Shown here: one piece after another, positions 1 through 44,282 of the stretch
Layout: each line of letters begins with the position of its first letter
How positions within the stretch are numbered: the first letter of the stretch is position 1
The notes under the pieces: generated by a model
What the model saw: the letters and a program-made list of their open reading frames with translations, nothing else
The model's database searches: none
What the model was told of the DNA's origin: nothing
Virus record (IMG/VR): IMGVR_UViG_3300022707_002679
Location: 1 to 44,282 of that record
From: a virus
Length of the DNA: 44,282 bases
Strand: one strand, 5' to 3'
Translations under genes and position numbers: made by a program

Positions 1-89
1 CGTGAATTTTTGTTCGTTGTCTAAATATTTAGGCATACGCTCTCCAACCGGACTTGATTTTCATAGTATAGCAGAAAAACCTTGTTTTC

Positions 90-243
90 TAAAATAGCAA
101 TATAGATTTATAAAATAGCAACTAATTTGATGAAATAGCAATAGTGTTTATAAAATAGAAATATTATTTTCTCAAATGGCAATATATTTCTAAAATAGTA
201 ATTCTATTTCTAAAATAGAAATATTACTTTCTAAAAAAGAAAT
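90..243. repeat. Eight 12-bp direct repeats phased at about 20 bp
   Basis: Copies of TAAAATAGNAAT start at 90, 111, 131, 151, 172, 191, 211 and 232, so the step is 19-21 bp, about two helical turns. The best copies extend to an imperfect 17-bp palindrome, ATTTCTA-AAA-TAGAAAT. Identical helical phasing suggests cooperative binding of one regulator or initiator. Bases between copies are AT-rich and variable. Operators, iterons or a packaging site are all possible. Confidence 0.6.
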
Positions 244-285
244 AAAGTTAATATATTAATGTTTTGTATAGGTTTTTTATAGTAG

Positions 286-321
286 TTGTTAATATGATGT
301 TAACTAATTATGTGTTATAAT
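286..321 (+). promoter_or_regulatory. Possible sigma70-type promoter for the 372-989 genes
   Basis: A perfect TATAAT lies at 316-321, about 50 bp before the start codon at 372. The -35 element is poor: TATGAT at 293-298 gives a 17-bp spacer, while TTGTTA at 286-291 is too far away. GTTAA-type words recur around it (TTAATAT, GTTAAC), as they do near the divergent region at 25.5 kb. Only the -10 box is convincing. Confidence 0.35.
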
Positions 322-371
322 TAAGTATAAGGTCAAGTTGACCGGGCAACTCAAACCAAGGAGACGAGACT

Positions 372-677
372 ATGGAAGCATTTACATGCAAAAACTACCC
401 GATTAAGAAAGCCCCTAAAAAAATCACTTTATTGGGCGAGAGAGAAAAGCCCGAACCCGCAACCCATATTATAAACTTTCCGGGCGGTGCTATTGAAATA
501 AGTCGCACCAGTGAGGGTAATTATTGGGCGCATATAATCATAAGCGATAGTCCCCATCAATGCGGCCAACACGTTGGTGAAATAATAGACAGTAGAATAA
601 CATCCACGAACGGTGTGTGTTCAATACCAGACTATGAGGGTATAAAACAAATAGCTGTGCTTATCAAACCAGGCTAA
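372..677 (+). CDS. Hypothetical phage protein (101 aa)
   Basis: The family is not recognised. AAGGAG at 358-363 sits 8 nt before the ATG, so the start is well supported. The product is a soluble, mixed alpha/beta-looking protein with no signal peptide, membrane segment or obvious catalytic motif. It is the first of a short rightward pair facing the leftward head-gene operon, a position typical of accessory 'moron' genes. The repeats at 90-243 are probably its control region. Confidence 0.65.
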   Translation: MEAFTCKNYPIKKAPKKITLLGEREKPEPATHIINFPGGAIEISRTSEGNYWAHIIISDSPHQCGQHVGEIIDSRITSTNGVCSIPDYEGIKQIAVLIKPG

Positions 678-691
678 ACCGCTTAACAACA

Positions 692-707
692 ACCGGAAGG
701 CTCCGGT
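692..707 (+). terminator. Small GC-rich hairpin between 372 and 735 genes
   Basis: ACCGGA and TCCGGT (692-697, 702-707) form a 6-bp stem with an AGGC loop, followed by a pyrimidine-rich run. It could be a weak or partial terminator or an RNA-stabilising hairpin, since a second gene with its own AAGGAT site follows at once. There is no real U-tract. Confidence 0.3.
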
Positions 708-734
708 CTTCCCTCTTATATAAGGATTAATAAT

Positions 735-989
735 ATGAGTATATTCTATGCAACATTTATGCAACGACAAGCAACTAAAAATCATTACATAATGATAACG
801 GCAGATAACGAAAAGATTGCTCGTGACGCTATGTTTGAGCATTTTGGCAATAAATGGATGACAGTTTATGAAGAAGAGGGGTTCGGAAAGCAAATAATTG
901 ATTTTAAATTGTCTGAACTACTTCATATTCAGGTTATAGACCATGGTTGTGATGGCCACGAAAGTCTTGAATATAAGTTAGCGGGGTAA
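735..989 (+). CDS. Hypothetical small phage protein (84 aa)
   Basis: The ATG at 735 follows an AAGGAT site. The sequence pattern (a YITA/MITA strand, then ARDAMFEHFGNKW, then a YEEE segment) resembles a small cytoplasmic protein family common in tailed phages and of unknown function; this is recalled rather than searched. No membrane or metal-binding motif is seen. It is probably co-transcribed with the 372 gene. Confidence 0.6.
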   Translation: MSIFYATFMQRQATKNHYIMITADNEKIARDAMFEHFGNKWMTVYEEEGFGKQIIDFKLSELLHIQVIDHGCDGHESLEYKLAG

Positions 990-992
990 ATC

Positions 993-1115
993 ATGAATAA
1001 AGACAATTCAAAGAGGCTCGGTAATCGCTGGGTCTCTCACGGCCCTAGATTAATTATCCAATCCCTCAATAATAAACTGGCTGGAACATCGGCAGTTCAC
1101 AATATTAGAAGCTGA
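993..1115 (+). CDS. Possible 40-aa ORF or gene remnant
   Basis: An ATG 3 bp after the previous stop opens a 40-codon frame that runs 66 bp into the 3' end of the convergent MuF-type gene. No good Shine-Dalgarno is visible (only GGGGTAAATC). It may be a coupled microprotein, or the truncated start of a gene lost when the head operon was joined here. Confidence 0.25.
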   Translation: MNKDNSKRLGNRWVSHGPRLIIQSLNNKLAGTSAVHNIRS

Positions 1116-1937
1116 TGCCCCTAAGCTCGTATCACTCGGATGTAATAAGAACTCACTTTGCACAACAAAAGGCTCCCCCACTATACGGACTTGTCCATCG
1201 GCCGCCGCATGACTACTACGGGTCCGATCATCTAAAACAGCATCCCATTGCTTTCTTACATTAGGAGTTAGGTCTACACCACCAACAACAAGACCGCCGG
1301 CAACAATAGTGGCGGCCTCTATTTGTTTTGACCGCTCTGCAACCGCATTAACCTCGGTCATCGCAATCATTGCGGTTCGGTTTGTCTGTCTTATTCTAAC
1401 ATCGGCCACGACCTGATTTGCTATCTGTTCCTGCGTTAAAGTCCTGCCGGTTAATGCAGCACCTGCTATTCCGGCCCCGATAGCAGCGTCAAATTCTCTC
1501 TGTGTGGTATTCAGAATAATATCGGCCTGCTCCTCGGACCGGCGATTAATAAATTCATTTATGGCCGTATCGACCTGTCCGTTTAATAAAACTGCGGCTG
1601 CGGCGGCTGCTACAATATCATCGGCAGTACGCTCATCTTCTTCCTGTTTGATTAATAAACCTAGATCAAACTCTTTATCCACAATCCTTCTGAAACGTGT
1701 ACCGAATTGACGTGATACCTTACGATAATTCCTGCGCAGCAATCCTACGAGGTCTGTACGGAACTCTCCGAGATTTAGCTGGCTGCCGGTTGCAAGGAAT
1801 ACTGGTTTAAAAACACTACGGACATCATTGAAAAATCCGCGTAGATCACGAATCATCCCGATCTCTAATTTCATTTTTAAAGCTAAATCAACGGCGGCTT
1901 GGCGTCTGCGTTCGGTTTCAGTTGTTGCTAAGACCAT
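1050..1937 (-). CDS. Phage head morphogenesis protein, MuF / SPP1 gp7 type
   Basis: This is a minor head protein, thought to associate with the portal and help head assembly or DNA ejection. The C-terminal third shows the MuF signature: a W-x-A-V-L-D-D-R-T-R-x-S-H block, a hydrophobic LLHPSD segment and a terminal NCRC cysteine motif. The 295-aa length suits a MuF domain without a fused toxin. The N-terminus is helical and charged. Its ATG overlaps the portal stop by 20 bp, and portal-then-MuF order is standard. It is the last leftward head gene in the window. Confidence 0.85.
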   Translation of the reverse strand: MVLATTETERRRQAAVDLALKMKLEIGMIRDLRGFFNDVRSVFKPVFLATGSQLNLGEFRTDLVGLLRRNYRKVSRQFGTRFRRIVDKEFDLGLLIKQEEDERTADDIVAAAAAAVLLNGQVDTAINEFINRRSEEQADIILNTTQREFDAAIGAGIAGAALTGRTLTQEQIANQVVADVRIRQTNRTAMIAMTEVNAVAERSKQIEAATIVAGGLVVGGVDLTPNVRKQWDAVLDDRTRSSHAAADGQVRIVGEPFVVQSEFLLHPSDTSLGASASNIVNCRCSSQFIIEGLDN

Positions 1938-3345
1938 ATTTTTTTGCCATCTCTTCTATTTGATTATCTGAATAGACACGTTCACCGTCATTATCTTTTT
2001 TCGCAGACAACAATCGTACAAAAACTCGATGTTGCTTGGCTACATCCTCTGGACTTTGGTCCGATGTATCAAGATCATCACCCAGCGGGATAACATTGAG
2101 TGGAATAAATACAGTATCTCCATTTTCGATTTCACCCTTACCCAACACGGCGCGGAGCTCATTTATTGTAAGTGCCCCGATTTTAGAAAGATTTTCCGTG
2201 GTTTTAACAAACCGTTGTGCCAATGCCGGGATATCCTGCTCGACAAATGAAAGACGGAATCGGTTAGTATCAATACCAAACCGCGGAAACAGGAACTGTG
2301 TTAAATCAGCTTGTAGCCTTTTATATAATGGTAGTACAGCATTGTCATACAGGATAAGCCGTGCGGAATCCAGATTGGCCAGCGTCATTTTTTCAGGTGT
2401 AACCAAAGGTAGCGGGATACGTAGCGTGTTGAAAATACTAGCCCTGACATCTTTTTTCAGATTCAGGAAGTCCATGTCGCGCAAAGATTCAGTTATATTA
2501 TTCCACTTAGCACCCCCTTCGGCAATCATAGGTCTGCCTGCATTCTCGGATCCTTGAAAATGATTTTCTAATTCTTCTTGCAATCTAGAATACTGGTCGT
2601 CATTAAGAACCTGCTCTACACTTAAAACACCCTTAACGGTTGCACCATTTTTTAATAACGCAAGGTTATGAATAGAGCTTTCATTATATTGCTCGATTTC
2701 ATGAAATATCGGCATAAGCTTAGACAGCCCGAAAAAATGATTGTGATTCTGATTCGGGTTAAATGTTCTGGAATGCCATAATTCCTTATCATCGCCGTTG
2801 ATAAAGCGGAACTTGCGCTTTTCTTCTATACGGTTAAATAGAGCCTGTCCTGAAGTAACATTTACGGTATATCGCTGCACAAAGCCGTCATTCTTATTGC
2901 CATCGGCCTGTACCCTGGCCGGAGATATATTAGAAAGTTCGAGCGGTGGTCTTGTAATGCTGCCGGTACCCACTAACAAGTTATTTCCGGTAATAAGGAA
3001 ATACGAAGCCATTTCTTGCAAGAACTCCGGTCCAGACAACTGAGGATTAGGCATGTTTAAAAGATCGAGGACTTTACTTTCCTTGACCGGTTTTTCTTCA
3101 ACTCTATCCCAGATGATAGGCTGGATCGCTGCAATTTCTTCTGTGATAATATCAATGGCATTAAATAACGGGGCAGTGGTTTTAAAGAACTGTAATGCCG
3201 TGTGTGCCGCCAAATCATGATGCTGATGACGGATAAGATGATGTAAAATAGAATCACCATGCAAACCATGAAAGGCAAAACTTTTTTCTTGAACGGGATA
3301 GCGAATACGTGGCGCGACATCAAAAGAGCTTCTTATTTCATACAT
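1918..3345 (-). CDS. Portal protein, HK97/phage_portal family
   Basis: The portal forms the dodecameric ring at the capsid vertex through which DNA is pumped. The protein (475 aa) has the family's typical N-terminal region, the LLNMPNPQLSGPEF segment ahead of the clip/stem, the FLITGNNLLVG strand, and a C-terminal QRFVKTTENLSKIGALTINELRAVLG helix-turn region. The ATG at 3345 overlaps the terminase stop as TGATG; a TTG one codon earlier is less likely. Its place between large terminase and the MuF-type protein confirms the call. Confidence 0.9.
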   Translation of the reverse strand: MYEIRSSFDVAPRIRYPVQEKSFAFHGLHGDSILHHLIRHQHHDLAAHTALQFFKTTAPLFNAIDIITEEIAAIQPIIWDRVEEKPVKESKVLDLLNMPNPQLSGPEFLQEMASYFLITGNNLLVGTGSITRPPLELSNISPARVQADGNKNDGFVQRYTVNVTSGQALFNRIEEKRKFRFINGDDKELWHSRTFNPNQNHNHFFGLSKLMPIFHEIEQYNESSIHNLALLKNGATVKGVLSVEQVLNDDQYSRLQEELENHFQGSENAGRPMIAEGGAKWNNITESLRDMDFLNLKKDVRASIFNTLRIPLPLVTPEKMTLANLDSARLILYDNAVLPLYKRLQADLTQFLFPRFGIDTNRFRLSFVEQDIPALAQRFVKTTENLSKIGALTINELRAVLGKGEIENGDTVFIPLNVIPLGDDLDTSDQSPEDVAKQHRVFVRLLSAKKDNDGERVYSDNQIEEMAKKYGLSNN

Positions 3346-4598
3346 CAAGTAATCCTCAAAACAATAGAATTAGTATCCGCCAATTCTGTCAAGCCCCATA
3401 CAAGAGCATCAACCCTGTCCGGCGAGCCTATCATATTCTCAGGTACGAATTGACACATTTGATCTTCCAGAATTTTAAACTCCTTTATATGCCGTACAAG
3501 GCCGCGTTCATACAGCCCTGATATTGGTTCCGCCCTGATAAATTTACCACGCGAAGCACGTACTGCTTTAAACTTTACAGTATTATCCTCGAACTTTATA
3601 GACCGTTCAACCAGATCGCCACCATTATTGACCTCACCTATAATATAATCAGCTTTTAGATCATCATACAAGTTAACTGCAATTTTAGCCCACTCATCAG
3701 CACGATGTTGTCCCGAATAGTCGGCCAGTATTAAATATGTAGCATCTTTTCTTTTGCCGACAACAATAATGCCAGTCTCATCACTATTCTTATTTGCGGT
3801 TACTGCGGGATCAATAGCAACAATTAATTTTTGACATTCGTTGATTGCTTCTTTGGTTTCCATGAAATCATATTTGATAATCTCACGGTTCCATAAAGCA
3901 CCTTCATATGCATCCAAGAACTTACCTTCAAGAAAACGCTGACGCTGACGGGTTGGAAGTGATTCCAGCATTTCAATATAATCCGGATCAAGATTGACCA
4001 GATTATCAATTGGGTTCATGAGAAGACGTTGATATGCATGCGGATTTCTAATTTTTTCTCCAGATATAGGATCTATGTGTTCTACAAAAACCTTGTGTAT
4101 CCAATGGGTTATGGGTGGTGGGTTACAATCTACATAAGCTTTTGGTTTTAAAATGGTTTTCTGAGAAAGCCTGGTTAATGCAGTTGTAAAAGGATCGTAC
4201 CCTATTTGTGAAGCTTCATTAAAATACATGGTGGCGAATTCTGTTCCGAGTATTTTCTCTACGCGCTCTTTGTCATCAAGCCCGCCGATCCATATTTCTG
4301 ATCCATTAGCGAACTCAATAAAAAAGTCCGATTTATTCCAATTTACTGTTGCGTCCGGAAAACATATGTCCATTACCTTTGGTAAGGTATCCATCCAGAT
4401 AGATGTTTTAACATGGTTAAAAGCATGACGAAGAATGACATGTCTGGAGCCGGCGGCTTTGGCTGCCCTCAAACATAAAGCCCGACAATACAAAAATGTT
4501 TTACCGGATCGTGATCCGCCGTACAGAAGTGAAAACCGCTTGTCATTAGTAAGCAGGACAGTGGCTTCTAGCTGTTTGTCGGTGGGTCTATATGTCAC
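3345..4598 (-). CDS. terL: Terminase large subunit
   Basis: The ATP-driven packaging motor with headful or site-specific nuclease activity. Walker A is GGSRSGKT at residues 27-34. A Walker-B-like strand, ATMYFNEAS, follows the IWIGGLDDKERVEKILG segment typical of PBSX-type terminases. The C-terminal half carries the RNase H-like nuclease strand LIVAIDPAV and a later DALVWG motif with acidic residues. At 417 aa it is of normal length. The start is GTG at 4598, overlapping the small-subunit stop by 11 bp. Confidence 0.92.
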   Translation of the reverse strand: MTYRPTDKQLEATVLLTNDKRFSLLYGGSRSGKTFLYCRALCLRAAKAAGSRHVILRHAFNHVKTSIWMDTLPKVMDICFPDATVNWNKSDFFIEFANGSEIWIGGLDDKERVEKILGTEFATMYFNEASQIGYDPFTTALTRLSQKTILKPKAYVDCNPPPITHWIHKVFVEHIDPISGEKIRNPHAYQRLLMNPIDNLVNLDPDYIEMLESLPTRQRQRFLEGKFLDAYEGALWNREIIKYDFMETKEAINECQKLIVAIDPAVTANKNSDETGIIVVGKRKDATYLILADYSGQHRADEWAKIAVNLYDDLKADYIIGEVNNGGDLVERSIKFEDNTVKFKAVRASRGKFIRAEPISGLYERGLVRHIKEFKILEDQMCQFVPENMIGSPDRVDALVWGLTELADTNSIVLRIT

Positions 4599-4977
4599 GT
4601 TCTATTTCAAGGATGGGCATTATGATATCTTTATCATTTGTGGTGTGATCGTGTTTGTCTTTCCAACCAAGCCTATTAGCCATATTAAACTTCCATGAAG
4701 ATGCATTAAAGTTCTTTATTTTTCCTATAGTTCCGGTCATTCCGATCTTCTCCCAGAGGAACCCTCCTTCACGTTTTGCCTGAGTCACTCTGTCGGACGG
4801 GAAGTCAATAGGATATTCCTTCATATAATACTCAACCGTTTTCCAATCAGCATCGGGAAAAGTGCTCTGGGAATAACCAGCACTTAAGTGCTTACAAACA
4901 GCATCACAAGCAGCTTTACGCTCTTTTGCGGTTTTCCACTTTTTGTTGTTTATGTTTCCTTCTGGTGCTCCCGCCAT
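4588..4977 (-). CDS. terS: Terminase small subunit
   Basis: The DNA-recognition subunit of the packaging motor. The start chosen at 4977 (MAGAPEGN...) has a strong AGGAGAGGAAT site; the open frame extends 16 codons upstream without one. At 129 aa, with a charged N-terminus, helical DNA-binding region and C-terminal oligomerisation segment, it fits the class. Assignment rests mainly on position, directly upstream of and overlapping terL, since small terminases are poorly conserved. Confidence 0.75.
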   Translation of the reverse strand: MAGAPEGNINNKKWKTAKERKAACDAVCKHLSAGYSQSTFPDADWKTVEYYMKEYPIDFPSDRVTQAKREGGFLWEKIGMTGTIGKIKNFNASSWKFNMANRLGWKDKHDHTTNDKDIIMPILEIERDI

Positions 4978-5050
4978 ATTCCTCTCCTGTAGCTTCCAGT
5001 GTAACAGATTATTACAAAAACCCACACAACGAGCTTAAACTACAATCTGG

Positions 5051-5194
5051 TTATCTGGTTACAAGATTAATCGCATCTTCTTTGGTATCGAAGCCATGGC
5101 CAAAATTTGTATGCTCCCATCCTGTCACAGGACTGTATGCGATCCATTTTGTTTTCGTACCAAAATATCTTTGCTTAGTTTTTAATTGAATCAT
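5051..5194 (-). CDS. Hypothetical small protein (47 aa)
   Basis: The ATG at 5194 overlaps the methyltransferase stop as ATGA, so translation is probably coupled. The product is small and basic-aromatic: a YFGTKTKWIAYSP strand, then GWEHTNFGHGFDTKEDAI ending in a helix, as in small dsDNA-phage beta-alpha proteins. Function unknown. It fills the gap before terS, and coupling on one side supports it as real. Confidence 0.6.
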   Translation of the reverse strand: MIQLKTKQRYFGTKTKWIAYSPVTGWEHTNFGHGFDTKEDAINLVTR

Positions 5195-6375
5195 CCTGTA
5201 GCCTTTCGTTTAATTGGTTTTTCATTTTCCAAAACAGCCTTCTTACCTGTGTAATTTTCCCAACGTTTTATAATAACTGAAACATAACATGGATCTAATT
5301 CCATCATATAACATATTCGTTTTGTTTTTTCACAGGCGATTAGGGTTGAGCCGGAGCCGCCGAAGAGGTCAATAAAAGACTTAGGGTGTGTTTTGGAATG
5401 CCTATCTGCGTACTCTATACACCATTCAAGTATTTCTATTGGTTTTTGTGTGGCGTGATGTTTTTCTTCTTTATTGGCCTTAGCTCTTGAATATTCTTTT
5501 ATGCGCATAGCATTATCAAATGATGTCCAAGCCATTTCTCCATCAGCTAGAGAGAACCCCCTTTGCCCTTTGTCCCATACTAACCATCCCATAGTAGGGG
5601 GCAAACTATCAGTAAAATAATTTCCTCCCCATATTATTTGATTGGGAGCCAAAGATTGTAGATATTCAAAGAATTCCTTACTTGGTCTTTCCTCGTCCCA
5701 TCCTCCTTTATGTTGCGTCCATCCGTGTTTCTCTTGCCCTAATGCCATAGAGCCACCATAACCAATCCCATAAGGCGGATCAGTAAAAACCATATCAGCC
5801 TTATTACCATCCATCAGTAACGCCACCGTACCGGCATCCGTGCTATCTCCGCACATCAACCTGTGATCACCAAGCAACCAAACATCGCCCAGCTTACTAA
5901 CAGGATCCTCCGGCACATCAGGCACCTCATCCTCATCGGTTAGTCCTTCTGTTTCTTCAAACAACAACGCCTCCAACTCATCATCATCAAACCCGGTAAG
6001 GGATAAATCAAAATCAACATCATCCAGAAACGAGAGTTCATTGGCCAGTATCTCCATATCGAAACCACTATTCATGGTCAGCTTGTTATGCGCGATGATG
6101 TATGCTTTACGTTGATATTCAGTCAGATGTCCCAGCTTGATAATGGGTGTGGTTTTGATACCAAGCTTTTGTAACGCAAGCAGCCTGCCATGGCCCTCAA
6201 TGATTGTGTAATCATCATCGACCGCAATCGGATCGCACATGCTAAATTCTTTTATACTGGCCGCTATCTGATCTATTTGTTCCTGGGGATGTTCTTTAGC
6301 GTTGTTGGAATATGGGATTAGTTTCTTTGTATCCACGTACTCAATGGATAATTCAGTCTTTTTGGATTTAGTCAT
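5191..6375 (-). CDS. ParB-like domain / DNA N4 or N6 methyltransferase fusion
   Basis: A two-domain DNA modification enzyme (394 aa). Residues about 10-110 form a ParB/sulfiredoxin-like N-terminal domain (LIPYSNNAKEHP, then TIIEGHGRLLALQKLG). The remainder is a SAM-dependent amino-methyltransferase: catalytic DPPYGIGYGG near residue 200, and FGGSGSTLIACE with the acidic MMELDP near the C-terminus. DPPY preceding the SAM-binding motif is the beta-class order. Such fusions are common next to terminase genes in alphaproteobacterial phages and prophages; they probably protect phage DNA from host nucleases or adjust packaging or transcription. The start overlaps the upstream gene by ATGA. Confidence 0.88.
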   Translation of the reverse strand: MTKSKKTELSIEYVDTKKLIPYSNNAKEHPQEQIDQIAASIKEFSMCDPIAVDDDYTIIEGHGRLLALQKLGIKTTPIIKLGHLTEYQRKAYIIAHNKLTMNSGFDMEILANELSFLDDVDFDLSLTGFDDDELEALLFEETEGLTDEDEVPDVPEDPVSKLGDVWLLGDHRLMCGDSTDAGTVALLMDGNKADMVFTDPPYGIGYGGSMALGQEKHGWTQHKGGWDEERPSKEFFEYLQSLAPNQIIWGGNYFTDSLPPTMGWLVWDKGQRGFSLADGEMAWTSFDNAMRIKEYSRAKANKEEKHHATQKPIEILEWCIEYADRHSKTHPKSFIDLFGGSGSTLIACEKTKRICYMMELDPCYVSVIIKRWENYTGKKAVLENEKPIKRKATG

Positions 6376-6518
6376 TTCTTTGTCTTCTCGTAATTATAAA
6401 TCTCTCGCCATGTAAACAACCCCATTCTTGCATAAAACGGGTAATAATCTATTATATAATCTTTTAATGTGCCGAATTTACACGCATTCGGCCCCCATCT
6501 TAAAATTTCATCCATCAT
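6372..6518 (-). CDS. Hypothetical small protein (48 aa)
   Basis: The open frame begins upstream at 6608, but the ATG at 6518 follows AGAGGTGGA and overlaps the preceding stop as AATGATG, making it the likely start. It encodes a short aromatic-rich helical protein (DYIIDYYPFYARMGLFTW). Its stop overlaps the ATG of the ParB-methyltransferase, so it may serve in translational coupling as well as coding for a protein of unknown function. Confidence 0.55.
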   Translation of the reverse strand: MMDEILRWGPNACKFGTLKDYIIDYYPFYARMGLFTWREIYNYEKTKK

Positions 6519-7045
6519 TCCACCTCTACTTTCGGGGCTGTTGGGAGGGTAAACACACCAACCGTTGCAAAATTGCATGGTCTCCAAGTATGCCTGCAAC
6601 ACTGGCATTCATGAGTTTTATGCGGTCTTTCTTTCCATTCATCTTCATCTACATGAACCGTATTACATTCAGGGCAGTTAATCACAATTGGAATAGGTTT
6701 ATCCCGCCATTCATCAACAGTTTTTGTTAGGTGGCCTTGTTGGGATAGGTGGTCAAGACATTCATTCCATCCGTAGCACCTGTCCCTTTCCTGTCTCATA
6801 CCATTAGGGTAATTAGGAAGAGTTTTCAGTTTTGCTGCCTCTTCTGCGTTTTTTGGCTTTCCCCAACAATTATAAAAGAAATCTTTGTGCAAAGCCTCCA
6901 CATCAACACATGGCTGTTGTAAGTCTTTAACATACTTTTGGTGGGGAATATCAGCATATAACTCTTTATATACCTCCAAGGTACTCATTCTAAGGCCACC
7001 CGACCATGCAATTATTACTTTATCCGGGAAATCGTTATTATCCAT
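6515..7045 (-). CDS. Zinc-ribbon phage protein (176 aa)
   Basis: The C-terminal third has a clear zinc-binding pattern: CPEC, then HKTHECQCC and HTWRPCNFATVGV. Family members end in this H-x(2)-H-x-C-x2-C-x3-WRP-x(5)-TVGV block and are found in many phages without assigned function. The N-terminal 120 residues, beginning VIIAWSGGLRMSTLEVYK, are not recognised; several cysteines (CYGWNEC) could bind a second metal. Tightly packed with neighbours (8-bp overlap upstream). Confidence 0.7.
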   Translation of the reverse strand: MDNNDFPDKVIIAWSGGLRMSTLEVYKELYADIPHQKYVKDLQQPCVDVEALHKDFFYNCWGKPKNAEEAAKLKTLPNYPNGMRQERDRCYGWNECLDHLSQQGHLTKTVDEWRDKPIPIVINCPECNTVHVDEDEWKERPHKTHECQCCRHTWRPCNFATVGVFTLPTAPKVEVE

Positions 7046-7355
7046 TGGGAGTAACCTCCTTTATTTTAGCTATTGGTGAGCCACCCCATCCTGCTTGATA
7101 CATTATAAATTCTAAATGCCCCGTTGGGGTTGAAACATCTATACCGAAAGACCACTTACCGTAAAGGCTGCTCTCTTCGCTTCTCTCTTTCGGGTCTAGT
7201 TTTGGTGGGTAAAATATCTTAATCTTTGCTTTTATGCCGTTTAAATCTATTTCTTGCTCATGTAGTTGTGCAAATATAGCTTTGATTGCTGTCTCTACAC
7301 CACGCTCTTGTATGCGCTTTGTGTGGTCAAAATCTACTTCGTTATTCTCCATCAT
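7038..7355 (-). CDS. Hypothetical protein (105 aa)
   Basis: A GAGGAAAA site precedes ATGATG at 7355/7352; either codon could start. The protein begins with a charged helix and continues with a predominantly beta region rich in aromatic residues (YGKWSFGIDVSTPTGHLEF). No known domain is recognised. It overlaps the zinc-ribbon gene by 8 bp and is part of the same leftward small-gene operon. Confidence 0.6.
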   Translation of the reverse strand: MMENNEVDFDHTKRIQERGVETAIKAIFAQLHEQEIDLNGIKAKIKIFYPPKLDPKERSEESSLYGKWSFGIDVSTPTGHLEFIMYQAGWGGSPIAKIKEVTPNG

Positions 7356-7572
7356 TTTTCCTCGCTGTTATGGATTGTAGGAGTTTTACCATTTGATTTC
7401 TCCACATACCATCAAGTCCTTTTGTGTTACGCTTTGGCACAGCTTCGTATATATCCGATATGTCTTGCAAACCGTCTGTGAATAATTTTCTCTGTGAACT
7501 CCTTTCATACGTTATCAAAGCACCTTCTTTCAAAGCCGCCTCAATCCGTTCCAAACTATTCTCTATCGGCAT
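7342..7572 (-). CDS. Hypothetical helical protein (76 aa)
   Basis: The longest open frame starts at 7761, but that would overlap the GcrA-like gene by over 110 bp. An ATG at 7572 (MPIENSLERIEAALKEG) has a GGGGGCGAG site, and overlaps the stop of the mini-ORF upstream as TAATG. The N-terminal amphipathic helix is like that of many small phage proteins with an 'S-L-x-R-I-x-x-A-L' start. Function unknown. Confidence 0.55.
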   Translation of the reverse strand: MPIENSLERIEAALKEGALITYERSSQRKLFTDGLQDISDIYEAVPKRNTKGLDGMWRNQMVKLLQSITARKNDGE

Positions 7573-7649
7573 TATCTCGCCCCCATTAATAAATATAAAC
7601 TCACTATTGCCAAACCACTGGCGAATATTAGGAATTGTGGTGGTGTCAT
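7572..7649 (-). CDS. Coupled 25-aa membrane microprotein candidate
   Basis: An ATG at 7649 overlaps the stop of the GcrA-like gene (ATGA), and the frame ends in TAA that shares its last A with the next ATG (TAATG at 7572). The 25 residues contain one hydrophobic stretch, FLIFASGLAIVSLYLLMG, long enough to span a membrane. Exact coupling at both ends supports translation, but the frame also lies wholly inside the longest alternative form of the next gene. Confidence 0.4.
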   Translation of the reverse strand: MTPPQFLIFASGLAIVSLYLLMGAR

Positions 7650-8026
7650 CGAAACGCCACCTCTCTATGTTGTTTACAATATGCTCCATGCTTGGTTCGT
7701 GTTGCCCCACAGAAACCAAAATCAATGCAGTTTGGATCACCAACGGGCCAACGGCATTCATCGGTCCTTAAATCAATCATATGCACCAATTCGTTTGGAT
7801 CGAATGTTTCACGTGGTCCTTTGTGCCGCTGTGCCCTGATACCAGGATTTTTATTATTGTATGGATGCTCACCGAGTTTTAAACGATGTGCTTTACCGAT
7901 TATAGCATTACGCGAGATACGCATTTCATTTGCGATCTCGGCAACCGATGTGCCAGTTACCCAATATTGTTTAAGTTGGTCTACGGTTTCAGGACGCCAC
8001 GTTTTTAACTTTATCCTCGTTGCCAC
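7646..8026 (-). CDS. GcrA-family cell-cycle regulator homologue
   Basis: GcrA is an alphaproteobacterial sigma70 cofactor that binds promoters, often at methylated GANTC sites. Both halves of the family pattern are present. The N-terminal helix-turn-helix reads AEIANEMRISRNAIIGKAHR; the C-terminus has the zinc-like CRWPVGDP, FCG and YCKQH residues with a final VAFR. The GTG at 8026 is preferred: AAGGAG lies 6 nt upstream, and the protein then begins just before WRPETVDQLKQYW as family members do. It is 126 aa, shorter than the roughly 170 of host GcrA. It could redirect host RNA polymerase to methylated phage promoters. Confidence 0.88.
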   Translation of the reverse strand: MATRIKLKTWRPETVDQLKQYWVTGTSVAEIANEMRISRNAIIGKAHRLKLGEHPYNNKNPGIRAQRHKGPRETFDPNELVHMIDLRTDECRWPVGDPNCIDFGFCGATRTKHGAYCKQHREVAFR

Positions 8027-8234
8027 AATTTTCTCCTTGTGCATCTTGATCAAATTCAATTATCTCCAGAGGTTTTAATATTTTGATCCTAAAAGGAGAA
8101 CTCATCCTGATACAACCTCTTTCGACCAGCGACATTAATACACGATTTCCCTCACGTAACGGCAAATTAACAAATTGTAAAAAACCTTCTTTACTGTCAT
8201 TAAATAGAAGTTTTTTGTATAGGTTAAGGATCAT
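7989..8234 (-). CDS. Hypothetical protein (81 aa)
   Basis: The ATG at 8234 overlaps the preceding stop by 11 bp. The central part (GNRVLMSLVERGCIRMSSPFRIKILKP) looks like a winged-helix-type helix plus strands, so a small DNA-binding role is possible but unproven. The acidic tail (EFDQDAQGENCGNED) overlaps the start of the GcrA-like gene by 38 bp and contains that gene's ribosome binding site. Confidence 0.5.
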   Translation of the reverse strand: MILNLYKKLLFNDSKEGFLQFVNLPLREGNRVLMSLVERGCIRMSSPFRIKILKPLEIIEFDQDAQGENCGNEDKVKNVAS

Positions 8235-8664
8235 TGGTTTGTCGTTCGAGTCCTATGGCCTGGACTATGGCATGGAGTTCTGCGAGCTCTTCTGTTGGCA
8301 TTGTATCGGGCGATTGGAAGCGTTCTTTTGTTTTTGATATCCCAACGCAAAACCAACCATCTTGGTCTTGCCAAATTCCATTTATCAACCATCCTTCCGG
8401 TCTAATCGCCTTCAAAGCATCGCGGCTCCTTGAATACCGCCTTACATCATTGCCAACACCATATGGATTATCAAATCCACAATTATATTCAGTGCCCTCA
8501 TGAAATACCTCGGAATTTATATAACACCACACCCTAACATCTATCTCATCCAAAGCATCTGCATCTGCCGGATCAACTTGCTCAATCAAAAACAATATAA
8601 TCTCCACATCGGTCATATCCCGTTGTGGCTCAGTGCCTTCTTTAATTCTATATGGTTTACTCAT
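8224..8664 (-). CDS. Hypothetical protein (146 aa), first gene of leftward operon
   Basis: The start at 8664 (MSKPYRIKEG) follows a textbook AGGAGG site 5 nt upstream; the upstream 19 codons lack one. The protein is acidic at its N-terminus (VDPADADALDEIDVRVWCYI) and has a beta-rich core around WLINGIWQDQDGWFCVGISK, followed by an ELAELHAIVQAIGLE helix. This resembles phage proteins of unknown function that operate near small regulators. It heads the run of genes leading to terminase. Confidence 0.65.
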   Translation of the reverse strand: MSKPYRIKEGTEPQRDMTDVEIILFLIEQVDPADADALDEIDVRVWCYINSEVFHEGTEYNCGFDNPYGVGNDVRRYSRSRDALKAIRPEGWLINGIWQDQDGWFCVGISKTKERFQSPDTMPTEELAELHAIVQAIGLERQTNDP

Positions 8665-9599
8665 CGCATCCTCCTGCAAGGTTATAAAATGGAGCGGGAG
8701 GCCGTCAATGATACAGGTCATTTAACACTTACCAGACGCCACCGCGTCTACCTTACCCGCCGTTTAACTACCTCCAACAGAAGCAGTAGTACATGTGTTG
8801 TGCAATAATACGCAGATTCTTTTATGGGTCAAGAAAATTTTTGATGTTACGGATAGTCTACATCACGTATGTTTTCTTTTTCACGTCCTCACCCGACCAG
8901 TTAATCAGGCATGGCTGGATAGGAATAACCTTTCCATTCGGTAACCGCCTTATATGACCTCTGCGCCAGTGCGGGCGTGGTGAGGCGTGTGTGCCCGTTG
9001 CTGGGCCGTTTGTATTCCTTGTATCACATCATCATGAAACATTTTTACACCATCCTGTAATGGTTAACAGGTTCCTGTGGTAGGAATGCCAATCTACAAT
9101 TTTGAATTTTTGAAGTCAAGAAAATACGACTAAAAAAAAAGTGGGACACCACATTGCCCAAGACTCTCTGACATAGTGTATATATCGTATTCCCCTATAG
9201 CTATTATTACCCTATATATTGCTACTAGTTTATAGCTATATATGCTGTCCCAGTGTCCTTATTACTATATATAATATTATAAGGTATTAATATATATAGA
9301 TAATAGAGGAAATACAGTGGGACAGCAGTGGACACCACTTCTACATATATATGGAAACTCGCAACTATATTACAATACCATAATAAATTAATAATAGTTA
9401 ATTTCTGATTTGTATTTCCGTAACTTTCTGGGATTTTATCTGTTTGGGACGCCTTTTTTGCTCTGATTTAAACATTTTGCACCCCTTTTGTACTATTAAC
9501 TATCCTGTTTATAAGAAAAAAAACCACTTGAAATTAACTTTTTTAATCACTAATGTCGTTTTTGCAAATTGATTTTTTATCCACTTCAAGAAGAGATTT
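8665..9599. other. Long non-coding region, candidate replication origin / divergent control region
   Basis: About 935 bp without a credible gene separates the leftward packaging operon from the rightward replication operon. Composition changes from moderate GC (8700-9080) to extremely AT-rich (9120-9600), with TATAGCTATA palindromes and runs of TATATA near 9175-9300. TGGGACA words recur in both orientations. Directly upstream of the primase-helicase gene, this is the best origin candidate in the window, and it must also hold promoters for both operons. No single promoter is clear enough to name. Confidence 0.5.
9141..9338. repeat. Inverted and direct TGGGACA / GGACACCAC repeats
   Basis: GTGGGACACCAC at 9141-9152, GCTGTCCCAGTGTCC at 9244-9258 and GTGGGACAGC...GGACACCAC at 9317-9338 share TGGGACA and GGACAC cores. 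GCTGTCCCA (9244-9252) and TGGGACAGC (9318-9326) are perfect inverted repeats 65 bp apart, with AT-rich DNA between. This could be an initiator-binding or repressor-binding array 260-460 bp upstream of the primase-helicase gene. Confidence 0.5.
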
Positions 9600-11855
9600 A
9601 TGGAAGACATTGTCACCAAATTTATAGAAGAAATGCACGCCTCGGGATTGGGTCCAGCCAGAGAATCAGACATAAGGGCTGATGACAAAAGACACAATTA
9701 TCAACTTTCAAACAATAAAAAAAACAAGAAAACCGGACATTATAAATTAAAAATATCTAATGATTTTGGATACGGATTCTTCGGAGATTATAGAACAGAT
9801 GAATTTATATCATGGCATTCAAGTAGTGATAAAAAATATACAGAAGAAGAAAAGGCCGCTTTCGCGAGACGTAGCAAGGCAGAAAAATTAAAACGTGAAG
9901 TAGAACAAAAAGAAGCGCATAACGCGGCGGCTACGGAAGCAAAAGATTTTACCATGTTTCTTAGTGAATGCACGGATCATCCATATTTAAAAGCAAAAAA
10001 TGTTAAATCTTACGGCGTATTTTTATCAGGTACTGACTTGATTATTCCTATGTCTGATGTTTCTGGCATATGCAATTACCAAACCATTAAACCAAACGGA
10101 ACCAAGTTATTTTTAAAAGGTGCCAAGAAACAGGGCGCATGGTTTGAGATACCAGGCAAGGATACCATTGCTATTGTTGAGGGCTACGCAACGGGAGCGA
10201 CCGTACACGAGGCCACGGGATATACTGTTATAGTTTTATTCGATGCTGGAAATCTGTTATATACGGCCCCTTATATAAAAGAAAAATACCCTGATCGGGA
10301 TATCATTATATGTGCTGATAATGATTGGGATACAGTAATTAATAATAAACCGCATAATACAGGCATTATAAAAGGAACCAGGGCTGCCGTAGAGATAGAA
10401 TGTAAGATAGCGTGGCCTGAGTTTGATACATCATCAAAAAACGGTGGTAAAGCACCATCTGATTTTAATGATTATAGAGACATATATAATTTAAGTGATA
10501 TAAAGGATATAATTCAGGCTGCCGGATATCCGGAATCTGATAGGGCCGTCATGGACCGTGACTCTTCTGGAGATATCGATTTGCAATCCCATGACGCGCC
10601 CGACCCTGAAGACTGGCAAGATCAATTTATAAGAAACAAAAAAAGCGACTGTATAGAGCCTCGCTCGACTGTTAATATTTTGTTGGTAATGAAGCATGAT
10701 CCTGATCTTAATGGTGTGTTTAAATATGATTCTTTTGCCAAGCGTTTTATAATTTTTAAATGTCCGCCATGGGAGAAACCCAAGCATTTTAAAGTTCGTC
10801 CTGTAGATGATTCCGTTTATATAAGATTAGAAGCTTACATGGAAAGAACGTGGGGTATAAAGATATCAAAAGAAAAGTGTTCGGACGCTATTATTGCTAC
10901 TTCCCAAGAAAATAAAAATACATTTAATCCTGCATCGGATTACTTTAGTGCCCTTCAATGGGATGGTATAAACAGACTGGAAACATGGTTGGAAAAATAT
11001 GTTGCGCAGAGAAAGCAGCCAACAAATTATTTAAGTATGATAGGCACTAAATTTATGTGCGGGCTGGCCGCTAGGGCAATTAAGCCCGGGATAAAATTTG
11101 ATACCATGATCATCTTTGAGGGCATTCAATATGCTGGTAAATCTTATTTAGCAAGAATAATGGCTACTGTTGAGGGCGTTGAATACTTTCTTGATGATTT
11201 TAAGGATATAGAGAATAAAGATACTCTGATGAAAATGCAGGGCAAGCTGGTTGTGGAGTTTCCTGAAATATCGACTATGCGTAAGTCAGAGGTTAATGAT
11301 TTGAAGGCATTTATTTCACGCCAGGAAGATGAGTTCAGACCGCCATATGGCCGCAACACTATAACGGCACCGCGTCAATGCGTGTTTATAGGTACGGTTA
11401 ATCCGGAAGGGCCGTATTTACGTGATGTGACAGGCAATCGCCGTTACTGGCCTGTGCTATGCAGAGATCAAATTCCTATAAATGAATTAAAAGCTATAAT
11501 GCCCCAGCTCCACGCAGAAGCTGCGCATCTGGTTAAAAATGGCGAAAAATTATGGTTGAATACAACTGAATATAAAATAGCATGCAAAGAGCAAAACAAG
11601 CGGGTTATGGCTGATATATGGACCGATAAAATAGAGGAAATTATATCTATTCAAAATTCTATATCGTCAGATGATCTGCTGACTTCCCTTGGAATACCCA
11701 CCGATAAACACAATCAAATGGTTTATACCCGCATCCATCAAACAATGTCTATGCTTGGCTGGGAGTCAGGTAGAGTAGGTTCAGGAAATTCAAGAAAGCG
11801 CGGATTTAAAAGAATAAAAATAGAAGAAAACGATTATCAACAAATAGATTTTTAA
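9600..11855 (+). CDS. Primase-helicase with Toprim-like and VapE-type domains
   Basis: A replication protein (751 aa) that probably primes and unwinds phage DNA. The N-terminal part carries a Toprim-like fold, with VEGYATG around E194 and ADND at 239-242. The C-terminal half is a virulence-associated-E (VapE) superfamily 3-like ATPase: Walker A GIQYAGKS at 508-515, Walker B VVEFPEI near 552-557, then the signature DEFRPPYGR...TGNRRYWPV. Residues 85-110 are a charged helix. ATG follows AAGAAGAGA. It heads the rightward operon next to the candidate origin. Confidence 0.9.
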   Translation: MEDIVTKFIEEMHASGLGPARESDIRADDKRHNYQLSNNKKNKKTGHYKLKISNDFGYGFFGDYRTDEFISWHSSSDKKYTEEEKAAFARRSKAEKLKREVEQKEAHNAAATEAKDFTMFLSECTDHPYLKAKNVKSYGVFLSGTDLIIPMSDVSGICNYQTIKPNGTKLFLKGAKKQGAWFEIPGKDTIAIVEGYATGATVHEATGYTVIVLFDAGNLLYTAPYIKEKYPDRDIIICADNDWDTVINNKPHNTGIIKGTRAAVEIECKIAWPEFDTSSKNGGKAPSDFNDYRDIYNLSDIKDIIQAAGYPESDRAVMDRDSSGDIDLQSHDAPDPEDWQDQFIRNKKSDCIEPRSTVNILLVMKHDPDLNGVFKYDSFAKRFIIFKCPPWEKPKHFKVRPVDDSVYIRLEAYMERTWGIKISKEKCSDAIIATSQENKNTFNPASDYFSALQWDGINRLETWLEKYVAQRKQPTNYLSMIGTKFMCGLAARAIKPGIKFDTMIIFEGIQYAGKSYLARIMATVEGVEYFLDDFKDIENKDTLMKMQGKLVVEFPEISTMRKSEVNDLKAFISRQEDEFRPPYGRNTITAPRQCVFIGTVNPEGPYLRDVTGNRRYWPVLCRDQIPINELKAIMPQLHAEAAHLVKNGEKLWLNTTEYKIACKEQNKRVMADIWTDKIEEIISIQNSISSDDLLTSLGIPTDKHNQMVYTRIHQTMSMLGWESGRVGSGNSRKRGFKRIKIEENDYQQIDF

Positions 11856-11923
11856 TGTGCTTGACTTCCATGTTACACCGTGCAACAATGCGTCCACAAA
11901 TGAGCTATACAGGAGAACAGTAC

Positions 11924-12805
11924 ATGTCTAAATTAAGGGCCATTGATCCCAAAACAACGGAACCGCAGAAACCTAAAATTTTAATATACGGAAAGGCTGG
12001 TGTTGGCAAAACATACAACTCGCTGGATTTCCCTGCCTGTTATTATATTGATACAGAAGGCGGGGCCAACCTCAATCATTATACTGATAAATTGAAAAAA
12101 TCAGGCGGTGTTTATCTTGGTCCAGAGCAGGGCGCGTTAGATTTTGATACAGTTATTGGCCAAGTTAAAGCACTAGCCACTGAAAAACATCCATATAAAA
12201 CACTTGTTATTGATTCTATATCCAAGGTTTACAATCTTTGTATATCCACGGAGGCCAAACGGCTGGGTGATAAAGATGGTTTTGGGGCGTCTAAAAAACC
12301 AGCTATTGCGCATATGCGCCAGCTCATCAACTGGTTATCCCGCATTGATATGAATGTGATTTTGGTTTCACATGAAAAGATAGAGTGGGCCAAAGGCGAA
12401 CAAGTCGGAACCACATTTGATTGTTGGGATCGACTGGATTATGAACTTGATCTGGTTCTTAATATTGTGAAAGTCGGCCCCAAGAGAAACGCTATAATCA
12501 AGAAATCTCGTCTCAAAGAGTTCGTTGACTCTGAGATATTCCCTTGGAAATACAAAGATTTTTCAGAGCTTTATGGTGTGAAAATCATAGAGAAGGAATC
12601 AAAGGCTATTGTTTTGGCTACTGATAAGCAGCTCGCAAAAATTGAAAAGCTTTTTTCAACGGTCAAGATGCCTGATGGTCAGGAAGACAAATGGCTAAAA
12701 GCTGCCAATGTCGCTGGCTGGGAAGAAATGTCAACAGAGCGCATTGATAAAGCCATTAAACATATCACTAAAACTTATTTAACCACTGAAGAAGAAGGAG
12801 AATAA
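11924..12805 (+). CDS. Phage AAA/RecA-like ATPase (AAA_24 type)
   Basis: An ATP-binding protein often found beside single-strand binding proteins in phage recombination modules. Walker A GKAGVGKT is at residues 23-30, followed by YYIDTEGGAN and a Walker B LVIDSIS; VILVSHEK is a sensor-like strand. The open frame begins at 11855, but an AGGAG 9 nt before the ATG at 11924 fixes the likely start (293 aa). Role inferred: loading or regulating recombination or replication proteins. Confidence 0.85.
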   Translation: MSKLRAIDPKTTEPQKPKILIYGKAGVGKTYNSLDFPACYYIDTEGGANLNHYTDKLKKSGGVYLGPEQGALDFDTVIGQVKALATEKHPYKTLVIDSISKVYNLCISTEAKRLGDKDGFGASKKPAIAHMRQLINWLSRIDMNVILVSHEKIEWAKGEQVGTTFDCWDRLDYELDLVLNIVKVGPKRNAIIKKSRLKEFVDSEIFPWKYKDFSELYGVKIIEKESKAIVLATDKQLAKIEKLFSTVKMPDGQEDKWLKAANVAGWEEMSTERIDKAIKHITKTYLTTEEEGE

Positions 12806-12808
12806 ACT

Positions 12809-13270
12809 ATGAGATTTCAACCAACGACAGAAGAAGAAATCAACGAGGACAGAATACTGCCAGAAGGGGAGTATTCTTTTGAGATTTCGCAAGGCGATGA
12901 TAAAGAAAGCAAAGCCGGTAATGAAATGATTGAGTTGCTGGTGCGAGTGTTTCGTGAAGACGGCACATTTATATTAGTAAGCGATTATTTATTAGAATCT
13001 ATGGCTTTTAAATTACTTCATGCGTCTGAGACCTGTGGGCTTTCTGATAAATATGAGAATGGCGAGCTATGTGGTGCAGATTTCGTTGGTAAGACAGGGA
13101 CTGTCAAAATAGGAACACAGGAAGCCAAAGGCGATTGGCCGGCCAAGAGTGTTATCAAAGATTATGTTGTTGATAAAGATGATGATGCACCCGCGAAAAA
13201 GAAAAAGGCTGCTAAAAAAACCAAGGCTGCGGAAGAATTGGATGAGTTAGAAGATGAGATTCCATTTTAG
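12809..13270 (+). CDS. SSB-like protein (DUF669 type) with acidic tail
   Basis: This 153-aa protein begins with a beta-rich domain (LPEGEYSFEISQGDDKES..GNEMIELLVRVF) like phage DUF669 proteins, which act as single-strand DNA binding proteins. A lysine-rich linker is followed by an acidic end finishing DEIPF, as in the C-terminal interaction tail of bacterial SSB (DDDIPF). It follows the AAA_24 ATPase by 3 bp, the usual pairing. GAAGGAG ribosome site precedes the ATG. Confidence 0.8.
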   Translation: MRFQPTTEEEINEDRILPEGEYSFEISQGDDKESKAGNEMIELLVRVFREDGTFILVSDYLLESMAFKLLHASETCGLSDKYENGELCGADFVGKTGTVKIGTQEAKGDWPAKSVIKDYVVDKDDDAPAKKKKAAKKTKAAEELDELEDEIPF

Positions 13271-13285
13271 GAATAATATTTTTTA

Positions 13286-13394
13286 TGAGGCTGCGGTGTG
13301 GATAGGACACACAGGTTTCTTTGACCACGGTATATGGCTTTGATAGTCCGTGTAGATAACCCAAGCCAGCACGTATCAAGCCGTGCCAGCCTCA
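13286..13394 (+). ncRNA. Candidate multi-branched structured RNA / leader
   Basis: The 146-bp gap before the GHKL-like gene folds on paper as a closed multi-branch. P1 pairs TGAGGCTG (13286-13293) with CAGCCTCA (13387-13394). Inside lie GTGTG/CACAC (13296-13312), CACGG/CCGTG (13326-13352) and GCACG/CGTGC (13369-13386), the last abutting P1 directly. It ends 9 bp before the CGGAGG ribosome site, so it could control translation of the next gene. No tRNA T-loop or known riboswitch core was recognised. Structure is inferred by eye. Confidence 0.4.
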
Positions 13395-13416
13395 CCCAAA
13401 CATACGGAGGAACAAA

Positions 13417-14616
13417 ATGAGTTATATAATTTTCAAAAACAAAGGTGTGATAGATAAAAGGGCCATTACAGTAATGGGCGTGTCTTCAAAAGACAATCCT
13501 AATGCTATTGGATTTTTCGGTACTGGCTTGAAATACAGCATTGCAACACTACTCAGAAATAATATTGATATTACAATATATGCTGGTATAGAGAAATTGA
13601 GTTTAACTTCTGCGCGGGAAAAGATACGGAACGATGAGTTTGATATTGTTCGTATGAATGACCAAGAGCTTGGCTTTACTACTGATCTAGGAAAAACGTG
13701 GGAAATGTGGCAAGCTTTTCGTGAAATATATAGTAATTGTCTTGACGAGTGTGGGGAGATATTTGAATCGTCTTCTCTTGTAGATCCAGAAGAGGGCTAT
13801 ACGACTATAATAGTAAGAGGGGGGTTATTTGCCGAGCAATTTAGAAACAAGGGTGCAATTTTTATAGAGGATACAGAAGCCCCTTTTACCAAGTCAGCCA
13901 GGGCAGAGGTTTATACAGGCTGTCCCCATAGTTCTGTCTACTACAGGAAGGTAAAAATCAAAGAAAGGGTTGCCCCTCTTTTCAAGTATAACATTCTGGA
14001 CAAAATTGACCTCACAGAAGACCGCACAGCAAAATATGATTTTCAATTATTAGATGCAATTAGGGATACGATTATATTATCAGACAATAAGAATTTTATA
14101 GAAAAGTGTGTGACTGCAAAAGACGATTATCTTGAAACCAATATAAATTATATGGGTACTTATTCGATACCCTCTGAAACATTTTTAGATGTTGTCGCTA
14201 AGGTGCGCGAACAACGCCGCTTTGATTTAATGGATTCTGCATGGAAGTTATATCAAAAACACACACAAAAGGTTGATAATATTGAGCCAATTATACTTAC
14301 TGATTTTGAGAATAAGCAGCTATTCAAGGCGTGTGAGCTTGCAGAAAAAATAGGGTTTCCTGTCAAGGAGTATCCAATAAATACGTATGAAACATTAGGA
14401 AATAATGTGTTGGCTTTAGCAGAGTTTGAACCAACCAAAAAGATACTTTTGTCTAAAGAATTATTCACTAAAGGGGTTAAAAGCCTCATGAGAGGCCTGA
14501 TTGAAGAATATATACACCTCAGATATGGCTATGATGACTATAGTCTGGAAATGCAAAATTATCTTTTTGATAAAATGACGCATTTTGGCTTAGCTTACGT
14601 TGGAGAGGCGGCTTAA
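13417..14616 (+). CDS. GHKL-ATPase-like phage protein (399 aa)
   Basis: The N-terminal region carries motifs like those of GHKL ATPases: IGFFGTGLKYSIATLLRN near residues 31-48, resembling the lid G-box, and AFREIYSNCLDE near 104-115, resembling the N-box. Their order is the reverse of the usual GHKL order, so a circularly permuted or only superficially similar fold is possible. The C-terminus has LIEEYIHLRYGY, an E-E-x-x-H element resembling a degenerate metalloprotease helix. Similar proteins occur in other phages without known function. Preceded by CGGAGG and by the predicted structured RNA. Confidence 0.6.
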   Translation: MSYIIFKNKGVIDKRAITVMGVSSKDNPNAIGFFGTGLKYSIATLLRNNIDITIYAGIEKLSLTSAREKIRNDEFDIVRMNDQELGFTTDLGKTWEMWQAFREIYSNCLDECGEIFESSSLVDPEEGYTTIIVRGGLFAEQFRNKGAIFIEDTEAPFTKSARAEVYTGCPHSSVYYRKVKIKERVAPLFKYNILDKIDLTEDRTAKYDFQLLDAIRDTIILSDNKNFIEKCVTAKDDYLETNINYMGTYSIPSETFLDVVAKVREQRRFDLMDSAWKLYQKHTQKVDNIEPIILTDFENKQLFKACELAEKIGFPVKEYPINTYETLGNNVLALAEFEPTKKILLSKELFTKGVKSLMRGLIEEYIHLRYGYDDYSLEMQNYLFDKMTHFGLAYVGEAA

Positions 14617-14649
14617 AAAAGAAAAAACGATCATTATATAGAGGATAAA

Positions 14650-15732
14650 ATGCAACTATCAAACCAACAAGCCGAAGCCGCAAGCGAAATACTTAGGTGG
14701 CGTCAACGGCCAAATAACAAAACTTTTGTACTCGCTGGCTATGCCGGTACCGGAAAAACCACATTAGCCAAATACTTAGCAAACCAACTCGGTGCAGATG
14801 ATGTAATATTTTGTGCCTATACGGGCAAAGCGGCGAATGTTTTAAAACAAAAGGGCTGCAGTAATGCCGGCACAGTTCATAGTTATCTATATATATATGT
14901 GGATGATGATGACGAAGGGCCGCGTTTTATGTTGGACCCTAACAGCGCAATGGCTACAGCAAGCTTGGTTATCCTAGACGAATACAGCATGTTACCTCAA
15001 TACATGATTAATGATCTTGAATCTGTAGCAAAAAAGATATTATATCTGGGCGATCCGTTTCAATTGCCACCGGTTAAAGGTGAGCAAAAAGTTGATCCAG
15101 ATTTCTTTTTAACCGATGTTCACAGACAGGCTCTTGATAGCCCTATATTACGGGCTGCCACAAAGATACGACAAAACGAAACTTTGAGCTTTTCCACTGA
15201 AGGCGATTTTATCTATCAACCTTTATCAAAAATGGGTGATGACGTTATATTTTCTGTTGATCAATGTATTGTTGGTAGAAACAAAACCAGAAGACAATGG
15301 AACAATACTTTTCTTGAGCACTATGGTTTCAGTAATTCTTGTGATGACGTACCCAGGAATGGTGAAAAAATCATCTGTTTGAAAAATGACAAAAAATTGG
15401 GGTTATTTAACGGCATGATAGGCACGGCACATAATTGTGGATATGCTAATGATAATTTTTATCTGTCTTTTGATTGTGATGGACAGATATATAGCAATCT
15501 GAAAACAGCACCATATTCTTTCCTTGGTCAAGATATACCGAGTCAAGTACGTAACCGTTATAATCACTTTGATTATGCTTATGCTATAACCTGCCATAAG
15601 TCACAGGGATCGGAATTTGAATCCGTATTTATTTATAACGAGGCCTGGGGCACACCAGAGGAAAAAAGACGCTGGACGTATACAGCTTTGACCAGGGCAA
15701 GTAAAAGAGCATATCTTGCGGATAGAGATTGA
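14650..15732 (+). CDS. SF1 DNA helicase, RecD/Dda-like
   Basis: An ATP-dependent 5'-3' type helicase. Motif I is GYAGTGKTT at residues 30-38, motif II LVILDEYSM, motif III YLGDPFQLPPV. Motif V/VI residues are in ITCHKSQGSEFESVFIY and YTALTRAS near the C-terminus. At 360 aa it is compact, like T4 Dda rather than full RecD. It probably helps replication start or fork restart beside the VapE-type protein. Start follows AGAGGATAAA. Confidence 0.88.
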   Translation: MQLSNQQAEAASEILRWRQRPNNKTFVLAGYAGTGKTTLAKYLANQLGADDVIFCAYTGKAANVLKQKGCSNAGTVHSYLYIYVDDDDEGPRFMLDPNSAMATASLVILDEYSMLPQYMINDLESVAKKILYLGDPFQLPPVKGEQKVDPDFFLTDVHRQALDSPILRAATKIRQNETLSFSTEGDFIYQPLSKMGDDVIFSVDQCIVGRNKTRRQWNNTFLEHYGFSNSCDDVPRNGEKIICLKNDKKLGLFNGMIGTAHNCGYANDNFYLSFDCDGQIYSNLKTAPYSFLGQDIPSQVRNRYNHFDYAYAITCHKSQGSEFESVFIYNEAWGTPEEKRRWTYTALTRASKRAYLADRD

Positions 15733-15733
15733 A

Positions 15734-15934
15734 ATGGATAAAAAAGAATTTTCCCAAATTGTAAAAAAAGAAAGATTAAAATCCGGGTTTACAAAAACCG
15801 GATTTGCAAAGTTAATTAATTGCTCAAGAGTGACGTTGTGGAGATGGGAAAACGGTATAACCATGCCCAGAAAAGATGCTCTACCATACTGGTTAAAATT
15901 AATATCATCTGTGGCAAATGCTTATAACTTATAA
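15734..15934 (+). CDS. Small helix-turn-helix protein (66 aa)
   Basis: The ATG at 15734 lies 1 bp after the helicase stop, so expression is probably coupled. The segment TKTGFAKLINCSRVTLWRWENG is a Cro/C1-type helix-turn-helix, with the recognition helix around SRVTLWRW. There is no C-terminal domain, so it would act as a dimer or as a simple Cro-like regulator. The target is unknown; being inside the replication operon suggests a feedback role. Confidence 0.75.
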   Translation: MDKKEFSQIVKKERLKSGFTKTGFAKLINCSRVTLWRWENGITMPRKDALPYWLKLISSVANAYNL

Positions 15935-15944
15935 AAAAGGAACA

Positions 15945-16097
15945 ATGTTATTTGTTGGAGGCTTGCATAATATAGATGAGGCCAAAGAATATATAAACAA
16001 ACACGGCTTAACTAAGGACGATGTCGTATTGCTCAAATCAAGTAATGAGGTTTTGGTTAAAGTGATATCTGAAAATGTAGAACTAAAAGGGAATTAA
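15945..16097 (+). CDS. Hypothetical small protein (50 aa)
   Basis: AAAAAAGGAACA precedes an ATG at 15945, and the frame stops 1 bp before the exonuclease gene. The product (MLFVGGLHNIDEAKEYINKH...) looks like a compact alpha/beta protein: strand, helix with DEAKEYI, then paired strands VVLLKSSNEVLVKVI. Good start, exact packing and sensible composition make it a probable gene of unknown function. Confidence 0.6.
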   Translation: MLFVGGLHNIDEAKEYINKHGLTKDDVVLLKSSNEVLVKVISENVELKGN

Positions 16098-16098
16098 A

Positions 16099-16797
16099 AT
16101 GAGAGAAAATACAATATATCTGGATATCGAAACCATACCATCACAAGAACAATGGGTGCGTGCTGATATAGAAAGCACTATTGAACCACCTAAAACTTTG
16201 AAAAAAACTTCAAGCATTGAGGAGTGGCATAAAACAAAAAAGGAAGGTGCTGTACAGGAAAAGTTTCATAAGTGTGGTTTTGAAGGTGCTACCAATCATA
16301 TCATAACAATAGGATGGGCATTTAATAATGATCCTGTGTTGGCACTTCAAATAACAGACACCGCAAAAGAGCGCGACAATTTACTGGAATTCTATGCTGC
16401 GATAGCTGATATTACATATCCGACATTTGTAGGCCATAACATTACATCCTTTGATTTACGGGTTATACGGCAACGTTCAATTATTTTAGGTGTAGAACCA
16501 CCAACTAACATGTATGCGGCCTTCGCTGCAAAACCATGGGATAAGGCAGCGGTCTTTGATACCATGACACAATGGAGTCCTGACAGACAAAACATGATTA
16601 GCCAGGATAAACTGGCCAAGGCACTTGGTTTTGAAGGCAAAAAGGGTATGACAGGCGCGGACGTTTATCCGGCTTGGCAGGCAGGTGAGTTTGAGCGTAT
16701 CGCTGAATATTGTCAGGATGATGTGGAAACTGTGAGAAAAATCCATAAGGCCATGACGTTTAGTGGTGATGTGGTAAAGAAAATGGATGCGGCATGA
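16099..16797 (+). CDS. PolB-like 3'-5' exonuclease (DnaQ/RNase H-like)
   Basis: A predicted proofreading-type exonuclease (232 aa). Exo I is YLDIETIPS near the N-terminus with catalytic D and E. Exo II is FVGHNITSFDLRVI, and Exo III is AEYCQDDVETVRKIH near the C-terminus. This pattern matches the predicted 3'-5' exonucleases related to the PolB exonuclease domain, which phages use in recombination or replication. Start ATG is 1 bp after the previous stop, with AAAGGG upstream. Confidence 0.85.
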   Translation: MRENTIYLDIETIPSQEQWVRADIESTIEPPKTLKKTSSIEEWHKTKKEGAVQEKFHKCGFEGATNHIITIGWAFNNDPVLALQITDTAKERDNLLEFYAAIADITYPTFVGHNITSFDLRVIRQRSIILGVEPPTNMYAAFAAKPWDKAAVFDTMTQWSPDRQNMISQDKLAKALGFEGKKGMTGADVYPAWQAGEFERIAEYCQDDVETVRKIHKAMTFSGDVVKKMDAA

Positions 16798-17066
16798 AAT
16801 ATGAATTCAAAGTCAATTTAATCCATAATTACTATAGTGAAGAAGAATTGACAGTAACTGTGGAAGGCATAGCAGACGAAAAGGAAGCTGAAAGTGAAGC
16901 CCATCGTCTTGCGCAAGGCAGCCCAAGCCGCTGGGATGTAGAACACACCGACACCGAGATAGATCACATTGAATTATTAATAAGTGCGGAACCAGAAGAG
17001 GGTGAAGAGCCGCCTGTTATACGTTGTGATAGAACTATGAATATGGATTTTAATTTATCAATATAA
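16794..17066 (+). CDS. Hypothetical acidic protein (90 aa)
   Basis: The ATG overlaps the exonuclease stop by 4 bp (ATGA). The sequence shows strand KYEFKVNLIHNYYSEEELTVTVEG, a helix KEAESEAHRLA, and an acidic region followed by hydrophobic strands. No domain is recognised. It probably shares the replication operon's regulation. Confidence 0.6.
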   Translation: MKYEFKVNLIHNYYSEEELTVTVEGIADEKEAESEAHRLAQGSPSRWDVEHTDTEIDHIELLISAEPEEGEEPPVIRCDRTMNMDFNLSI

Positions 17067-17082
17067 AATACAGGAGAAAATA

Positions 17083-17670
17083 ATGCATTATAAAACACTT
17101 ATAGACTTCGCTAAAATCAGAGAAACAATACCAGTATTAGAACAAATATCTGTATCAAACGGTGTGGCCACGGCTACTGATATGGATGTTTTTATCAGCG
17201 TGCCAACTGATATAAAGAACGGTATGTATTATCCGCACGGGTTTGATAGCGAGCATCCTATTCCATCAAAAATACCACAGTCAGATTTTCCTGATATGCC
17301 GGATATGGGTGAGTTATTTGGGGCCACTGTTTTGAAGGAGCAGTTAATTGATGATCTGGAGTGGGTATTAAAGGCGGCAAGTACCGAAGAGACCCGTTAT
17401 TATCTTAATGGTGTTTACTTTGATGAAGGACATGTGATCGCTACGGATGGGCATCGTATGCATTATTTTGAACATGCTATAGCTTGGGGTGATGACAAGA
17501 AAGTGGGAGGTATTTTACCAAAATCAGCCTGTAGAATAATTTTAAATCTTGTCAAAGAGATTGGAGCTAAATGTATCACTTTTGAGTTTTTTGATATGAA
17601 GTTTAAATGTTATATTGGTAAGCTTGGTGTGGTTGAAGGTAAAGCAAAAAGTTGTACCAGATCATGCTGA
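17083..17670 (+). CDS. Sliding clamp (DnaN-like), N-terminal part, frame broken
   Basis: A DNA polymerase III beta-clamp homologue. The diagnostic element is YYLNGVYFDEG followed by ATDGHRMHYFEH, the clamp's central-domain signature, then ILPKSACRIILNLVKE. AGGAG precedes the ATG. The frame ends early at residue 195 in an unrelated tail. The rest of the clamp continues in the +1 frame (to 17998). Adding one base shift in the A5 run at 17647-17651 would fuse the frames as KAKVVPDH. The expected linker 'DGxFPDY' before that point is not visible, so a small deletion may also have occurred. Confidence 0.7.
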   Translation: MHYKTLIDFAKIRETIPVLEQISVSNGVATATDMDVFISVPTDIKNGMYYPHGFDSEHPIPSKIPQSDFPDMPDMGELFGATVLKEQLIDDLEWVLKAASTEETRYYLNGVYFDEGHVIATDGHRMHYFEHAIAWGDDKKVGGILPKSACRIILNLVKEIGAKCITFEFFDMKFKCYIGKLGVVEGKAKSCTRSC

Positions 17671-17998
17671 TAGAGACAGCACAGATTTTAATCCGGATGA
17701 GATTAAAAGTCTTTTGCCAGACCTGAAAAACGTAGATGCCATTAATGGAAACAACAATCATTTGATTAGGATTAGTGATGGTAAAGCAATTCCTACGAAT
17801 AACCACGAGGACATCGATAGGAGCTGGCCTGTTTCACCTGACTGGAAGATGACAGCATGTTTTAATACAGATTATCTATGCGAAATGCCTGCAGGCAAAA
17901 TGTATTATGGAGGTGCTGGTGATACTTTTATAGTGATTGCAAACGATGATGAGCCAGTACAACGATATGGTGTGATAATGCCGTGTAGGGTGGATTGA
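17615..17998 (+). pseudogene. Sliding clamp, C-terminal part in the +1 frame
   Basis: The frame opens with only a TTG and no ribosome site, so it is unlikely to be an independent gene. Its sequence fits domain III of a sliding clamp: VVPDHADRD after the interdomain linker, FNTDYLCEMPAG, and the C-terminal [11 protein letters not shown] (compare the VMPMRL end of DnaN). Together with 17083-17670 it makes about 305 residues, short for a clamp (about 365). Either a sequencing/assembly indel, a genuine mutation, or recoding would explain it. Confidence 0.65.
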
Positions 17999-18002
17999 TA
18001 TA

Positions 18003-18821
18003 ATGGTAAATAATTTTGATGATGCTTATCACGGATTATTAAAGAAAATCTTAGATGAGGGCTTTGATAAGGGCGATAGGACCGGTACGGGGACTCGTAC
18101 CTTGTTCGGGGAGCAGCTTAAGTTTGATTTGCGTGAGGGTTTTCCACTCCTAACCACTAAGAAAATGTTCACTAAAGGCATTATACATGAACTGCTGTGG
18201 ATCATATCTGGCAGCACCAATATTAAATACCTCCAGGATAAGGGTGTAAAAATATGGGATCAATGGGCAGATGAAAATGGTGACCTTGGTCCAGTATACG
18301 GACAGCAATGGAGAAATTGGGAGTATGAATACAACTATCAAAATTTTGGGATTGATCAGTTAGCTGATGTTATAGAGCGTATCAAAACCAATCCTAACTG
18401 TCGTAGGCAAATAGTCACCGCTTGGAATCCTCCTGATATAGAAAAAGCTGCGTTACCTCCATGTCATTGTTTCTTTCAATTTAATGTACATGGTGACGTA
18501 CTTCATATGCAGATGTATCAACGATCTTGTGATGTTTTCCTGGGTGTACCGTTTAATATTGCGTCATATGCTCTATTACTTGAAATGGTGGCGCGAGTAA
18601 CAGGATTGAAAGCAGGAGTTTTTACTCATACATATGGTGATGTACATATTTACAACAATCATTTCGATCAGGTTGAGGAGCAGTTAAGCAGGAAATCGTT
18701 TGAACCTCCGGTTGTTGTATTAAGACCAGGTGTATTGGATATTGATGATTTTAAATATGATGACATAAGCATCATTGATTACGATCACCATCCGGCTATT
18801 AAAGCGGAGGTGTCCGTATGA
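18003..18821 (+). CDS. thyA: Thymidylate synthase ThyA
   Basis: Converts dUMP to dTMP with methylenetetrahydrofolate, raising the dTTP supply for phage replication. All family motifs are present in 272 aa: DRTGTGTRT near the N-terminus, [21 protein letters not shown], the catalytic cysteine at residue 154 in [25 protein letters not shown] and [11 protein letters not shown]. Length matches bacterial ThyA. Its start is 4 bp after the clamp fragment, inside the same operon. Confidence 0.96.
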
Positions 18822-19054
18822 CCGAAGCGGTCCATCATCCTTCACATTATAGAATCTTCCCGGACAAGGAAGCTATTGAGTTGATTAAAGCGTGTTTAAC
18901 ACACGAGGAGTTCATTGGCTGGTTAAAAGGAGATATTTTAAAGTATCGTTTACGGGCTGGGTTCAAGGATGATGTGAAACAGGATATTGATAAGGCTATG
19001 TGGTATCAGAATTATTTGTTTGAATATGTGGAGGCACATAATGTTCAAACGTGA
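18818..19054 (+). CDS. DUF3310 family protein (78 aa)
   Basis: The pattern HHPSHY, then [28 protein letters not shown] and [13 protein letters not shown] matches DUF3310, a small helical family widespread in phages and often beside nucleotide-metabolism genes. Its biochemical role is unknown to me. The ATG overlaps the thyA stop (ATGA), so it is translationally coupled, supporting a link with dNTP metabolism. Confidence 0.8.
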
Positions 19055-19541
19055 TCCTGATTTTTTTATAGGTGAAAAGGACGATCCATATTTACTCCAG
19101 TGGTGGTTAATACCGCGTAATAAATATATTAATATCTATCTGCATAAATTTCTAAAATCAGATGATACTCGCGCATTACATGATCATCCATGGAATAATA
19201 TCAGTATTATACTTTGGGGTTCGTATACAGAGATTATGCCTGCAGATAGATATAAGTGGTTATCAGAAGGCGATAGAGAAGTTATTCGCAAAAGACGCTA
19301 TCCTTTTATTCCTGTGTTCCGGGATGCTAACTGGATACATCGGGTTGAGTTAGATAGTCAGTTACATATTGATATTAAAGCTCAATGGGATGCAATTATA
19401 GAAAAACCAGTATGGACGCTGTTTATTACTGGTCCATGGCGCAGGCGATGGGGGTTTCATTGTGCTAAAGAGTGGCGATATTGGCAAGAATATGTGAAAG
19501 TTACTGAAGGTGGTAATTCAATAGGACGAGGATGTGATTAA
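19041..19541 (+). CDS. Cupin-like phage protein (166 aa)
   Basis: The start chosen is the ATG at 19041 (MFKRDPDFF), overlapping the previous gene by 14 bp; the open frame begins earlier without support. RALHDHPWNNISIILWGSYTE has an H-x-H pair like the metal-binding motif of double-stranded beta-helix (cupin) proteins. The end of the domain, WGFHCAKEWRYW, is a recurring block in phage and bacterial cupin-like proteins. Enzymatic activity is unknown; metal binding is an inference. Confidence 0.65.
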   Translation: MFKRDPDFFIGEKDDPYLLQWWLIPRNKYINIYLHKFLKSDDTRALHDHPWNNISIILWGSYTEIMPADRYKWLSEGDREVIRKRRYPFIPVFRDANWIHRVELDSQLHIDIKAQWDAIIEKPVWTLFITGPWRRRWGFHCAKEWRYWQEYVKVTEGGNSIGRGCD

Positions 19542-19559
19542 TTTAAAAGGAGATCGATA

Positions 19560-19961
19560 ATGATAAAATTTAAAAATATACTATGTGTTTTTGCAGGTGT
19601 GGCCACAATAGGTGCTGCACTGGCCGGTGTCCAAACTTATAATTCCATGAATTTACCACGTCCGGCTATGAAATCAGAGCTGATAGAGGCAACTGCCCTG
19701 ATAAAATCCGATCTTGTAGAGGTGGAAGAAGAATTAACGGAAGTGGCCGAGGTCGGACTCGAAACCAAGCAAATGATGTTAGAGGAAGCAATTGACCGGC
19801 GTCAGTTACAAATGTATCGGAACCAGAGAGTTCAGCAGGGATATAGTTTAGATGAAAAGCCTGTTCCTGAATTTTTACAACTGGAAGAACATCTATTACA
19901 AAAAACTATTGAGAAAAGAGAAGAGCAATTAGAAAAAGTTAAAACAGAACGTATGAAATGA
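19560..19961 (+). CDS. Membrane-anchored coiled-coil protein (133 aa)
   Basis: The N-terminal 28 residues (FKNILCVFAGVATIGAALAG) form a signal anchor or signal peptide. The remainder is highly charged and alpha-helical (VEVEEELTEVAEVGLETKQM; EKREEQLEKVKTERMK), suggesting a periplasmic coiled coil. AAAGGAGATCGATA precedes the ATG. It could act at the envelope, for example in superinfection exclusion, but nothing specific identifies it. Confidence 0.6.
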   Translation: MIKFKNILCVFAGVATIGAALAGVQTYNSMNLPRPAMKSELIEATALIKSDLVEVEEELTEVAEVGLETKQMMLEEAIDRRQLQMYRNQRVQQGYSLDEKPVPEFLQLEEHLLQKTIEKREEQLEKVKTERMK

Positions 19962-20209
19962 CAGAAAAATACAGACCATCTAACGGAACAGAAGGCGATA
20001 TATTTATATCAAAATGGTGCGATAACTGTGTTAAGGACACGGAGGAAAAACCATGTAAAATATTAGGAAACTCTCTTTGTTGGGGTATTGATGATGAAGG
20101 CTATCCTGAAGAATGGACTTATAATGATGCAGATATGCCTATTTGTACAGCATTTACTACAGAGGACGTGGCAAATAAATGTGCTGATACACAGGATATG
20201 TTTGGATGA
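19958..20209 (+). CDS. Cys-rich small protein with T-Q-D-M-F-G tail (83 aa)
   Basis: The ATG overlaps the preceding stop by 4 bp. Six cysteines occur at CDNCVKDTEEKPC, SLCW, PICT and NKC, suggesting a metal-binding or redox fold. The C-terminus, ADTQDMFG, is shared almost exactly with the neighbouring methyltransferases ending at 20949 and 23026 and resembles a sliding-clamp-binding peptide. Function unknown. Confidence 0.65.
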   Translation: MTEKYRPSNGTEGDIFISKWCDNCVKDTEEKPCKILGNSLCWGIDDEGYPEEWTYNDADMPICTAFTTEDVANKCADTQDMFG

Positions 20210-20949
20210 AATTCAAAACAGAAATTATTGGAGACTGTACATTATATCTTGGTGATTGCCTTGAGGTTATACCTACGCTTGATAAGGTTGATGCGGTGGT
20301 TACTGACCCTCCTTATGAATTTGAAGCTTCCGGCGCGGGCATATTTAGAACAAACAGAAAGTGTATGGATTTAATACAAGAAACCGGGTTAAACAAAGGA
20401 TTTGACCATACATTTTTAACCCAGAGCCTCTGTGATTCTGTAATAATATTTTGTCACAACGACCAGCTAGAAAAACTTATCCCGTGGCTATCAAAGGAAT
20501 TTGGTAGATTCTGTTTATGTTTTTGGCACAAAAATAATCCAATGCCTGTTGCTAATAAGCACTATAAACCAGACACAGAAATTTATATACACGCATGGAA
20601 CAAGGACGGATTTCCCATTGGAAAACTGATCGATAAAGGAAGATATTTCTTTTCTCCTGTGGGTAAATCAGAATATGAGCACCCAACTGTAAAGCCGCTA
20701 TCTCTTATGAGAAAGATTATAAAGAACACCAACGGGGAAACAGTCCTTGACCCATTCATGGGAAGCGGAACAACCGGAGTCGCATGTGCCAAGCTAGGAC
20801 GTAAATTCATAGGAATCGAACTGGAAGAAAAATATTTTGATATAGCCTGTAAACGCATAGAAGAAGCTTATGATCAATCAGATTTATTTATTGAACAACC
20901 AGCATCTGAATTACTGCCATATAAAAACACACAGGACATGTTTGGATGA
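20206..20949 (+). CDS. DNA amino-methyltransferase (N4/N6 type)
   Basis: A SAM-dependent DNA methyltransferase (247 aa). The catalytic DPPYEFEASG is near residue 31; the SAM-binding motif DPFMGSGTTGVACAKLGRKFIGIELEE is near the C-terminus. DPPY first and FxGxG later is the beta-class order seen in N6_N4_Mtase enzymes. No specificity domain is evident, so the target cannot be read. It ends NTQDMFG, as the preceding protein does. ATGA overlap upstream and downstream. Confidence 0.88.
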   Translation: MKFKTEIIGDCTLYLGDCLEVIPTLDKVDAVVTDPPYEFEASGAGIFRTNRKCMDLIQETGLNKGFDHTFLTQSLCDSVIIFCHNDQLEKLIPWLSKEFGRFCLCFWHKNNPMPVANKHYKPDTEIYIHAWNKDGFPIGKLIDKGRYFFSPVGKSEYEHPTVKPLSLMRKIIKNTNGETVLDPFMGSGTTGVACAKLGRKFIGIELEEKYFDIACKRIEEAYDQSDLFIEQPASELLPYKNTQDMFG

Positions 20950-21089
20950 CAAAATATAGAGTGACAGTTATATATGAGTCGGGGCGGCAGGAAATACATA
21001 GAAATCTAACTGAAAGAGATGCGCGTGCATTGGAGTTGAGATTGAACTCGCTGGCTACGGTGAAGAAGATTAAGAAGGAGAAGGTGTGA
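20946..21089 (+). CDS. Hypothetical basic protein (47 aa)
   Basis: The ATG at 20946 overlaps the methyltransferase stop (ATGA), and its stop overlaps the next ATG as TGATG at 21089, so it is a coupled link between two methyltransferase genes. The product is strongly basic: strand KYRVTVIYESGRQEIH, helix ERDARALELRLNSL and a KKIKKEKV tail that also encodes the AAGGAG ribosome site of the next gene. Function unknown. Confidence 0.6.
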   Translation: MTKYRVTVIYESGRQEIHRNLTERDARALELRLNSLATVKKIKKEKV

Positions 21090-22000
21090 TGTTGAAACAC
21101 CTTGATTTGTTCAGTGGGATCGGGGGCTTTTCCCTTGGGTTGGAACGAACGGGCGGATTTGAAACGATTGCGTTTTGTGAAATCGAACCATTTTGTCAGA
21201 AGGTATTAAAAAAACATTGGCCAGATGTACCGTGTTATGACGATGTAAGGAGTTTGGATTATGAAGGACCAGTTGACGTTATTACCGGAGGATACCCTTG
21301 TCAGCCATTTAGTGTTGCCGGGAACAGAAAAGGCGAGGAAGATGACCGCCATCTCTGGCCGGCTATGTTTAGTCTCATCACCAAGCACCGGCCGCCTTGG
21401 GTTATTGGAGAAAATGTTGCTGGACACATCAATATGGGACTCGATGATGTGCTTGCTGACTTGGAGAGTGAAGGTTACGAATGCAGGACATTTGTTATTC
21501 CAGCTTGTGCCGTCAAAGCCCCGCATAGGAGAGATAGAGTCTGGATTATTGCCAACACCGAACAGTGCGGCCGGCCCGACTGTCAGAAAACAGACCAAGA
21601 GAGAAAACGGAAGCCAGGAACATATACAGACACAGCTTTATCATTACGGGATGCTTCCGACAGTGAGGGCTTGCACAGCAATGTCAGCACAGATAACAGA
21701 GAACACAGCAAATGCAAAGTTTCCGAATCTGGAAACAATACTAGCGAGGGTGTTTCTGCCAACAATCGGCGCCAACGAGGGCAAGGGGAGTTCGAAGAAA
21801 AGATACAGGGGCAGCAAGGATTTTCGTGGTGCAAAAATGTCAGAAGGATTACGGATTACTTCACAATGCCCGATATACCTAAACCCCTCATTCGCAGAAG
21901 CAGTAATGGGGTATCCCAAAGATTACACGCTCTTGGAAACGCAGTAGTGCCACAAATAGTAACCATTTTAGGACACGCAATATTGGAGGCGGAAAAATGA
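21089..22000 (+). CDS. DNA (cytosine-5) methyltransferase
   Basis: A C5 cytosine methyltransferase (303 aa). Motif I is LDLFSGIGGFSLGL, motif IV GGYPCQPFSVAG with catalytic cysteine, motif VI GENVAG, motif VIII APHRRDRVWIIAN and motif X RLHALGNAVVPQ. The segment between VIII and X is short and low-complexity-like, so the target recognition domain is minimal or atypical. ATG at 21089 overlaps the previous stop (TGATG), after AAGGAGAAGG; a GTG at 21086 is an alternative. A second long frame lies inside this gene. Confidence 0.93.
   Translation: MLKHLDLFSGIGGFSLGLERTGGFETIAFCEIEPFCQKVLKKHWPDVPCYDDVRSLDYEGPVDVITGGYPCQPFSVAGNRKGEEDDRHLWPAMFSLITKHRPPWVIGENVAGHINMGLDDVLADLESEGYECRTFVIPACAVKAPHRRDRVWIIANTEQCGRPDCQKTDQERKRKPGTYTDTALSLRDASDSEGLHSNVSTDNREHSKCKVSESGNNTSEGVSANNRRQRGQGEFEEKIQGQQGFSWCKNVRRITDYFTMPDIPKPLIRRSSNGVSQRLHALGNAVVPQIVTILGHAILEAEK
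21261..21947 (+). CDS. Nested ORF in the C5 methyltransferase gene (228 aa)
   Basis: This frame, shifted relative to the methyltransferase, is open for 228 codons and begins with AAGGAG (21247-21252), 8 nt before an ATG. Its translation shows SGLLPTPNSAAGP, RLGLLEKMLLDTSIWDS and a C-terminal LNPSFAEAVMGYPKDYT. I recall these blocks from phage proteins annotated as hypothetical or methyltransferase-related. They are collinear with the methyltransferase motifs, SGLLPTP lying over RVWIIAN, so the resemblance could partly be a shadow effect. Either a true dual-coding gene or a long shadow frame. Confidence 0.4.
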   Translation: MKDQLTLLPEDTLVSHLVLPGTEKARKMTAISGRLCLVSSPSTGRLGLLEKMLLDTSIWDSMMCLLTWRVKVTNAGHLLFQLVPSKPRIGEIESGLLPTPNSAAGPTVRKQTKRENGSQEHIQTQLYHYGMLPTVRACTAMSAQITENTANAKFPNLETILARVFLPTIGANEGKGSSKKRYRGSKDFRGAKMSEGLRITSQCPIYLNPSFAEAVMGYPKDYTLLETQ

Positions 22001-22461
22001 CAAAAAATATACTTGGCGTTGATGTCGGAATGACAGGAGGACTCGCCTTCTATGATGGTACTGAGCTCATAATTTATGATATGCCGGTATTCCAAAGAAA
22101 CAAAACCAAGCGAGTTGATTGTCATGCTTTGGATCGAATTATACAGGGACAGGGAGTAGTGGACCATGTTTTTATAGAACAGGTCAATGCCTTCAAAATG
22201 GGTGCAACAGGTGCATATAATTTTGGCTGGTCGTGCGGGGTGATAGAGGCGATTGTAGCATGCCATGGCATACCATTTACCTACGTAACACCGCAGAAAT
22301 GGAAGAAGGTAATGGCCTGCCCTAAAGAAAAGGATGGAGCACGCATGAGAGCATCGCAGTTGTTACCACAGTTTGCGCATAATTGGGATCTTAAAAAGCA
22401 CCACGGCAGAGCGGAATCAAGCCTGATCGCGCTGTATGGATATAATAATGGGCAAGCGTAG
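21997..22461 (+). CDS. RuvC-like Holliday junction resolvase
   Basis: Likely resolves branched DNA during recombination and before packaging. The RNase H-like fold is seen in ILGVDVGMTGGLAFYDG with first catalytic Asp9, VFIEQVNAFKMGATGAYNFG with the Glu, and a C-terminal HHGRAESSLIALYGY. The last usually reads GRADA; here Glu replaces the Asp. At 154 aa it matches RuvC. Overlaps the methyltransferase by ATGA. Confidence 0.88.
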   Translation: MTKNILGVDVGMTGGLAFYDGTELIIYDMPVFQRNKTKRVDCHALDRIIQGQGVVDHVFIEQVNAFKMGATGAYNFGWSCGVIEAIVACHGIPFTYVTPQKWKKVMACPKEKDGARMRASQLLPQFAHNWDLKKHHGRAESSLIALYGYNNGQA

Positions 22462-23026
22462 TACATTTGAACGTATTGAAAGAGATTATTATAGAGCTCC
22501 TTATGCGGCTGTTGAGCCTTTAATATTACATTTGCCTGAAATACTTAGATATTGCGAACCTTGTGCCGGCGATGGTGCTTTAATAAATCATTTAAATAGT
22601 TTCGGATATGAATGTAAATTTGCTTGCGACATAGAACCGCAAGATCAGGATATTGTTAAATGTAATGCATTAAATATATACCAACCTCTATTTGAAGGAA
22701 GAAATATTGATTACATTATAACCAACCCGCCCTGGAGCCGTAATATCCTGCATCCCATGATAGATCATTTCAGGAAGCTTGCCCCGACTTGGCTCTTGTT
22801 CGATGCGGATTGGATGTTCACAAAACAGGCTGCACCATATCTTCCGTATTGTCAGAAAATCGTATCAGTGGGCCGTGTTAAATGGTTTCCAGATAGCGAT
22901 AACACCGGCAAAGATAACGCCGCATGGTATTTATTTTTAGATCATGAGGTTGTAACTGAATTTGTAGGAAGCGGACCGCGCTTGGTTGCGCAGCGATGCC
23001 CGGATACAGAGGATATGTTTGGGTGA
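22448..23026 (+). CDS. SAM-dependent DNA methyltransferase, NPPW type
   Basis: A Rossmann-fold methyltransferase (192 aa) of the adenine-specific type: CEPCAGDGALI is motif I and YIITNPPWS the catalytic motif IV, here in the gamma-type order (SAM motif first). The product ends PDTEDMFG, matching the tails of two other products of this operon. The start taken is ATG 22448 (MGKRSTFERIERDYYRAP), overlapping the resolvase by 14 bp; 22436 is possible. Neither has a good ribosome site. Confidence 0.8.
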   Translation: MGKRSTFERIERDYYRAPYAAVEPLILHLPEILRYCEPCAGDGALINHLNSFGYECKFACDIEPQDQDIVKCNALNIYQPLFEGRNIDYIITNPPWSRNILHPMIDHFRKLAPTWLLFDADWMFTKQAAPYLPYCQKIVSVGRVKWFPDSDNTGKDNAAWYLFLDHEVVTEFVGSGPRLVAQRCPDTEDMFG

Positions 23027-23326
23027 TTATTTTTTATCCTCATGTTTTGTAACCTGTATTGTAAATTTCCACATCAACTCAGATTCTAGTAATTCAAATT
23101 TAAAATCTCTTTCTGGTGCCATATAAATACGTGGCTCATCTATACCAAGATAAGTTAAAAGTATTACCAAGGAAGAGGGATCGCCAGAATAAACAGCGTG
23201 CATTAAATCTGCTAAAGAATCAGGAGCATCAAATATATCAAAAGAAAGTTCGGTTTCTTTTATTACCAGACTATTGGGAACAGGTTTAATCGCATAGCCA
23301 TTTATTATCATATTACATTGCATCAT
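23027..23326 (-). CDS. Hypothetical protein (99 aa)
   Basis: It is the last gene of the leftward early cluster and ends 1 bp from the convergent methyltransferase. The ATG overlaps the regulator's stop (GAATGATG). The product has short beta strands and an acidic middle (IFDAPDSLADLMHAVYSGDP) and no recognised motif. Coupled to the XRE regulator, it may modify it, but that is a guess. Confidence 0.6.
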   Translation of the reverse strand: MMQCNMIINGYAIKPVPNSLVIKETELSFDIFDAPDSLADLMHAVYSGDPSSLVILLTYLGIDEPRIYMAPERDFKFELLESELMWKFTIQVTKHEDKK

Positions 23327-23691
23327 TCTTCTCCCTTTATAATCTTTAAGGCTTCTGGATCCATATGTGTTCGCCGAACATAAGTAGTGGCGCGGTATCT
23401 GTTCTCCTCCTCAATCGTTGTATTATCAACTTCCCCCGGAAAAAAATAACTTATAGATTGTTCTAATATTCTAGATATGTGGTAAAGCTTTGAACAGCTT
23501 ACTCTATTTTTACCTCTTTCATATTTCTGAATCTGTTGAAACGCAATGCCCAGCTCATCAGCCATTGTCTCCATTGACATTCCTATCTTTAATCTAGCGA
23601 CCTTAATTTGTTTGCCAACATGTTTATCAATGGGATCGGTCTTACCTGTACCCCTGCCATATTTATTACGTTTTTTGGTTGCTCGTTTCAT
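23323..23691 (-). CDS. XRE-family transcriptional regulator
   Basis: A Cro/C1-type DNA-binding protein (122 aa). VGKQIKVARLKIGMSMETMA starts the five-helix domain, and GIAFQQIQKYERGKNRVS is the turn and recognition helix; SYFFP closes it. The remaining 40 residues are short and polar, without a peptidase domain, so it is not a LexA/CI-type self-cleaving repressor. The basic N-terminal tail of about 25 residues is common in alphaproteobacterial members. It lies in the leftward cluster that starts at the divergent promoter region near 25.5 kb. Confidence 0.85.
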   Translation of the reverse strand: MKRATKKRNKYGRGTGKTDPIDKHVGKQIKVARLKIGMSMETMADELGIAFQQIQKYERGKNRVSCSKLYHISRILEQSISYFFPGEVDNTTIEEENRYRATTYVRRTHMDPEALKIIKGEE

Positions 23692-23870
23692 GATTTTATT
23701 TTCGCCTCCAATACTTTAGCAGGCCGATTGCCATTGGTTTTATGTTTGATGTTTGCATCACAAACTGTGTTCATTATTCTTGCTTCACATAAACAATAAG
23801 AGAATATTCCATCTGAATAATCTTTAATCTTATTGCAATCTTCTTCGTGTTTTTCTTCTTTTTCAGGCAT
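23688..23870 (-). CDS. Hypothetical Cys-containing protein (60 aa)
   Basis: AGGAGAAGTCCA precedes the ATG at 23870 (MPEKEEKHEED). Four cysteines (DCNKIK, YCLCEARIMNTVC) may bind a metal. The basic C-terminus ends at the ATG of the regulator (ATGA overlap). Not a recognised family. Confidence 0.5.
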   Translation of the reverse strand: MPEKEEKHEEDCNKIKDYSDGIFSYCLCEARIMNTVCDANIKHKTNGNRPAKVLEAKIKS

Positions 23871-24057
23871 TGGACTTCTCCTCCTCAAAATTATAAACAA
23901 CCTTCTTGATCCGTATATATCTTATATCCAGACTATGAAACAAAGGATCAGCAGGGTGAAATTGACCGCCCCAAGTGCTTAAAGCATCCTCCACAAAAGA
24001 AGCTATTTCATCTGGTTTGACCCTTGGTGGGGTATTAATTATTACTTCAATTTTCAT
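23863..24057 (-). CDS. Hypothetical small protein (64 aa)
   Basis: The ATG follows the previous stop immediately (TAAATG). The pattern MKIEVIINTPPRVKPDEIASFVEDAL...WGGQFHPADPLF is a strand-helix unit with a conserved-looking GGxFxPxDP, found in small phage proteins of unknown function. It overlaps the next start by 8 bp. Confidence 0.55.
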   Translation of the reverse strand: MKIEVIINTPPRVKPDEIASFVEDALSTWGGQFHPADPLFHSLDIRYIRIKKVVYNFEEEKSNA

Positions 24058-24234
24058 TTATACTTTCTCCGCTCTTTTCAAAACACCAATTGTTTTATGA
24101 AACTCTTTCCAACATTCAGGACAATACATATCGCTTAAATTGATCAATAAATGTTTCGCAATATTATCGGGTGATATAGTCCATTCATAACCGCATTTAT
24201 CACATTTATGTAAGGCGGGTTTTCTGTAGACCAT
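24058..24234 (-). CDS. Zinc-ribbon small protein (58 aa)
   Basis: The start at ATG 24234 follows AGAGG; the TTG two codons earlier is less likely. Two CxxC pairs, HKCDKCGYEWTI and MYCPECWKEFHK, form a zinc ribbon. Such small ribbon proteins are frequent in phage early regions and may bind nucleic acid or host proteins. Overlaps the upstream gene by 29 bp. Confidence 0.6.
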   Translation of the reverse strand: MVYRKPALHKCDKCGYEWTISPDNIAKHLLINLSDMYCPECWKEFHKTIGVLKRAEKV

Positions 24235-24637
24235 TTTCAACCTCTTCTTTTATTGGGATATCTTCCCATTCTAAGTAATGCAGTGCCATTTCCCCATGAT
24301 CAGTTTGCGCGGGCTTGGTCATTTCATAGCCTTGCTGCAATATCTTTTCGCCGTCCCTAATTTTTTCACCTTTTGCTGCCTTGATTGCAGCATGCGCCCT
24401 ATTCATGGCAAGATTCCACGTTTCATCATGATCGGTGTTAATACTCACAGCCCGGGATTTAATACCCGTGATAATATTCTCCAAAGCATCTATTAATTTC
24501 CCATTGATTTTTTGTAACCGTCCTATCTCATGTGCCGTTTCATCCATCATGGATTCACGGCGGTGCATCGCCTCATCAATGGCTTCGCCTTGGTTTATAG
24601 GATGCCCGCCGGGGTCTTCATATTTTGACTGGTTCAT
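24206..24637 (-). CDS. Hypothetical helical protein (143 aa)
   Basis: AAGGATAAAATCA precedes the ATG. The N-terminal half is mostly alpha-helical (MMDETAHEIGRLQKINGKLIDALENIITG), suggesting a coiled coil. It resembles small phage proteins with the same ALENII element, with no assigned role. The C-terminus overlaps the zinc-ribbon gene. Confidence 0.6.
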   Translation of the reverse strand: MNQSKYEDPGGHPINQGEAIDEAMHRRESMMDETAHEIGRLQKINGKLIDALENIITGIKSRAVSINTDHDETWNLAMNRAHAAIKAAKGEKIRDGEKILQQGYEMTKPAQTDHGEMALHYLEWEDIPIKEEVENGLQKTRLT

Positions 24638-24642
24638 TGATT

Positions 24643-24945
24643 TTATCCTTTTGAATTTTTGATTATTTGTATGGCATTGTCATATGATTCTTCGACATTA
24701 AAACTATCATCGAACAATCTGTTAATTTCTGGACGATCTATATCTTGTATAAATAATTCTAGTGCCTCCAATAATTCAACTTCATGACATTCCGGCATAA
24801 AATTCCATGTATCACGCATCTTCTCAATAGCTGTTTTCAATTTCCGGCCAGTACTTCCTACCCATTGTACGCCATCTTTATTAACCGCATAGGCAGTCAG
24901 GCCATCAATGAAGCCTTGTTCGTATGGGGTGTATTGTTCTGTCAT
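24643..24945 (-). CDS. Hypothetical protein (100 aa)
   Basis: The ATG overlaps the preceding stop (ATGA). YEQGFIDGLTAYAVNKDGVQWVGSTGRKLKTAIEK is an element seen in other phage proteins of unknown function, recalled rather than searched. The C-terminus is helical and acidic. Part of the leftward early cluster. Confidence 0.6.
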   Translation of the reverse strand: MTEQYTPYEQGFIDGLTAYAVNKDGVQWVGSTGRKLKTAIEKMRDTWNFMPECHEVELLEALELFIQDIDRPEINRLFDDSFNVEESYDNAIQIIKNSKG

Positions 24946-25280
24946 GATGTATCTCTTGCTTTTTGTACTTCTTTAAGAAGGGCATCCCGCATCTTTGCTA
25001 TAGGTGCAAGAACAAAACCTGTGGGTACAGATTCACCAGTTAATACAATCAGTCCGGCTTTTTCTAAAGCTTCGGGAATACCTTCATTTTCAGACCAGTC
25101 TTTTAAAATTATTTGTTCATCTGGTAAATCAATTTCAGGAATATTGACAGTAGCTACTGCCTCCCGGCCTCTATCGCTTTCAATCATTAAAGCAACGGCA
25201 CCTTCGCCATAAAAACCAATTGATATTAAACCGCCCTGCATATGTTTAGCGGGACCAACTTTTAATTTTGTTTGTGTCAT
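24942..25280 (-). CDS. Hypothetical conserved phage protein (112 aa)
   Basis: The ATG overlaps the preceding gene's stop. Features include AVATVNIPEIDLPDEQIIL, KDWSENEG and TGESVPTGFVLAPI; this arrangement recurs in short bacterial and phage proteins without a known function. Predicted beta-rich N-terminus and a helical end. Second gene of the early cluster. Confidence 0.6.
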   Translation of the reverse strand: MTQTKLKVGPAKHMQGGLISIGFYGEGAVALMIESDRGREAVATVNIPEIDLPDEQIILKDWSENEGIPEALEKAGLIVLTGESVPTGFVLAPIAKMRDALLKEVQKARDTS

Positions 25281-25459
25281 TGTATCGTCACCTTTGCTTC
25301 TATATGTTCTTTAAATTCTTCATTAAAAACTGAAAAAACCTCTGCTTTTCCCTCATCTACACATTTGTTTCCAGCTTCCTGAGCATCAACACGAAAGTTA
25401 TACTCTGTATCCTGTATTTCGTCTTGTCCGTTATTTGTTAGTAGCAGGTACCATTTCAT
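25277..25459 (-). CDS. Hypothetical protein (60 aa), first gene of leftward early cluster
   Basis: The frame extends to 25504, but ATG 25459 (MKWYLLLTNN) follows AAGAGGACACGAAA and is preferred. It starts with a short strand and has a DAQEAGNKCVDEG helix, then strands up to EAKVTIQ. No known domain. It is the first gene downstream of the divergent control region. Confidence 0.55.
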   Translation of the reverse strand: MKWYLLLTNNGQDEIQDTEYNFRVDAQEAGNKCVDEGKAEVFSVFNEEFKEHIEAKVTIQ

Positions 25460-25631
25460 TTTCGTGTCCTCTTGTTCAATCACCCTATACTTTAATAATA
25501 ACATGATTATATTAACAACAGCTTAACAAAACCTATAAATTATACAAAGAAAATATATAAATGTTAAATGTATGTTAATATTTACTTGATATACTTATTA
25601 TATAGTGTTAAGTAATGCAAGGAAAAAGAAT
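25460..25631. promoter_or_regulatory. Divergent early control region
   Basis: This AT-rich gap separates the leftward cluster (first gene at 25459) from the rightward cluster (first gene at 25632). It contains several GTTAA/TTAAC words (25511-25526, 25563-25578, 25607-25611). For the rightward side, TTAATA at 25575-25580 with TTATAT at 25598-25603 (17-bp spacer) is promoter-like, and TTGATA occurs at 25586-25591. Paired TTAAC words may be operator half-sites. Exact promoters are uncertain. Confidence 0.45.
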
Positions 25632-25958
25632 ATGAAAAACTTAGAAACATACATAGAAGAGTTAATCATGCAGATTGACGAAGCGGAAACCGAGGATGAG
25701 GCACAGCAGCTTGTAGATAGGTTTACTCGGTTATCTGAAGCTTTGCAGGCTTACCGGACGCTGATGCCCACCAGCATGCCACAGGAGCTTATGAATGCGC
25801 TGGATGCAGACTTAGAGCATTATGAGGGGATGGCCGCTTTGGCCAGTAAACGGGCCGAGGATACCATTGAGGAGATTGCACAGCAGGCAGAAGATGATGC
25901 GGAATACGGGAGCTATGAGGCGCAGGTAAGGGATACTTATAATAGGGGGGTGTTGTGA
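25632..25958 (+). CDS. Hypothetical helical protein (108 aa)
   Basis: ATG 25632 (MKNLETYIEELI) follows AAGGAAAAAGAAT; the frame opens nine codons earlier. The protein is highly acidic and helical throughout (DEAETEDEAQQLVDRF; RAEDTIEEIAQQAEDDAE), likely a helical bundle or coiled coil. The function is unknown. First gene of the cluster leading to the Tas-like protein. Confidence 0.6.
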   Translation: MKNLETYIEELIMQIDEAETEDEAQQLVDRFTRLSEALQAYRTLMPTSMPQELMNALDADLEHYEGMAALASKRAEDTIEEIAQQAEDDAEYGSYEAQVRDTYNRGVL

Positions 25959-26257
25959 TGGAAAACAAACATACACCAGCACCATGGAAAATACTAAATC
26001 TTCATCCTAAAAAACACTCAGTAATAAGTATTGGGAAAACTGAAAATATAGGATCATTTTGTGAAATATACACAACAGGAAGCGGTAACACATCAGTGCA
26101 AAAAGCCAATGCCCGCCTGATAGCCGCCGCGCCGGAATTGTTATCAGAGTTGATTAACTCACGTGAGTTAATAGTAGACCAGTGTGGTATAGAGGCCGAT
26201 TGTGAACTGGTCATGGCAATTGACTCAGCAATCGAAAAAGCAAAGGGTGAAACGTAA
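25958..26257 (+). CDS. Conserved small phage protein, HTPAPW type (99 aa)
   Basis: MENKHTPAPW at the start and KANARLIAAAPELLSEL in the second half match a short family that is very common in tailed phages and prophages, with no known function. The ATG at 25958 overlaps the previous stop (TGATG); a GTG one codon earlier is the alternative. Probably translated by coupling. Confidence 0.75.
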   Translation: MENKHTPAPWKILNLHPKKHSVISIGKTENIGSFCEIYTTGSGNTSVQKANARLIAAAPELLSELINSRELIVDQCGIEADCELVMAIDSAIEKAKGET

Positions 26258-26697
26258 TGACAGATTTATTACCATGTCCGTTTTGTGGGGGTGAATTAGA
26301 AGCCAATTATTATATAAAGCCGCACAAAAATATATATTTATATTCTTATCTCTGTTTTAATTCAGACTGTCCAGATAGAACTTTTTACAAAACAGATGAA
26401 GAAGCCATAAAGGCTAGCAACGCCCGCCTCGCTATATGGTATCCCATAAAGACGGCACCGAAGGACGGAACTATGATACTTCTGTTATACCCTGATAATA
26501 GCGGTGTTGTTGCTGCAAGATATGGTAAAGCCATAGATGGATCGGGCGATTACTGGTTTTTTGCTGATTTTTCAGATGAGCTGGGGTGTGATTGTGAATG
26601 GTGGATGCCATTGCAAGAGTTTCCAGATAAAAAGGAAGCTTGTAACGAATGTGGACAAACCATTAAAAAAGCACAAGGAGATGGAAATGGGGGCTAA
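26257..26697 (+). CDS. Lar-like zinc finger / DUF551-like protein (146 aa)
   Basis: LLPCPFCGGELEANYY with a second cysteine pair resembles the Lar restriction-alleviation zinc finger. It is followed by WYPIKTAPKDGTMILLLYP, typical of DUF551-like proteins, and a C-terminal CNECGQT pair. The fusion is common in phages. Lar relieves type I restriction in E. coli phage Rac; whether that holds here is inference. TAATG overlap with the previous gene. Confidence 0.7.
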   Translation: MTDLLPCPFCGGELEANYYIKPHKNIYLYSYLCFNSDCPDRTFYKTDEEAIKASNARLAIWYPIKTAPKDGTMILLLYPDNSGVVAARYGKAIDGSGDYWFFADFSDELGCDCEWWMPLQEFPDKKEACNECGQTIKKAQGDGNGG

Positions 26698-26899
26698 CAT
26701 ACGGCTTGAAACAAAAAACAACGGAGTTATTAAGGCTTTGCATGAAGCAAGGGTTTTTTATATCGAAAAACATGAAGAAGGGTTTGAGTTTATAGATGGT
26801 TGCGATGGATGTTTTTCTGCGATATTGACGGAAAATCATATCTATCAATTAATGCGAGAATTACATGAGTTGGTGAAAGGAGAAATCAATGACCGATAA
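26687..26899 (+). CDS. Hypothetical protein (70 aa)
   Basis: ATG 26687 (MGANIRLETKNN) lies 6 nt after AAGGAG, so the long upstream extension of the frame, which overlaps the previous gene, is rejected. The product has GVIKALHEARVFYIEKHEEG and IDGCDGCFSAIL, possibly a small helical protein. The function is unknown. It overlaps the next gene by 11 bp. Confidence 0.55.
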   Translation: MGANIRLETKNNGVIKALHEARVFYIEKHEEGFEFIDGCDGCFSAILTENHIYQLMRELHELVKGEINDR

Positions 26900-27281
26900 A
26901 TTAATACAGGCACTGGATAAGGTCACGGAAAAGATCAAAAAACTCAAAAAAGAAGAGGCGGAGCTTAAAGAACAGTTACTTGAAAAGCTTGATGTCAATA
27001 TACAGCTTGAACTAATCAAAAAAGATGAACCATACGGAGTTGTACATATTGAGGGACTTGAGATCATCGTACCCAAAAAGGTGATGTGGGATCAAGATAA
27101 ACTGGCTACGCTTTATCAAAACATTTTAATCAGTAATGAAGATCCCAAGGATTACATCGATCTGACTTATAAGGTGGCGGAATCTAAATACAAGGCATGG
27201 CCGGAGAGTGTCAGGTGTAATTTTACAGGTGCACGTAGTGTTGAACCTGGAAGTCCAACTGTAAAGATAGAGAAGGAATAA
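26889..27281 (+). CDS. Hypothetical coiled-coil protein (130 aa)
   Basis: The N-terminal 35 residues are a charged coiled coil (KVTEKIKKLKKEEAELKEQL). A beta region (GVVHIEGLEIIVPKKVMWDQDKL) follows and then a helix. The VPKKVxWDQxKL block is a recurrent phage element. No enzymatic motif. GGAG lies 8 nt before the start. Confidence 0.55.
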   Translation: MTDKLIQALDKVTEKIKKLKKEEAELKEQLLEKLDVNIQLELIKKDEPYGVVHIEGLEIIVPKKVMWDQDKLATLYQNILISNEDPKDYIDLTYKVAESKYKAWPESVRCNFTGARSVEPGSPTVKIEKE

Positions 27282-27283
27282 AC

Positions 27284-27505
27284 ATGAATACAAAAGCCCT
27301 TGGTGTTACACCACTACAACGTGAATATCTGAATTTTATTACCAGATATATAGGTAAACATGAATATTCACCAACGCTTCAGGAAATAGCAGATCATTTC
27401 GACTGTACCGTTGGGAATGTATCGCTGAAAATGAAGGAGTTGAAGTTTCGGAACTGCATTGATTATGCGCCCGGTAAGGCGAGATCGATTGTTGTGAAGG
27501 ATTAA
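27284..27505 (+). CDS. LexA-type winged-helix DNA-binding protein (73 aa)
   Basis: The sequence follows the LexA N-terminal domain: PLQREYLNFITRYI, SPTLQEIADHFDCTVGNVSLKMKEL as the helix-turn-helix, and ARSIVVKD as the wing end. It has no peptidase domain, so it is not a self-cleaving repressor. Immediately upstream of the first guide array (13 bp) and the Tas-like gene, it may regulate the RNA-guided locus, or simply be the preceding operon gene. Confidence 0.8.
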   Translation: MNTKALGVTPLQREYLNFITRYIGKHEYSPTLQEIADHFDCTVGNVSLKMKELKFRNCIDYAPGKARSIVVKD

Positions 27506-27518
27506 ATCCAGATGTGAT

Positions 27519-27618
27519 GATGGTAACAAACGAAAAGAGTGAGCCAAAACCTAAGACAGTAACACTGAACACAAGCGAGCCATATACGATAACAGTAACA
27601 GAGAATCCGAGCAACTAC
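27519..27618 (+). repeat. Short TIGR-like guide array (3 units of 36 bp)
   Basis: Motif A (GATGGTAACA 27519, GACAGTAACA 27555, AACAGTAACA 27591) alternates with motif B (GAGTGAGCCA 27537, AAGCGAGCCA 27573, degenerate GAGCAACTAC 27609). All are 10 bp and separated by 8-nt spacers, so the period is 36 nt. Spacers after A are aacgaaaa, ctgaacac, gagaatcc; after B aaacctaa, tatacgat. A diverged B (ATTAAATCCA, 27501-27510) may precede. It sits between the LexA-like gene and the Tas-like gene start at 27637, in the same orientation as the long array. Confidence 0.85.
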
Positions 27619-27636
27619 TAACCAAAGGAGAAGCCG

Positions 27637-28650
27637 ATGAGTACATTAGAACCAATACAGAAACTAACCAAAGATATCCTCAAGGGAGGTGCCGGCACGC
27701 TATCCAGTACCGGCGCACGCTTTCTGGTCGATGCTTATTATCAAATGCAGGAAAACCGTAAACGATCCGACAATCAAGTCCGGTCAATGATTGATAGTGG
27801 GGAGCCAGATGAGATATTACAATGGTTTGCCGATCAGAACGCTGGTCTTGAAAATCAGGTTAAACGCGCCCTTGATGCTTATTCAGATGCTAATCCAGTG
27901 GGACAATGGGCAAGATCACAGAAGGGCATAGGGCCTGTTATAACAGCCGGATTGCTTGCACATATCGATATTAAACAGGCACCAACTGTGGGGCATATAT
28001 GGAGCTTTGCCGGGCTTGATCCGACAGTTACATGGAAGGGGCGCACCAAGGTCGATGCGTTTGTCAAAAAACTTGATAAAAGCATGGATATTGATAAATT
28101 TCTGACCGAGATTAGCGGTTTTGTAAATCGTAAACCAGAGAATATAAAACGCATAGCTGAACGTTTGGCCAAAGAAAAGAAGCTCACCAAGGCACATATT
28201 GCGAGCGCGGCCAGTCAACCTCCGCATAATAGCGGTTTGAAAACATTGTGCTGGAAAGTGGGCCAGAGTTTTGTGAAAGTATCAGGTGATGAAAATGCTT
28301 TCTATGGCCAAGTATATAAACGGCGTAAAGAATATGAAGTCAAAAAGAACGAGGCCGGTGATTACGCTGATCAGGCAGAAAAGAAATTAGAGGATTTTAA
28401 TATAGGTAAAAATACCGATGCCTATAAATCATATTCCGTTGGCCGATTGCCACCTGCACATATACAGGCAAGAGTAGAACGCTACGCGGTTAAGATATTT
28501 TTATCTCATTTACATGAAGTGTGGTATTTCGATGAGTTTAAGAAATTACCACCTAATCCGTTTGCAATAGGGATTTTAGGACATGCCCATAAAATTGATC
28601 CACCGGGATTTGATATGATTGATGGATTAATGGAAGCGAGAGCAGCTTGA
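27637..28650 (+). CDS. tasA: Tas-like protein: Nop / IS110 C-terminal fold, nuclease-less (TasA type)
   Basis: This 337-aa protein is flanked on both sides by the guide arrays. GIGPVITAGLLAHIDI (residues 97-112) and SFAGLDP (near 124-130) match the helix-hairpin-helix element of the IS110/IS116 Transposase_20 domain, which is related to the Nop domain of box C/D snoRNPs. LKTLCWKVGQSFVKV and AFYGQVYKRRKEYE match the C-terminal end of that domain. No N-terminal DEDD/RuvC-type acidic set and no HNH motif is seen, so DNA binding without cleavage is expected. AAAGGAG precedes the ATG. Assignment follows the published Tas families; the final subfamily is inference. Confidence 0.82.
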   Translation: MSTLEPIQKLTKDILKGGAGTLSSTGARFLVDAYYQMQENRKRSDNQVRSMIDSGEPDEILQWFADQNAGLENQVKRALDAYSDANPVGQWARSQKGIGPVITAGLLAHIDIKQAPTVGHIWSFAGLDPTVTWKGRTKVDAFVKKLDKSMDIDKFLTEISGFVNRKPENIKRIAERLAKEKKLTKAHIASAASQPPHNSGLKTLCWKVGQSFVKVSGDENAFYGQVYKRRKEYEVKKNEAGDYADQAEKKLEDFNIGKNTDAYKSYSVGRLPPAHIQARVERYAVKIFLSHLHEVWYFDEFKKLPPNPFAIGILGHAHKIDPPGFDMIDGLMEARAA

Positions 28651-29164
28651 TTTTGAGCCAGATATCCCGAAAGTAACACGCCTGAAAAGCGAACCAAACA
28701 CGACAATAGTAACAAAATGGCTGAGTGAGCCACGCTCTGCGATAGTATCATGACACCGAAGCGAACCAGTTTATCCGATAGTAACAATACATCCGAGTGA
28801 GTCATTAATAGAGATAGTAACAAAGAACTAAAGCGAGTCAGACCATCTGATAGTAACACGCCCCATGAACGAACCATGGTCAGTGATAGTAACATCATTA
28901 TGGAGTGAGCCAATAAAATGGATAGTAACATCCGGATGAAGCGAACCATAGGGACTGATAGTAACAGTAAGAAAGAGTGAGCCATTTAGGTTAATAGTAA
29001 CATATGAGCGAAGCGATCCACGACTCCGGATAGTAACATGGTATAGGAGCGAGCCAAAGAAAGGGATAGTAACAATAAACTCAAGCGAGCCACATCTCTA
29101 AATAGTAACATGGGAATAAAGCGAGCCATAATGCACGATAGTAACATCAATTCCGAGCGATTAA
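28651..29164 (+). repeat. Long TIGR-like guide array (14 units of 36 bp)
   Basis: Fourteen A motifs (RATAGTAACA) start every 36 bp from 28669 to 29137, each followed 18 bp later by a B motif (RAGYGARCCA; 28687 to 29155). The 8-nt spacers all differ. Variants are GAAAGTAACA (first), GATAGTATCA (28741) and a decayed last B, GAGCGATTAA (29155). A leading B-like TTTTGAGCCA begins directly after the tas stop (28650). The array runs into the stop codon of the convergent o-spanin gene (29161-29163). B copies partly alternate AAGCGA/GAGTGA, giving a 72-bp super-period. Processing would give 36-nt RNAs, each with two spacers. Confidence 0.9.
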
Positions 29165-29388
29165 GGCACCACACCATAACGGCAAATATAGAGCTCACGC
29201 TGCTGTTCGGCAAAATCGATATAGAAATGAGGTAGCTGTTCAACCAGTATATTCTCTTGGGCTTCCGTTGGTATAAGAGGTCTGGGACAGATATTATTTA
29301 TCGCCTTTATTTCGGAGACGCCGGAACAACCCGCGAGCAGAATCGACATCAGTAATGTCATCATTATTCTGCTTTTCAAGTATGGCAT
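29161..29388 (-). CDS. o-spanin-like outer-membrane lipoprotein (75 aa)
   Basis: The N-terminus holds a lipobox, MTLLMSILLAGCSG, so the mature protein would be a short, lipid-anchored periplasmic peptide, as expected for Rz1-type o-spanins. It overlaps the preceding gene by 95 bp in another frame, the classic Rz/Rz1 arrangement. It follows holin and endolysin genes. Its stop codon coincides with the end of the guide array. The identity of the partner is inferred from position. Confidence 0.65.
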   Translation of the reverse strand: MPYLKSRIMMTLLMSILLAGCSGVSEIKAINNICPRPLIPTEAQENILVEQLPHFYIDFAEQQRELYICRYGVVP

Positions 29389-29500
29389 TTTCTTTTTTTA
29401 ATTGTTCGATTTTAGCGGCATCGACACCTTGTCGCTTCATATCCCATCGGTCCATAAAAAAACTTAAGACTGATTTGAATAAAAAACTTAAAACACCCAT
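29294..29500 (-). CDS. i-spanin-like protein (68 aa)
   Basis: The ATG at 29500 overlaps the holin stop (TAATG). The N-terminus is a hydrophobic helix (MGVLSFLFKSVLSFFMDRW) followed by a charged coiled coil (KIEQLKKENAILEKQN), as in i-spanins, though it is short. The open frame extends 11 codons further upstream into the holin but without a ribosome site. With the lipoprotein it would form the spanin complex that disrupts the outer membrane. Confidence 0.55.
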   Translation of the reverse strand: MGVLSFLFKSVLSFFMDRWDMKRQGVDAAKIEQLKKENAILEKQNNDDITDVDSARGLFRRLRNKGDK

Positions 29501-29697
29501 TAAGCTTCGGACTTCTTCATCGCACTTCGCCATGCCCAGAGCATAGCAGCAACCAGACCGTAATCACCAGTAGTGTCAAGTCCCACCAACTCAACAGGAA
29601 GCTCCGGTACAAAATACTTGGCAACAGCCAGCCCGGCCAATCCCAAAGCAATTAAGTAAGTTTTGTTACCATTAACAAGTTCCATCAGTTTACCCAT
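29500..29697 (-). CDS. Putative holin, two membrane segments (65 aa)
   Basis: Two hydrophobic stretches, TYLIALGLAGLAVAKYF and YGLVAAMLWAWRSAM, flank a polar acidic loop; the N-terminus (MELVNGNKTYL) and basic C-terminus suit a class II holin. AAGGAGAATATT precedes the ATG. It lies 13 bp downstream of the endolysin gene, a normal holin position. Holins form lesions that release endolysin. Confidence 0.7.
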   Translation of the reverse strand: MGKLMELVNGNKTYLIALGLAGLAVAKYFVPELPVELVGLDTTGDYGLVAAMLWAWRSAMKKSEA

Positions 29698-29709
29698 AAT
29701 ATTCTCCTT

Positions 29710-30267
29710 TTATTTAATTCCATTATCTTTTGCGACCTCTATAGCAAAGGCATGAACTCGCATAAGCCTCCTAGACCAGCCTAAAGCATTAGGTTTAAAA
29801 TTTCCAGCTAAACCATAGCGTTTCATTCGCAGCGCACAAATTTCGTGAAGTGTATCTATGTTGTAATTTTGATGCGCAGCTAGTCGGGTTTTATCTCCCA
29901 TGATTCCATCTCGTTTTTGATGAACTGCCGCCTGTAAATCTTTGACAGCCGCGCTTGGACCTTGGTTTACGGCGGCATCAAACACAATAAAGGCGATACC
30001 TCGGGGAAGTATATCACCATTTATTTTAGACCAGAAATGTTCAAAATAAATATCTTTAGCTTGAAGCAATGAAAGAGCAATTATATCAGCTTTATCCGTT
30101 TTACCGTTTTTATCAATATCAAGACCGATACTACCGGCGAATCGAAGGCTAATTCCATATTTGGTTGTGCCACCGGGATCACCCACTGGATCAACAACGA
30201 GTCCACCCTCGTGCTTTATTACCTCGTCAACAAATAAATCAAATGTGTTTATCTTTTTTTTTGGCAT
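29710..30267 (-). CDS. Endolysin, GH108 lysozyme-like (N-acetylmuramidase)
   Basis: Cleaves peptidoglycan at lysis. The GH108 signature is present: VIKHEGGLVVDPVGDPGGTT followed by KYGIS, with the catalytic Glu in KHEGG, then a helical C-terminal domain containing FDAAVNQGPSAAVKDLQAA typical of its peptidoglycan-binding half. The start chosen is ATG 30267, just before the domain; the frame opens upstream to 30345 over another ORF, so the start is uncertain. 185 aa is of normal length. No signal peptide, so export depends on the holin. Confidence 0.88.
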   Translation of the reverse strand: MPKKKINTFDLFVDEVIKHEGGLVVDPVGDPGGTTKYGISLRFAGSIGLDIDKNGKTDKADIIALSLLQAKDIYFEHFWSKINGDILPRGIAFIVFDAAVNQGPSAAVKDLQAAVHQKRDGIMGDKTRLAAHQNYNIDTLHEICALRMKRYGLAGNFKPNALGWSRRLMRVHAFAIEVAKDNGIK

Positions 30268-30403
30268 TGGTGTTTTCAAATAGCCTCGTAACAAAGCAAC
30301 CATTAACTTTTTTAATTTCTGTATCCAATTCTTGTCGACACACATTCAATTTTGTTTTGACCTCTTTAAGTTCTTTTCGATGTGAAAACAAACTAATCAC
30401 CAT
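30239..30403 (-). CDS. Hypothetical basic helical protein (54 aa)
   Basis: AAAGGAAAAG precedes ATG 30403, which overlaps the preceding gene's stop by 11 bp. The product (HRKELKEVKTKLNVCRQELDTEIKKV) is a short, basic coiled coil ending inside the endolysin gene (29 bp overlap). It is soluble and has two cysteines. Possibly a lysis accessory protein; no family recognised. Confidence 0.45.
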   Translation of the reverse strand: MVISLFSHRKELKEVKTKLNVCRQELDTEIKKVNGCFVTRLFENTNAKKKDKHI

Positions 30404-30575
30404 CTTTTCCTTTAATTAAGGTTGTGAGCTCAGTTAAAGATTCTATTGAATCCTTTGAAAGCTGTATAAGTTGTTTTGTAATATCCTTGTTTTGTCTCCA
30501 TAAAATAATAATACCAAATGCCAATACAGCAACAAGCATCCCGTATTCTAATAGCGGCTCAATTATTCCTTCCAT
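30393..30575 (-). CDS. Small membrane protein, BhlA/UviB-like (60 aa)
   Basis: A single membrane segment, YGMLVAVLAFGIIILWRQ, near the N-terminus is followed by a charged helix (KDITKQLIQLSKDSIESLTELTTLIK). The shape resembles BhlA/UviB-type holin-like proteins. It could be a second holin, an antiholin or an envelope factor. First gene of the lysis cluster, downstream of the hairpin at 30602-30632. Confidence 0.55.
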   Translation of the reverse strand: MEGIIEPLLEYGMLVAVLAFGIIILWRQNKDITKQLIQLSKDSIESLTELTTLIKGKDGD

Positions 30576-30601
30576 TATATTATTCTATCATAAAATTATT
30601 A

Positions 30602-30632
30602 ACGCCATATAGACATAAAATCTATATGGCGT
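30602..30632 (-). terminator. Hairpin between tail and lysis genes
   Basis: ACGCCATATAGA (30602-30613) and TCTATATGGCGT (30621-30632) form a perfect 12-bp stem with a 7-nt loop. Reading leftward the stem is followed by TTAATAATTTTAT, an AU-rich but not pure U tract. It could terminate the leftward tail transcript or be a partial terminator separating tail from lysis expression. Confidence 0.55.
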
Positions 30633-30674
30633 CAAATTTGAACGGATTAGATAATAACTATTAAATAATAACTA

Positions 30675-31181
30675 TTAAGTAGGAACTCCATCAAGGTCTT
30701 GTATGCTGCTTATAAGAACTAGCTTGGTATTAGCTTCGTTACCAAATCCTAGTCTTAAGCATTTAAAGAGAAACATATCTACTCTATTTGCCCCTACAGT
30801 TATTACTGGATCGGTACCTCCAGGGAAACGGTATACATTAGTCCAATTCAGTGTTTTTGGACTAGAATCATGTTGCTTAACATATATTAAATAATTAGCT
30901 CCAAGTATTAAATCACCAGTATTTCCCTCTATAATCTGAGCTGACGATCCACTAACTTCATCAAGATCAATAAACTTAGTCAGCTTATCTGTATCCTGAG
31001 TAAAAACATATTGATCCGATCCTGAGATATTTATCTGAACAGCGTCTTGTTGTTCAGGAACCCTGTCAAGTGTAGCAGCGACATCAATTCCAAGTGCAAC
31101 ATCAAGTTTAGATAAAATCTGTGCCCCAGATTGCGATGCCTGAGCAACTGTTTGGGTTGTTGGCATTCTATGTTCGACCAT
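30675..31181 (-). CDS. Virion appendage / structural protein (168 aa)
   Basis: The C-terminus reads WTNVYRFPGGTDPVITVGAN, followed by a VDMFLFK strand. The protein ending at 36237 has the same kind of end (SAYRFTGGTAPTLSTGANAVDYITF), so the two share a receptor or trimer domain. The N-terminus includes SGAQILSKLDVALGIDVAATLDRV. AAGGAGAATAG precedes the ATG. It is probably a short tail-fibre or decoration protein. Confidence 0.6.
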   Translation of the reverse strand: MVEHRMPTTQTVAQASQSGAQILSKLDVALGIDVAATLDRVPEQQDAVQINISGSDQYVFTQDTDKLTKFIDLDEVSGSSAQIIEGNTGDLILGANYLIYVKQHDSSPKTLNWTNVYRFPGGTDPVITVGANRVDMFLFKCLRLGFGNEANTKLVLISSIQDLDGVPT

Positions 31182-31213
31182 TTCTATTCTCCTTATATAA
31201 AGTTAAAGTTATT

Positions 31214-31390
31214 TTATGGATAAGCACTCCACGTTACCCCACCATCTGTCGTTGTTTGGTCTGCATGGACAGGCGGCGGGGCAGAAATTTCCGTCCAATC
31301 AACAATATCTATTAAAGCATTTCCTTCATTAAATCCACCCACATATTTAGCAGGAGAGGAATTATCTATATAAAATTTTGTATCAGCCAT
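31214..31390 (-). CDS. Hypothetical small structural protein (58 aa)
   Basis: ATG 31390 (MADTKFYIDNSSPAKYVGG) follows AGGAAAAATA; the upstream extension of the frame overlaps the fibre gene and is rejected. The short beta-rich sequence with SAPPPVHADQ is plausible for a fibre-associated protein. Function unknown. Confidence 0.5.
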   Translation of the reverse strand: MADTKFYIDNSSPAKYVGGFNEGNALIDIVDWTEISAPPPVHADQTTTDGGVTWSAYP

Positions 31391-31398
31391 TATTTTTC

Positions 31399-32739
31399 CT
31401 AATAAATTACTGCTATAAAATAAACGTCCCAATTAGCATTAGTAGCGTTTTCTGACGCACCAGTTGTTTTATTTATTATTTTAAATACCGCACTACCCCC
31501 GCCTGTTCCTGATCCGAAACGAATATTTATATTTGTGGTATCTGGAGTAATTCCTAAACCTTGGTTAGCTGAAGATGATTGGACTATATCTACGATAGCC
31601 AAATCACCAATAGAATAATTAAATTCCGCAGTCGTATTTTTCAAGACCGTTACAATATTATCTGGTAAAGCACCTAATCCATGAGCTAAAGTCAACGCCC
31701 CTGCTGCTGTAATAGTTTGATCTGTAGTTTGGAATTTAGAAGATGCGGCCCCTCCTGTTTCTAACGCAGCAATAGCTTGTTTAACTCGTTCAGCACTCCA
31801 GCTTTCAACATCAGTAGCAGTACCTGCCTCAGCATCGCCCTGAGATATTAAAGGTACTTGAGTTTGGTAAGCAGTTTCTATTTCTGCATCTGTTTGATCA
31901 GCAGTTGCTGAAGTCTCTATACCTGCTAACTTAGTATCCTTGGTATCTGTGTAGGCATTGGCCTCAGCTTCATAAGCAGTCTTTATCTCTGCCCCTGTCT
32001 GGTCAGCCGTAGCGCCGGTTTCTATGCCCGCTAACTTAGACTGCTCAGCATCGCTGAATTCATTGGTATCAGCATTATTCTCATATGCGGTTTTAATCTC
32101 GGCATCGGATTGATCTGCCGTGGCTCCATTTTCTATATTGAGAATAGACCGCACAACAGTCGCGCTTAACTCTTCTGGTGAACCTGATCCTGCCGTATTA
32201 CGACCTATAATAGTTGCTGTGGATATGTTTGCTATTTTAGTAAGCGTGACCGCCGCATTATCAATCTCTGTAGTGCTGACTGTATTTAAGGAGGCTAATG
32301 CGCCCGCATCAGATATCGTTGCTATTAATTGCGTGCCAGTATGATTTGCTCTCGCTAAAAGCGTTGCATCAGCAGAGTTAACAGTAGCACCAGCCGCTAT
32401 GCCTCCCAGCTTAGTTTGCTCGGTGTCTGTAAATGCATTGGTGTTAGCATTATTTTCATATGCAGTTTTAATCTCACCGTCTGTTTGATCGGCTGTGGCA
32501 GAAGCTTCAATACCATCAAGTTTTGTTCCGTCAGTAGCAATATCCCTGCCATCAACGGTTCCGGATAGCGTTAAATTACCTAAAATATTTACCAGGGTTG
32601 TTGATAACTGAAGGATTGTAGCAACGCCCTTGCCATCTTCTATAGTTTGCAACGCAGCCGTGACCCCGTCTGCATCAGTTGGAAACTGCATAAGGCTTTT
32701 AAATGTGTCCGCAGGCGTCTTGCCTTCTAAATTACTCAT
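31399..32739 (-). CDS. Tail fibre with repeat shaft (446 aa)
   Basis: The N-terminal anchor (MSNLEGKTPADTFKSL...DGVTAALQTIEDGKG) matches that of the protein at 36237-37202. Four copies of a repeat of the form ADQTDAEIKTAYENNADT...KLAGIETGAT form a trimeric shaft; shared blocks such as TATIIGRNTAGSG also occur. The C-terminal 100 residues (TITAAGALTLAHGLG...) resemble fibre tip domains. ATG 32739 follows TAGGG and shares an A with the preceding stop (TAATG). Confidence 0.75.
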   Translation of the reverse strand: MSNLEGKTPADTFKSLMQFPTDADGVTAALQTIEDGKGVATILQLSTTLVNILGNLTLSGTVDGRDIATDGTKLDGIEASATADQTDGEIKTAYENNANTNAFTDTEQTKLGGIAAGATVNSADATLLARANHTGTQLIATISDAGALASLNTVSTTEIDNAAVTLTKIANISTATIIGRNTAGSGSPEELSATVVRSILNIENGATADQSDAEIKTAYENNADTNEFSDAEQSKLAGIETGATADQTGAEIKTAYEAEANAYTDTKDTKLAGIETSATADQTDAEIETAYQTQVPLISQGDAEAGTATDVESWSAERVKQAIAALETGGAASSKFQTTDQTITAAGALTLAHGLGALPDNIVTVLKNTTAEFNYSIGDLAIVDIVQSSSANQGLGITPDTTNINIRFGSGTGGGSAVFKIINKTTGASENATNANWDVYFIAVIY

Positions 32740-32873
32740 TACCCTAAGCTCTCCCAATTAGTAGCAATATTTTGCCACTCAACATTTAAGTTTTGCCATT
32801 GCAATGCCAAAAAAATCAATACAATATTTAATATTGCGGGATTAGTTATATTTAAAGCCAAGCTTAATTCCAT
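32739..32873 (-). CDS. Coupled microprotein (44 aa)
   Basis: The ATG at 32873 shares its A with the upstream stop (TAATG), and its TAA shares its last A with the fibre ATG at 32739 in the same way. The product, MELSLALNITNPAILNIVLIF..., is hydrophobic at the N-terminus and W/N-rich at the end (WQNIATNWESLG). Exact coupling on both sides argues for a translated link gene. It is too short to assign a role. Confidence 0.5.
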   Translation of the reverse strand: MELSLALNITNPAILNIVLIFLALQWQNLNVEWQNIATNWESLG

Positions 32874-33139
32874 TAAAAAATACCAATTATATCTGTAGCC
32901 GTTGTTCCTGTTGCCTTTACAAACGTTGGCCTCACAGGCAAAAGCTGACCAGACAATACTTTAAATATTGAATCGTTACCACCCGCATCGGTTAAAACGA
33001 GATTACCTCCTGTTCCTATGAATAGGGCACGGGGTATCTGTGCCAATTCAGTGCCATCGTTAGGAGTTACATCAAACCAATCGTTTGCAGGACTATTTAA
33101 TCCTTCGCTAAACCCTTTGTGTTGATTTTTTCCTGCCAT
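32873..33139 (-). CDS. Small virion protein, 'spike-associated' type (88 aa)
   Basis: PRALFIGTGGNLVLTDAGG followed by LLPVRPTFVKATGTTATDII is a well-known pattern in short phage virion proteins near tail fibres. The family is beta-rich and its precise role is unknown. GAGTTAAAT upstream is a weak start signal (GAGG nearby). It is coupled to the 44-aa ORF by TAATG. Confidence 0.6.
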   Translation of the reverse strand: MAGKNQHKGFSEGLNSPANDWFDVTPNDGTELAQIPRALFIGTGGNLVLTDAGGNDSIFKVLSGQLLPVRPTFVKATGTTATDIIGIF

Positions 33140-33159
33140 ATTTAACTCCTCTTATAAAT

Positions 33160-33396
33160 TTAATCATGCCCAGCATATTTTTTCAATAGTCTTTGCCACA
33201 ATGGAATCTTTCTAATCAATGTATCAGATGAAATAACACACGATTCCCATTTTTCTTGTTTTGTAATATCAAGAGCAAGTTTATCATAATCGGCAATACT
33301 TTTTATTAATTTATCCAATATAAGAAATATCGTGCGTGTGCCGGCATGATTATGCTGGTCGCGGTAAAGTAAGTTTATACGGTATTCATACTTCAT
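33160..33396 (-). CDS. Hypothetical protein (78 aa)
   Basis: A basic protein (MKYEYRINLLYRDQHNHAGTRTIFLIL...KWESCVISSDTLIRKIPLWQRLLKK), no domain recognised. Between it and the next gene upstream lies a 16-codon ORF (33386-33436) that starts on an ATGA overlap and ends inside this gene; it may be a coupling leader. The function is unknown; it lies within the fibre cluster. Confidence 0.5.
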   Translation of the reverse strand: MKYEYRINLLYRDQHNHAGTRTIFLILDKLIKSIADYDKLALDITKQEKWESCVISSDTLIRKIPLWQRLLKKYAGHD

Positions 33397-33432
33397 TTTT
33401 TTGAATGTATTGTTTTAATTTATTATCATCAC

Positions 33433-33777
33433 TCATGGTTTTTGTGCTCTAAGAGTTTTCTTGGCATTATATTTATCAAGTGTTTCGAGAGCAATTTTGT
33501 CTCGTACAGAGACAGAAAGGGCATCAATGATGTCTTCTATGTAACGAGGCATACCATGATCTGTAGCGGCTATATCCTGTTCCCATTTCTCAAGATCTGT
33601 TGGAACATAAACAGGTGGGTGAGAAAAAACACTACCATCATAATCATCACCAATTTCCGCATCCTCTGAATCTATCCATTCCATTTCCGGACTGACAGGA
33701 AAAGGAAAACCATCTTCATTTTCAGAATTATCCGGTTCTATCTGGACAACTTTATTTTTAAAAACCAATGCTTTCAT
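33433..33777 (-). CDS. Tail fibre-associated protein (114 aa)
   Basis: The N-terminus, MKALVFKNKVVQIEPD..., followed by FPVSPEMEWID and the C-terminal YIEDIIDALSVSVRDKIALETLDKYNAKKTLRAQKP are recurrent elements of small phage proteins encoded after tail fibre genes. They may be fibre assembly or virion proteins, though no function is proven. Eight bp downstream of the fibre-type gene. Confidence 0.6.
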   Translation of the reverse strand: MKALVFKNKVVQIEPDNSENEDGFPFPVSPEMEWIDSEDAEIGDDYDGSVFSHPPVYVPTDLEKWEQDIAATDHGMPRYIEDIIDALSVSVRDKIALETLDKYNAKKTLRAQKP

Positions 33778-33784
33778 AATTCAC

Positions 33785-35050
33785 TTACCTATAAGATTTT
33801 ACGATTATAATACCAGTGGCCCCTGTTTGTCCTGCAGAGCCGGATGTGGATTCAACGACCGCTCCTCCTCCTCCACCACCATATAAATTCCCAGGTGTTC
33901 CGCTTAATGGGTTTATAACTTTCTTCGTTTGACCTTTACCACCACCACCAAGAATTGAATCACCGCCATCGCCACCACTACCGTGGTCCTGACCTGAATC
34001 AGTAACAGCATTTGAGCCATCGCCTCCCGTGATATTTGCATCTCCACTTGATCCCGAACCACCCACTCCGCCAGCTTTATAGGTATTAACAGCCGCCGCA
34101 CTACCGGTACCAGTCCCCCCAACTCCGCCAGATGCCGAACAATGAGCACCAAAAGACGAAGTTGTTCCATTTCCTCCATTGCTCCCTGCATTCGATCCTG
34201 CGGCACCGGCTGTACCTACAGTTACAGTTTCAGTTGCACCTAATCCTGATGTAATATGTTTTAATGCACTACCGCCGGCACCACCGCCGCCTGAAGCAGT
34301 ATAGAAGCCTGATCCCACACTATCTGCACCACCACCACCACCACCACCACCGACAACAATAACTTCTACGGAATTTGTCCCAGCGGGTTTAGTCCATGTA
34401 CCAGATGATTCAAATGTTTGCACATCGATTAAACCACCTATAGAAGTATTCAGAGTATTTAACGCGTCCTTAACTGTATCGCCGGTGACCGCCGAATCAT
34501 TATCAACAAGAGATGCTTTATAATCATCCAAAGCTGCAACTACAGCTCCGATCCTGCCAAAAACACTATCTACCGCTCCGGCACCCGCCGCCCCAATTTG
34601 GAATCCTGACTGAATAATTTGCCATTGATTTGTCCCGAGATCAAATTGAACAATCAATATTTCATCTACAACTATCTCCCCGCCAGTTAAAGCAATAAGT
34701 CCGGCATCTTTTACAATGGCTTTTACGCCAGTGCCTGCAAGGTTAAGAGTCGATGCGCCCGTATTGGTATTCCCCGGAAATAATCTGGCCACGAAACCAT
34801 CTGGTAACGAAGGTGGTGCCTCAAACGGTGATATAACATTGCCGACATAAGCATCAGCAGCCCCGCTTTCCAGAAAAAATGTCGCAGCCCCTGTATAAAG
34901 CGTTGCGGCCTGTGACATCTGATTGGTTGTTAATGCCGCAAGACTAATACCTGATTTGGTAATAAAATTTTCAAGTTCGCCGCCAATAGATTCATTAAAT
35001 TCATCAGCAGTGAACGTATCGCCTGGGGCTTTTACTGGATAATCACGCAT
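33785..35050 (-). CDS. Tail fibre-type protein with glycine-rich domain (421 aa)
   Basis: The N-terminal part (VKAPGDTFTADEFNESIGGEL) is an anchor region. The middle contains NLAGTGVKAIVKDAGL and short strands. The C-terminal third is a glycine-rich domain, with VEVIVVGGGGGGGGADSV, then GAGGSALKHI and Gly/Ser repeats, as in adhesin tips of some tail fibres. The glycine codon run gives GGT/ACC repeats at 34318-34355. Likely receptor-binding fibre; host receptor unknown. Confidence 0.7.
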   Translation of the reverse strand: MRDYPVKAPGDTFTADEFNESIGGELENFITKSGISLAALTTNQMSQAATLYTGAATFFLESGAADAYVGNVISPFEAPPSLPDGFVARLFPGNTNTGASTLNLAGTGVKAIVKDAGLIALTGGEIVVDEILIVQFDLGTNQWQIIQSGFQIGAAGAGAVDSVFGRIGAVVAALDDYKASLVDNDSAVTGDTVKDALNTLNTSIGGLIDVQTFESSGTWTKPAGTNSVEVIVVGGGGGGGGADSVGSGFYTASGGGGAGGSALKHITSGLGATETVTVGTAGAAGSNAGSNGGNGTTSSFGAHCSASGGVGGTGTGSAAAVNTYKAGGVGGSGSSGDANITGGDGSNAVTDSGQDHGSGGDGGDSILGGGGKGQTKKVINPLSGTPGNLYGGGGGGAVVESTSGSAGQTGATGIIIVKSYR

Positions 35051-35128
35051 AATTTAATTCCTGTTTGTTTTATCTTACATCTTGTTTTACAATTTTTAAA
35101 GGCTGTTATTAAGTTAATGTCCCTATGA

Positions 35129-35398
35129 TTATTCTTTAGGTGTCCAATTGCCACCTGAAGGCCAGCTTGTAAATATTTTTAATGTAGGAAATTCAGAAAC
35201 TAATGTATTGGCGTCATCTATGTGTAATCTGCTGGATCCTGTCATCCAATGTGTACCCTGATCATTCTCAAGATTATCTATGATTAATGTTTCCGGATCA
35301 CCTCTTGCTGTAGTTAACTCAAGATAACGAGCCTCCACAGCAGCATGAGTATAAACGGGATTATTTTCTATTATCGGTGATTTTATATATATAGTCAT
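35129..35398 (-). CDS. Hypothetical protein (89 aa)
   Basis: The ATG shares its A with the previous stop (TAATG at 35398). Small acidic protein, MTIYIKSPIIENNPVYTHAAVEARYLELTTARGDPETLI, with a C-terminal SGGNWTPKE. Not recognised; likely a virion or fibre assembly component from its location. Confidence 0.5.
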   Translation of the reverse strand: MTIYIKSPIIENNPVYTHAAVEARYLELTTARGDPETLIIDNLENDQGTHWMTGSSRLHIDDANTLVSEFPTLKIFTSWPSGGNWTPKE

Positions 35399-36237
35399 TA
35401 ATATCTCGTTCCGGCGTGCCTAGTTTGCCATAAATCTCTAATAGCAGCAGGTTTGGCATCATCAGAGAAAAATTCATTCCCAAAAGCCCAAGAATAAATT
35501 TTAGAGCCGTTTGGAAGGTGAGCACCACCGCCTACGCTACCACCACCTATGAGATATTCAGTAGTAGATATAGTTGTGTCCGTGAGGAATGTACCATTAA
35601 TTGTGTCTGAAACAGAGGCAGAATTATTCCAGACTTTTATATTATTTGTGGTTTCAGAGCCGTCCCAACTTATAATTATCAATCTATCCGTGGCATATGG
35701 GGATGTACTGGATGAAGTATTAAATTGCACGATGTTTGTACCATTAGCTTGAGTAAGCCTAACTACGTCAGTAGCCGCCGGATTAAAAAAACGAACGGTA
35801 CGATCATCCACAGAGTCACCATTACCCCAAACACTAACCCCTGTATCGGACGCTTGATTGTATGCCATGGCCGCCCAAAAACCTGTGGCTTGGTCAGTTC
35901 TATGGGCATTCTTTAAAGCTATGGTGTTAGCTATATTTTTAATGAGAAAGAAATCACCACCGTCCATGTCCCAAAAAGCATCATCTGCGCCAGCATTATT
36001 TGTAAAAGTAGGATCATCTGTACTTGACCCACTATCCGCACCTAAATGAAAGTCATAAGCAGTTTGTGCGGCACCATCACTAGGGGAGGTTATTACATTT
36101 GCCCAAGTTTGCCCCGATCCTCCATAACTAGCTAATAGTGTAGCATCTAACTCAGCAGAAACGCTCAACCCTGCAATACTGCTGAGAAGATCAGGACCAT
36201 CGACACCACTAAAATGACACACTGGAAAAGTAAACAC
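35398..36237 (-). CDS. Tail appendage protein, possible LamG/ConA-like fold (279 aa)
   Basis: Strand-rich sequence typical of jelly-roll carbohydrate-binding appendages: WANVITSPSDGAAQTAYDFH, LIIISWDGSETTNNIKVWNN (the LamG-like strand pair) and a final KIYSWAFGNEFFSDDAKPAAIRD. GTG start at 36237, overlapping the previous stop as TAGTG. Likely binds a surface glycan; this is inference. Confidence 0.6.
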   Translation of the reverse strand: MFTFPVCHFSGVDGPDLLSSIAGLSVSAELDATLLASYGGSGQTWANVITSPSDGAAQTAYDFHLGADSGSSTDDPTFTNNAGADDAFWDMDGGDFFLIKNIANTIALKNAHRTDQATGFWAAMAYNQASDTGVSVWGNGDSVDDRTVRFFNPAATDVVRLTQANGTNIVQFNTSSSTSPYATDRLIIISWDGSETTNNIKVWNNSASVSDTINGTFLTDTTISTTEYLIGGGSVGGGAHLPNGSKIYSWAFGNEFFSDDAKPAAIRDLWQTRHAGTRY

Positions 36238-37202
36238 TAACTAAAATCTCCTTGAAACACCCCGTCCATATTTACTCCGTCTGAAATAAACGTAATATAA
36301 TCAACCGCATTGGCTCCTGTGGATAATGTTGGTGCCGTACCCCCAGTAAATCTATAAGCAGAACCAAAAGTTAATAATCTGGAACCAGCTCCATCCTGTA
36401 TGATTCTTAGAATATATGTTCCGCCATCTTGTAGATTAGTAGGATTATCCAGTACAAGATCGCCATCAAGTATTAATTCCGTAACCTGATTGTCTTCTAA
36501 ATTCCATGAGACATTTGCCAGCTTTACCGACACATCATCAATATCACCATCAAAATCAAGATCGGCTCTGATATCGATATCACCACCAGCACCGGCCACA
36601 ATATTTTCTGTAAATGTTCCATCAGCAGACCTATCGGTTCCTTCTGTATCACCAGCCACAGGCGTTACGTTGCCTGCAACAAAATTAGAAATTGTAAATG
36701 TGACTTGATAGGTTTGGCCGTTTACCAATGAAAGTGCCTGTGTTAAATCTGAATCAGCTGATTGTGAGGCATCAGAGTTTGCAACACCCGCAGCAATTGA
36801 CCATCCCGGACCTTTCCCCCAATTTGTATCGGCATCAAACCCGCCGTTTGTAACCAGATCAGCACCAAGGGCAGTGAGGGATGTAGCATTGAAATTTTGA
36901 GTTTTTGTATATTCCTGGGCAACATCAAGCTTTGCGACATTACCCACTGGTTCAAATTGTGAAGCACTATCATTAAAAGCCAATAGTTGCCCATCGGTGA
37001 CACCAGATAAAGACATATTAACTGATTCAATGCTAAAACCTGATGTAATATTAACTTTAGTCTCAGATAGCTGCAAAGGACTGACTGTACCCTCGCCGTC
37101 TTCTACAGTTTGAAGGACACCTGTTATTCCATTCGTATCATCAGATATACGTAAAAGACTACGAAAAGTCTGATTAATATTTTTACCGACCAGCGTACCC
37201 AT
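36237..37202 (-). CDS. Tail fibre / appendage protein with CBM-like domain (321 aa)
   Basis: The N-terminal anchor (NINQTFRSLLRISDDTNGIT, then GVLQTVEDGEG) matches the fibre at 31399-32739. A carbohydrate-binding-module-like domain follows, with LVTNGGFDADTNWGKGPGWS and strands up to FDGDIDDVSVK, of the CBM4/9 type. The C-terminal SAYRFTGGTAPTLSTGANAVDYITF matches the 30675-31181 protein. Modular fibre assembly is clear. The next gene starts directly at its stop. Confidence 0.72.
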   Translation of the reverse strand: MGTLVGKNINQTFRSLLRISDDTNGITGVLQTVEDGEGTVSPLQLSETKVNITSGFSIESVNMSLSGVTDGQLLAFNDSASQFEPVGNVAKLDVAQEYTKTQNFNATSLTALGADLVTNGGFDADTNWGKGPGWSIAAGVANSDASQSADSDLTQALSLVNGQTYQVTFTISNFVAGNVTPVAGDTEGTDRSADGTFTENIVAGAGGDIDIRADLDFDGDIDDVSVKLANVSWNLEDNQVTELILDGDLVLDNPTNLQDGGTYILRIIQDGAGSRLLTFGSAYRFTGGTAPTLSTGANAVDYITFISDGVNMDGVFQGDFS

Positions 37203-37898
37203 TTATGCGTTCTCCCAAAGTTGTATTTCACTATCCCAGTTTGTATTATTCAAAACCCATGTACCACCCAAAGCCCCTGTTTCTGGTAAATTGAATCTAA
37301 AAACAAGATCGGCGTTGGCCGGGCGGAGCCTCTCAAACAAACAGATTATAACATTATTTACATTATCCCCGAATACTACAGGAAATGTGAAATCAAAAAC
37401 ATTTAAATCTAACGGAACAAGAAAATCAACAACCATTGTAAACCGCGCATCAGATGGATTGTTAAAAAGCATTGCAGGAAACTCCATCGGGAATATACCC
37501 CAACGGCCTCCACCATCAACCCGCACGCTAAAACCCAGCTCTAAAGCCAATGCTTCAAATCCTTCTTTGGTGGCGACACCCAGAGCAGTTAGTTTTGTGA
37601 TAATATTCTCACGGCGTTCGGCAGCAGTTTCAGCAATCGGTATACAATCATCCGGAATACCAAGAGCCGATTCCCATTCAGCTAGAAGTAATTCAGTATC
37701 TTCGGGGAAATGTTCACAAATAATTTCGTTTTGTTTGCCCTCGGCACGAAACAGTTCTATACCAAGACCGAAGATTAAATTCTTTAACGTGGTGCCTTCC
37801 TGATTCTTGGCAGCAAAAATACGGCCATTAGGTAAATAGTTAGCTAATGACTGGCCTTGCTCTTCTTCAGTATGTGGACCAAATAATTTATCTGTCAT
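37203..37898 (-). CDS. Baseplate protein, Mu gp48 / YmfQ (DUF2313) type
   Basis: Mu-type baseplate protein (231 aa). The DUF2313 pattern is present: LANYLPNGRIFAAKNQEG near the N-terminus, TELLLAEWESALGIPDDC, then AAERRENIITKLTALGVATKEGF and a C-terminal beta region. Follows the Baseplate_J gene by 2 bp, the Mu order gp47-gp48. Confidence 0.85.
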   Translation of the reverse strand: MTDKLFGPHTEEEQGQSLANYLPNGRIFAAKNQEGTTLKNLIFGLGIELFRAEGKQNEIICEHFPEDTELLLAEWESALGIPDDCIPIAETAAERRENIITKLTALGVATKEGFEALALELGFSVRVDGGGRWGIFPMEFPAMLFNNPSDARFTMVVDFLVPLDLNVFDFTFPVVFGDNVNNVIICLFERLRPANADLVFRFNLPETGALGGTWVLNNTNWDSEIQLWENA

Positions 37899-37900
37899 AA

Positions 37901-39454
37901 TTAAAAGCTTATTGTTCCCAGCACAGGAAGCTGTCCTTCAAGAATTGTTACATCACCAGATGGTGTTGATAGTGTAAAGTTAGATACAGCCTCAAAAGTT
38001 TCTGGATTAACGGTCTGGAATATCACCGATTCATATTCAAAATCTTTTAAATCTCGCCCCACAGCGGTTTCATCTGCAAATAATGCTAGAAGATTAGCTG
38101 TTATAGCCTCTCTAAGGGTATTGCTGTCTGGAACAAGCAATGTGAATATAAAGTCAACCACTACAGCTTCAGGTGGTCGTACAATAACATCCCTGACATC
38201 TGTATGGGCCGGAGTTATTTCAAGCAGCTTATCCTTGACATCTGTGGCTTCCTGAGCAGAGGGAATAATATTCTCGTCATCATCACGAGTAAAATGTATT
38301 AGAACGGCTCCCGGGGGAACTGTGAGTGTTACAAGAATGGTGCCAGTTGCCGTTGCATTTGAATCGTCCAACACAGGATAAGCGAATTTGAAATCATCTA
38401 TCTTAATGATTCGTTGCTGGGTTACATTAAATTCAGGCTCCACAGCTCCAGCAACCGTCACTGCAAACGTATCTTCCAGATTATGTTTGGTAGCACCAAA
38501 ATCCACAATGGCCAGAAAATCTGCTTGTGTAATACTGGATGGGGTTATACCGGTAGCAATTGGATCGTTGGCCTCTGTGATAAATACACGGGTTACACCG
38601 GGAACCTCCCGTGCTTTCTGCCGTATCCGGTCAACATTAAACGGGGTAGGAGGCTGTTGATAAACATCCAGCGTGCGTTCTCTTAAATTCACATCGTCTT
38701 CCGTATCGGTGCCGCCGGATACTTCGGAAAATTGAACAAGCGCAATACCATCAACCCCGACAATAGGTGTGCCAAGAGTAAGGTTGGCACCGGAAAGTAA
38801 GTTTTGATCTATACCAAAATCATCAGATCGTACTTCCACATTAGCAATCGTGACATTGGCCAGTATAGTTCCTGTTGCCGGAGTGGAAGGACTACCAACA
38901 ATTTGATACGTAAAGGTATCAAGGGCCGTAACGGTTATTGTGAATGTTCCATTATATTCAGCTTCAACCGCACCTGAGATAGTGACTGATATGCCGGTTG
39001 CGAAATTATGATCCGTAACTGTTACGATTGTTACTAAGCTGGCAACCTGTGTGGCGGTTGAAACGCTTATAGTGGCATCGTTTATTGTGGCTGAGTCTTG
39101 TGATACATACTGGTTGCTATCTGAGGATTGGAATAATGTAGCAGCGGGGATTGTGCTGCCGGCCACGCCTGTGGCGTTTATAAAACCGGTGGCTTTGGTT
39201 GCCGAGTTACGGGTTACATTTTTCAACTCACCCCATCTTTCGAGAAACTCACCAGTGGCGGTATCTGGAAATATTTCACGGACGAGAATCTTTAAGTTTT
39301 CAAATAAATCGAAAGTACGTCCCGCGAATCCCTTGATTAGACTGTCTAAAAAGCTGTTGGCCAAAAAAGGATTTGAGGTTACAAGCCTAGTCTGGACATC
39401 ACTTTTTATCCTGTCACTTACCTCTCGCCTGTTGCGTGGGAACTGGATTGACAT
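37901..39454 (-). CDS. Baseplate J-like protein, Mu gp47 type
   Basis: Wedge protein of the contractile-tail baseplate (517 aa). The Baseplate_J pattern is seen in TGEFLERWGELKNVTRNSATKATGFINATGVAG near residues 65-100, LRERTLDVYQQPPTPFNVDRI and VPGVTRVFITEAND in the middle, and a C-terminal domain with PPEAVVVDFIF. Inserted between are beta-sandwich repeats with VTVTDHNFATGISVTISGA, seen twice (Big-type or fibre-like insertions). Adjacent to the HNH gene. Confidence 0.88.
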   Translation of the reverse strand: MSIQFPRNRREVSDRIKSDVQTRLVTSNPFLANSFLDSLIKGFAGRTFDLFENLKILVREIFPDTATGEFLERWGELKNVTRNSATKATGFINATGVAGSTIPAATLFQSSDSNQYVSQDSATINDATISVSTATQVASLVTIVTVTDHNFATGISVTISGAVEAEYNGTFTITVTALDTFTYQIVGSPSTPATGTILANVTIANVEVRSDDFGIDQNLLSGANLTLGTPIVGVDGIALVQFSEVSGGTDTEDDVNLRERTLDVYQQPPTPFNVDRIRQKAREVPGVTRVFITEANDPIATGITPSSITQADFLAIVDFGATKHNLEDTFAVTVAGAVEPEFNVTQQRIIKIDDFKFAYPVLDDSNATATGTILVTLTVPPGAVLIHFTRDDDENIIPSAQEATDVKDKLLEITPAHTDVRDVIVRPPEAVVVDFIFTLLVPDSNTLREAITANLLALFADETAVGRDLKDFEYESVIFQTVNPETFEAVSNFTLSTPSGDVTILEGQLPVLGTISF

Positions 39455-39456
39455 AG

Positions 39457-40248
39457 TTAAGCTGCCTTTTTGTGTGATTTTAGTTGGCGAACGGGAGTCG
39501 TAAGTGTTTTCTCTACAGACCAGTTATCTCTAAGCCTGCGGCCTAACGTATGAATCGATATTTTGTATTGTTTCGACCAATCTTTCAGGGCTTTGGTTTC
39601 CCCTTTATATGTAATTAAAAGTTTATGTTGTTTTACAGGAATAGTTAATGCTTTTTCTACAGGCCAATTATATACAAAAACTCTATTATATAATACATGA
39701 TGTGCCATATTATGGTCTTTGGCCCAATTAACAATTGATTTTGTTTCACCCTTATATGTAATCAATTTTTGTGTTGGTTCATGTAATGCCTTTTCTAATG
39801 ACCAGCCCAGCTTTAATCTTCCTGATAATGTATCAAAATTCAATCCAAATTTATTTGCTAAATCTATAAAACAATATTCTTGTCCTTTATATTCAACTAT
39901 TCTATTGTTCCGCTTGTTTCTTGACTGTTCGGCATATGTAGACCATTTACAATTTTCTGGACAGTAATTTCCATTATTATCAATTCTGTCTAAGGTATGT
40001 TTTGGTGATGGACGATTACCCATATCAGCATAAAAATCACTAAAATTTTTCCATCGGATGCACACATTTATACCGCGTCCTCCGTAGTTTTTATAACCAG
40101 GTTTTTTACTACACCTGCATCTTTGAATCATACTATCCCATATTTTATATTCAGAAGTTCCCCACATTCCATGTTTTAATCCCCGTTGATTTCCTATAGG
40201 TGCACCACGTTTTTTACTAGATATGATTTTATTATCTTCTAATGTCAT
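39457..40248 (-). CDS. HNH homing endonuclease with NUMOD-like repeats (263 aa)
   Basis: A free-standing homing endonuclease. The catalytic region has YGGRGINVCIRWKNFSDFYADM, SPKHTLDRIDNNGNYCPENC, and KWSTYAEQSRNK, as in AP2/HNH enzymes. The C-terminal half holds three copies of a roughly 40-residue DNA-binding repeat containing YKGE/YKGQ, then W..., L..R and a WS-x-E-K-A/T-L pair, typical of NUMOD-like modules. It lies between gp46 and gp47 homologues, 2 bp before Baseplate_J. Its gene probably spread by homing into the baseplate operon. Confidence 0.88.
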   Translation of the reverse strand: MTLEDNKIISSKKRGAPIGNQRGLKHGMWGTSEYKIWDSMIQRCRCSKKPGYKNYGGRGINVCIRWKNFSDFYADMGNRPSPKHTLDRIDNNGNYCPENCKWSTYAEQSRNKRNNRIVEYKGQEYCFIDLANKFGLNFDTLSGRLKLGWSLEKALHEPTQKLITYKGETKSIVNWAKDHNMAHHVLYNRVFVYNWPVEKALTIPVKQHKLLITYKGETKALKDWSKQYKISIHTLGRRLRDNWSVEKTLTTPVRQLKSHKKAA

Positions 40249-40256
40249 TTTTTATC

Positions 40257-40715
40257 TCAATCTAAAGATGTTCCTGTTTTTTCCCAAATGTCGAAGCTAA
40301 ACGATTCTGTTCGACTACCATCCCTCAATAAATCGATGGTCAAAATGATAGTCTCAGGACGCAAGACCCCAGAGACTCGAACCTCGTTAAGGTGCTCATC
40401 GGTAACCAGCCAACTTGTTGCAGATTGAACGAAATCTATAGCTTTATTCAGAGTTTCTTGTGTCAATCTAGTCTGGTCAATTAACCACAATTTCGAACCT
40501 ATTTCAAATTCTAATGTATCAAATAATTCATTCCCCCACCAACCTCTGCGATTCTCAGCCGGCACAACCTCGGTCCGGTCCGCCCTGCGCTCTTCAAACA
40601 ATGACATTTTTAAAGCAGTGTCAAAACCCTCTGTGGTAGCTAGGTCACCAGTCTCGGGATCGATTCTGATATCAAAGAGATCATTTCCTATGCTTTTTAC
40701 ATCAATATCTATCAT
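40257..40715 (-). CDS. Baseplate wedge protein, Mu gp46 type
   Basis: Mu gp46 (GP46/gp25-like) pattern in 152 aa: MIDIDVK..FDIRIDPETGDL at the start, then EGFDTALKMSLFEERRAD, NRRGWWGNELFD and SKLWLIDQTRLTQETL with a C-terminal strand region. ATGA overlap with the gp45 homologue upstream. The gene order gp45-gp46-gp47-gp48 is intact apart from the HNH insertion. Confidence 0.88.
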   Translation of the reverse strand: MIDIDVKSIGNDLFDIRIDPETGDLATTEGFDTALKMSLFEERRADRTEVVPAENRRGWWGNELFDTLEFEIGSKLWLIDQTRLTQETLNKAIDFVQSATSWLVTDEHLNEVRVSGVLRPETIILTIDLLRDGSRTESFSFDIWEKTGTSLD

Positions 40716-41335
40716 AATAACTGGTTCGGTACATCTGTTGGTCCACCAGAGTCATTTTCTGGATGGACATGGCTATTGTAAATCAACTTAAAGTTGTTTA
40801 ACCCTTCTTCAGTACCTCCAAAATCCCACCGAATATCTTCTTTCACACGCAAATTCCCATTGATCCTGAACTCATCTACATTATATGTTACCAGACCGGC
40901 ATTCACAGTTACAGTCTCGTTACCCTGAATTGTTACATTTCTATCGCCACCAATCACTATTGTATCATCACCGACTATGTTGATAATCTCATTATTGTTC
41001 ACAAAAACATCCAGATCACCGTTTGCTTTTAAAGTGATACGGGTTTTTGTAAGGGTGTTGAAAAGTGTTACCTCGCCTTCTTTGAGGTCTTTTGGCCGCC
41101 GATCATAGTCATTAAAGATTCCTGCGCGGTTCTGCTCCTGTGCCTGGATATTAAATACCAAGCCCATACTGCCTACTGGTGGCGAAGAATAATAACCATA
41201 TGGAGTGATAAACCATATGTCATTAACCTTCGTCATGAATTGCGCCTGTAAAAACGGAAATGTTTTTGTATCCGTCATAACGCTGGTGCTGAGCGCAATC
41301 TTTATCATGCTGGTTATTTTATTAAGTAAACTCAT
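40712..41335 (-). CDS. Baseplate spike protein, Mu gp45 type
   Basis: A trimeric tail-spike protein (207 aa). The OB-like N-terminal region is followed by a repetitive beta-helix (NGDLDVFVNNNEIINIVGDD, GDRNVTIQGNETVTVNAG) and ends with NSHVHPEND, an H-x-H pair like the iron-binding tip of contractile-phage spikes. This matches Mu gp45. Short beta-helix repeats of VTIQGN/VTVN type are typical. Start by ATGA overlap. Confidence 0.88.
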   Translation of the reverse strand: MSLLNKITSMIKIALSTSVMTDTKTFPFLQAQFMTKVNDIWFITPYGYYSSPPVGSMGLVFNIQAQEQNRAGIFNDYDRRPKDLKEGEVTLFNTLTKTRITLKANGDLDVFVNNNEIINIVGDDTIVIGGDRNVTIQGNETVTVNAGLVTYNVDEFRINGNLRVKEDIRWDFGGTEEGLNNFKLIYNSHVHPENDSGGPTDVPNQLL

Positions 41336-42465
41336 AATCCGGGTATTTCAAATTTAGAAGTTGTTTTACTGGCTTTATCTTTTACTGGCTCCGCAACAAT
41401 CAATGTGAAAGCATTTTTTCTAACCAGATTTAATTCTGTTATATTACCACCATCGTTACTCACTTCAAACGTTACATCTTTTATAAGTAACTCGGTATCA
41501 TTTTCAAATCCATAATCATCTAACACTCGAATAATTCTATTAGGTTTATAAATGACACCGCCGCCTGAATGTCCTGTTACGCGATAAGTATATATAAGTG
41601 ATCGACTTTTTCTAATATCCGCTTCCCACTGTGCCCGTTCTTGTAACTCCTCAACATCTGTGGAGTTTTCTGCTTGTATTTGTAAAATTCTACTTGCTCG
41701 TATGTTATCTTCATCATCGATAACAAAATTATTTCGCTCGACAATATTTTTATTATCTTTAGGAATATTATTTATAGAAAGAAAGGTCGGGTTTCCTTGG
41801 CTGTGAAATACATATTTGCCAAATCTTCCAGAATCATCAATATTGATCTCGCCGTCCAGAATGTTATTAAAAGATGTATCTTTTGGAAGAATGGCATGGA
41901 TTAAATCAATATTTTGTCTTCCTTGATCTCCGCGCACGAAAACCAGATCGCCATCGCCATTAGTTGTTAAAAATACCTGTCTTTTACGAGCATAACGTTC
42001 AATGATATTAAATCCCTTCTCAGCCACTTCACCCGAACCAGGCGAATCTCCTTTAAATGGTTTTAAATCTTGCCCTAAAGAATCTTTAACACTGATATCA
42101 AGACCTATGTTCTTAATTACTTCTTCTGCTAATTGCTTTAATGTAAAGCCATTATCCGGGCTGGGATTAAGCTCAAGCTTTCCATCAACGTTCGAATCGA
42201 TTAAATCTGCTGTTTTAGATCGTCCAGTAATCCTTGTCTGGTGATCCGAAGTGTTCCAAGAAACTACACTCTGCTCTATAAAGCCGGTTAAAAACAATTC
42301 ATTATCTACAAAAAACTTTACAGACCCACCGCGTATAAATGGTTGACCTTCTCTTACACCTTTTATTGTTACTGAAAATGTGCCGCTGGCTGCCTCGACA
42401 GAACGGGAAACCCTAGCATTTGTAAATCCTGTAAATCTTTGTCCATCAAATTCAATTTCAATCAT
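41332..42465 (-). CDS. Baseplate hub protein, Mu gp44 / P2 gpD type
   Basis: Hub protein that bridges tail tube and baseplate (377 aa). The N-terminus, FDGQRFTGFTNARVSRSVEAASGTFSVTI, is a typical gpD/gp44-like start; residues 100-150 include FTLKQLAEEVIKNIGLDISV, and the RAQWEADIRKSRSLIYTYRVTGHS segment is family-like. Order gp43-gp44-gp45 as in Mu. Confidence 0.82.
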   Translation of the reverse strand: MIEIEFDGQRFTGFTNARVSRSVEAASGTFSVTIKGVREGQPFIRGGSVKFFVDNELFLTGFIEQSVVSWNTSDHQTRITGRSKTADLIDSNVDGKLELNPSPDNGFTLKQLAEEVIKNIGLDISVKDSLGQDLKPFKGDSPGSGEVAEKGFNIIERYARKRQVFLTTNGDGDLVFVRGDQGRQNIDLIHAILPKDTSFNNILDGEINIDDSGRFGKYVFHSQGNPTFLSINNIPKDNKNIVERNNFVIDDEDNIRASRILQIQAENSTDVEELQERAQWEADIRKSRSLIYTYRVTGHSGGGVIYKPNRIIRVLDDYGFENDTELLIKDVTFEVSNDGGNITELNLVRKNAFTLIVAEPVKDKASKTTSKFEIPGL

Positions 42466-43682
42466 GCGCCCAAAACTTTTAGATCACCTCCTAAAAAGGT
42501 GGGGTTAATAGATTCGTTCAAATCCACAAGAGCTTCTGTATTTTCTGTTGTACCATAAAGACGATGGCTTAAAACAGTCGCCGGTACATCTGGTGTGGAA
42601 AATGATGTAATACGGAAGGCTTGCACTCGTTGCTCATCAAAAAACTCACGTGTTAAATTACGGAGCACTTGTAATTCAGCAAATAGATCATCAGATAATG
42701 CTTCCGGTTTGGTTTCAAATGTTTCTGATAGTTCTTCAAACTTACCTTCAAGTACGGCTTGCCGTGCATCCACTTGCACATCGGTGACATATACAATATT
42801 TTGCGATTGGATATATTCATCTTTTAAGGCATTGGTTTTCACAGCTGTTTGAACGATATCCCTATTATTTTGTCGCTGTAATCTTTGCACAGTTGTGGTT
42901 GGAACATCAGCAAATTGTGAATTGAAGTTAAACAATCGATCGGATATACGTATTTGATCCTCTGGTGTTTTTCCTATAATAGCATTCTGTTCAAACAGAT
43001 CATCAAAACGTCCGGAAAGTATAGACGGGGTATTGATAGATGGCCGTAAATTATCCCGAAAATCATTCAGCGTTAAATTAAAATCATTTAATTCATCAGG
43101 GTTTGTATTCAAAACATTGAGATTATCTGCAAAAACATCAAGTAATTCTGTAATAATACTTTCAGAATCTGTGAAATTTAAAGAAAAGAACCGTCCAATC
43201 TTAAAAAAATTTGCAATATTATCAATTAGAATTTGTTGAATATTGACTCCAGAAGCAACAGAGGCCGCTATTTTTGAACCAGGCGAATCACTCGGTGTTA
43301 AGCCAGTGGGTGTTTGCTGGGCCTCGAAAGACATTGTAAACACAGCACGGCTTAAATCTGTAAAGCCCTGTGTCAGAGTATAATTAATTAGTGAAACATC
43401 AATTGAACCAAAGAAAGGATGTACTAAAACACCCGGCCCTGGTGATTCAAGAGCTTCTATTAACGCATCTCTATCTGTAAAATAAGTGCCGCCCTTGCCA
43501 TCGTGTATAATTCCAGTGATTGAGAAGCTTTTTTGCATCTGTCCCAAATCTTCAACTTCACGAGTATCTCTGTTTGGAAATTCATGTGTGACAGTCTTGC
43601 GGCCACCTTCGGTACGGTCATCACGCAAGAGAAACTTAGCATTTTTAAAGCTTGCGGCCTGTGTTTGATTTAAAATACTCAT
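42462..43682 (-). CDS. DNA circulation / baseplate protein, Mu gp43 (DNA_circ_N) type
   Basis: The N-terminal ~90 residues match DNA_circ_N: FLLRDDRTEGGRKTVTHEFPNRD, then DLGQMQKSFSITGII and FFGSIDVSLINYTLTQG. In Mu the corresponding protein gpN belongs to the tail. The remainder is helical and rich in acidic residues (FEELSETFETKPEALSDD). 406 aa, normal length. ATGA overlap with the tape-measure stop. Confidence 0.82.
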   Translation of the reverse strand: MSILNQTQAASFKNAKFLLRDDRTEGGRKTVTHEFPNRDTREVEDLGQMQKSFSITGIIHDGKGGTYFTDRDALIEALESPGPGVLVHPFFGSIDVSLINYTLTQGFTDLSRAVFTMSFEAQQTPTGLTPSDSPGSKIAASVASGVNIQQILIDNIANFFKIGRFFSLNFTDSESIITELLDVFADNLNVLNTNPDELNDFNLTLNDFRDNLRPSINTPSILSGRFDDLFEQNAIIGKTPEDQIRISDRLFNFNSQFADVPTTTVQRLQRQNNRDIVQTAVKTNALKDEYIQSQNIVYVTDVQVDARQAVLEGKFEELSETFETKPEALSDDLFAELQVLRNLTREFFDEQRVQAFRITSFSTPDVPATVLSHRLYGTTENTEALVDLNESINPTFLGGDLKVLGA

Positions 43683-44282
43683 TGTAAAGGTACGTTCCTT
43701 CCATCATTGATCACTTTTCCTTGTGCAGATGTATCTAACATTACATTTGGCGCAGGTACACCCGGTTGGGCCCGCACAACAACCGTAAGTGTATCATCTC
43801 GTCCAGGCATAATAGCTGTCTGCGATATTCCTCTTATATCACCACCGCCGCCCTGCGCACGTAAAGCACTCAAATTTATATTAAAACTTTTAATGTTCTC
43901 AATAACTTCTGGTGTTAATCCTTGTTCAAATGTTTTTCTAGCTATTTTTTCCTTTGCTTCTCTGGCTTGTTTTGTAAGCTCTCCTATTTTTTTCATACGC
44001 GCCAAGTCTTCTTTTGAAGGAGCGAAAACGCGATCTTTTTTCTTTTTGCCAATTAATTCAAAAAATCTTTCAATAGGTCTAAGAAAAGCAGTGAATTTAT
44101 TTGTAAGCGCGTCAATTTCTTTCCCGAATTGTTTTATAAAATTGCCTATAAAAGCCGCACCGATCAAGCGGCCAATTGTTTTTAAAAGCTCACCAAAAAA
44201 AACAAAAGCCTTTATTACACTACCAATAACAAAATCAATCACTTTGAAGGCTTTACTCAAAATATCTGTTTTTGTAATAAGC
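43679..44282 (-). CDS. Tape measure protein, C-terminal part (cut by window edge)
   Basis: The frame is open from the right edge, with TTG at 44258-44260 only an internal possibility, so this is the 3' end of a longer gene. The visible ~200 residues contain hydrophobic helices (IGSVIKAFVFFGELLKTIGRLIG) and a charged coiled-coil region (KEDLARMKKIGELTKQAREAKEKIARK), typical of tape measure C-termini. Location directly upstream of the gp43-like gene fits. Full length and N-terminus are unknown. Confidence 0.75.
   Translation of the reverse strand, partial: LITKTDILSKAFKVIDFVIGSVIKAFVFFGELLKTIGRLIGAAFIGNFIKQFGKEIDALTNKFTAFLRPIERFFELIGKKKKDRVFAPSKEDLARMKKIGELTKQAREAKEKIARKTFEQGLTPEVIENIKSFNINLSALRAQGGGGDIRGISQTAIMPGRDDTLTVVVRAQPGVPAPNVMLDTSAQGKVINDGRNVPLQ

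What the first reader, a model, noticed from the sequence alone, without database searches (positions are those of the whole stretch)
27519..29164. TIGR-Tas RNA-guided locus encoded by a phage
Seen directly: two arrays (27519-27618 and 28651-29164) of alternating 10-bp motifs A (RATAGTAACA) and B (RAGYGARCCA) separated by unique 8-nt spacers, with an exact 36-bp period over 3 and 14 units, flank a 337-aa protein. Known: TIGR-Tas systems, described from phages and parasitic bacteria, consist of such an array, processed to 36-nt tigRNAs with two spacers, and a Nop-domain protein that may lack a nuclease (TasA). The protein has the IS110/Nop-like GIGPVITA...GLDP region and no RuvC or HNH motif. 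Inference: this is a TasA-type system that binds rather than cuts DNA, perhaps repressing competing phages or plasmids or controlling phage genes.
Basis: partly seen in the sequence, partly recalled or inferred. Interest (0 to 1): 0.97.

Follow-up and report, generated by a model that had tools for sequence, protein, structure and literature searches.

The report
Phage-borne TIGR-TasA RNA-guided locus
This virus of bacteria carries an RNA-guided DNA-binding system of the recently described TIGR-TasA kind, and comparing the guides of its relatives shows for one group of them what such systems aim at in nature: genes of rival, prophage-forming viruses in the same group of bacteria.

Summary
Two arrays of alternating 10-bp repeats and 8-nt spacers (exact 36-bp period; 3 + 14 units) flank a 337-aa protein. 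Its profile and predicted fold match solved TasR and TasH structures ahead of IS110, with no nuclease domain. It is a new member of dual-repeat TIGR-TasA (Faure et al. 2025, PMC12045711). 131 non-redundant TasA loci gave 1,954 units. No spacer pair of the window matches its own genome above chance. In relatives, spacer pairs recur with A and B swapped (39 pairs at >=14/16; 0 in three controls): the same double-stranded target read from the other strand. A scan for one recurrent predicted target found 11 related phage contigs with it in the predicted reading frame. Other units of that phage group match four further nearby sites (distinct units with <=1 mismatch: 6, against 0.65 expected). Prophages in two genomes of the bacterial order that also hosts a related TasA carry alleles that different spacer variants match exactly. 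So TasA arrays of this clade can target rival temperate phages, probably by blocking without cutting. The window's own targets were not found. The held paper library shows no report of natural TIGR targets.

The parts
27506..27612 (+). TIGR array 1: 3 units, between the stop codon of a LexA-type HTH ORF and tasA
   Evidence: truncated edge ATCCA, loops GATGGTAACA/GACAGTAACA/AACAGTAACA, edges GAGTGAGCCA/AAGCGAGCCA, last truncated edge GAGC
27637..28650 (+). tasA, 337-aa solo Nop-domain protein without nuclease
   Evidence: Pfam Transposase_20 aa 93-137 E=6e-5; PDB 9mty (TasR) phmmer 6e-7, profile 1e-23; AF2 pLDDT 87, Foldseek top hits TasH/TasR
28039..28227 (+). extra helical insertion of TasA (about aa 135-197), shared with L002 and the L004-like TasA, absent from most others
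   Evidence: alignment A1, helices 136-145, 152-163, 167-178, 185-193
28655..29159 (+). TIGR array 2: 14 units, starts 4 bases after the tasA stop codon
28769..28794 (+). unit GTTTATCC-GATAGTAACA-ATACATCC, the only unit recognisably shared with the close relative L002 (15/16); predicted target GTTTATCCGGATGTAT
28913..28938 (+). unit ATAAAATG-GATAGTAACA-TCCGGATG whose predicted target overlaps that of unit 28769 in opposite orientation (10/11)
   Evidence: may be chance
27284..27505 (+). 73-aa LexA-type HTH ORF directly upstream of array 1; L002 has a similar ORF in the same place
   Evidence: Pfam LexA_DNA_bind E=1e-8; L002 reading

Best explanation
A TIGR-TasA locus: the arrays are transcribed with tasA and cut into 36-nt guides, each with two 8-nt spacers (inferred from the published system). 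TasA binds a guide and recognises 16 bp of DNA, spacer A pairing with one strand and spacer B with the other, with no gap (geometry supported here for one relative group by matching natural targets). The guides are aimed at rival temperate phages or prophages in the same hosts, and TasA, having no nuclease, bends or occupies the DNA and blocks transcription or replication (inferred). Spacer pairs turn over fast and correspond to alleles of the target, which implies repeated acquisition of paired spacers (seen as a pattern only; mechanism unknown).
For: Anatomy; homology and fold; arrays found beside tas in the relatives inspected. Swapped pairs (A,B)/(B,A) >=14/16: 39 against 0, 0, 0 in controls; 10 distinct unit pairs after collapsing identical units, about five independent events. 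Recurrent predicted target TAYCACGARGGCTTCY: 11 of 32 IMG/VR hits are one homologous gene in the predicted frame YHEGF. Group units against the 11 target contigs, A.rc(B), gap 0, excluding YHEGF units: distinct units with 0 mismatches 2, <=1 mismatch 6; permuted mean 0 and 0.65, maximum 0 and 2; the other 11 order/gap layouts give 0-2 at <=1. The gene is 100% identical in G123 and 60% in G127, same order as a genome with a 71% TasA relative; the G127 allele TATCACGAGGGCTTCT is matched exactly by unit L116@6117/L125@6195, the G123 allele exactly by L132@6159.
Against: The window's own targets were not found: 17 units give no excess in its own genome, and two target scans gave hits with no convincing common gene. 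A third predicted target, for another group (GKTS), also gave only unrelated hits and none in 399 genomes. No expression, processing or binding was tested. No rho-independent terminator follows array 2. The TasR-type UG box is absent.
Confidence: 0.72

Rival explanations
1. The guides aim at host chromosomal genes (regulation or counter-defence) rather than at rival phages.
For: The window's targets are unknown; Faure et al. list these roles as possible (PMC12045711); the host genome of the window phage was not available.
Against: In the one relative group with identified targets these lie in phages and in prophage-type modules with a serine integrase. Two other predicted targets gave no clustered host hits in 300-399 genomes.
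Confidence: 0.15
2. The system regulates the phage's own genes.
For: Nuclease-free binders could act as repressors; a LexA-type HTH gene lies next to it.
Against: Summed best paired matches in the own genome 221 against 219.3 +/- 2.0 for permuted pairs; in TasA phage records of a relative group the recurrent target has only 2-mismatch hits, at control level.
Confidence: 0.03
3. TasA guides pair with RNA, as box C/D snoRNPs do, rather than with DNA.
For: Fold kinship of Nop proteins; the targets found for relatives are mostly in transcribed genes.
Against: Swapped pairs and matching targets fit A on one strand and B on the other at zero gap, a double-stranded DNA geometry; TasR does not cut RNA.
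Confidence: 0.05
4. The locus is an IS110-type transposase with chance repeats, or a decaying relic.
For: Pfam and PHROGs name the protein a transposase.
Against: No DEDD domain; TasR/TasH are the best structural matches; the same layout is kept in L002 at 77% DNA but 88% protein identity; arrays accompany tas across phages.
Confidence: 0.02

Closest known systems
TIGR-TasA, dual-repeat class (Faure et al. 2025, Science, PMC12045711)
   Same: Solo Nop-domain protein; dual alternating repeats; 36-nt unit; truncated edge repeats at both array ends; phage-borne; arrays upstream and downstream of tas.
   Different: 8-nt instead of the usual 9-nt spacers; repeats RAGYGARCCA/RATAGTAACA without the TasR UG box; about 60-aa helical insertion; no terminator found after array 2.
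TIGR-TasH of Salicola phage CGphi29 (SpTIGR); solved TasH structures 21kl, 9w04
   Same: 8 + 8-nt spacers (SpTIGR); the closest solved fold by Foldseek is TasH.
   Different: No HNH nuclease domain here.
IS110/IS621 bridge-RNA recombinases
   Same: Nop-like (Transposase_20) region; RNA-guided relatives.
   Different: No DEDD catalytic domain, no bridge RNA element; arrays of many guides.
Type IV and type V-M CRISPR (named in the paper's discussion)
   Same: Works like: a guide array on a mobile element that interferes with other elements without cutting DNA (inferred here).
   Different: Unrelated protein, split guides, no Cas1/Cas2; not a member.

Membership tests
TIGR-Tas | Array of two alternating 8-12-nt repeats separated by short (about 9-nt, some exceptions) spacers | tested here: met
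   10-bp repeats, 8-nt spacers, 17 units; relatives share the layout
TIGR-Tas | Adjacent Nop-domain Tas protein | tested here: met
   TasR/TasH are best by profile and by fold
[quoted passage not shown]
   ATCCA...GAGC and GAGCCA...GAGCG
TIGR-Tas | Arrays typically followed by a rho-independent terminator | tested here: not met
   None on the + strand after 29159; the paper describes this as typical, not as defining
TIGR-Tas | 36-nt processed tigRNAs bound by Tas | not testable with these tools
   Unit length is 36; RNA data needed
TIGR-Tas | Tandem-spacer DNA targeting: A on one strand, B on the other | tested here: inconclusive
   Met by sequence for a relative group; no target known for the window
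TIGR-Tas | Box C (CCA) and box D (UG) motifs in both repeats, or covarying variants | tested here: inconclusive
   Edge ends CCA, loop ends ACA; both start RA, not UG; the paper says the motifs diverge but covary
TasA (solo Nop) | No HNH or RuvC domain | tested here: met
   Only Transposase_20 in Pfam; all-helical model
TasA-TasParB operon variant | ParB-like gene operonic with tasA | tested here: not met
   The ParB_N-methylase fusion found lies at 5191-6375, far away on the other strand
IS110/IS1111 transposase | N-terminal DEDD RuvC-like catalytic domain | tested here: not met

The most novel reading that the evidence does not exclude
Nuclease-free TIGR-TasA is a weapon between phages with a CRISPR-like memory: paired 8-nt spacers are repeatedly captured from early genes of rival temperate phages, in either orientation, by an unknown adaptation process without Cas1/Cas2, and tracked allele by allele.
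Probability: 0.5. Interest if true: 0.95.

Novelty: new member of a known kind. Interest (0 to 1): 0.78.

Why it matters
What natural TIGR arrays target, what nuclease-free TasA does and how spacers arise were all left open by the discovery paper. The family comparison gives a first concrete answer for one group: several sites in and beside an orphan gene and its phrog_2480 neighbour in temperate phages of the same bacterial order. It gives sequences for a direct binding and interference test, a no-gap 16-bp target rule, and evidence that spacer pairs are re-acquired from the target.

Tried and rejected
Own-genome targets and targets in the flanks of relatives: no excess. Recurrent target inside TasA phage records: only 2-mismatch hits, at control level. 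Peptide-level match of window units to its own proteome or to the target phages: no excess. Window-specific target scans: GTTTRTCCGGATGTAT, 12 unrelated hits; AAATRCATCCGGAYAAA (a J-domain-like HPDK idea), 33 hits, whose one large cluster is a match shared by closely related elements in which the predicted frame is not the long open frame, so the idea was dropped. GKTS target of L007/L008: 23 hits without a common gene, 0 of 399 genomes. TTCGASTCACTTTCAA: one hit in a host transporter gene, chance level. Phages and plasmids collections: no TasA relative of the window. Promoter scan: no excess over shuffles. Array as protein-coding repeat: rejected because L002 array 2 has stops in every frame.

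Full report
1. Observation. The two arrays are as described apart from a few bases at the ends. Array 1 (27506-27612) holds three units and array 2 (28655-29159) fourteen, all with a 36-bp period. Array 1 starts directly after the stop codon of a 73-aa LexA-type HTH ORF, and array 2 starts four bases after the stop codon of the 337-aa gene. Because both arrays open with a 5'-truncated and close with a 3'-truncated copy of RAGYGARCCA, that repeat is the edge and RATAGTAACA the loop. The guide pairs are therefore the spacers on either side of each loop. Exact copies of the two motifs occur nowhere else in the 44 kb.

2. Protein. Pfam finds only a partial Transposase_20 match. The sequence matches the solved TasR (9mty) at 6e-7 and TasH at 1e-4; with a 19-member profile these become 1e-23 and 6e-16, and IS621 7e-5. 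The AlphaFold2 model (mean pLDDT 87) has TasH and TasR chains as its ten best PDB matches, before IS621. No nuclease domain was found. This is TasA. A helical insertion at about residues 135-197 is shared with L002 and L004-like proteins but absent from most others.

3. Relatives. IMG/VR holds hundreds of TasA relatives (324 and 353 candidates, the best 80 kept each time). Five genome records also carry one, including an Acidobacteriaceae isolate, a Halomonas isolate and Candidatus Propionivibrio. Dual-repeat arrays accompany the tas genes inspected. Edge repeats are much alike across the clade while loop repeats differ by group. The closest relative, L002 (88% protein, 77% DNA identity; dN 0.086, dS saturated), has the same gene order but about 18 and 29 units. 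It shares only one recognisable unit with the window. Spacers therefore turn over much faster than the protein.

4. No self-targeting. For each of the 17 window units the best match of A followed by the reverse complement of B, gaps 0-2, was found in the window. The total, 221, does not differ from that of permuted pairs (219.3 +/- 2.0). The units of the first set of relatives show no excess in 0.78 Mb (both strands) of relatives' loci.

5. Swapped pairs. Among 1,954 units from 131 non-redundant loci, 39 unit pairs match at 14 or more of 16 positions when A and B are exchanged; three control transformations give none. Two further transformations (rcA,B and A,rcB) give hits that are homologous direct pairs with one near-palindromic spacer, and are not evidence. 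After identical units are collapsed there are ten pairs and about five independent events, plus one pair (L153/L026) that could be chance. Exchanging A and B leaves the double-stranded target unchanged, so these are the same targets read from the other strand. In four of the five events the differences lie mainly at third codon positions of one common frame, and most are synonymous, on the assumption that A and rc(B) abut. The fifth (TTCGASTC) does not fit. A tandem duplication with edge-to-loop conversion could also swap a pair, but would not explain allele-specific differences.

6. A target found. The most recurrent predicted target, TAYCACGARGGCTTCY, was scanned as TAYCACGAGGGCTTCY in IMG/VR. 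Of 32 hits, 11 lie in one homologous gene of about 161 codons, all in the predicted frame (YHEGF), with the predicted Leu CTG/TTG change. Eleven related contigs could share one chance match; one search shows such a chance cluster. The additional evidence is therefore what counts. Other units of the same TasA group match further sites near or in the same gene: excluding YHEGF units, distinct units with at most one mismatch number 6 against a permuted mean of 0.65 and maximum of 2 (two exact against none), only in the order A.rc(B) with no gap. The sites are upstream of the gene (TAAGAACC.TTCAAGAA), in it (WIACE codons), in the following phrog_2480 gene (KYTAW codons), and one about 1.2 kb away (CCCATGAA.CTCGTTAG in L215/L218). 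The L123 array has two neighbouring units against this phage.

7. Alleles and host. In 399 genomes of the order of Ca. Propionivibrio (which carries a 71% relative of the L125 TasA), the target protein occurs twice: 100% identical in G123 and 60% in G127. In G127 it lies in a module with a serine integrase on a 2.05-Mb contig. G123 carries TACCACGAGGGCTTCC, matched exactly by L132@6159; G127 carries TATCACGAGGGCTTCT, matched exactly by L116@6117 and L125@6195. Spacer variants thus correspond to alleles. The target gene was not found in the TasA phage records searched. The TasA proteins of L125 and L132 have no nuclease domain either.

8. Limits. Of three distinct predicted targets that were scanned in IMG/VR, one produced a target gene. 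The GKTS target gave nothing, nor did the window's own shared unit and its extension. The window's targets, host and sample remain unknown, and transfer of the inter-phage role to the window rests on family membership. Function (binding, repression, interference) is inferred.

9. Known and new. The locus is a new member of TIGR-TasA. The discovery paper states that genuine targets are difficult to identify and that TasA function and array growth are open. Three library searches found no later report of natural targets; most subscription papers and preprints are not held, so priority cannot be claimed.

Noticed in passing
window 85-244: About seven AT-rich ~20-bp tandem repeats (TTTNTAAAATAGNAATAT type) at the left end, before the first ORF; iteron-like.
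   Followed up: no
units of L047/L164, L158/L132, L124/L059, L121/L059: Four pairs of units have overlapping predicted targets in opposite orientation with an offset of exactly +2 bp (13/14 matches); offsets of 1-3 bp otherwise and in controls give 0-2. Possibly a trace of how spacer pairs are captured.
   Followed up: partly
L007, L008, L020, L026, L027, L029 arrays: Within-array duplicated units, some with one or two diverged spacer bases, and half-units with the same A but different B in L019/L021: arrays also grow by duplication and recombine at repeats.
   Followed up: partly
window 28769 and 28913: Two units of the window array have overlapping predicted targets (joint reverse-strand reading AAA ATR CAT CCG GAY AAA); may be chance.
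   Followed up: yes
window 5191-6375 (-): ParB_N domain fused to an N6/N4 DNA methylase, not near tasA.
   Followed up: no
PHROGs phrog_4285: The family that matches this TasA is named transposase, integration and excision; probably a misannotation.
   Followed up: no

What the first reader, a model, noticed from the sequence alone, without database searches (positions are those of the whole stretch)
28651..29164. Perfect 18/36-bp register with a 72-bp super-period in the array
Every A motif lies exactly 36 bp from the next and every B exactly 18 bp from its neighbours, with no indel over 14 units, although all spacers differ. B copies alternate AAGCGA and GAGTGA types across much of the array (units 1-4 and 7-11). 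That suggests growth by duplication of two-unit (72-bp) blocks followed by spacer replacement, or spacer acquisition in pairs. Strict length conservation with diverged content points to an RNA processing ruler.
Basis: seen in the sequence. Interest (0 to 1): 0.75.

Follow-up and report, generated by a model that had tools for sequence, protein, structure and literature searches.

The report
Phage TIGR-Tas guide RNA array
The evenly spaced repeats are a string of short guide RNAs that sit beside the gene for their protein partner in a bacterial virus, a recently described RNA-guided DNA-binding system, and comparison with related viruses suggests that the guides are swapped out far faster than the partner protein changes.

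Summary
The register is real: 14 loop repeats (RATAGTAACA) and 15 edge repeats (RAGYGARCCA, both end copies truncated) alternate every 18 bp over 28651-29164, no indel, 8-nt spacers. It is a dual-repeat TIGR array (TIGR-Tas, PMC12045711). The adjacent gene 27637-28650 encodes its Nop-domain partner; the model (pLDDT 89.6) matches TasH (Z 19.1) and TasR (Z 17.7) without a nuclease domain, so TasA type. A second array that the finding did not mention (27501-27618, 3 guides) lies upstream of tas. All 22 viral and 7 genome-contig relatives carry such arrays within about 4 kb of tas. The 72-bp super-period is not supported: no spacer similarity at that offset (p 0.35); edge alternation is marginal (p 0.025, post hoc) and not seen in 10 other arrays. 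Duplicated guides occur in relatives at offsets of 2 to 9 units. Guides turn over much faster than tas: with Tas 99.7% identical 7 of 23 guides are shared, with 87.8% 1 of 14; guides are nearly identical or unrelated. No target was found above controls. Known system, new member; the turnover comparison bears on the open question of how such arrays change.

The parts
27284..27505 (+). small winged-helix protein, LexA DNA-binding-domain type, directly upstream of the first array; possible regulator (inferred)
   Evidence: Pfam PF01726 E 1.3e-8; 67% identical protein in the same place in L001's record
27501..27618 (+). upstream TIGR array, 3 units (spacer pairs GATGTGAT/AACGAAAA, AAACCTAA/CTGAACAC, TATACGAT/GAGAATCC) with truncated edge repeats at both ends, between the stop codon of the LexA-like gene and the start of tas
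   Evidence: sequence read, laid out in register; L001 has a longer array (17 parsed units) in the same place with homologous ends
27637..28650 (+). tas gene, 337-aa nuclease-less Nop-domain protein (TasA type)
   Evidence: PF02371 E 6.1e-5; profile search TasR 9mty E 2.1e-21 and TasH 21kl E 6.9e-15; AlphaFold2 model pLDDT 89.6, Z 19.1 to TasH 9vzx, 17.7 to TasR 9mty
28651..28660 (+). 5'-truncated edge repeat (TTTTGAGCCA) that opens the downstream array, directly after the tas stop codon
28651..29164 (+). downstream TIGR array, 14 units: edge - spacer A (8 nt) - loop - spacer B (8 nt), 36 bp each
28759..28794 (+). unit 4 (GTTTATCC/ATACATCC), the only guide shared with the closest relative L001 (GTTTGTCC/ATACATCC, 15 of 16 letters)
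29155..29164 (+). 3'-truncated edge repeat (GAGCGATTAA) that closes the array; overlaps the end of the convergent ORF 29161-29388 (-)

Best explanation
A dual-repeat TIGR-Tas locus of the TasA (no nuclease) kind in a tailed phage. B is the edge repeat, A the loop repeat. Shown here by sequence: unit structure, truncated edge repeats at both ends, arrays on both sides of tas, Nop-domain partner. Inferred from the published TIGR work: both arrays are transcribed with tas and cut inside the edge repeats into 36-nt tigRNAs in the presence of Tas; a symmetric Tas dimer holds edge and loop through their common ends (RA...CA in both repeats here); spacers A and B pair with opposite strands of a 16-bp DNA target, possibly with a 0-2 bp gap. 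The 18/36 register is therefore a geometric ruler of the RNP. Since no nuclease domain is present, the most likely effect is to bind and bend target DNA and block its transcription or replication, probably in competing mobile elements; that last step is a guess (about 0.4) that the original authors also voice.
For: The anatomy agrees with the published definition: two alternating 8-12 nt repeats, spacers of about 9 nt (8 nt in SpTIGR), most often 5-15 units, truncated edges at both ends, beside a Nop protein (definition; window). Tas: profile match to TasR and TasH; structural match to TasH and TasR with Z 17.7-19.1 over 194-233 residues, above IS621 at Z 13.0 and the first unrelated chain at 7.5. 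The match begins after the nuclease part: profile positions 38-187 to TasR residues 123-270. Arrays with 35-37 bp units lie within about 4 kb of tas in 22 of 22 viral loci and 7 of 7 genome-contig loci. Spacers A and B of a guide are inherited together: between L003 and L006, 7 guides shared whole against 1 pair with only one spacer identical.
Against: No terminator-like site on the plus strand after the array (3 sites found in 27200-29500, all on the minus strand and inside the array, 2.0 expected), whereas published arrays usually have one. No DNA target was found above mismatched-pair controls in the phage itself, in 0.94 Mb of Tas-bearing loci and records or in related phages. Expression, processing and DNA binding were not tested.
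Confidence: 0.9

Rival explanations
1. The array grew in the window by duplicating two-unit (72-bp) blocks or by taking up spacers in pairs.
For: Edge first bases alternate A/G (12 runs, p 0.025) and edges two units apart are slightly more alike (8.55 of 10, p 0.046). Two relatives hold near-identical guides two units apart (L006, L069).
Against: Spacers two units apart are not more alike (p 0.35); edges five units apart are as alike (8.75 of 10); ten other arrays show no alternation; duplicated guides in relatives lie at 2, 2, 3, 3, 4, 6, 9, 9, 9 units.
Confidence: 0.05
2. An array of protein-binding DNA sites (iterons or partition sites) rather than guide RNA.
For: Regular spacing could place sites along the helix; a LexA-type winged-helix protein is encoded next door and a ParB-like/methyltransferase protein elsewhere in the phage.
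Against: It does not explain truncated edges at both ends, a Nop protein near the array in all 29 relatives, or two repeat types with common ends; several relatives have 35 or 37 bp units.
Confidence: 0.04
3. A CRISPR array.
For: Regular repeats with unique spacers.
Against: Two alternating 10-nt repeats and 8-nt spacers; no Cas model matched among 10 window proteins scanned against PADLOC; the neighbour is a Nop protein.
Confidence: 0.01
4. A cluster of box C/D-like guides for RNA modification rather than DNA targeting.
For: Nop domain, dual guide with C/D-like boxes, tandem layout.
Against: The Tas proteins tested so far act on DNA (PMC12045711); no methyltransferase is encoded directly beside tas; the closest structures are DNA-bound TasH and TasR.
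Confidence: 0.04

Closest known systems
TIGR-TasA dual-repeat loci (Faure et al. 2025, PMC12045711)
   Same: Solo Nop-domain effector, alternating edge and loop repeats, 36-nt unit, truncated edges at the ends, arrays up- and downstream of tas, in a tailed phage.
   Different: 8-nt spacers (16 nt per guide) rather than 9; an insertion of 55-60 residues at about residues 136-193 of Tas, shared with L001, shorter in L003 and L007, missing in the other nine rows of alignment A1; no terminator seen.
TIGR-TasH (PDB 9vzx, 9w04, 21kl)
   Same: Best structural match (Z 19.1, 18.7, 18.7).
   Different: No HNH domain in the window protein.
TIGR-TasR (PDB 9mty)
   Same: Z 17.7, rmsd 2.7 over 194 residues, 26% identity.
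   Different: No RuvC domain; TasR repeats begin UG and end CCA, here RA and CA.
IS110/IS621 transposases
   Same: Shared C-terminal Transposase_20/Nop-like domain (PF02371; IS621 Z 13.0).
   Different: No N-terminal DEDD domain; an array of guides instead of one bridge RNA.

Membership tests
TIGR-Tas (dual-repeat) | Nop-domain Tas protein beside the array | tested here: met
TIGR-Tas (dual-repeat) | two distinct alternating 8-12 nt repeats separated by about 9-nt spacers | tested here: met
   10-nt repeats, 8-nt spacers; published SpTIGR also has 16 nt per guide
[quoted passage not shown]
   28651 TTTTGAGCCA and 29155 GAGCGATTAA; same for the upstream array
TIGR-Tas (dual-repeat) | rho-independent terminator after the array (typical, not strict) | tested here: inconclusive
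   no plus-strand terminator-like site in 27200-29500; simple consensus scan only
TIGR-Tas (dual-repeat) | transcript processed into 36-nt tigRNAs | not testable with these tools
   needs RNA sequencing
TIGR-Tas (dual-repeat) | spacers direct Tas to both strands of one DNA target | tested here: inconclusive
   no target above controls; binding not testable
TasA subtype | no HNH or RuvC nuclease domain | tested here: met
   only PF02371 matched at E up to 0.1; the structural match starts at model residue 23 and TasR residue 111, so the N-terminal nuclease part has no counterpart
IS110 transposase | N-terminal DEDD (RuvC-like) domain with C-terminal Transposase_20 | tested here: not met
   Transposase_20 only; aligns to IS621 residues 125-320 only
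CRISPR-Cas | Cas proteins and a single repeat of about 23-50 nt (recalled) | tested here: not met
   two 10-nt repeats; no Cas model among 10 proteins scanned, other window proteins not scanned with PADLOC

The most novel reading that the evidence does not exclude
TIGR guides are replaced as whole dual-spacer units, much faster than tas changes and without point drift, which would mean that an unrecognised process, not encoded beside the array, inserts, swaps or recombines complete 36-bp units: a guide memory without Cas1-like adaptation genes.
Probability: 0.25. Interest if true: 0.85.

Novelty: new member of a known kind. Interest (0 to 1): 0.5.

Why it matters
TIGR systems were described in 2025, and their authors name two open questions: what TasA does, and how arrays arise and change. 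This locus and its relatives give natural series of arrays at Tas identities of 99.7, 99.3, 92 and 88%, in which guide gain, loss, duplication and replacement can be read directly, and one guide kept between two phages that is a starting point for a target search.

Tried and rejected
72-bp periodicity: tested by permutation of unit order and in ten other arrays; dropped.

Targets: guide pairs were searched as spacer A followed by the reverse complement of spacer B (order 1) and in the other order (order 2), gap 0-2, both strands, against mismatched pairs from the same array or phage. Own phage: best 2-4 mismatches, true mean 3.0 (order 1) and 2.93 (order 2), control mean 3.19 in both (14 guides); the 3 upstream guides 3, 3, 4, no control run. 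422 guides against 0.94 Mb: 3 exact hits, all in order 2, against 4 exact hits in 844 control pairs; one category (order 1, gap 1, one mismatch) had 20 hits against 14 in twice as many controls, but its list is inflated by near-duplicate records and 7-nt spacers, so I dropped it. Related phages: 58 guides, 3 hits with one mismatch, controls 11 with at most one in 290 pairs. Order 1 is my derivation from the paper's C-5 rule and 8-nt 3' overhangs; another sentence of the paper reads differently, so both orders were run.

Kept guide GTTTRTCC/ATACATCC in viral contigs: 14, 12, 4 and 18 hits for order 1 gap 1, order 1 gap 0, order 1 gap 2 and order 2 gap 0, i.e. 8, 12, 3 and 15 independent clusters. 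Seven of the 14 gap-1 hits lie in one phage family, in a gene whose protein looks to me (recalled, not searched) like a single-strand annealing recombinase. In six such sequences searched with all 58 guides, the only other guide with at most one mismatch was window 28975 in G040, where controls average 1.3. I treat this as chance plus an abundant family. A guide shared by L003, L006 and L007 gave 49 hits in 31 clusters, not followed.

Spacer A against spacer B of one guide: no relation (2.16 against 2.10 same sense, 2.06 against 1.97 reverse complement, 351 guides). Rfam: no match in the window. Phage records: no match to the Tas protein. Structure families not listed by VIA-align were not taken as excluded.

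Full report
What is there. From 28651 to 29164 on the plus strand two 10-nt repeats alternate every 18 bp: A, RATAGTAACA, and B, RAGYGARCCA, with 8-nt spacers that all differ. There are 14 A copies, and 15 B copies if the truncated ones at both ends are counted, and no indel. RATAGTAACA is found 12 times in the window, all here, against 0.26 expected by shuffling.

What it is. The layout is that of a TIGR array as defined by Faure et al. 2025 (PMC12045711; I read the abstract and outline, parts 1-3 of the main text, the stem-loop section and the discussion, and passages found by term). B is the edge repeat, since the array opens with a 5'-truncated B right after the stop codon of the gene 27637-28650 and closes with a 3'-truncated B; A is the loop repeat. 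Each unit is edge, spacer A, loop, spacer B. The 36-bp unit is the published length of the mature tigRNA. Both repeats begin RA and end CA, as expected if both contact the same site of a symmetric dimer.

The partner. The 337-aa product of 27637-28650 matches Pfam Transposase_20 (E 6.1e-5), and a profile of 13 relatives matches TasR 9mty (E 2.1e-21), TasH 21kl (6.9e-15) and, weaker, IS621 (1.6e-4). 9MTY is the TasR entry named in the paper. AlphaFold2 on 22 aligned relatives gives pLDDT 89.6, pTM 0.84. Foldseek's nine matches with E up to 0.001 are all TasH or TasR chains; VIA-align gives TasH 19.1, TasR 17.7, IS621 13.0, first unrelated row 7.5. The nuclease domains of TasH and TasR have no counterpart, so this is TasA-type. 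PHROGs calls the family 'transposase' (phrog_4285), which is misleading.

A second array. Upstream of tas, 27501-27618, three more units stand in the same register between the stop codon of a LexA-type winged-helix gene and the ribosome-binding region of tas. L001, the closest relative (Tas 88% identical), has an array of 17 parsed units in the same place, with homologous flanks, and 27 parsed units downstream against 14 in the window. The window thus carries 17 guides.

Relatives. A scan of IMG/VR with the Tas protein gave 22 loci, and one of genome contigs with the alignment gave 7. All 29 have a 35-37 bp dual-repeat array within about 4 kb of tas. My parser found 422 guides in the window and 27 of these 29 loci (L004 and L022 left out as near copies of L003 and L021; the window's upstream array, too short for the parser, is not in this number); 351 have 8+8 spacers. 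Twelve records of phages related by terminase or primase, among them a 46-kb one with 73% terminase identity, showed no Tas at E 0.001; they may be fragments, but tas looks like an accessory gene. Between the window and L001's record tas is the most conserved of 22 matched ORFs (87.5% against 27.7-73.1%).

The 72-bp claim. Edge types do alternate as described, but the test is weak: 12 runs in 14, p 0.025, not corrected and chosen after the fact; offset-2 edge identity p 0.046, while offset 5 is as high. Spacers at offset 2: p 0.35. Among 11 arrays with enough variation the mean runs z is 0.20, and the window's 2.06 is the only one above 1.2. Guides duplicated inside one array occur nine times (at least 12 of 16 letters), at offsets 2, 2, 3, 3, 4, 6, 9, 9, 9. 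In L019 a run of several units is repeated about 326 bp downstream; within it one unit is wholly different while its neighbours are kept. So duplication and replacement are real, a two-unit rule is not.

Guide turnover. Tas identity against shared guides (at least 13 of 16 letters), all seven pairs that I compared: L018/L020 99.3% aa, 11 of 17; L003/L006 99.7%, 7 of 23; L003/L007 92.4%, 5 of 23; L006/L007 92.0%, 3 of 24; window/L001 87.8%, 1 of 14; L018/L019 93.1%, 0 of 17; L019/L021 62.6%, 2 of 45. In the five pairs examined, best matches are two-humped: near identity, or what reversed spacers give. In shared units spacers differ about as often as repeats (for example 6 of 112 against 9 of 140; the 13-of-16 threshold limits this comparison). 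Hence whole units seem to be gained, lost or swapped rather than slowly mutated; against this, in L019's duplicated block two guides differ at several letters, which looks like drift. Shared order is mostly but not fully kept. Whether new units come from other arrays by recombination or are newly acquired cannot be told here.

Targets. None found above mismatched-pair controls, see Tried and rejected. The one guide kept between window and L001 hits one abundant phage family with a 1-bp gap, in a gene that looks like an annealing recombinase (recalled), but independent hit clusters are no more than for the other geometries.

Literature. Searches for TIGR-Tas/tigRNA, for TIGR array with TasA/TasH/TasR, and for 'tandem interspaced guide RNA' with spacer (open-access PMC only) listed the original paper, one review (seen in the listing and start of abstract only) and passing mentions; I saw no comparison of arrays between related phages in what I read. 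The supplement of the original paper could not be read, so this very locus may be in its table.

Noticed in passing
window 86-244: A+T-rich tandem repeat with periods of 20, 40 and 60 bp near the end of the record; nature unknown.
   Followed up: no
window 27637-28650, residues about 136-193: Tas of the window and L001 has a 55-60 residue insertion between GLDPTxxW and the NxGLKTLCWK stretch, shorter in L003 and L007, missing in the other nine rows of the alignment; modelled as confident helices.
   Followed up: partly
window 5191-6375 (-): Protein with ParB-like N-terminal and N6/N4 DNA methyltransferase domains; two more methyltransferase genes at 20206-20949 and 21086-22000. ParB-like genes are reported beside some TasA loci; here it is about 20 kb away.
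   Followed up: no
window 29161-30345 (-): Convergent lysis-type genes downstream of the array: GH108 endolysin 29710-30345, and small holin-like and spanin-like ORFs by position and look only; the last edge repeat overlaps the end of the first of them.
   Followed up: no
L066:5055 and L066:6357: The identical guide TCTCCAGC/GCGAGAAT stands in both the upstream and the downstream array of one locus.
   Followed up: no
L070 (Halomonas sp. NO4), L064 (Acidobacteriaceae bacterium KBS 96), L069 (Ca. Propionivibrio aalborgensis): TIGR-TasA arrays in named bacterial genomes, good places to look for host or prophage targets.
   Followed up: no
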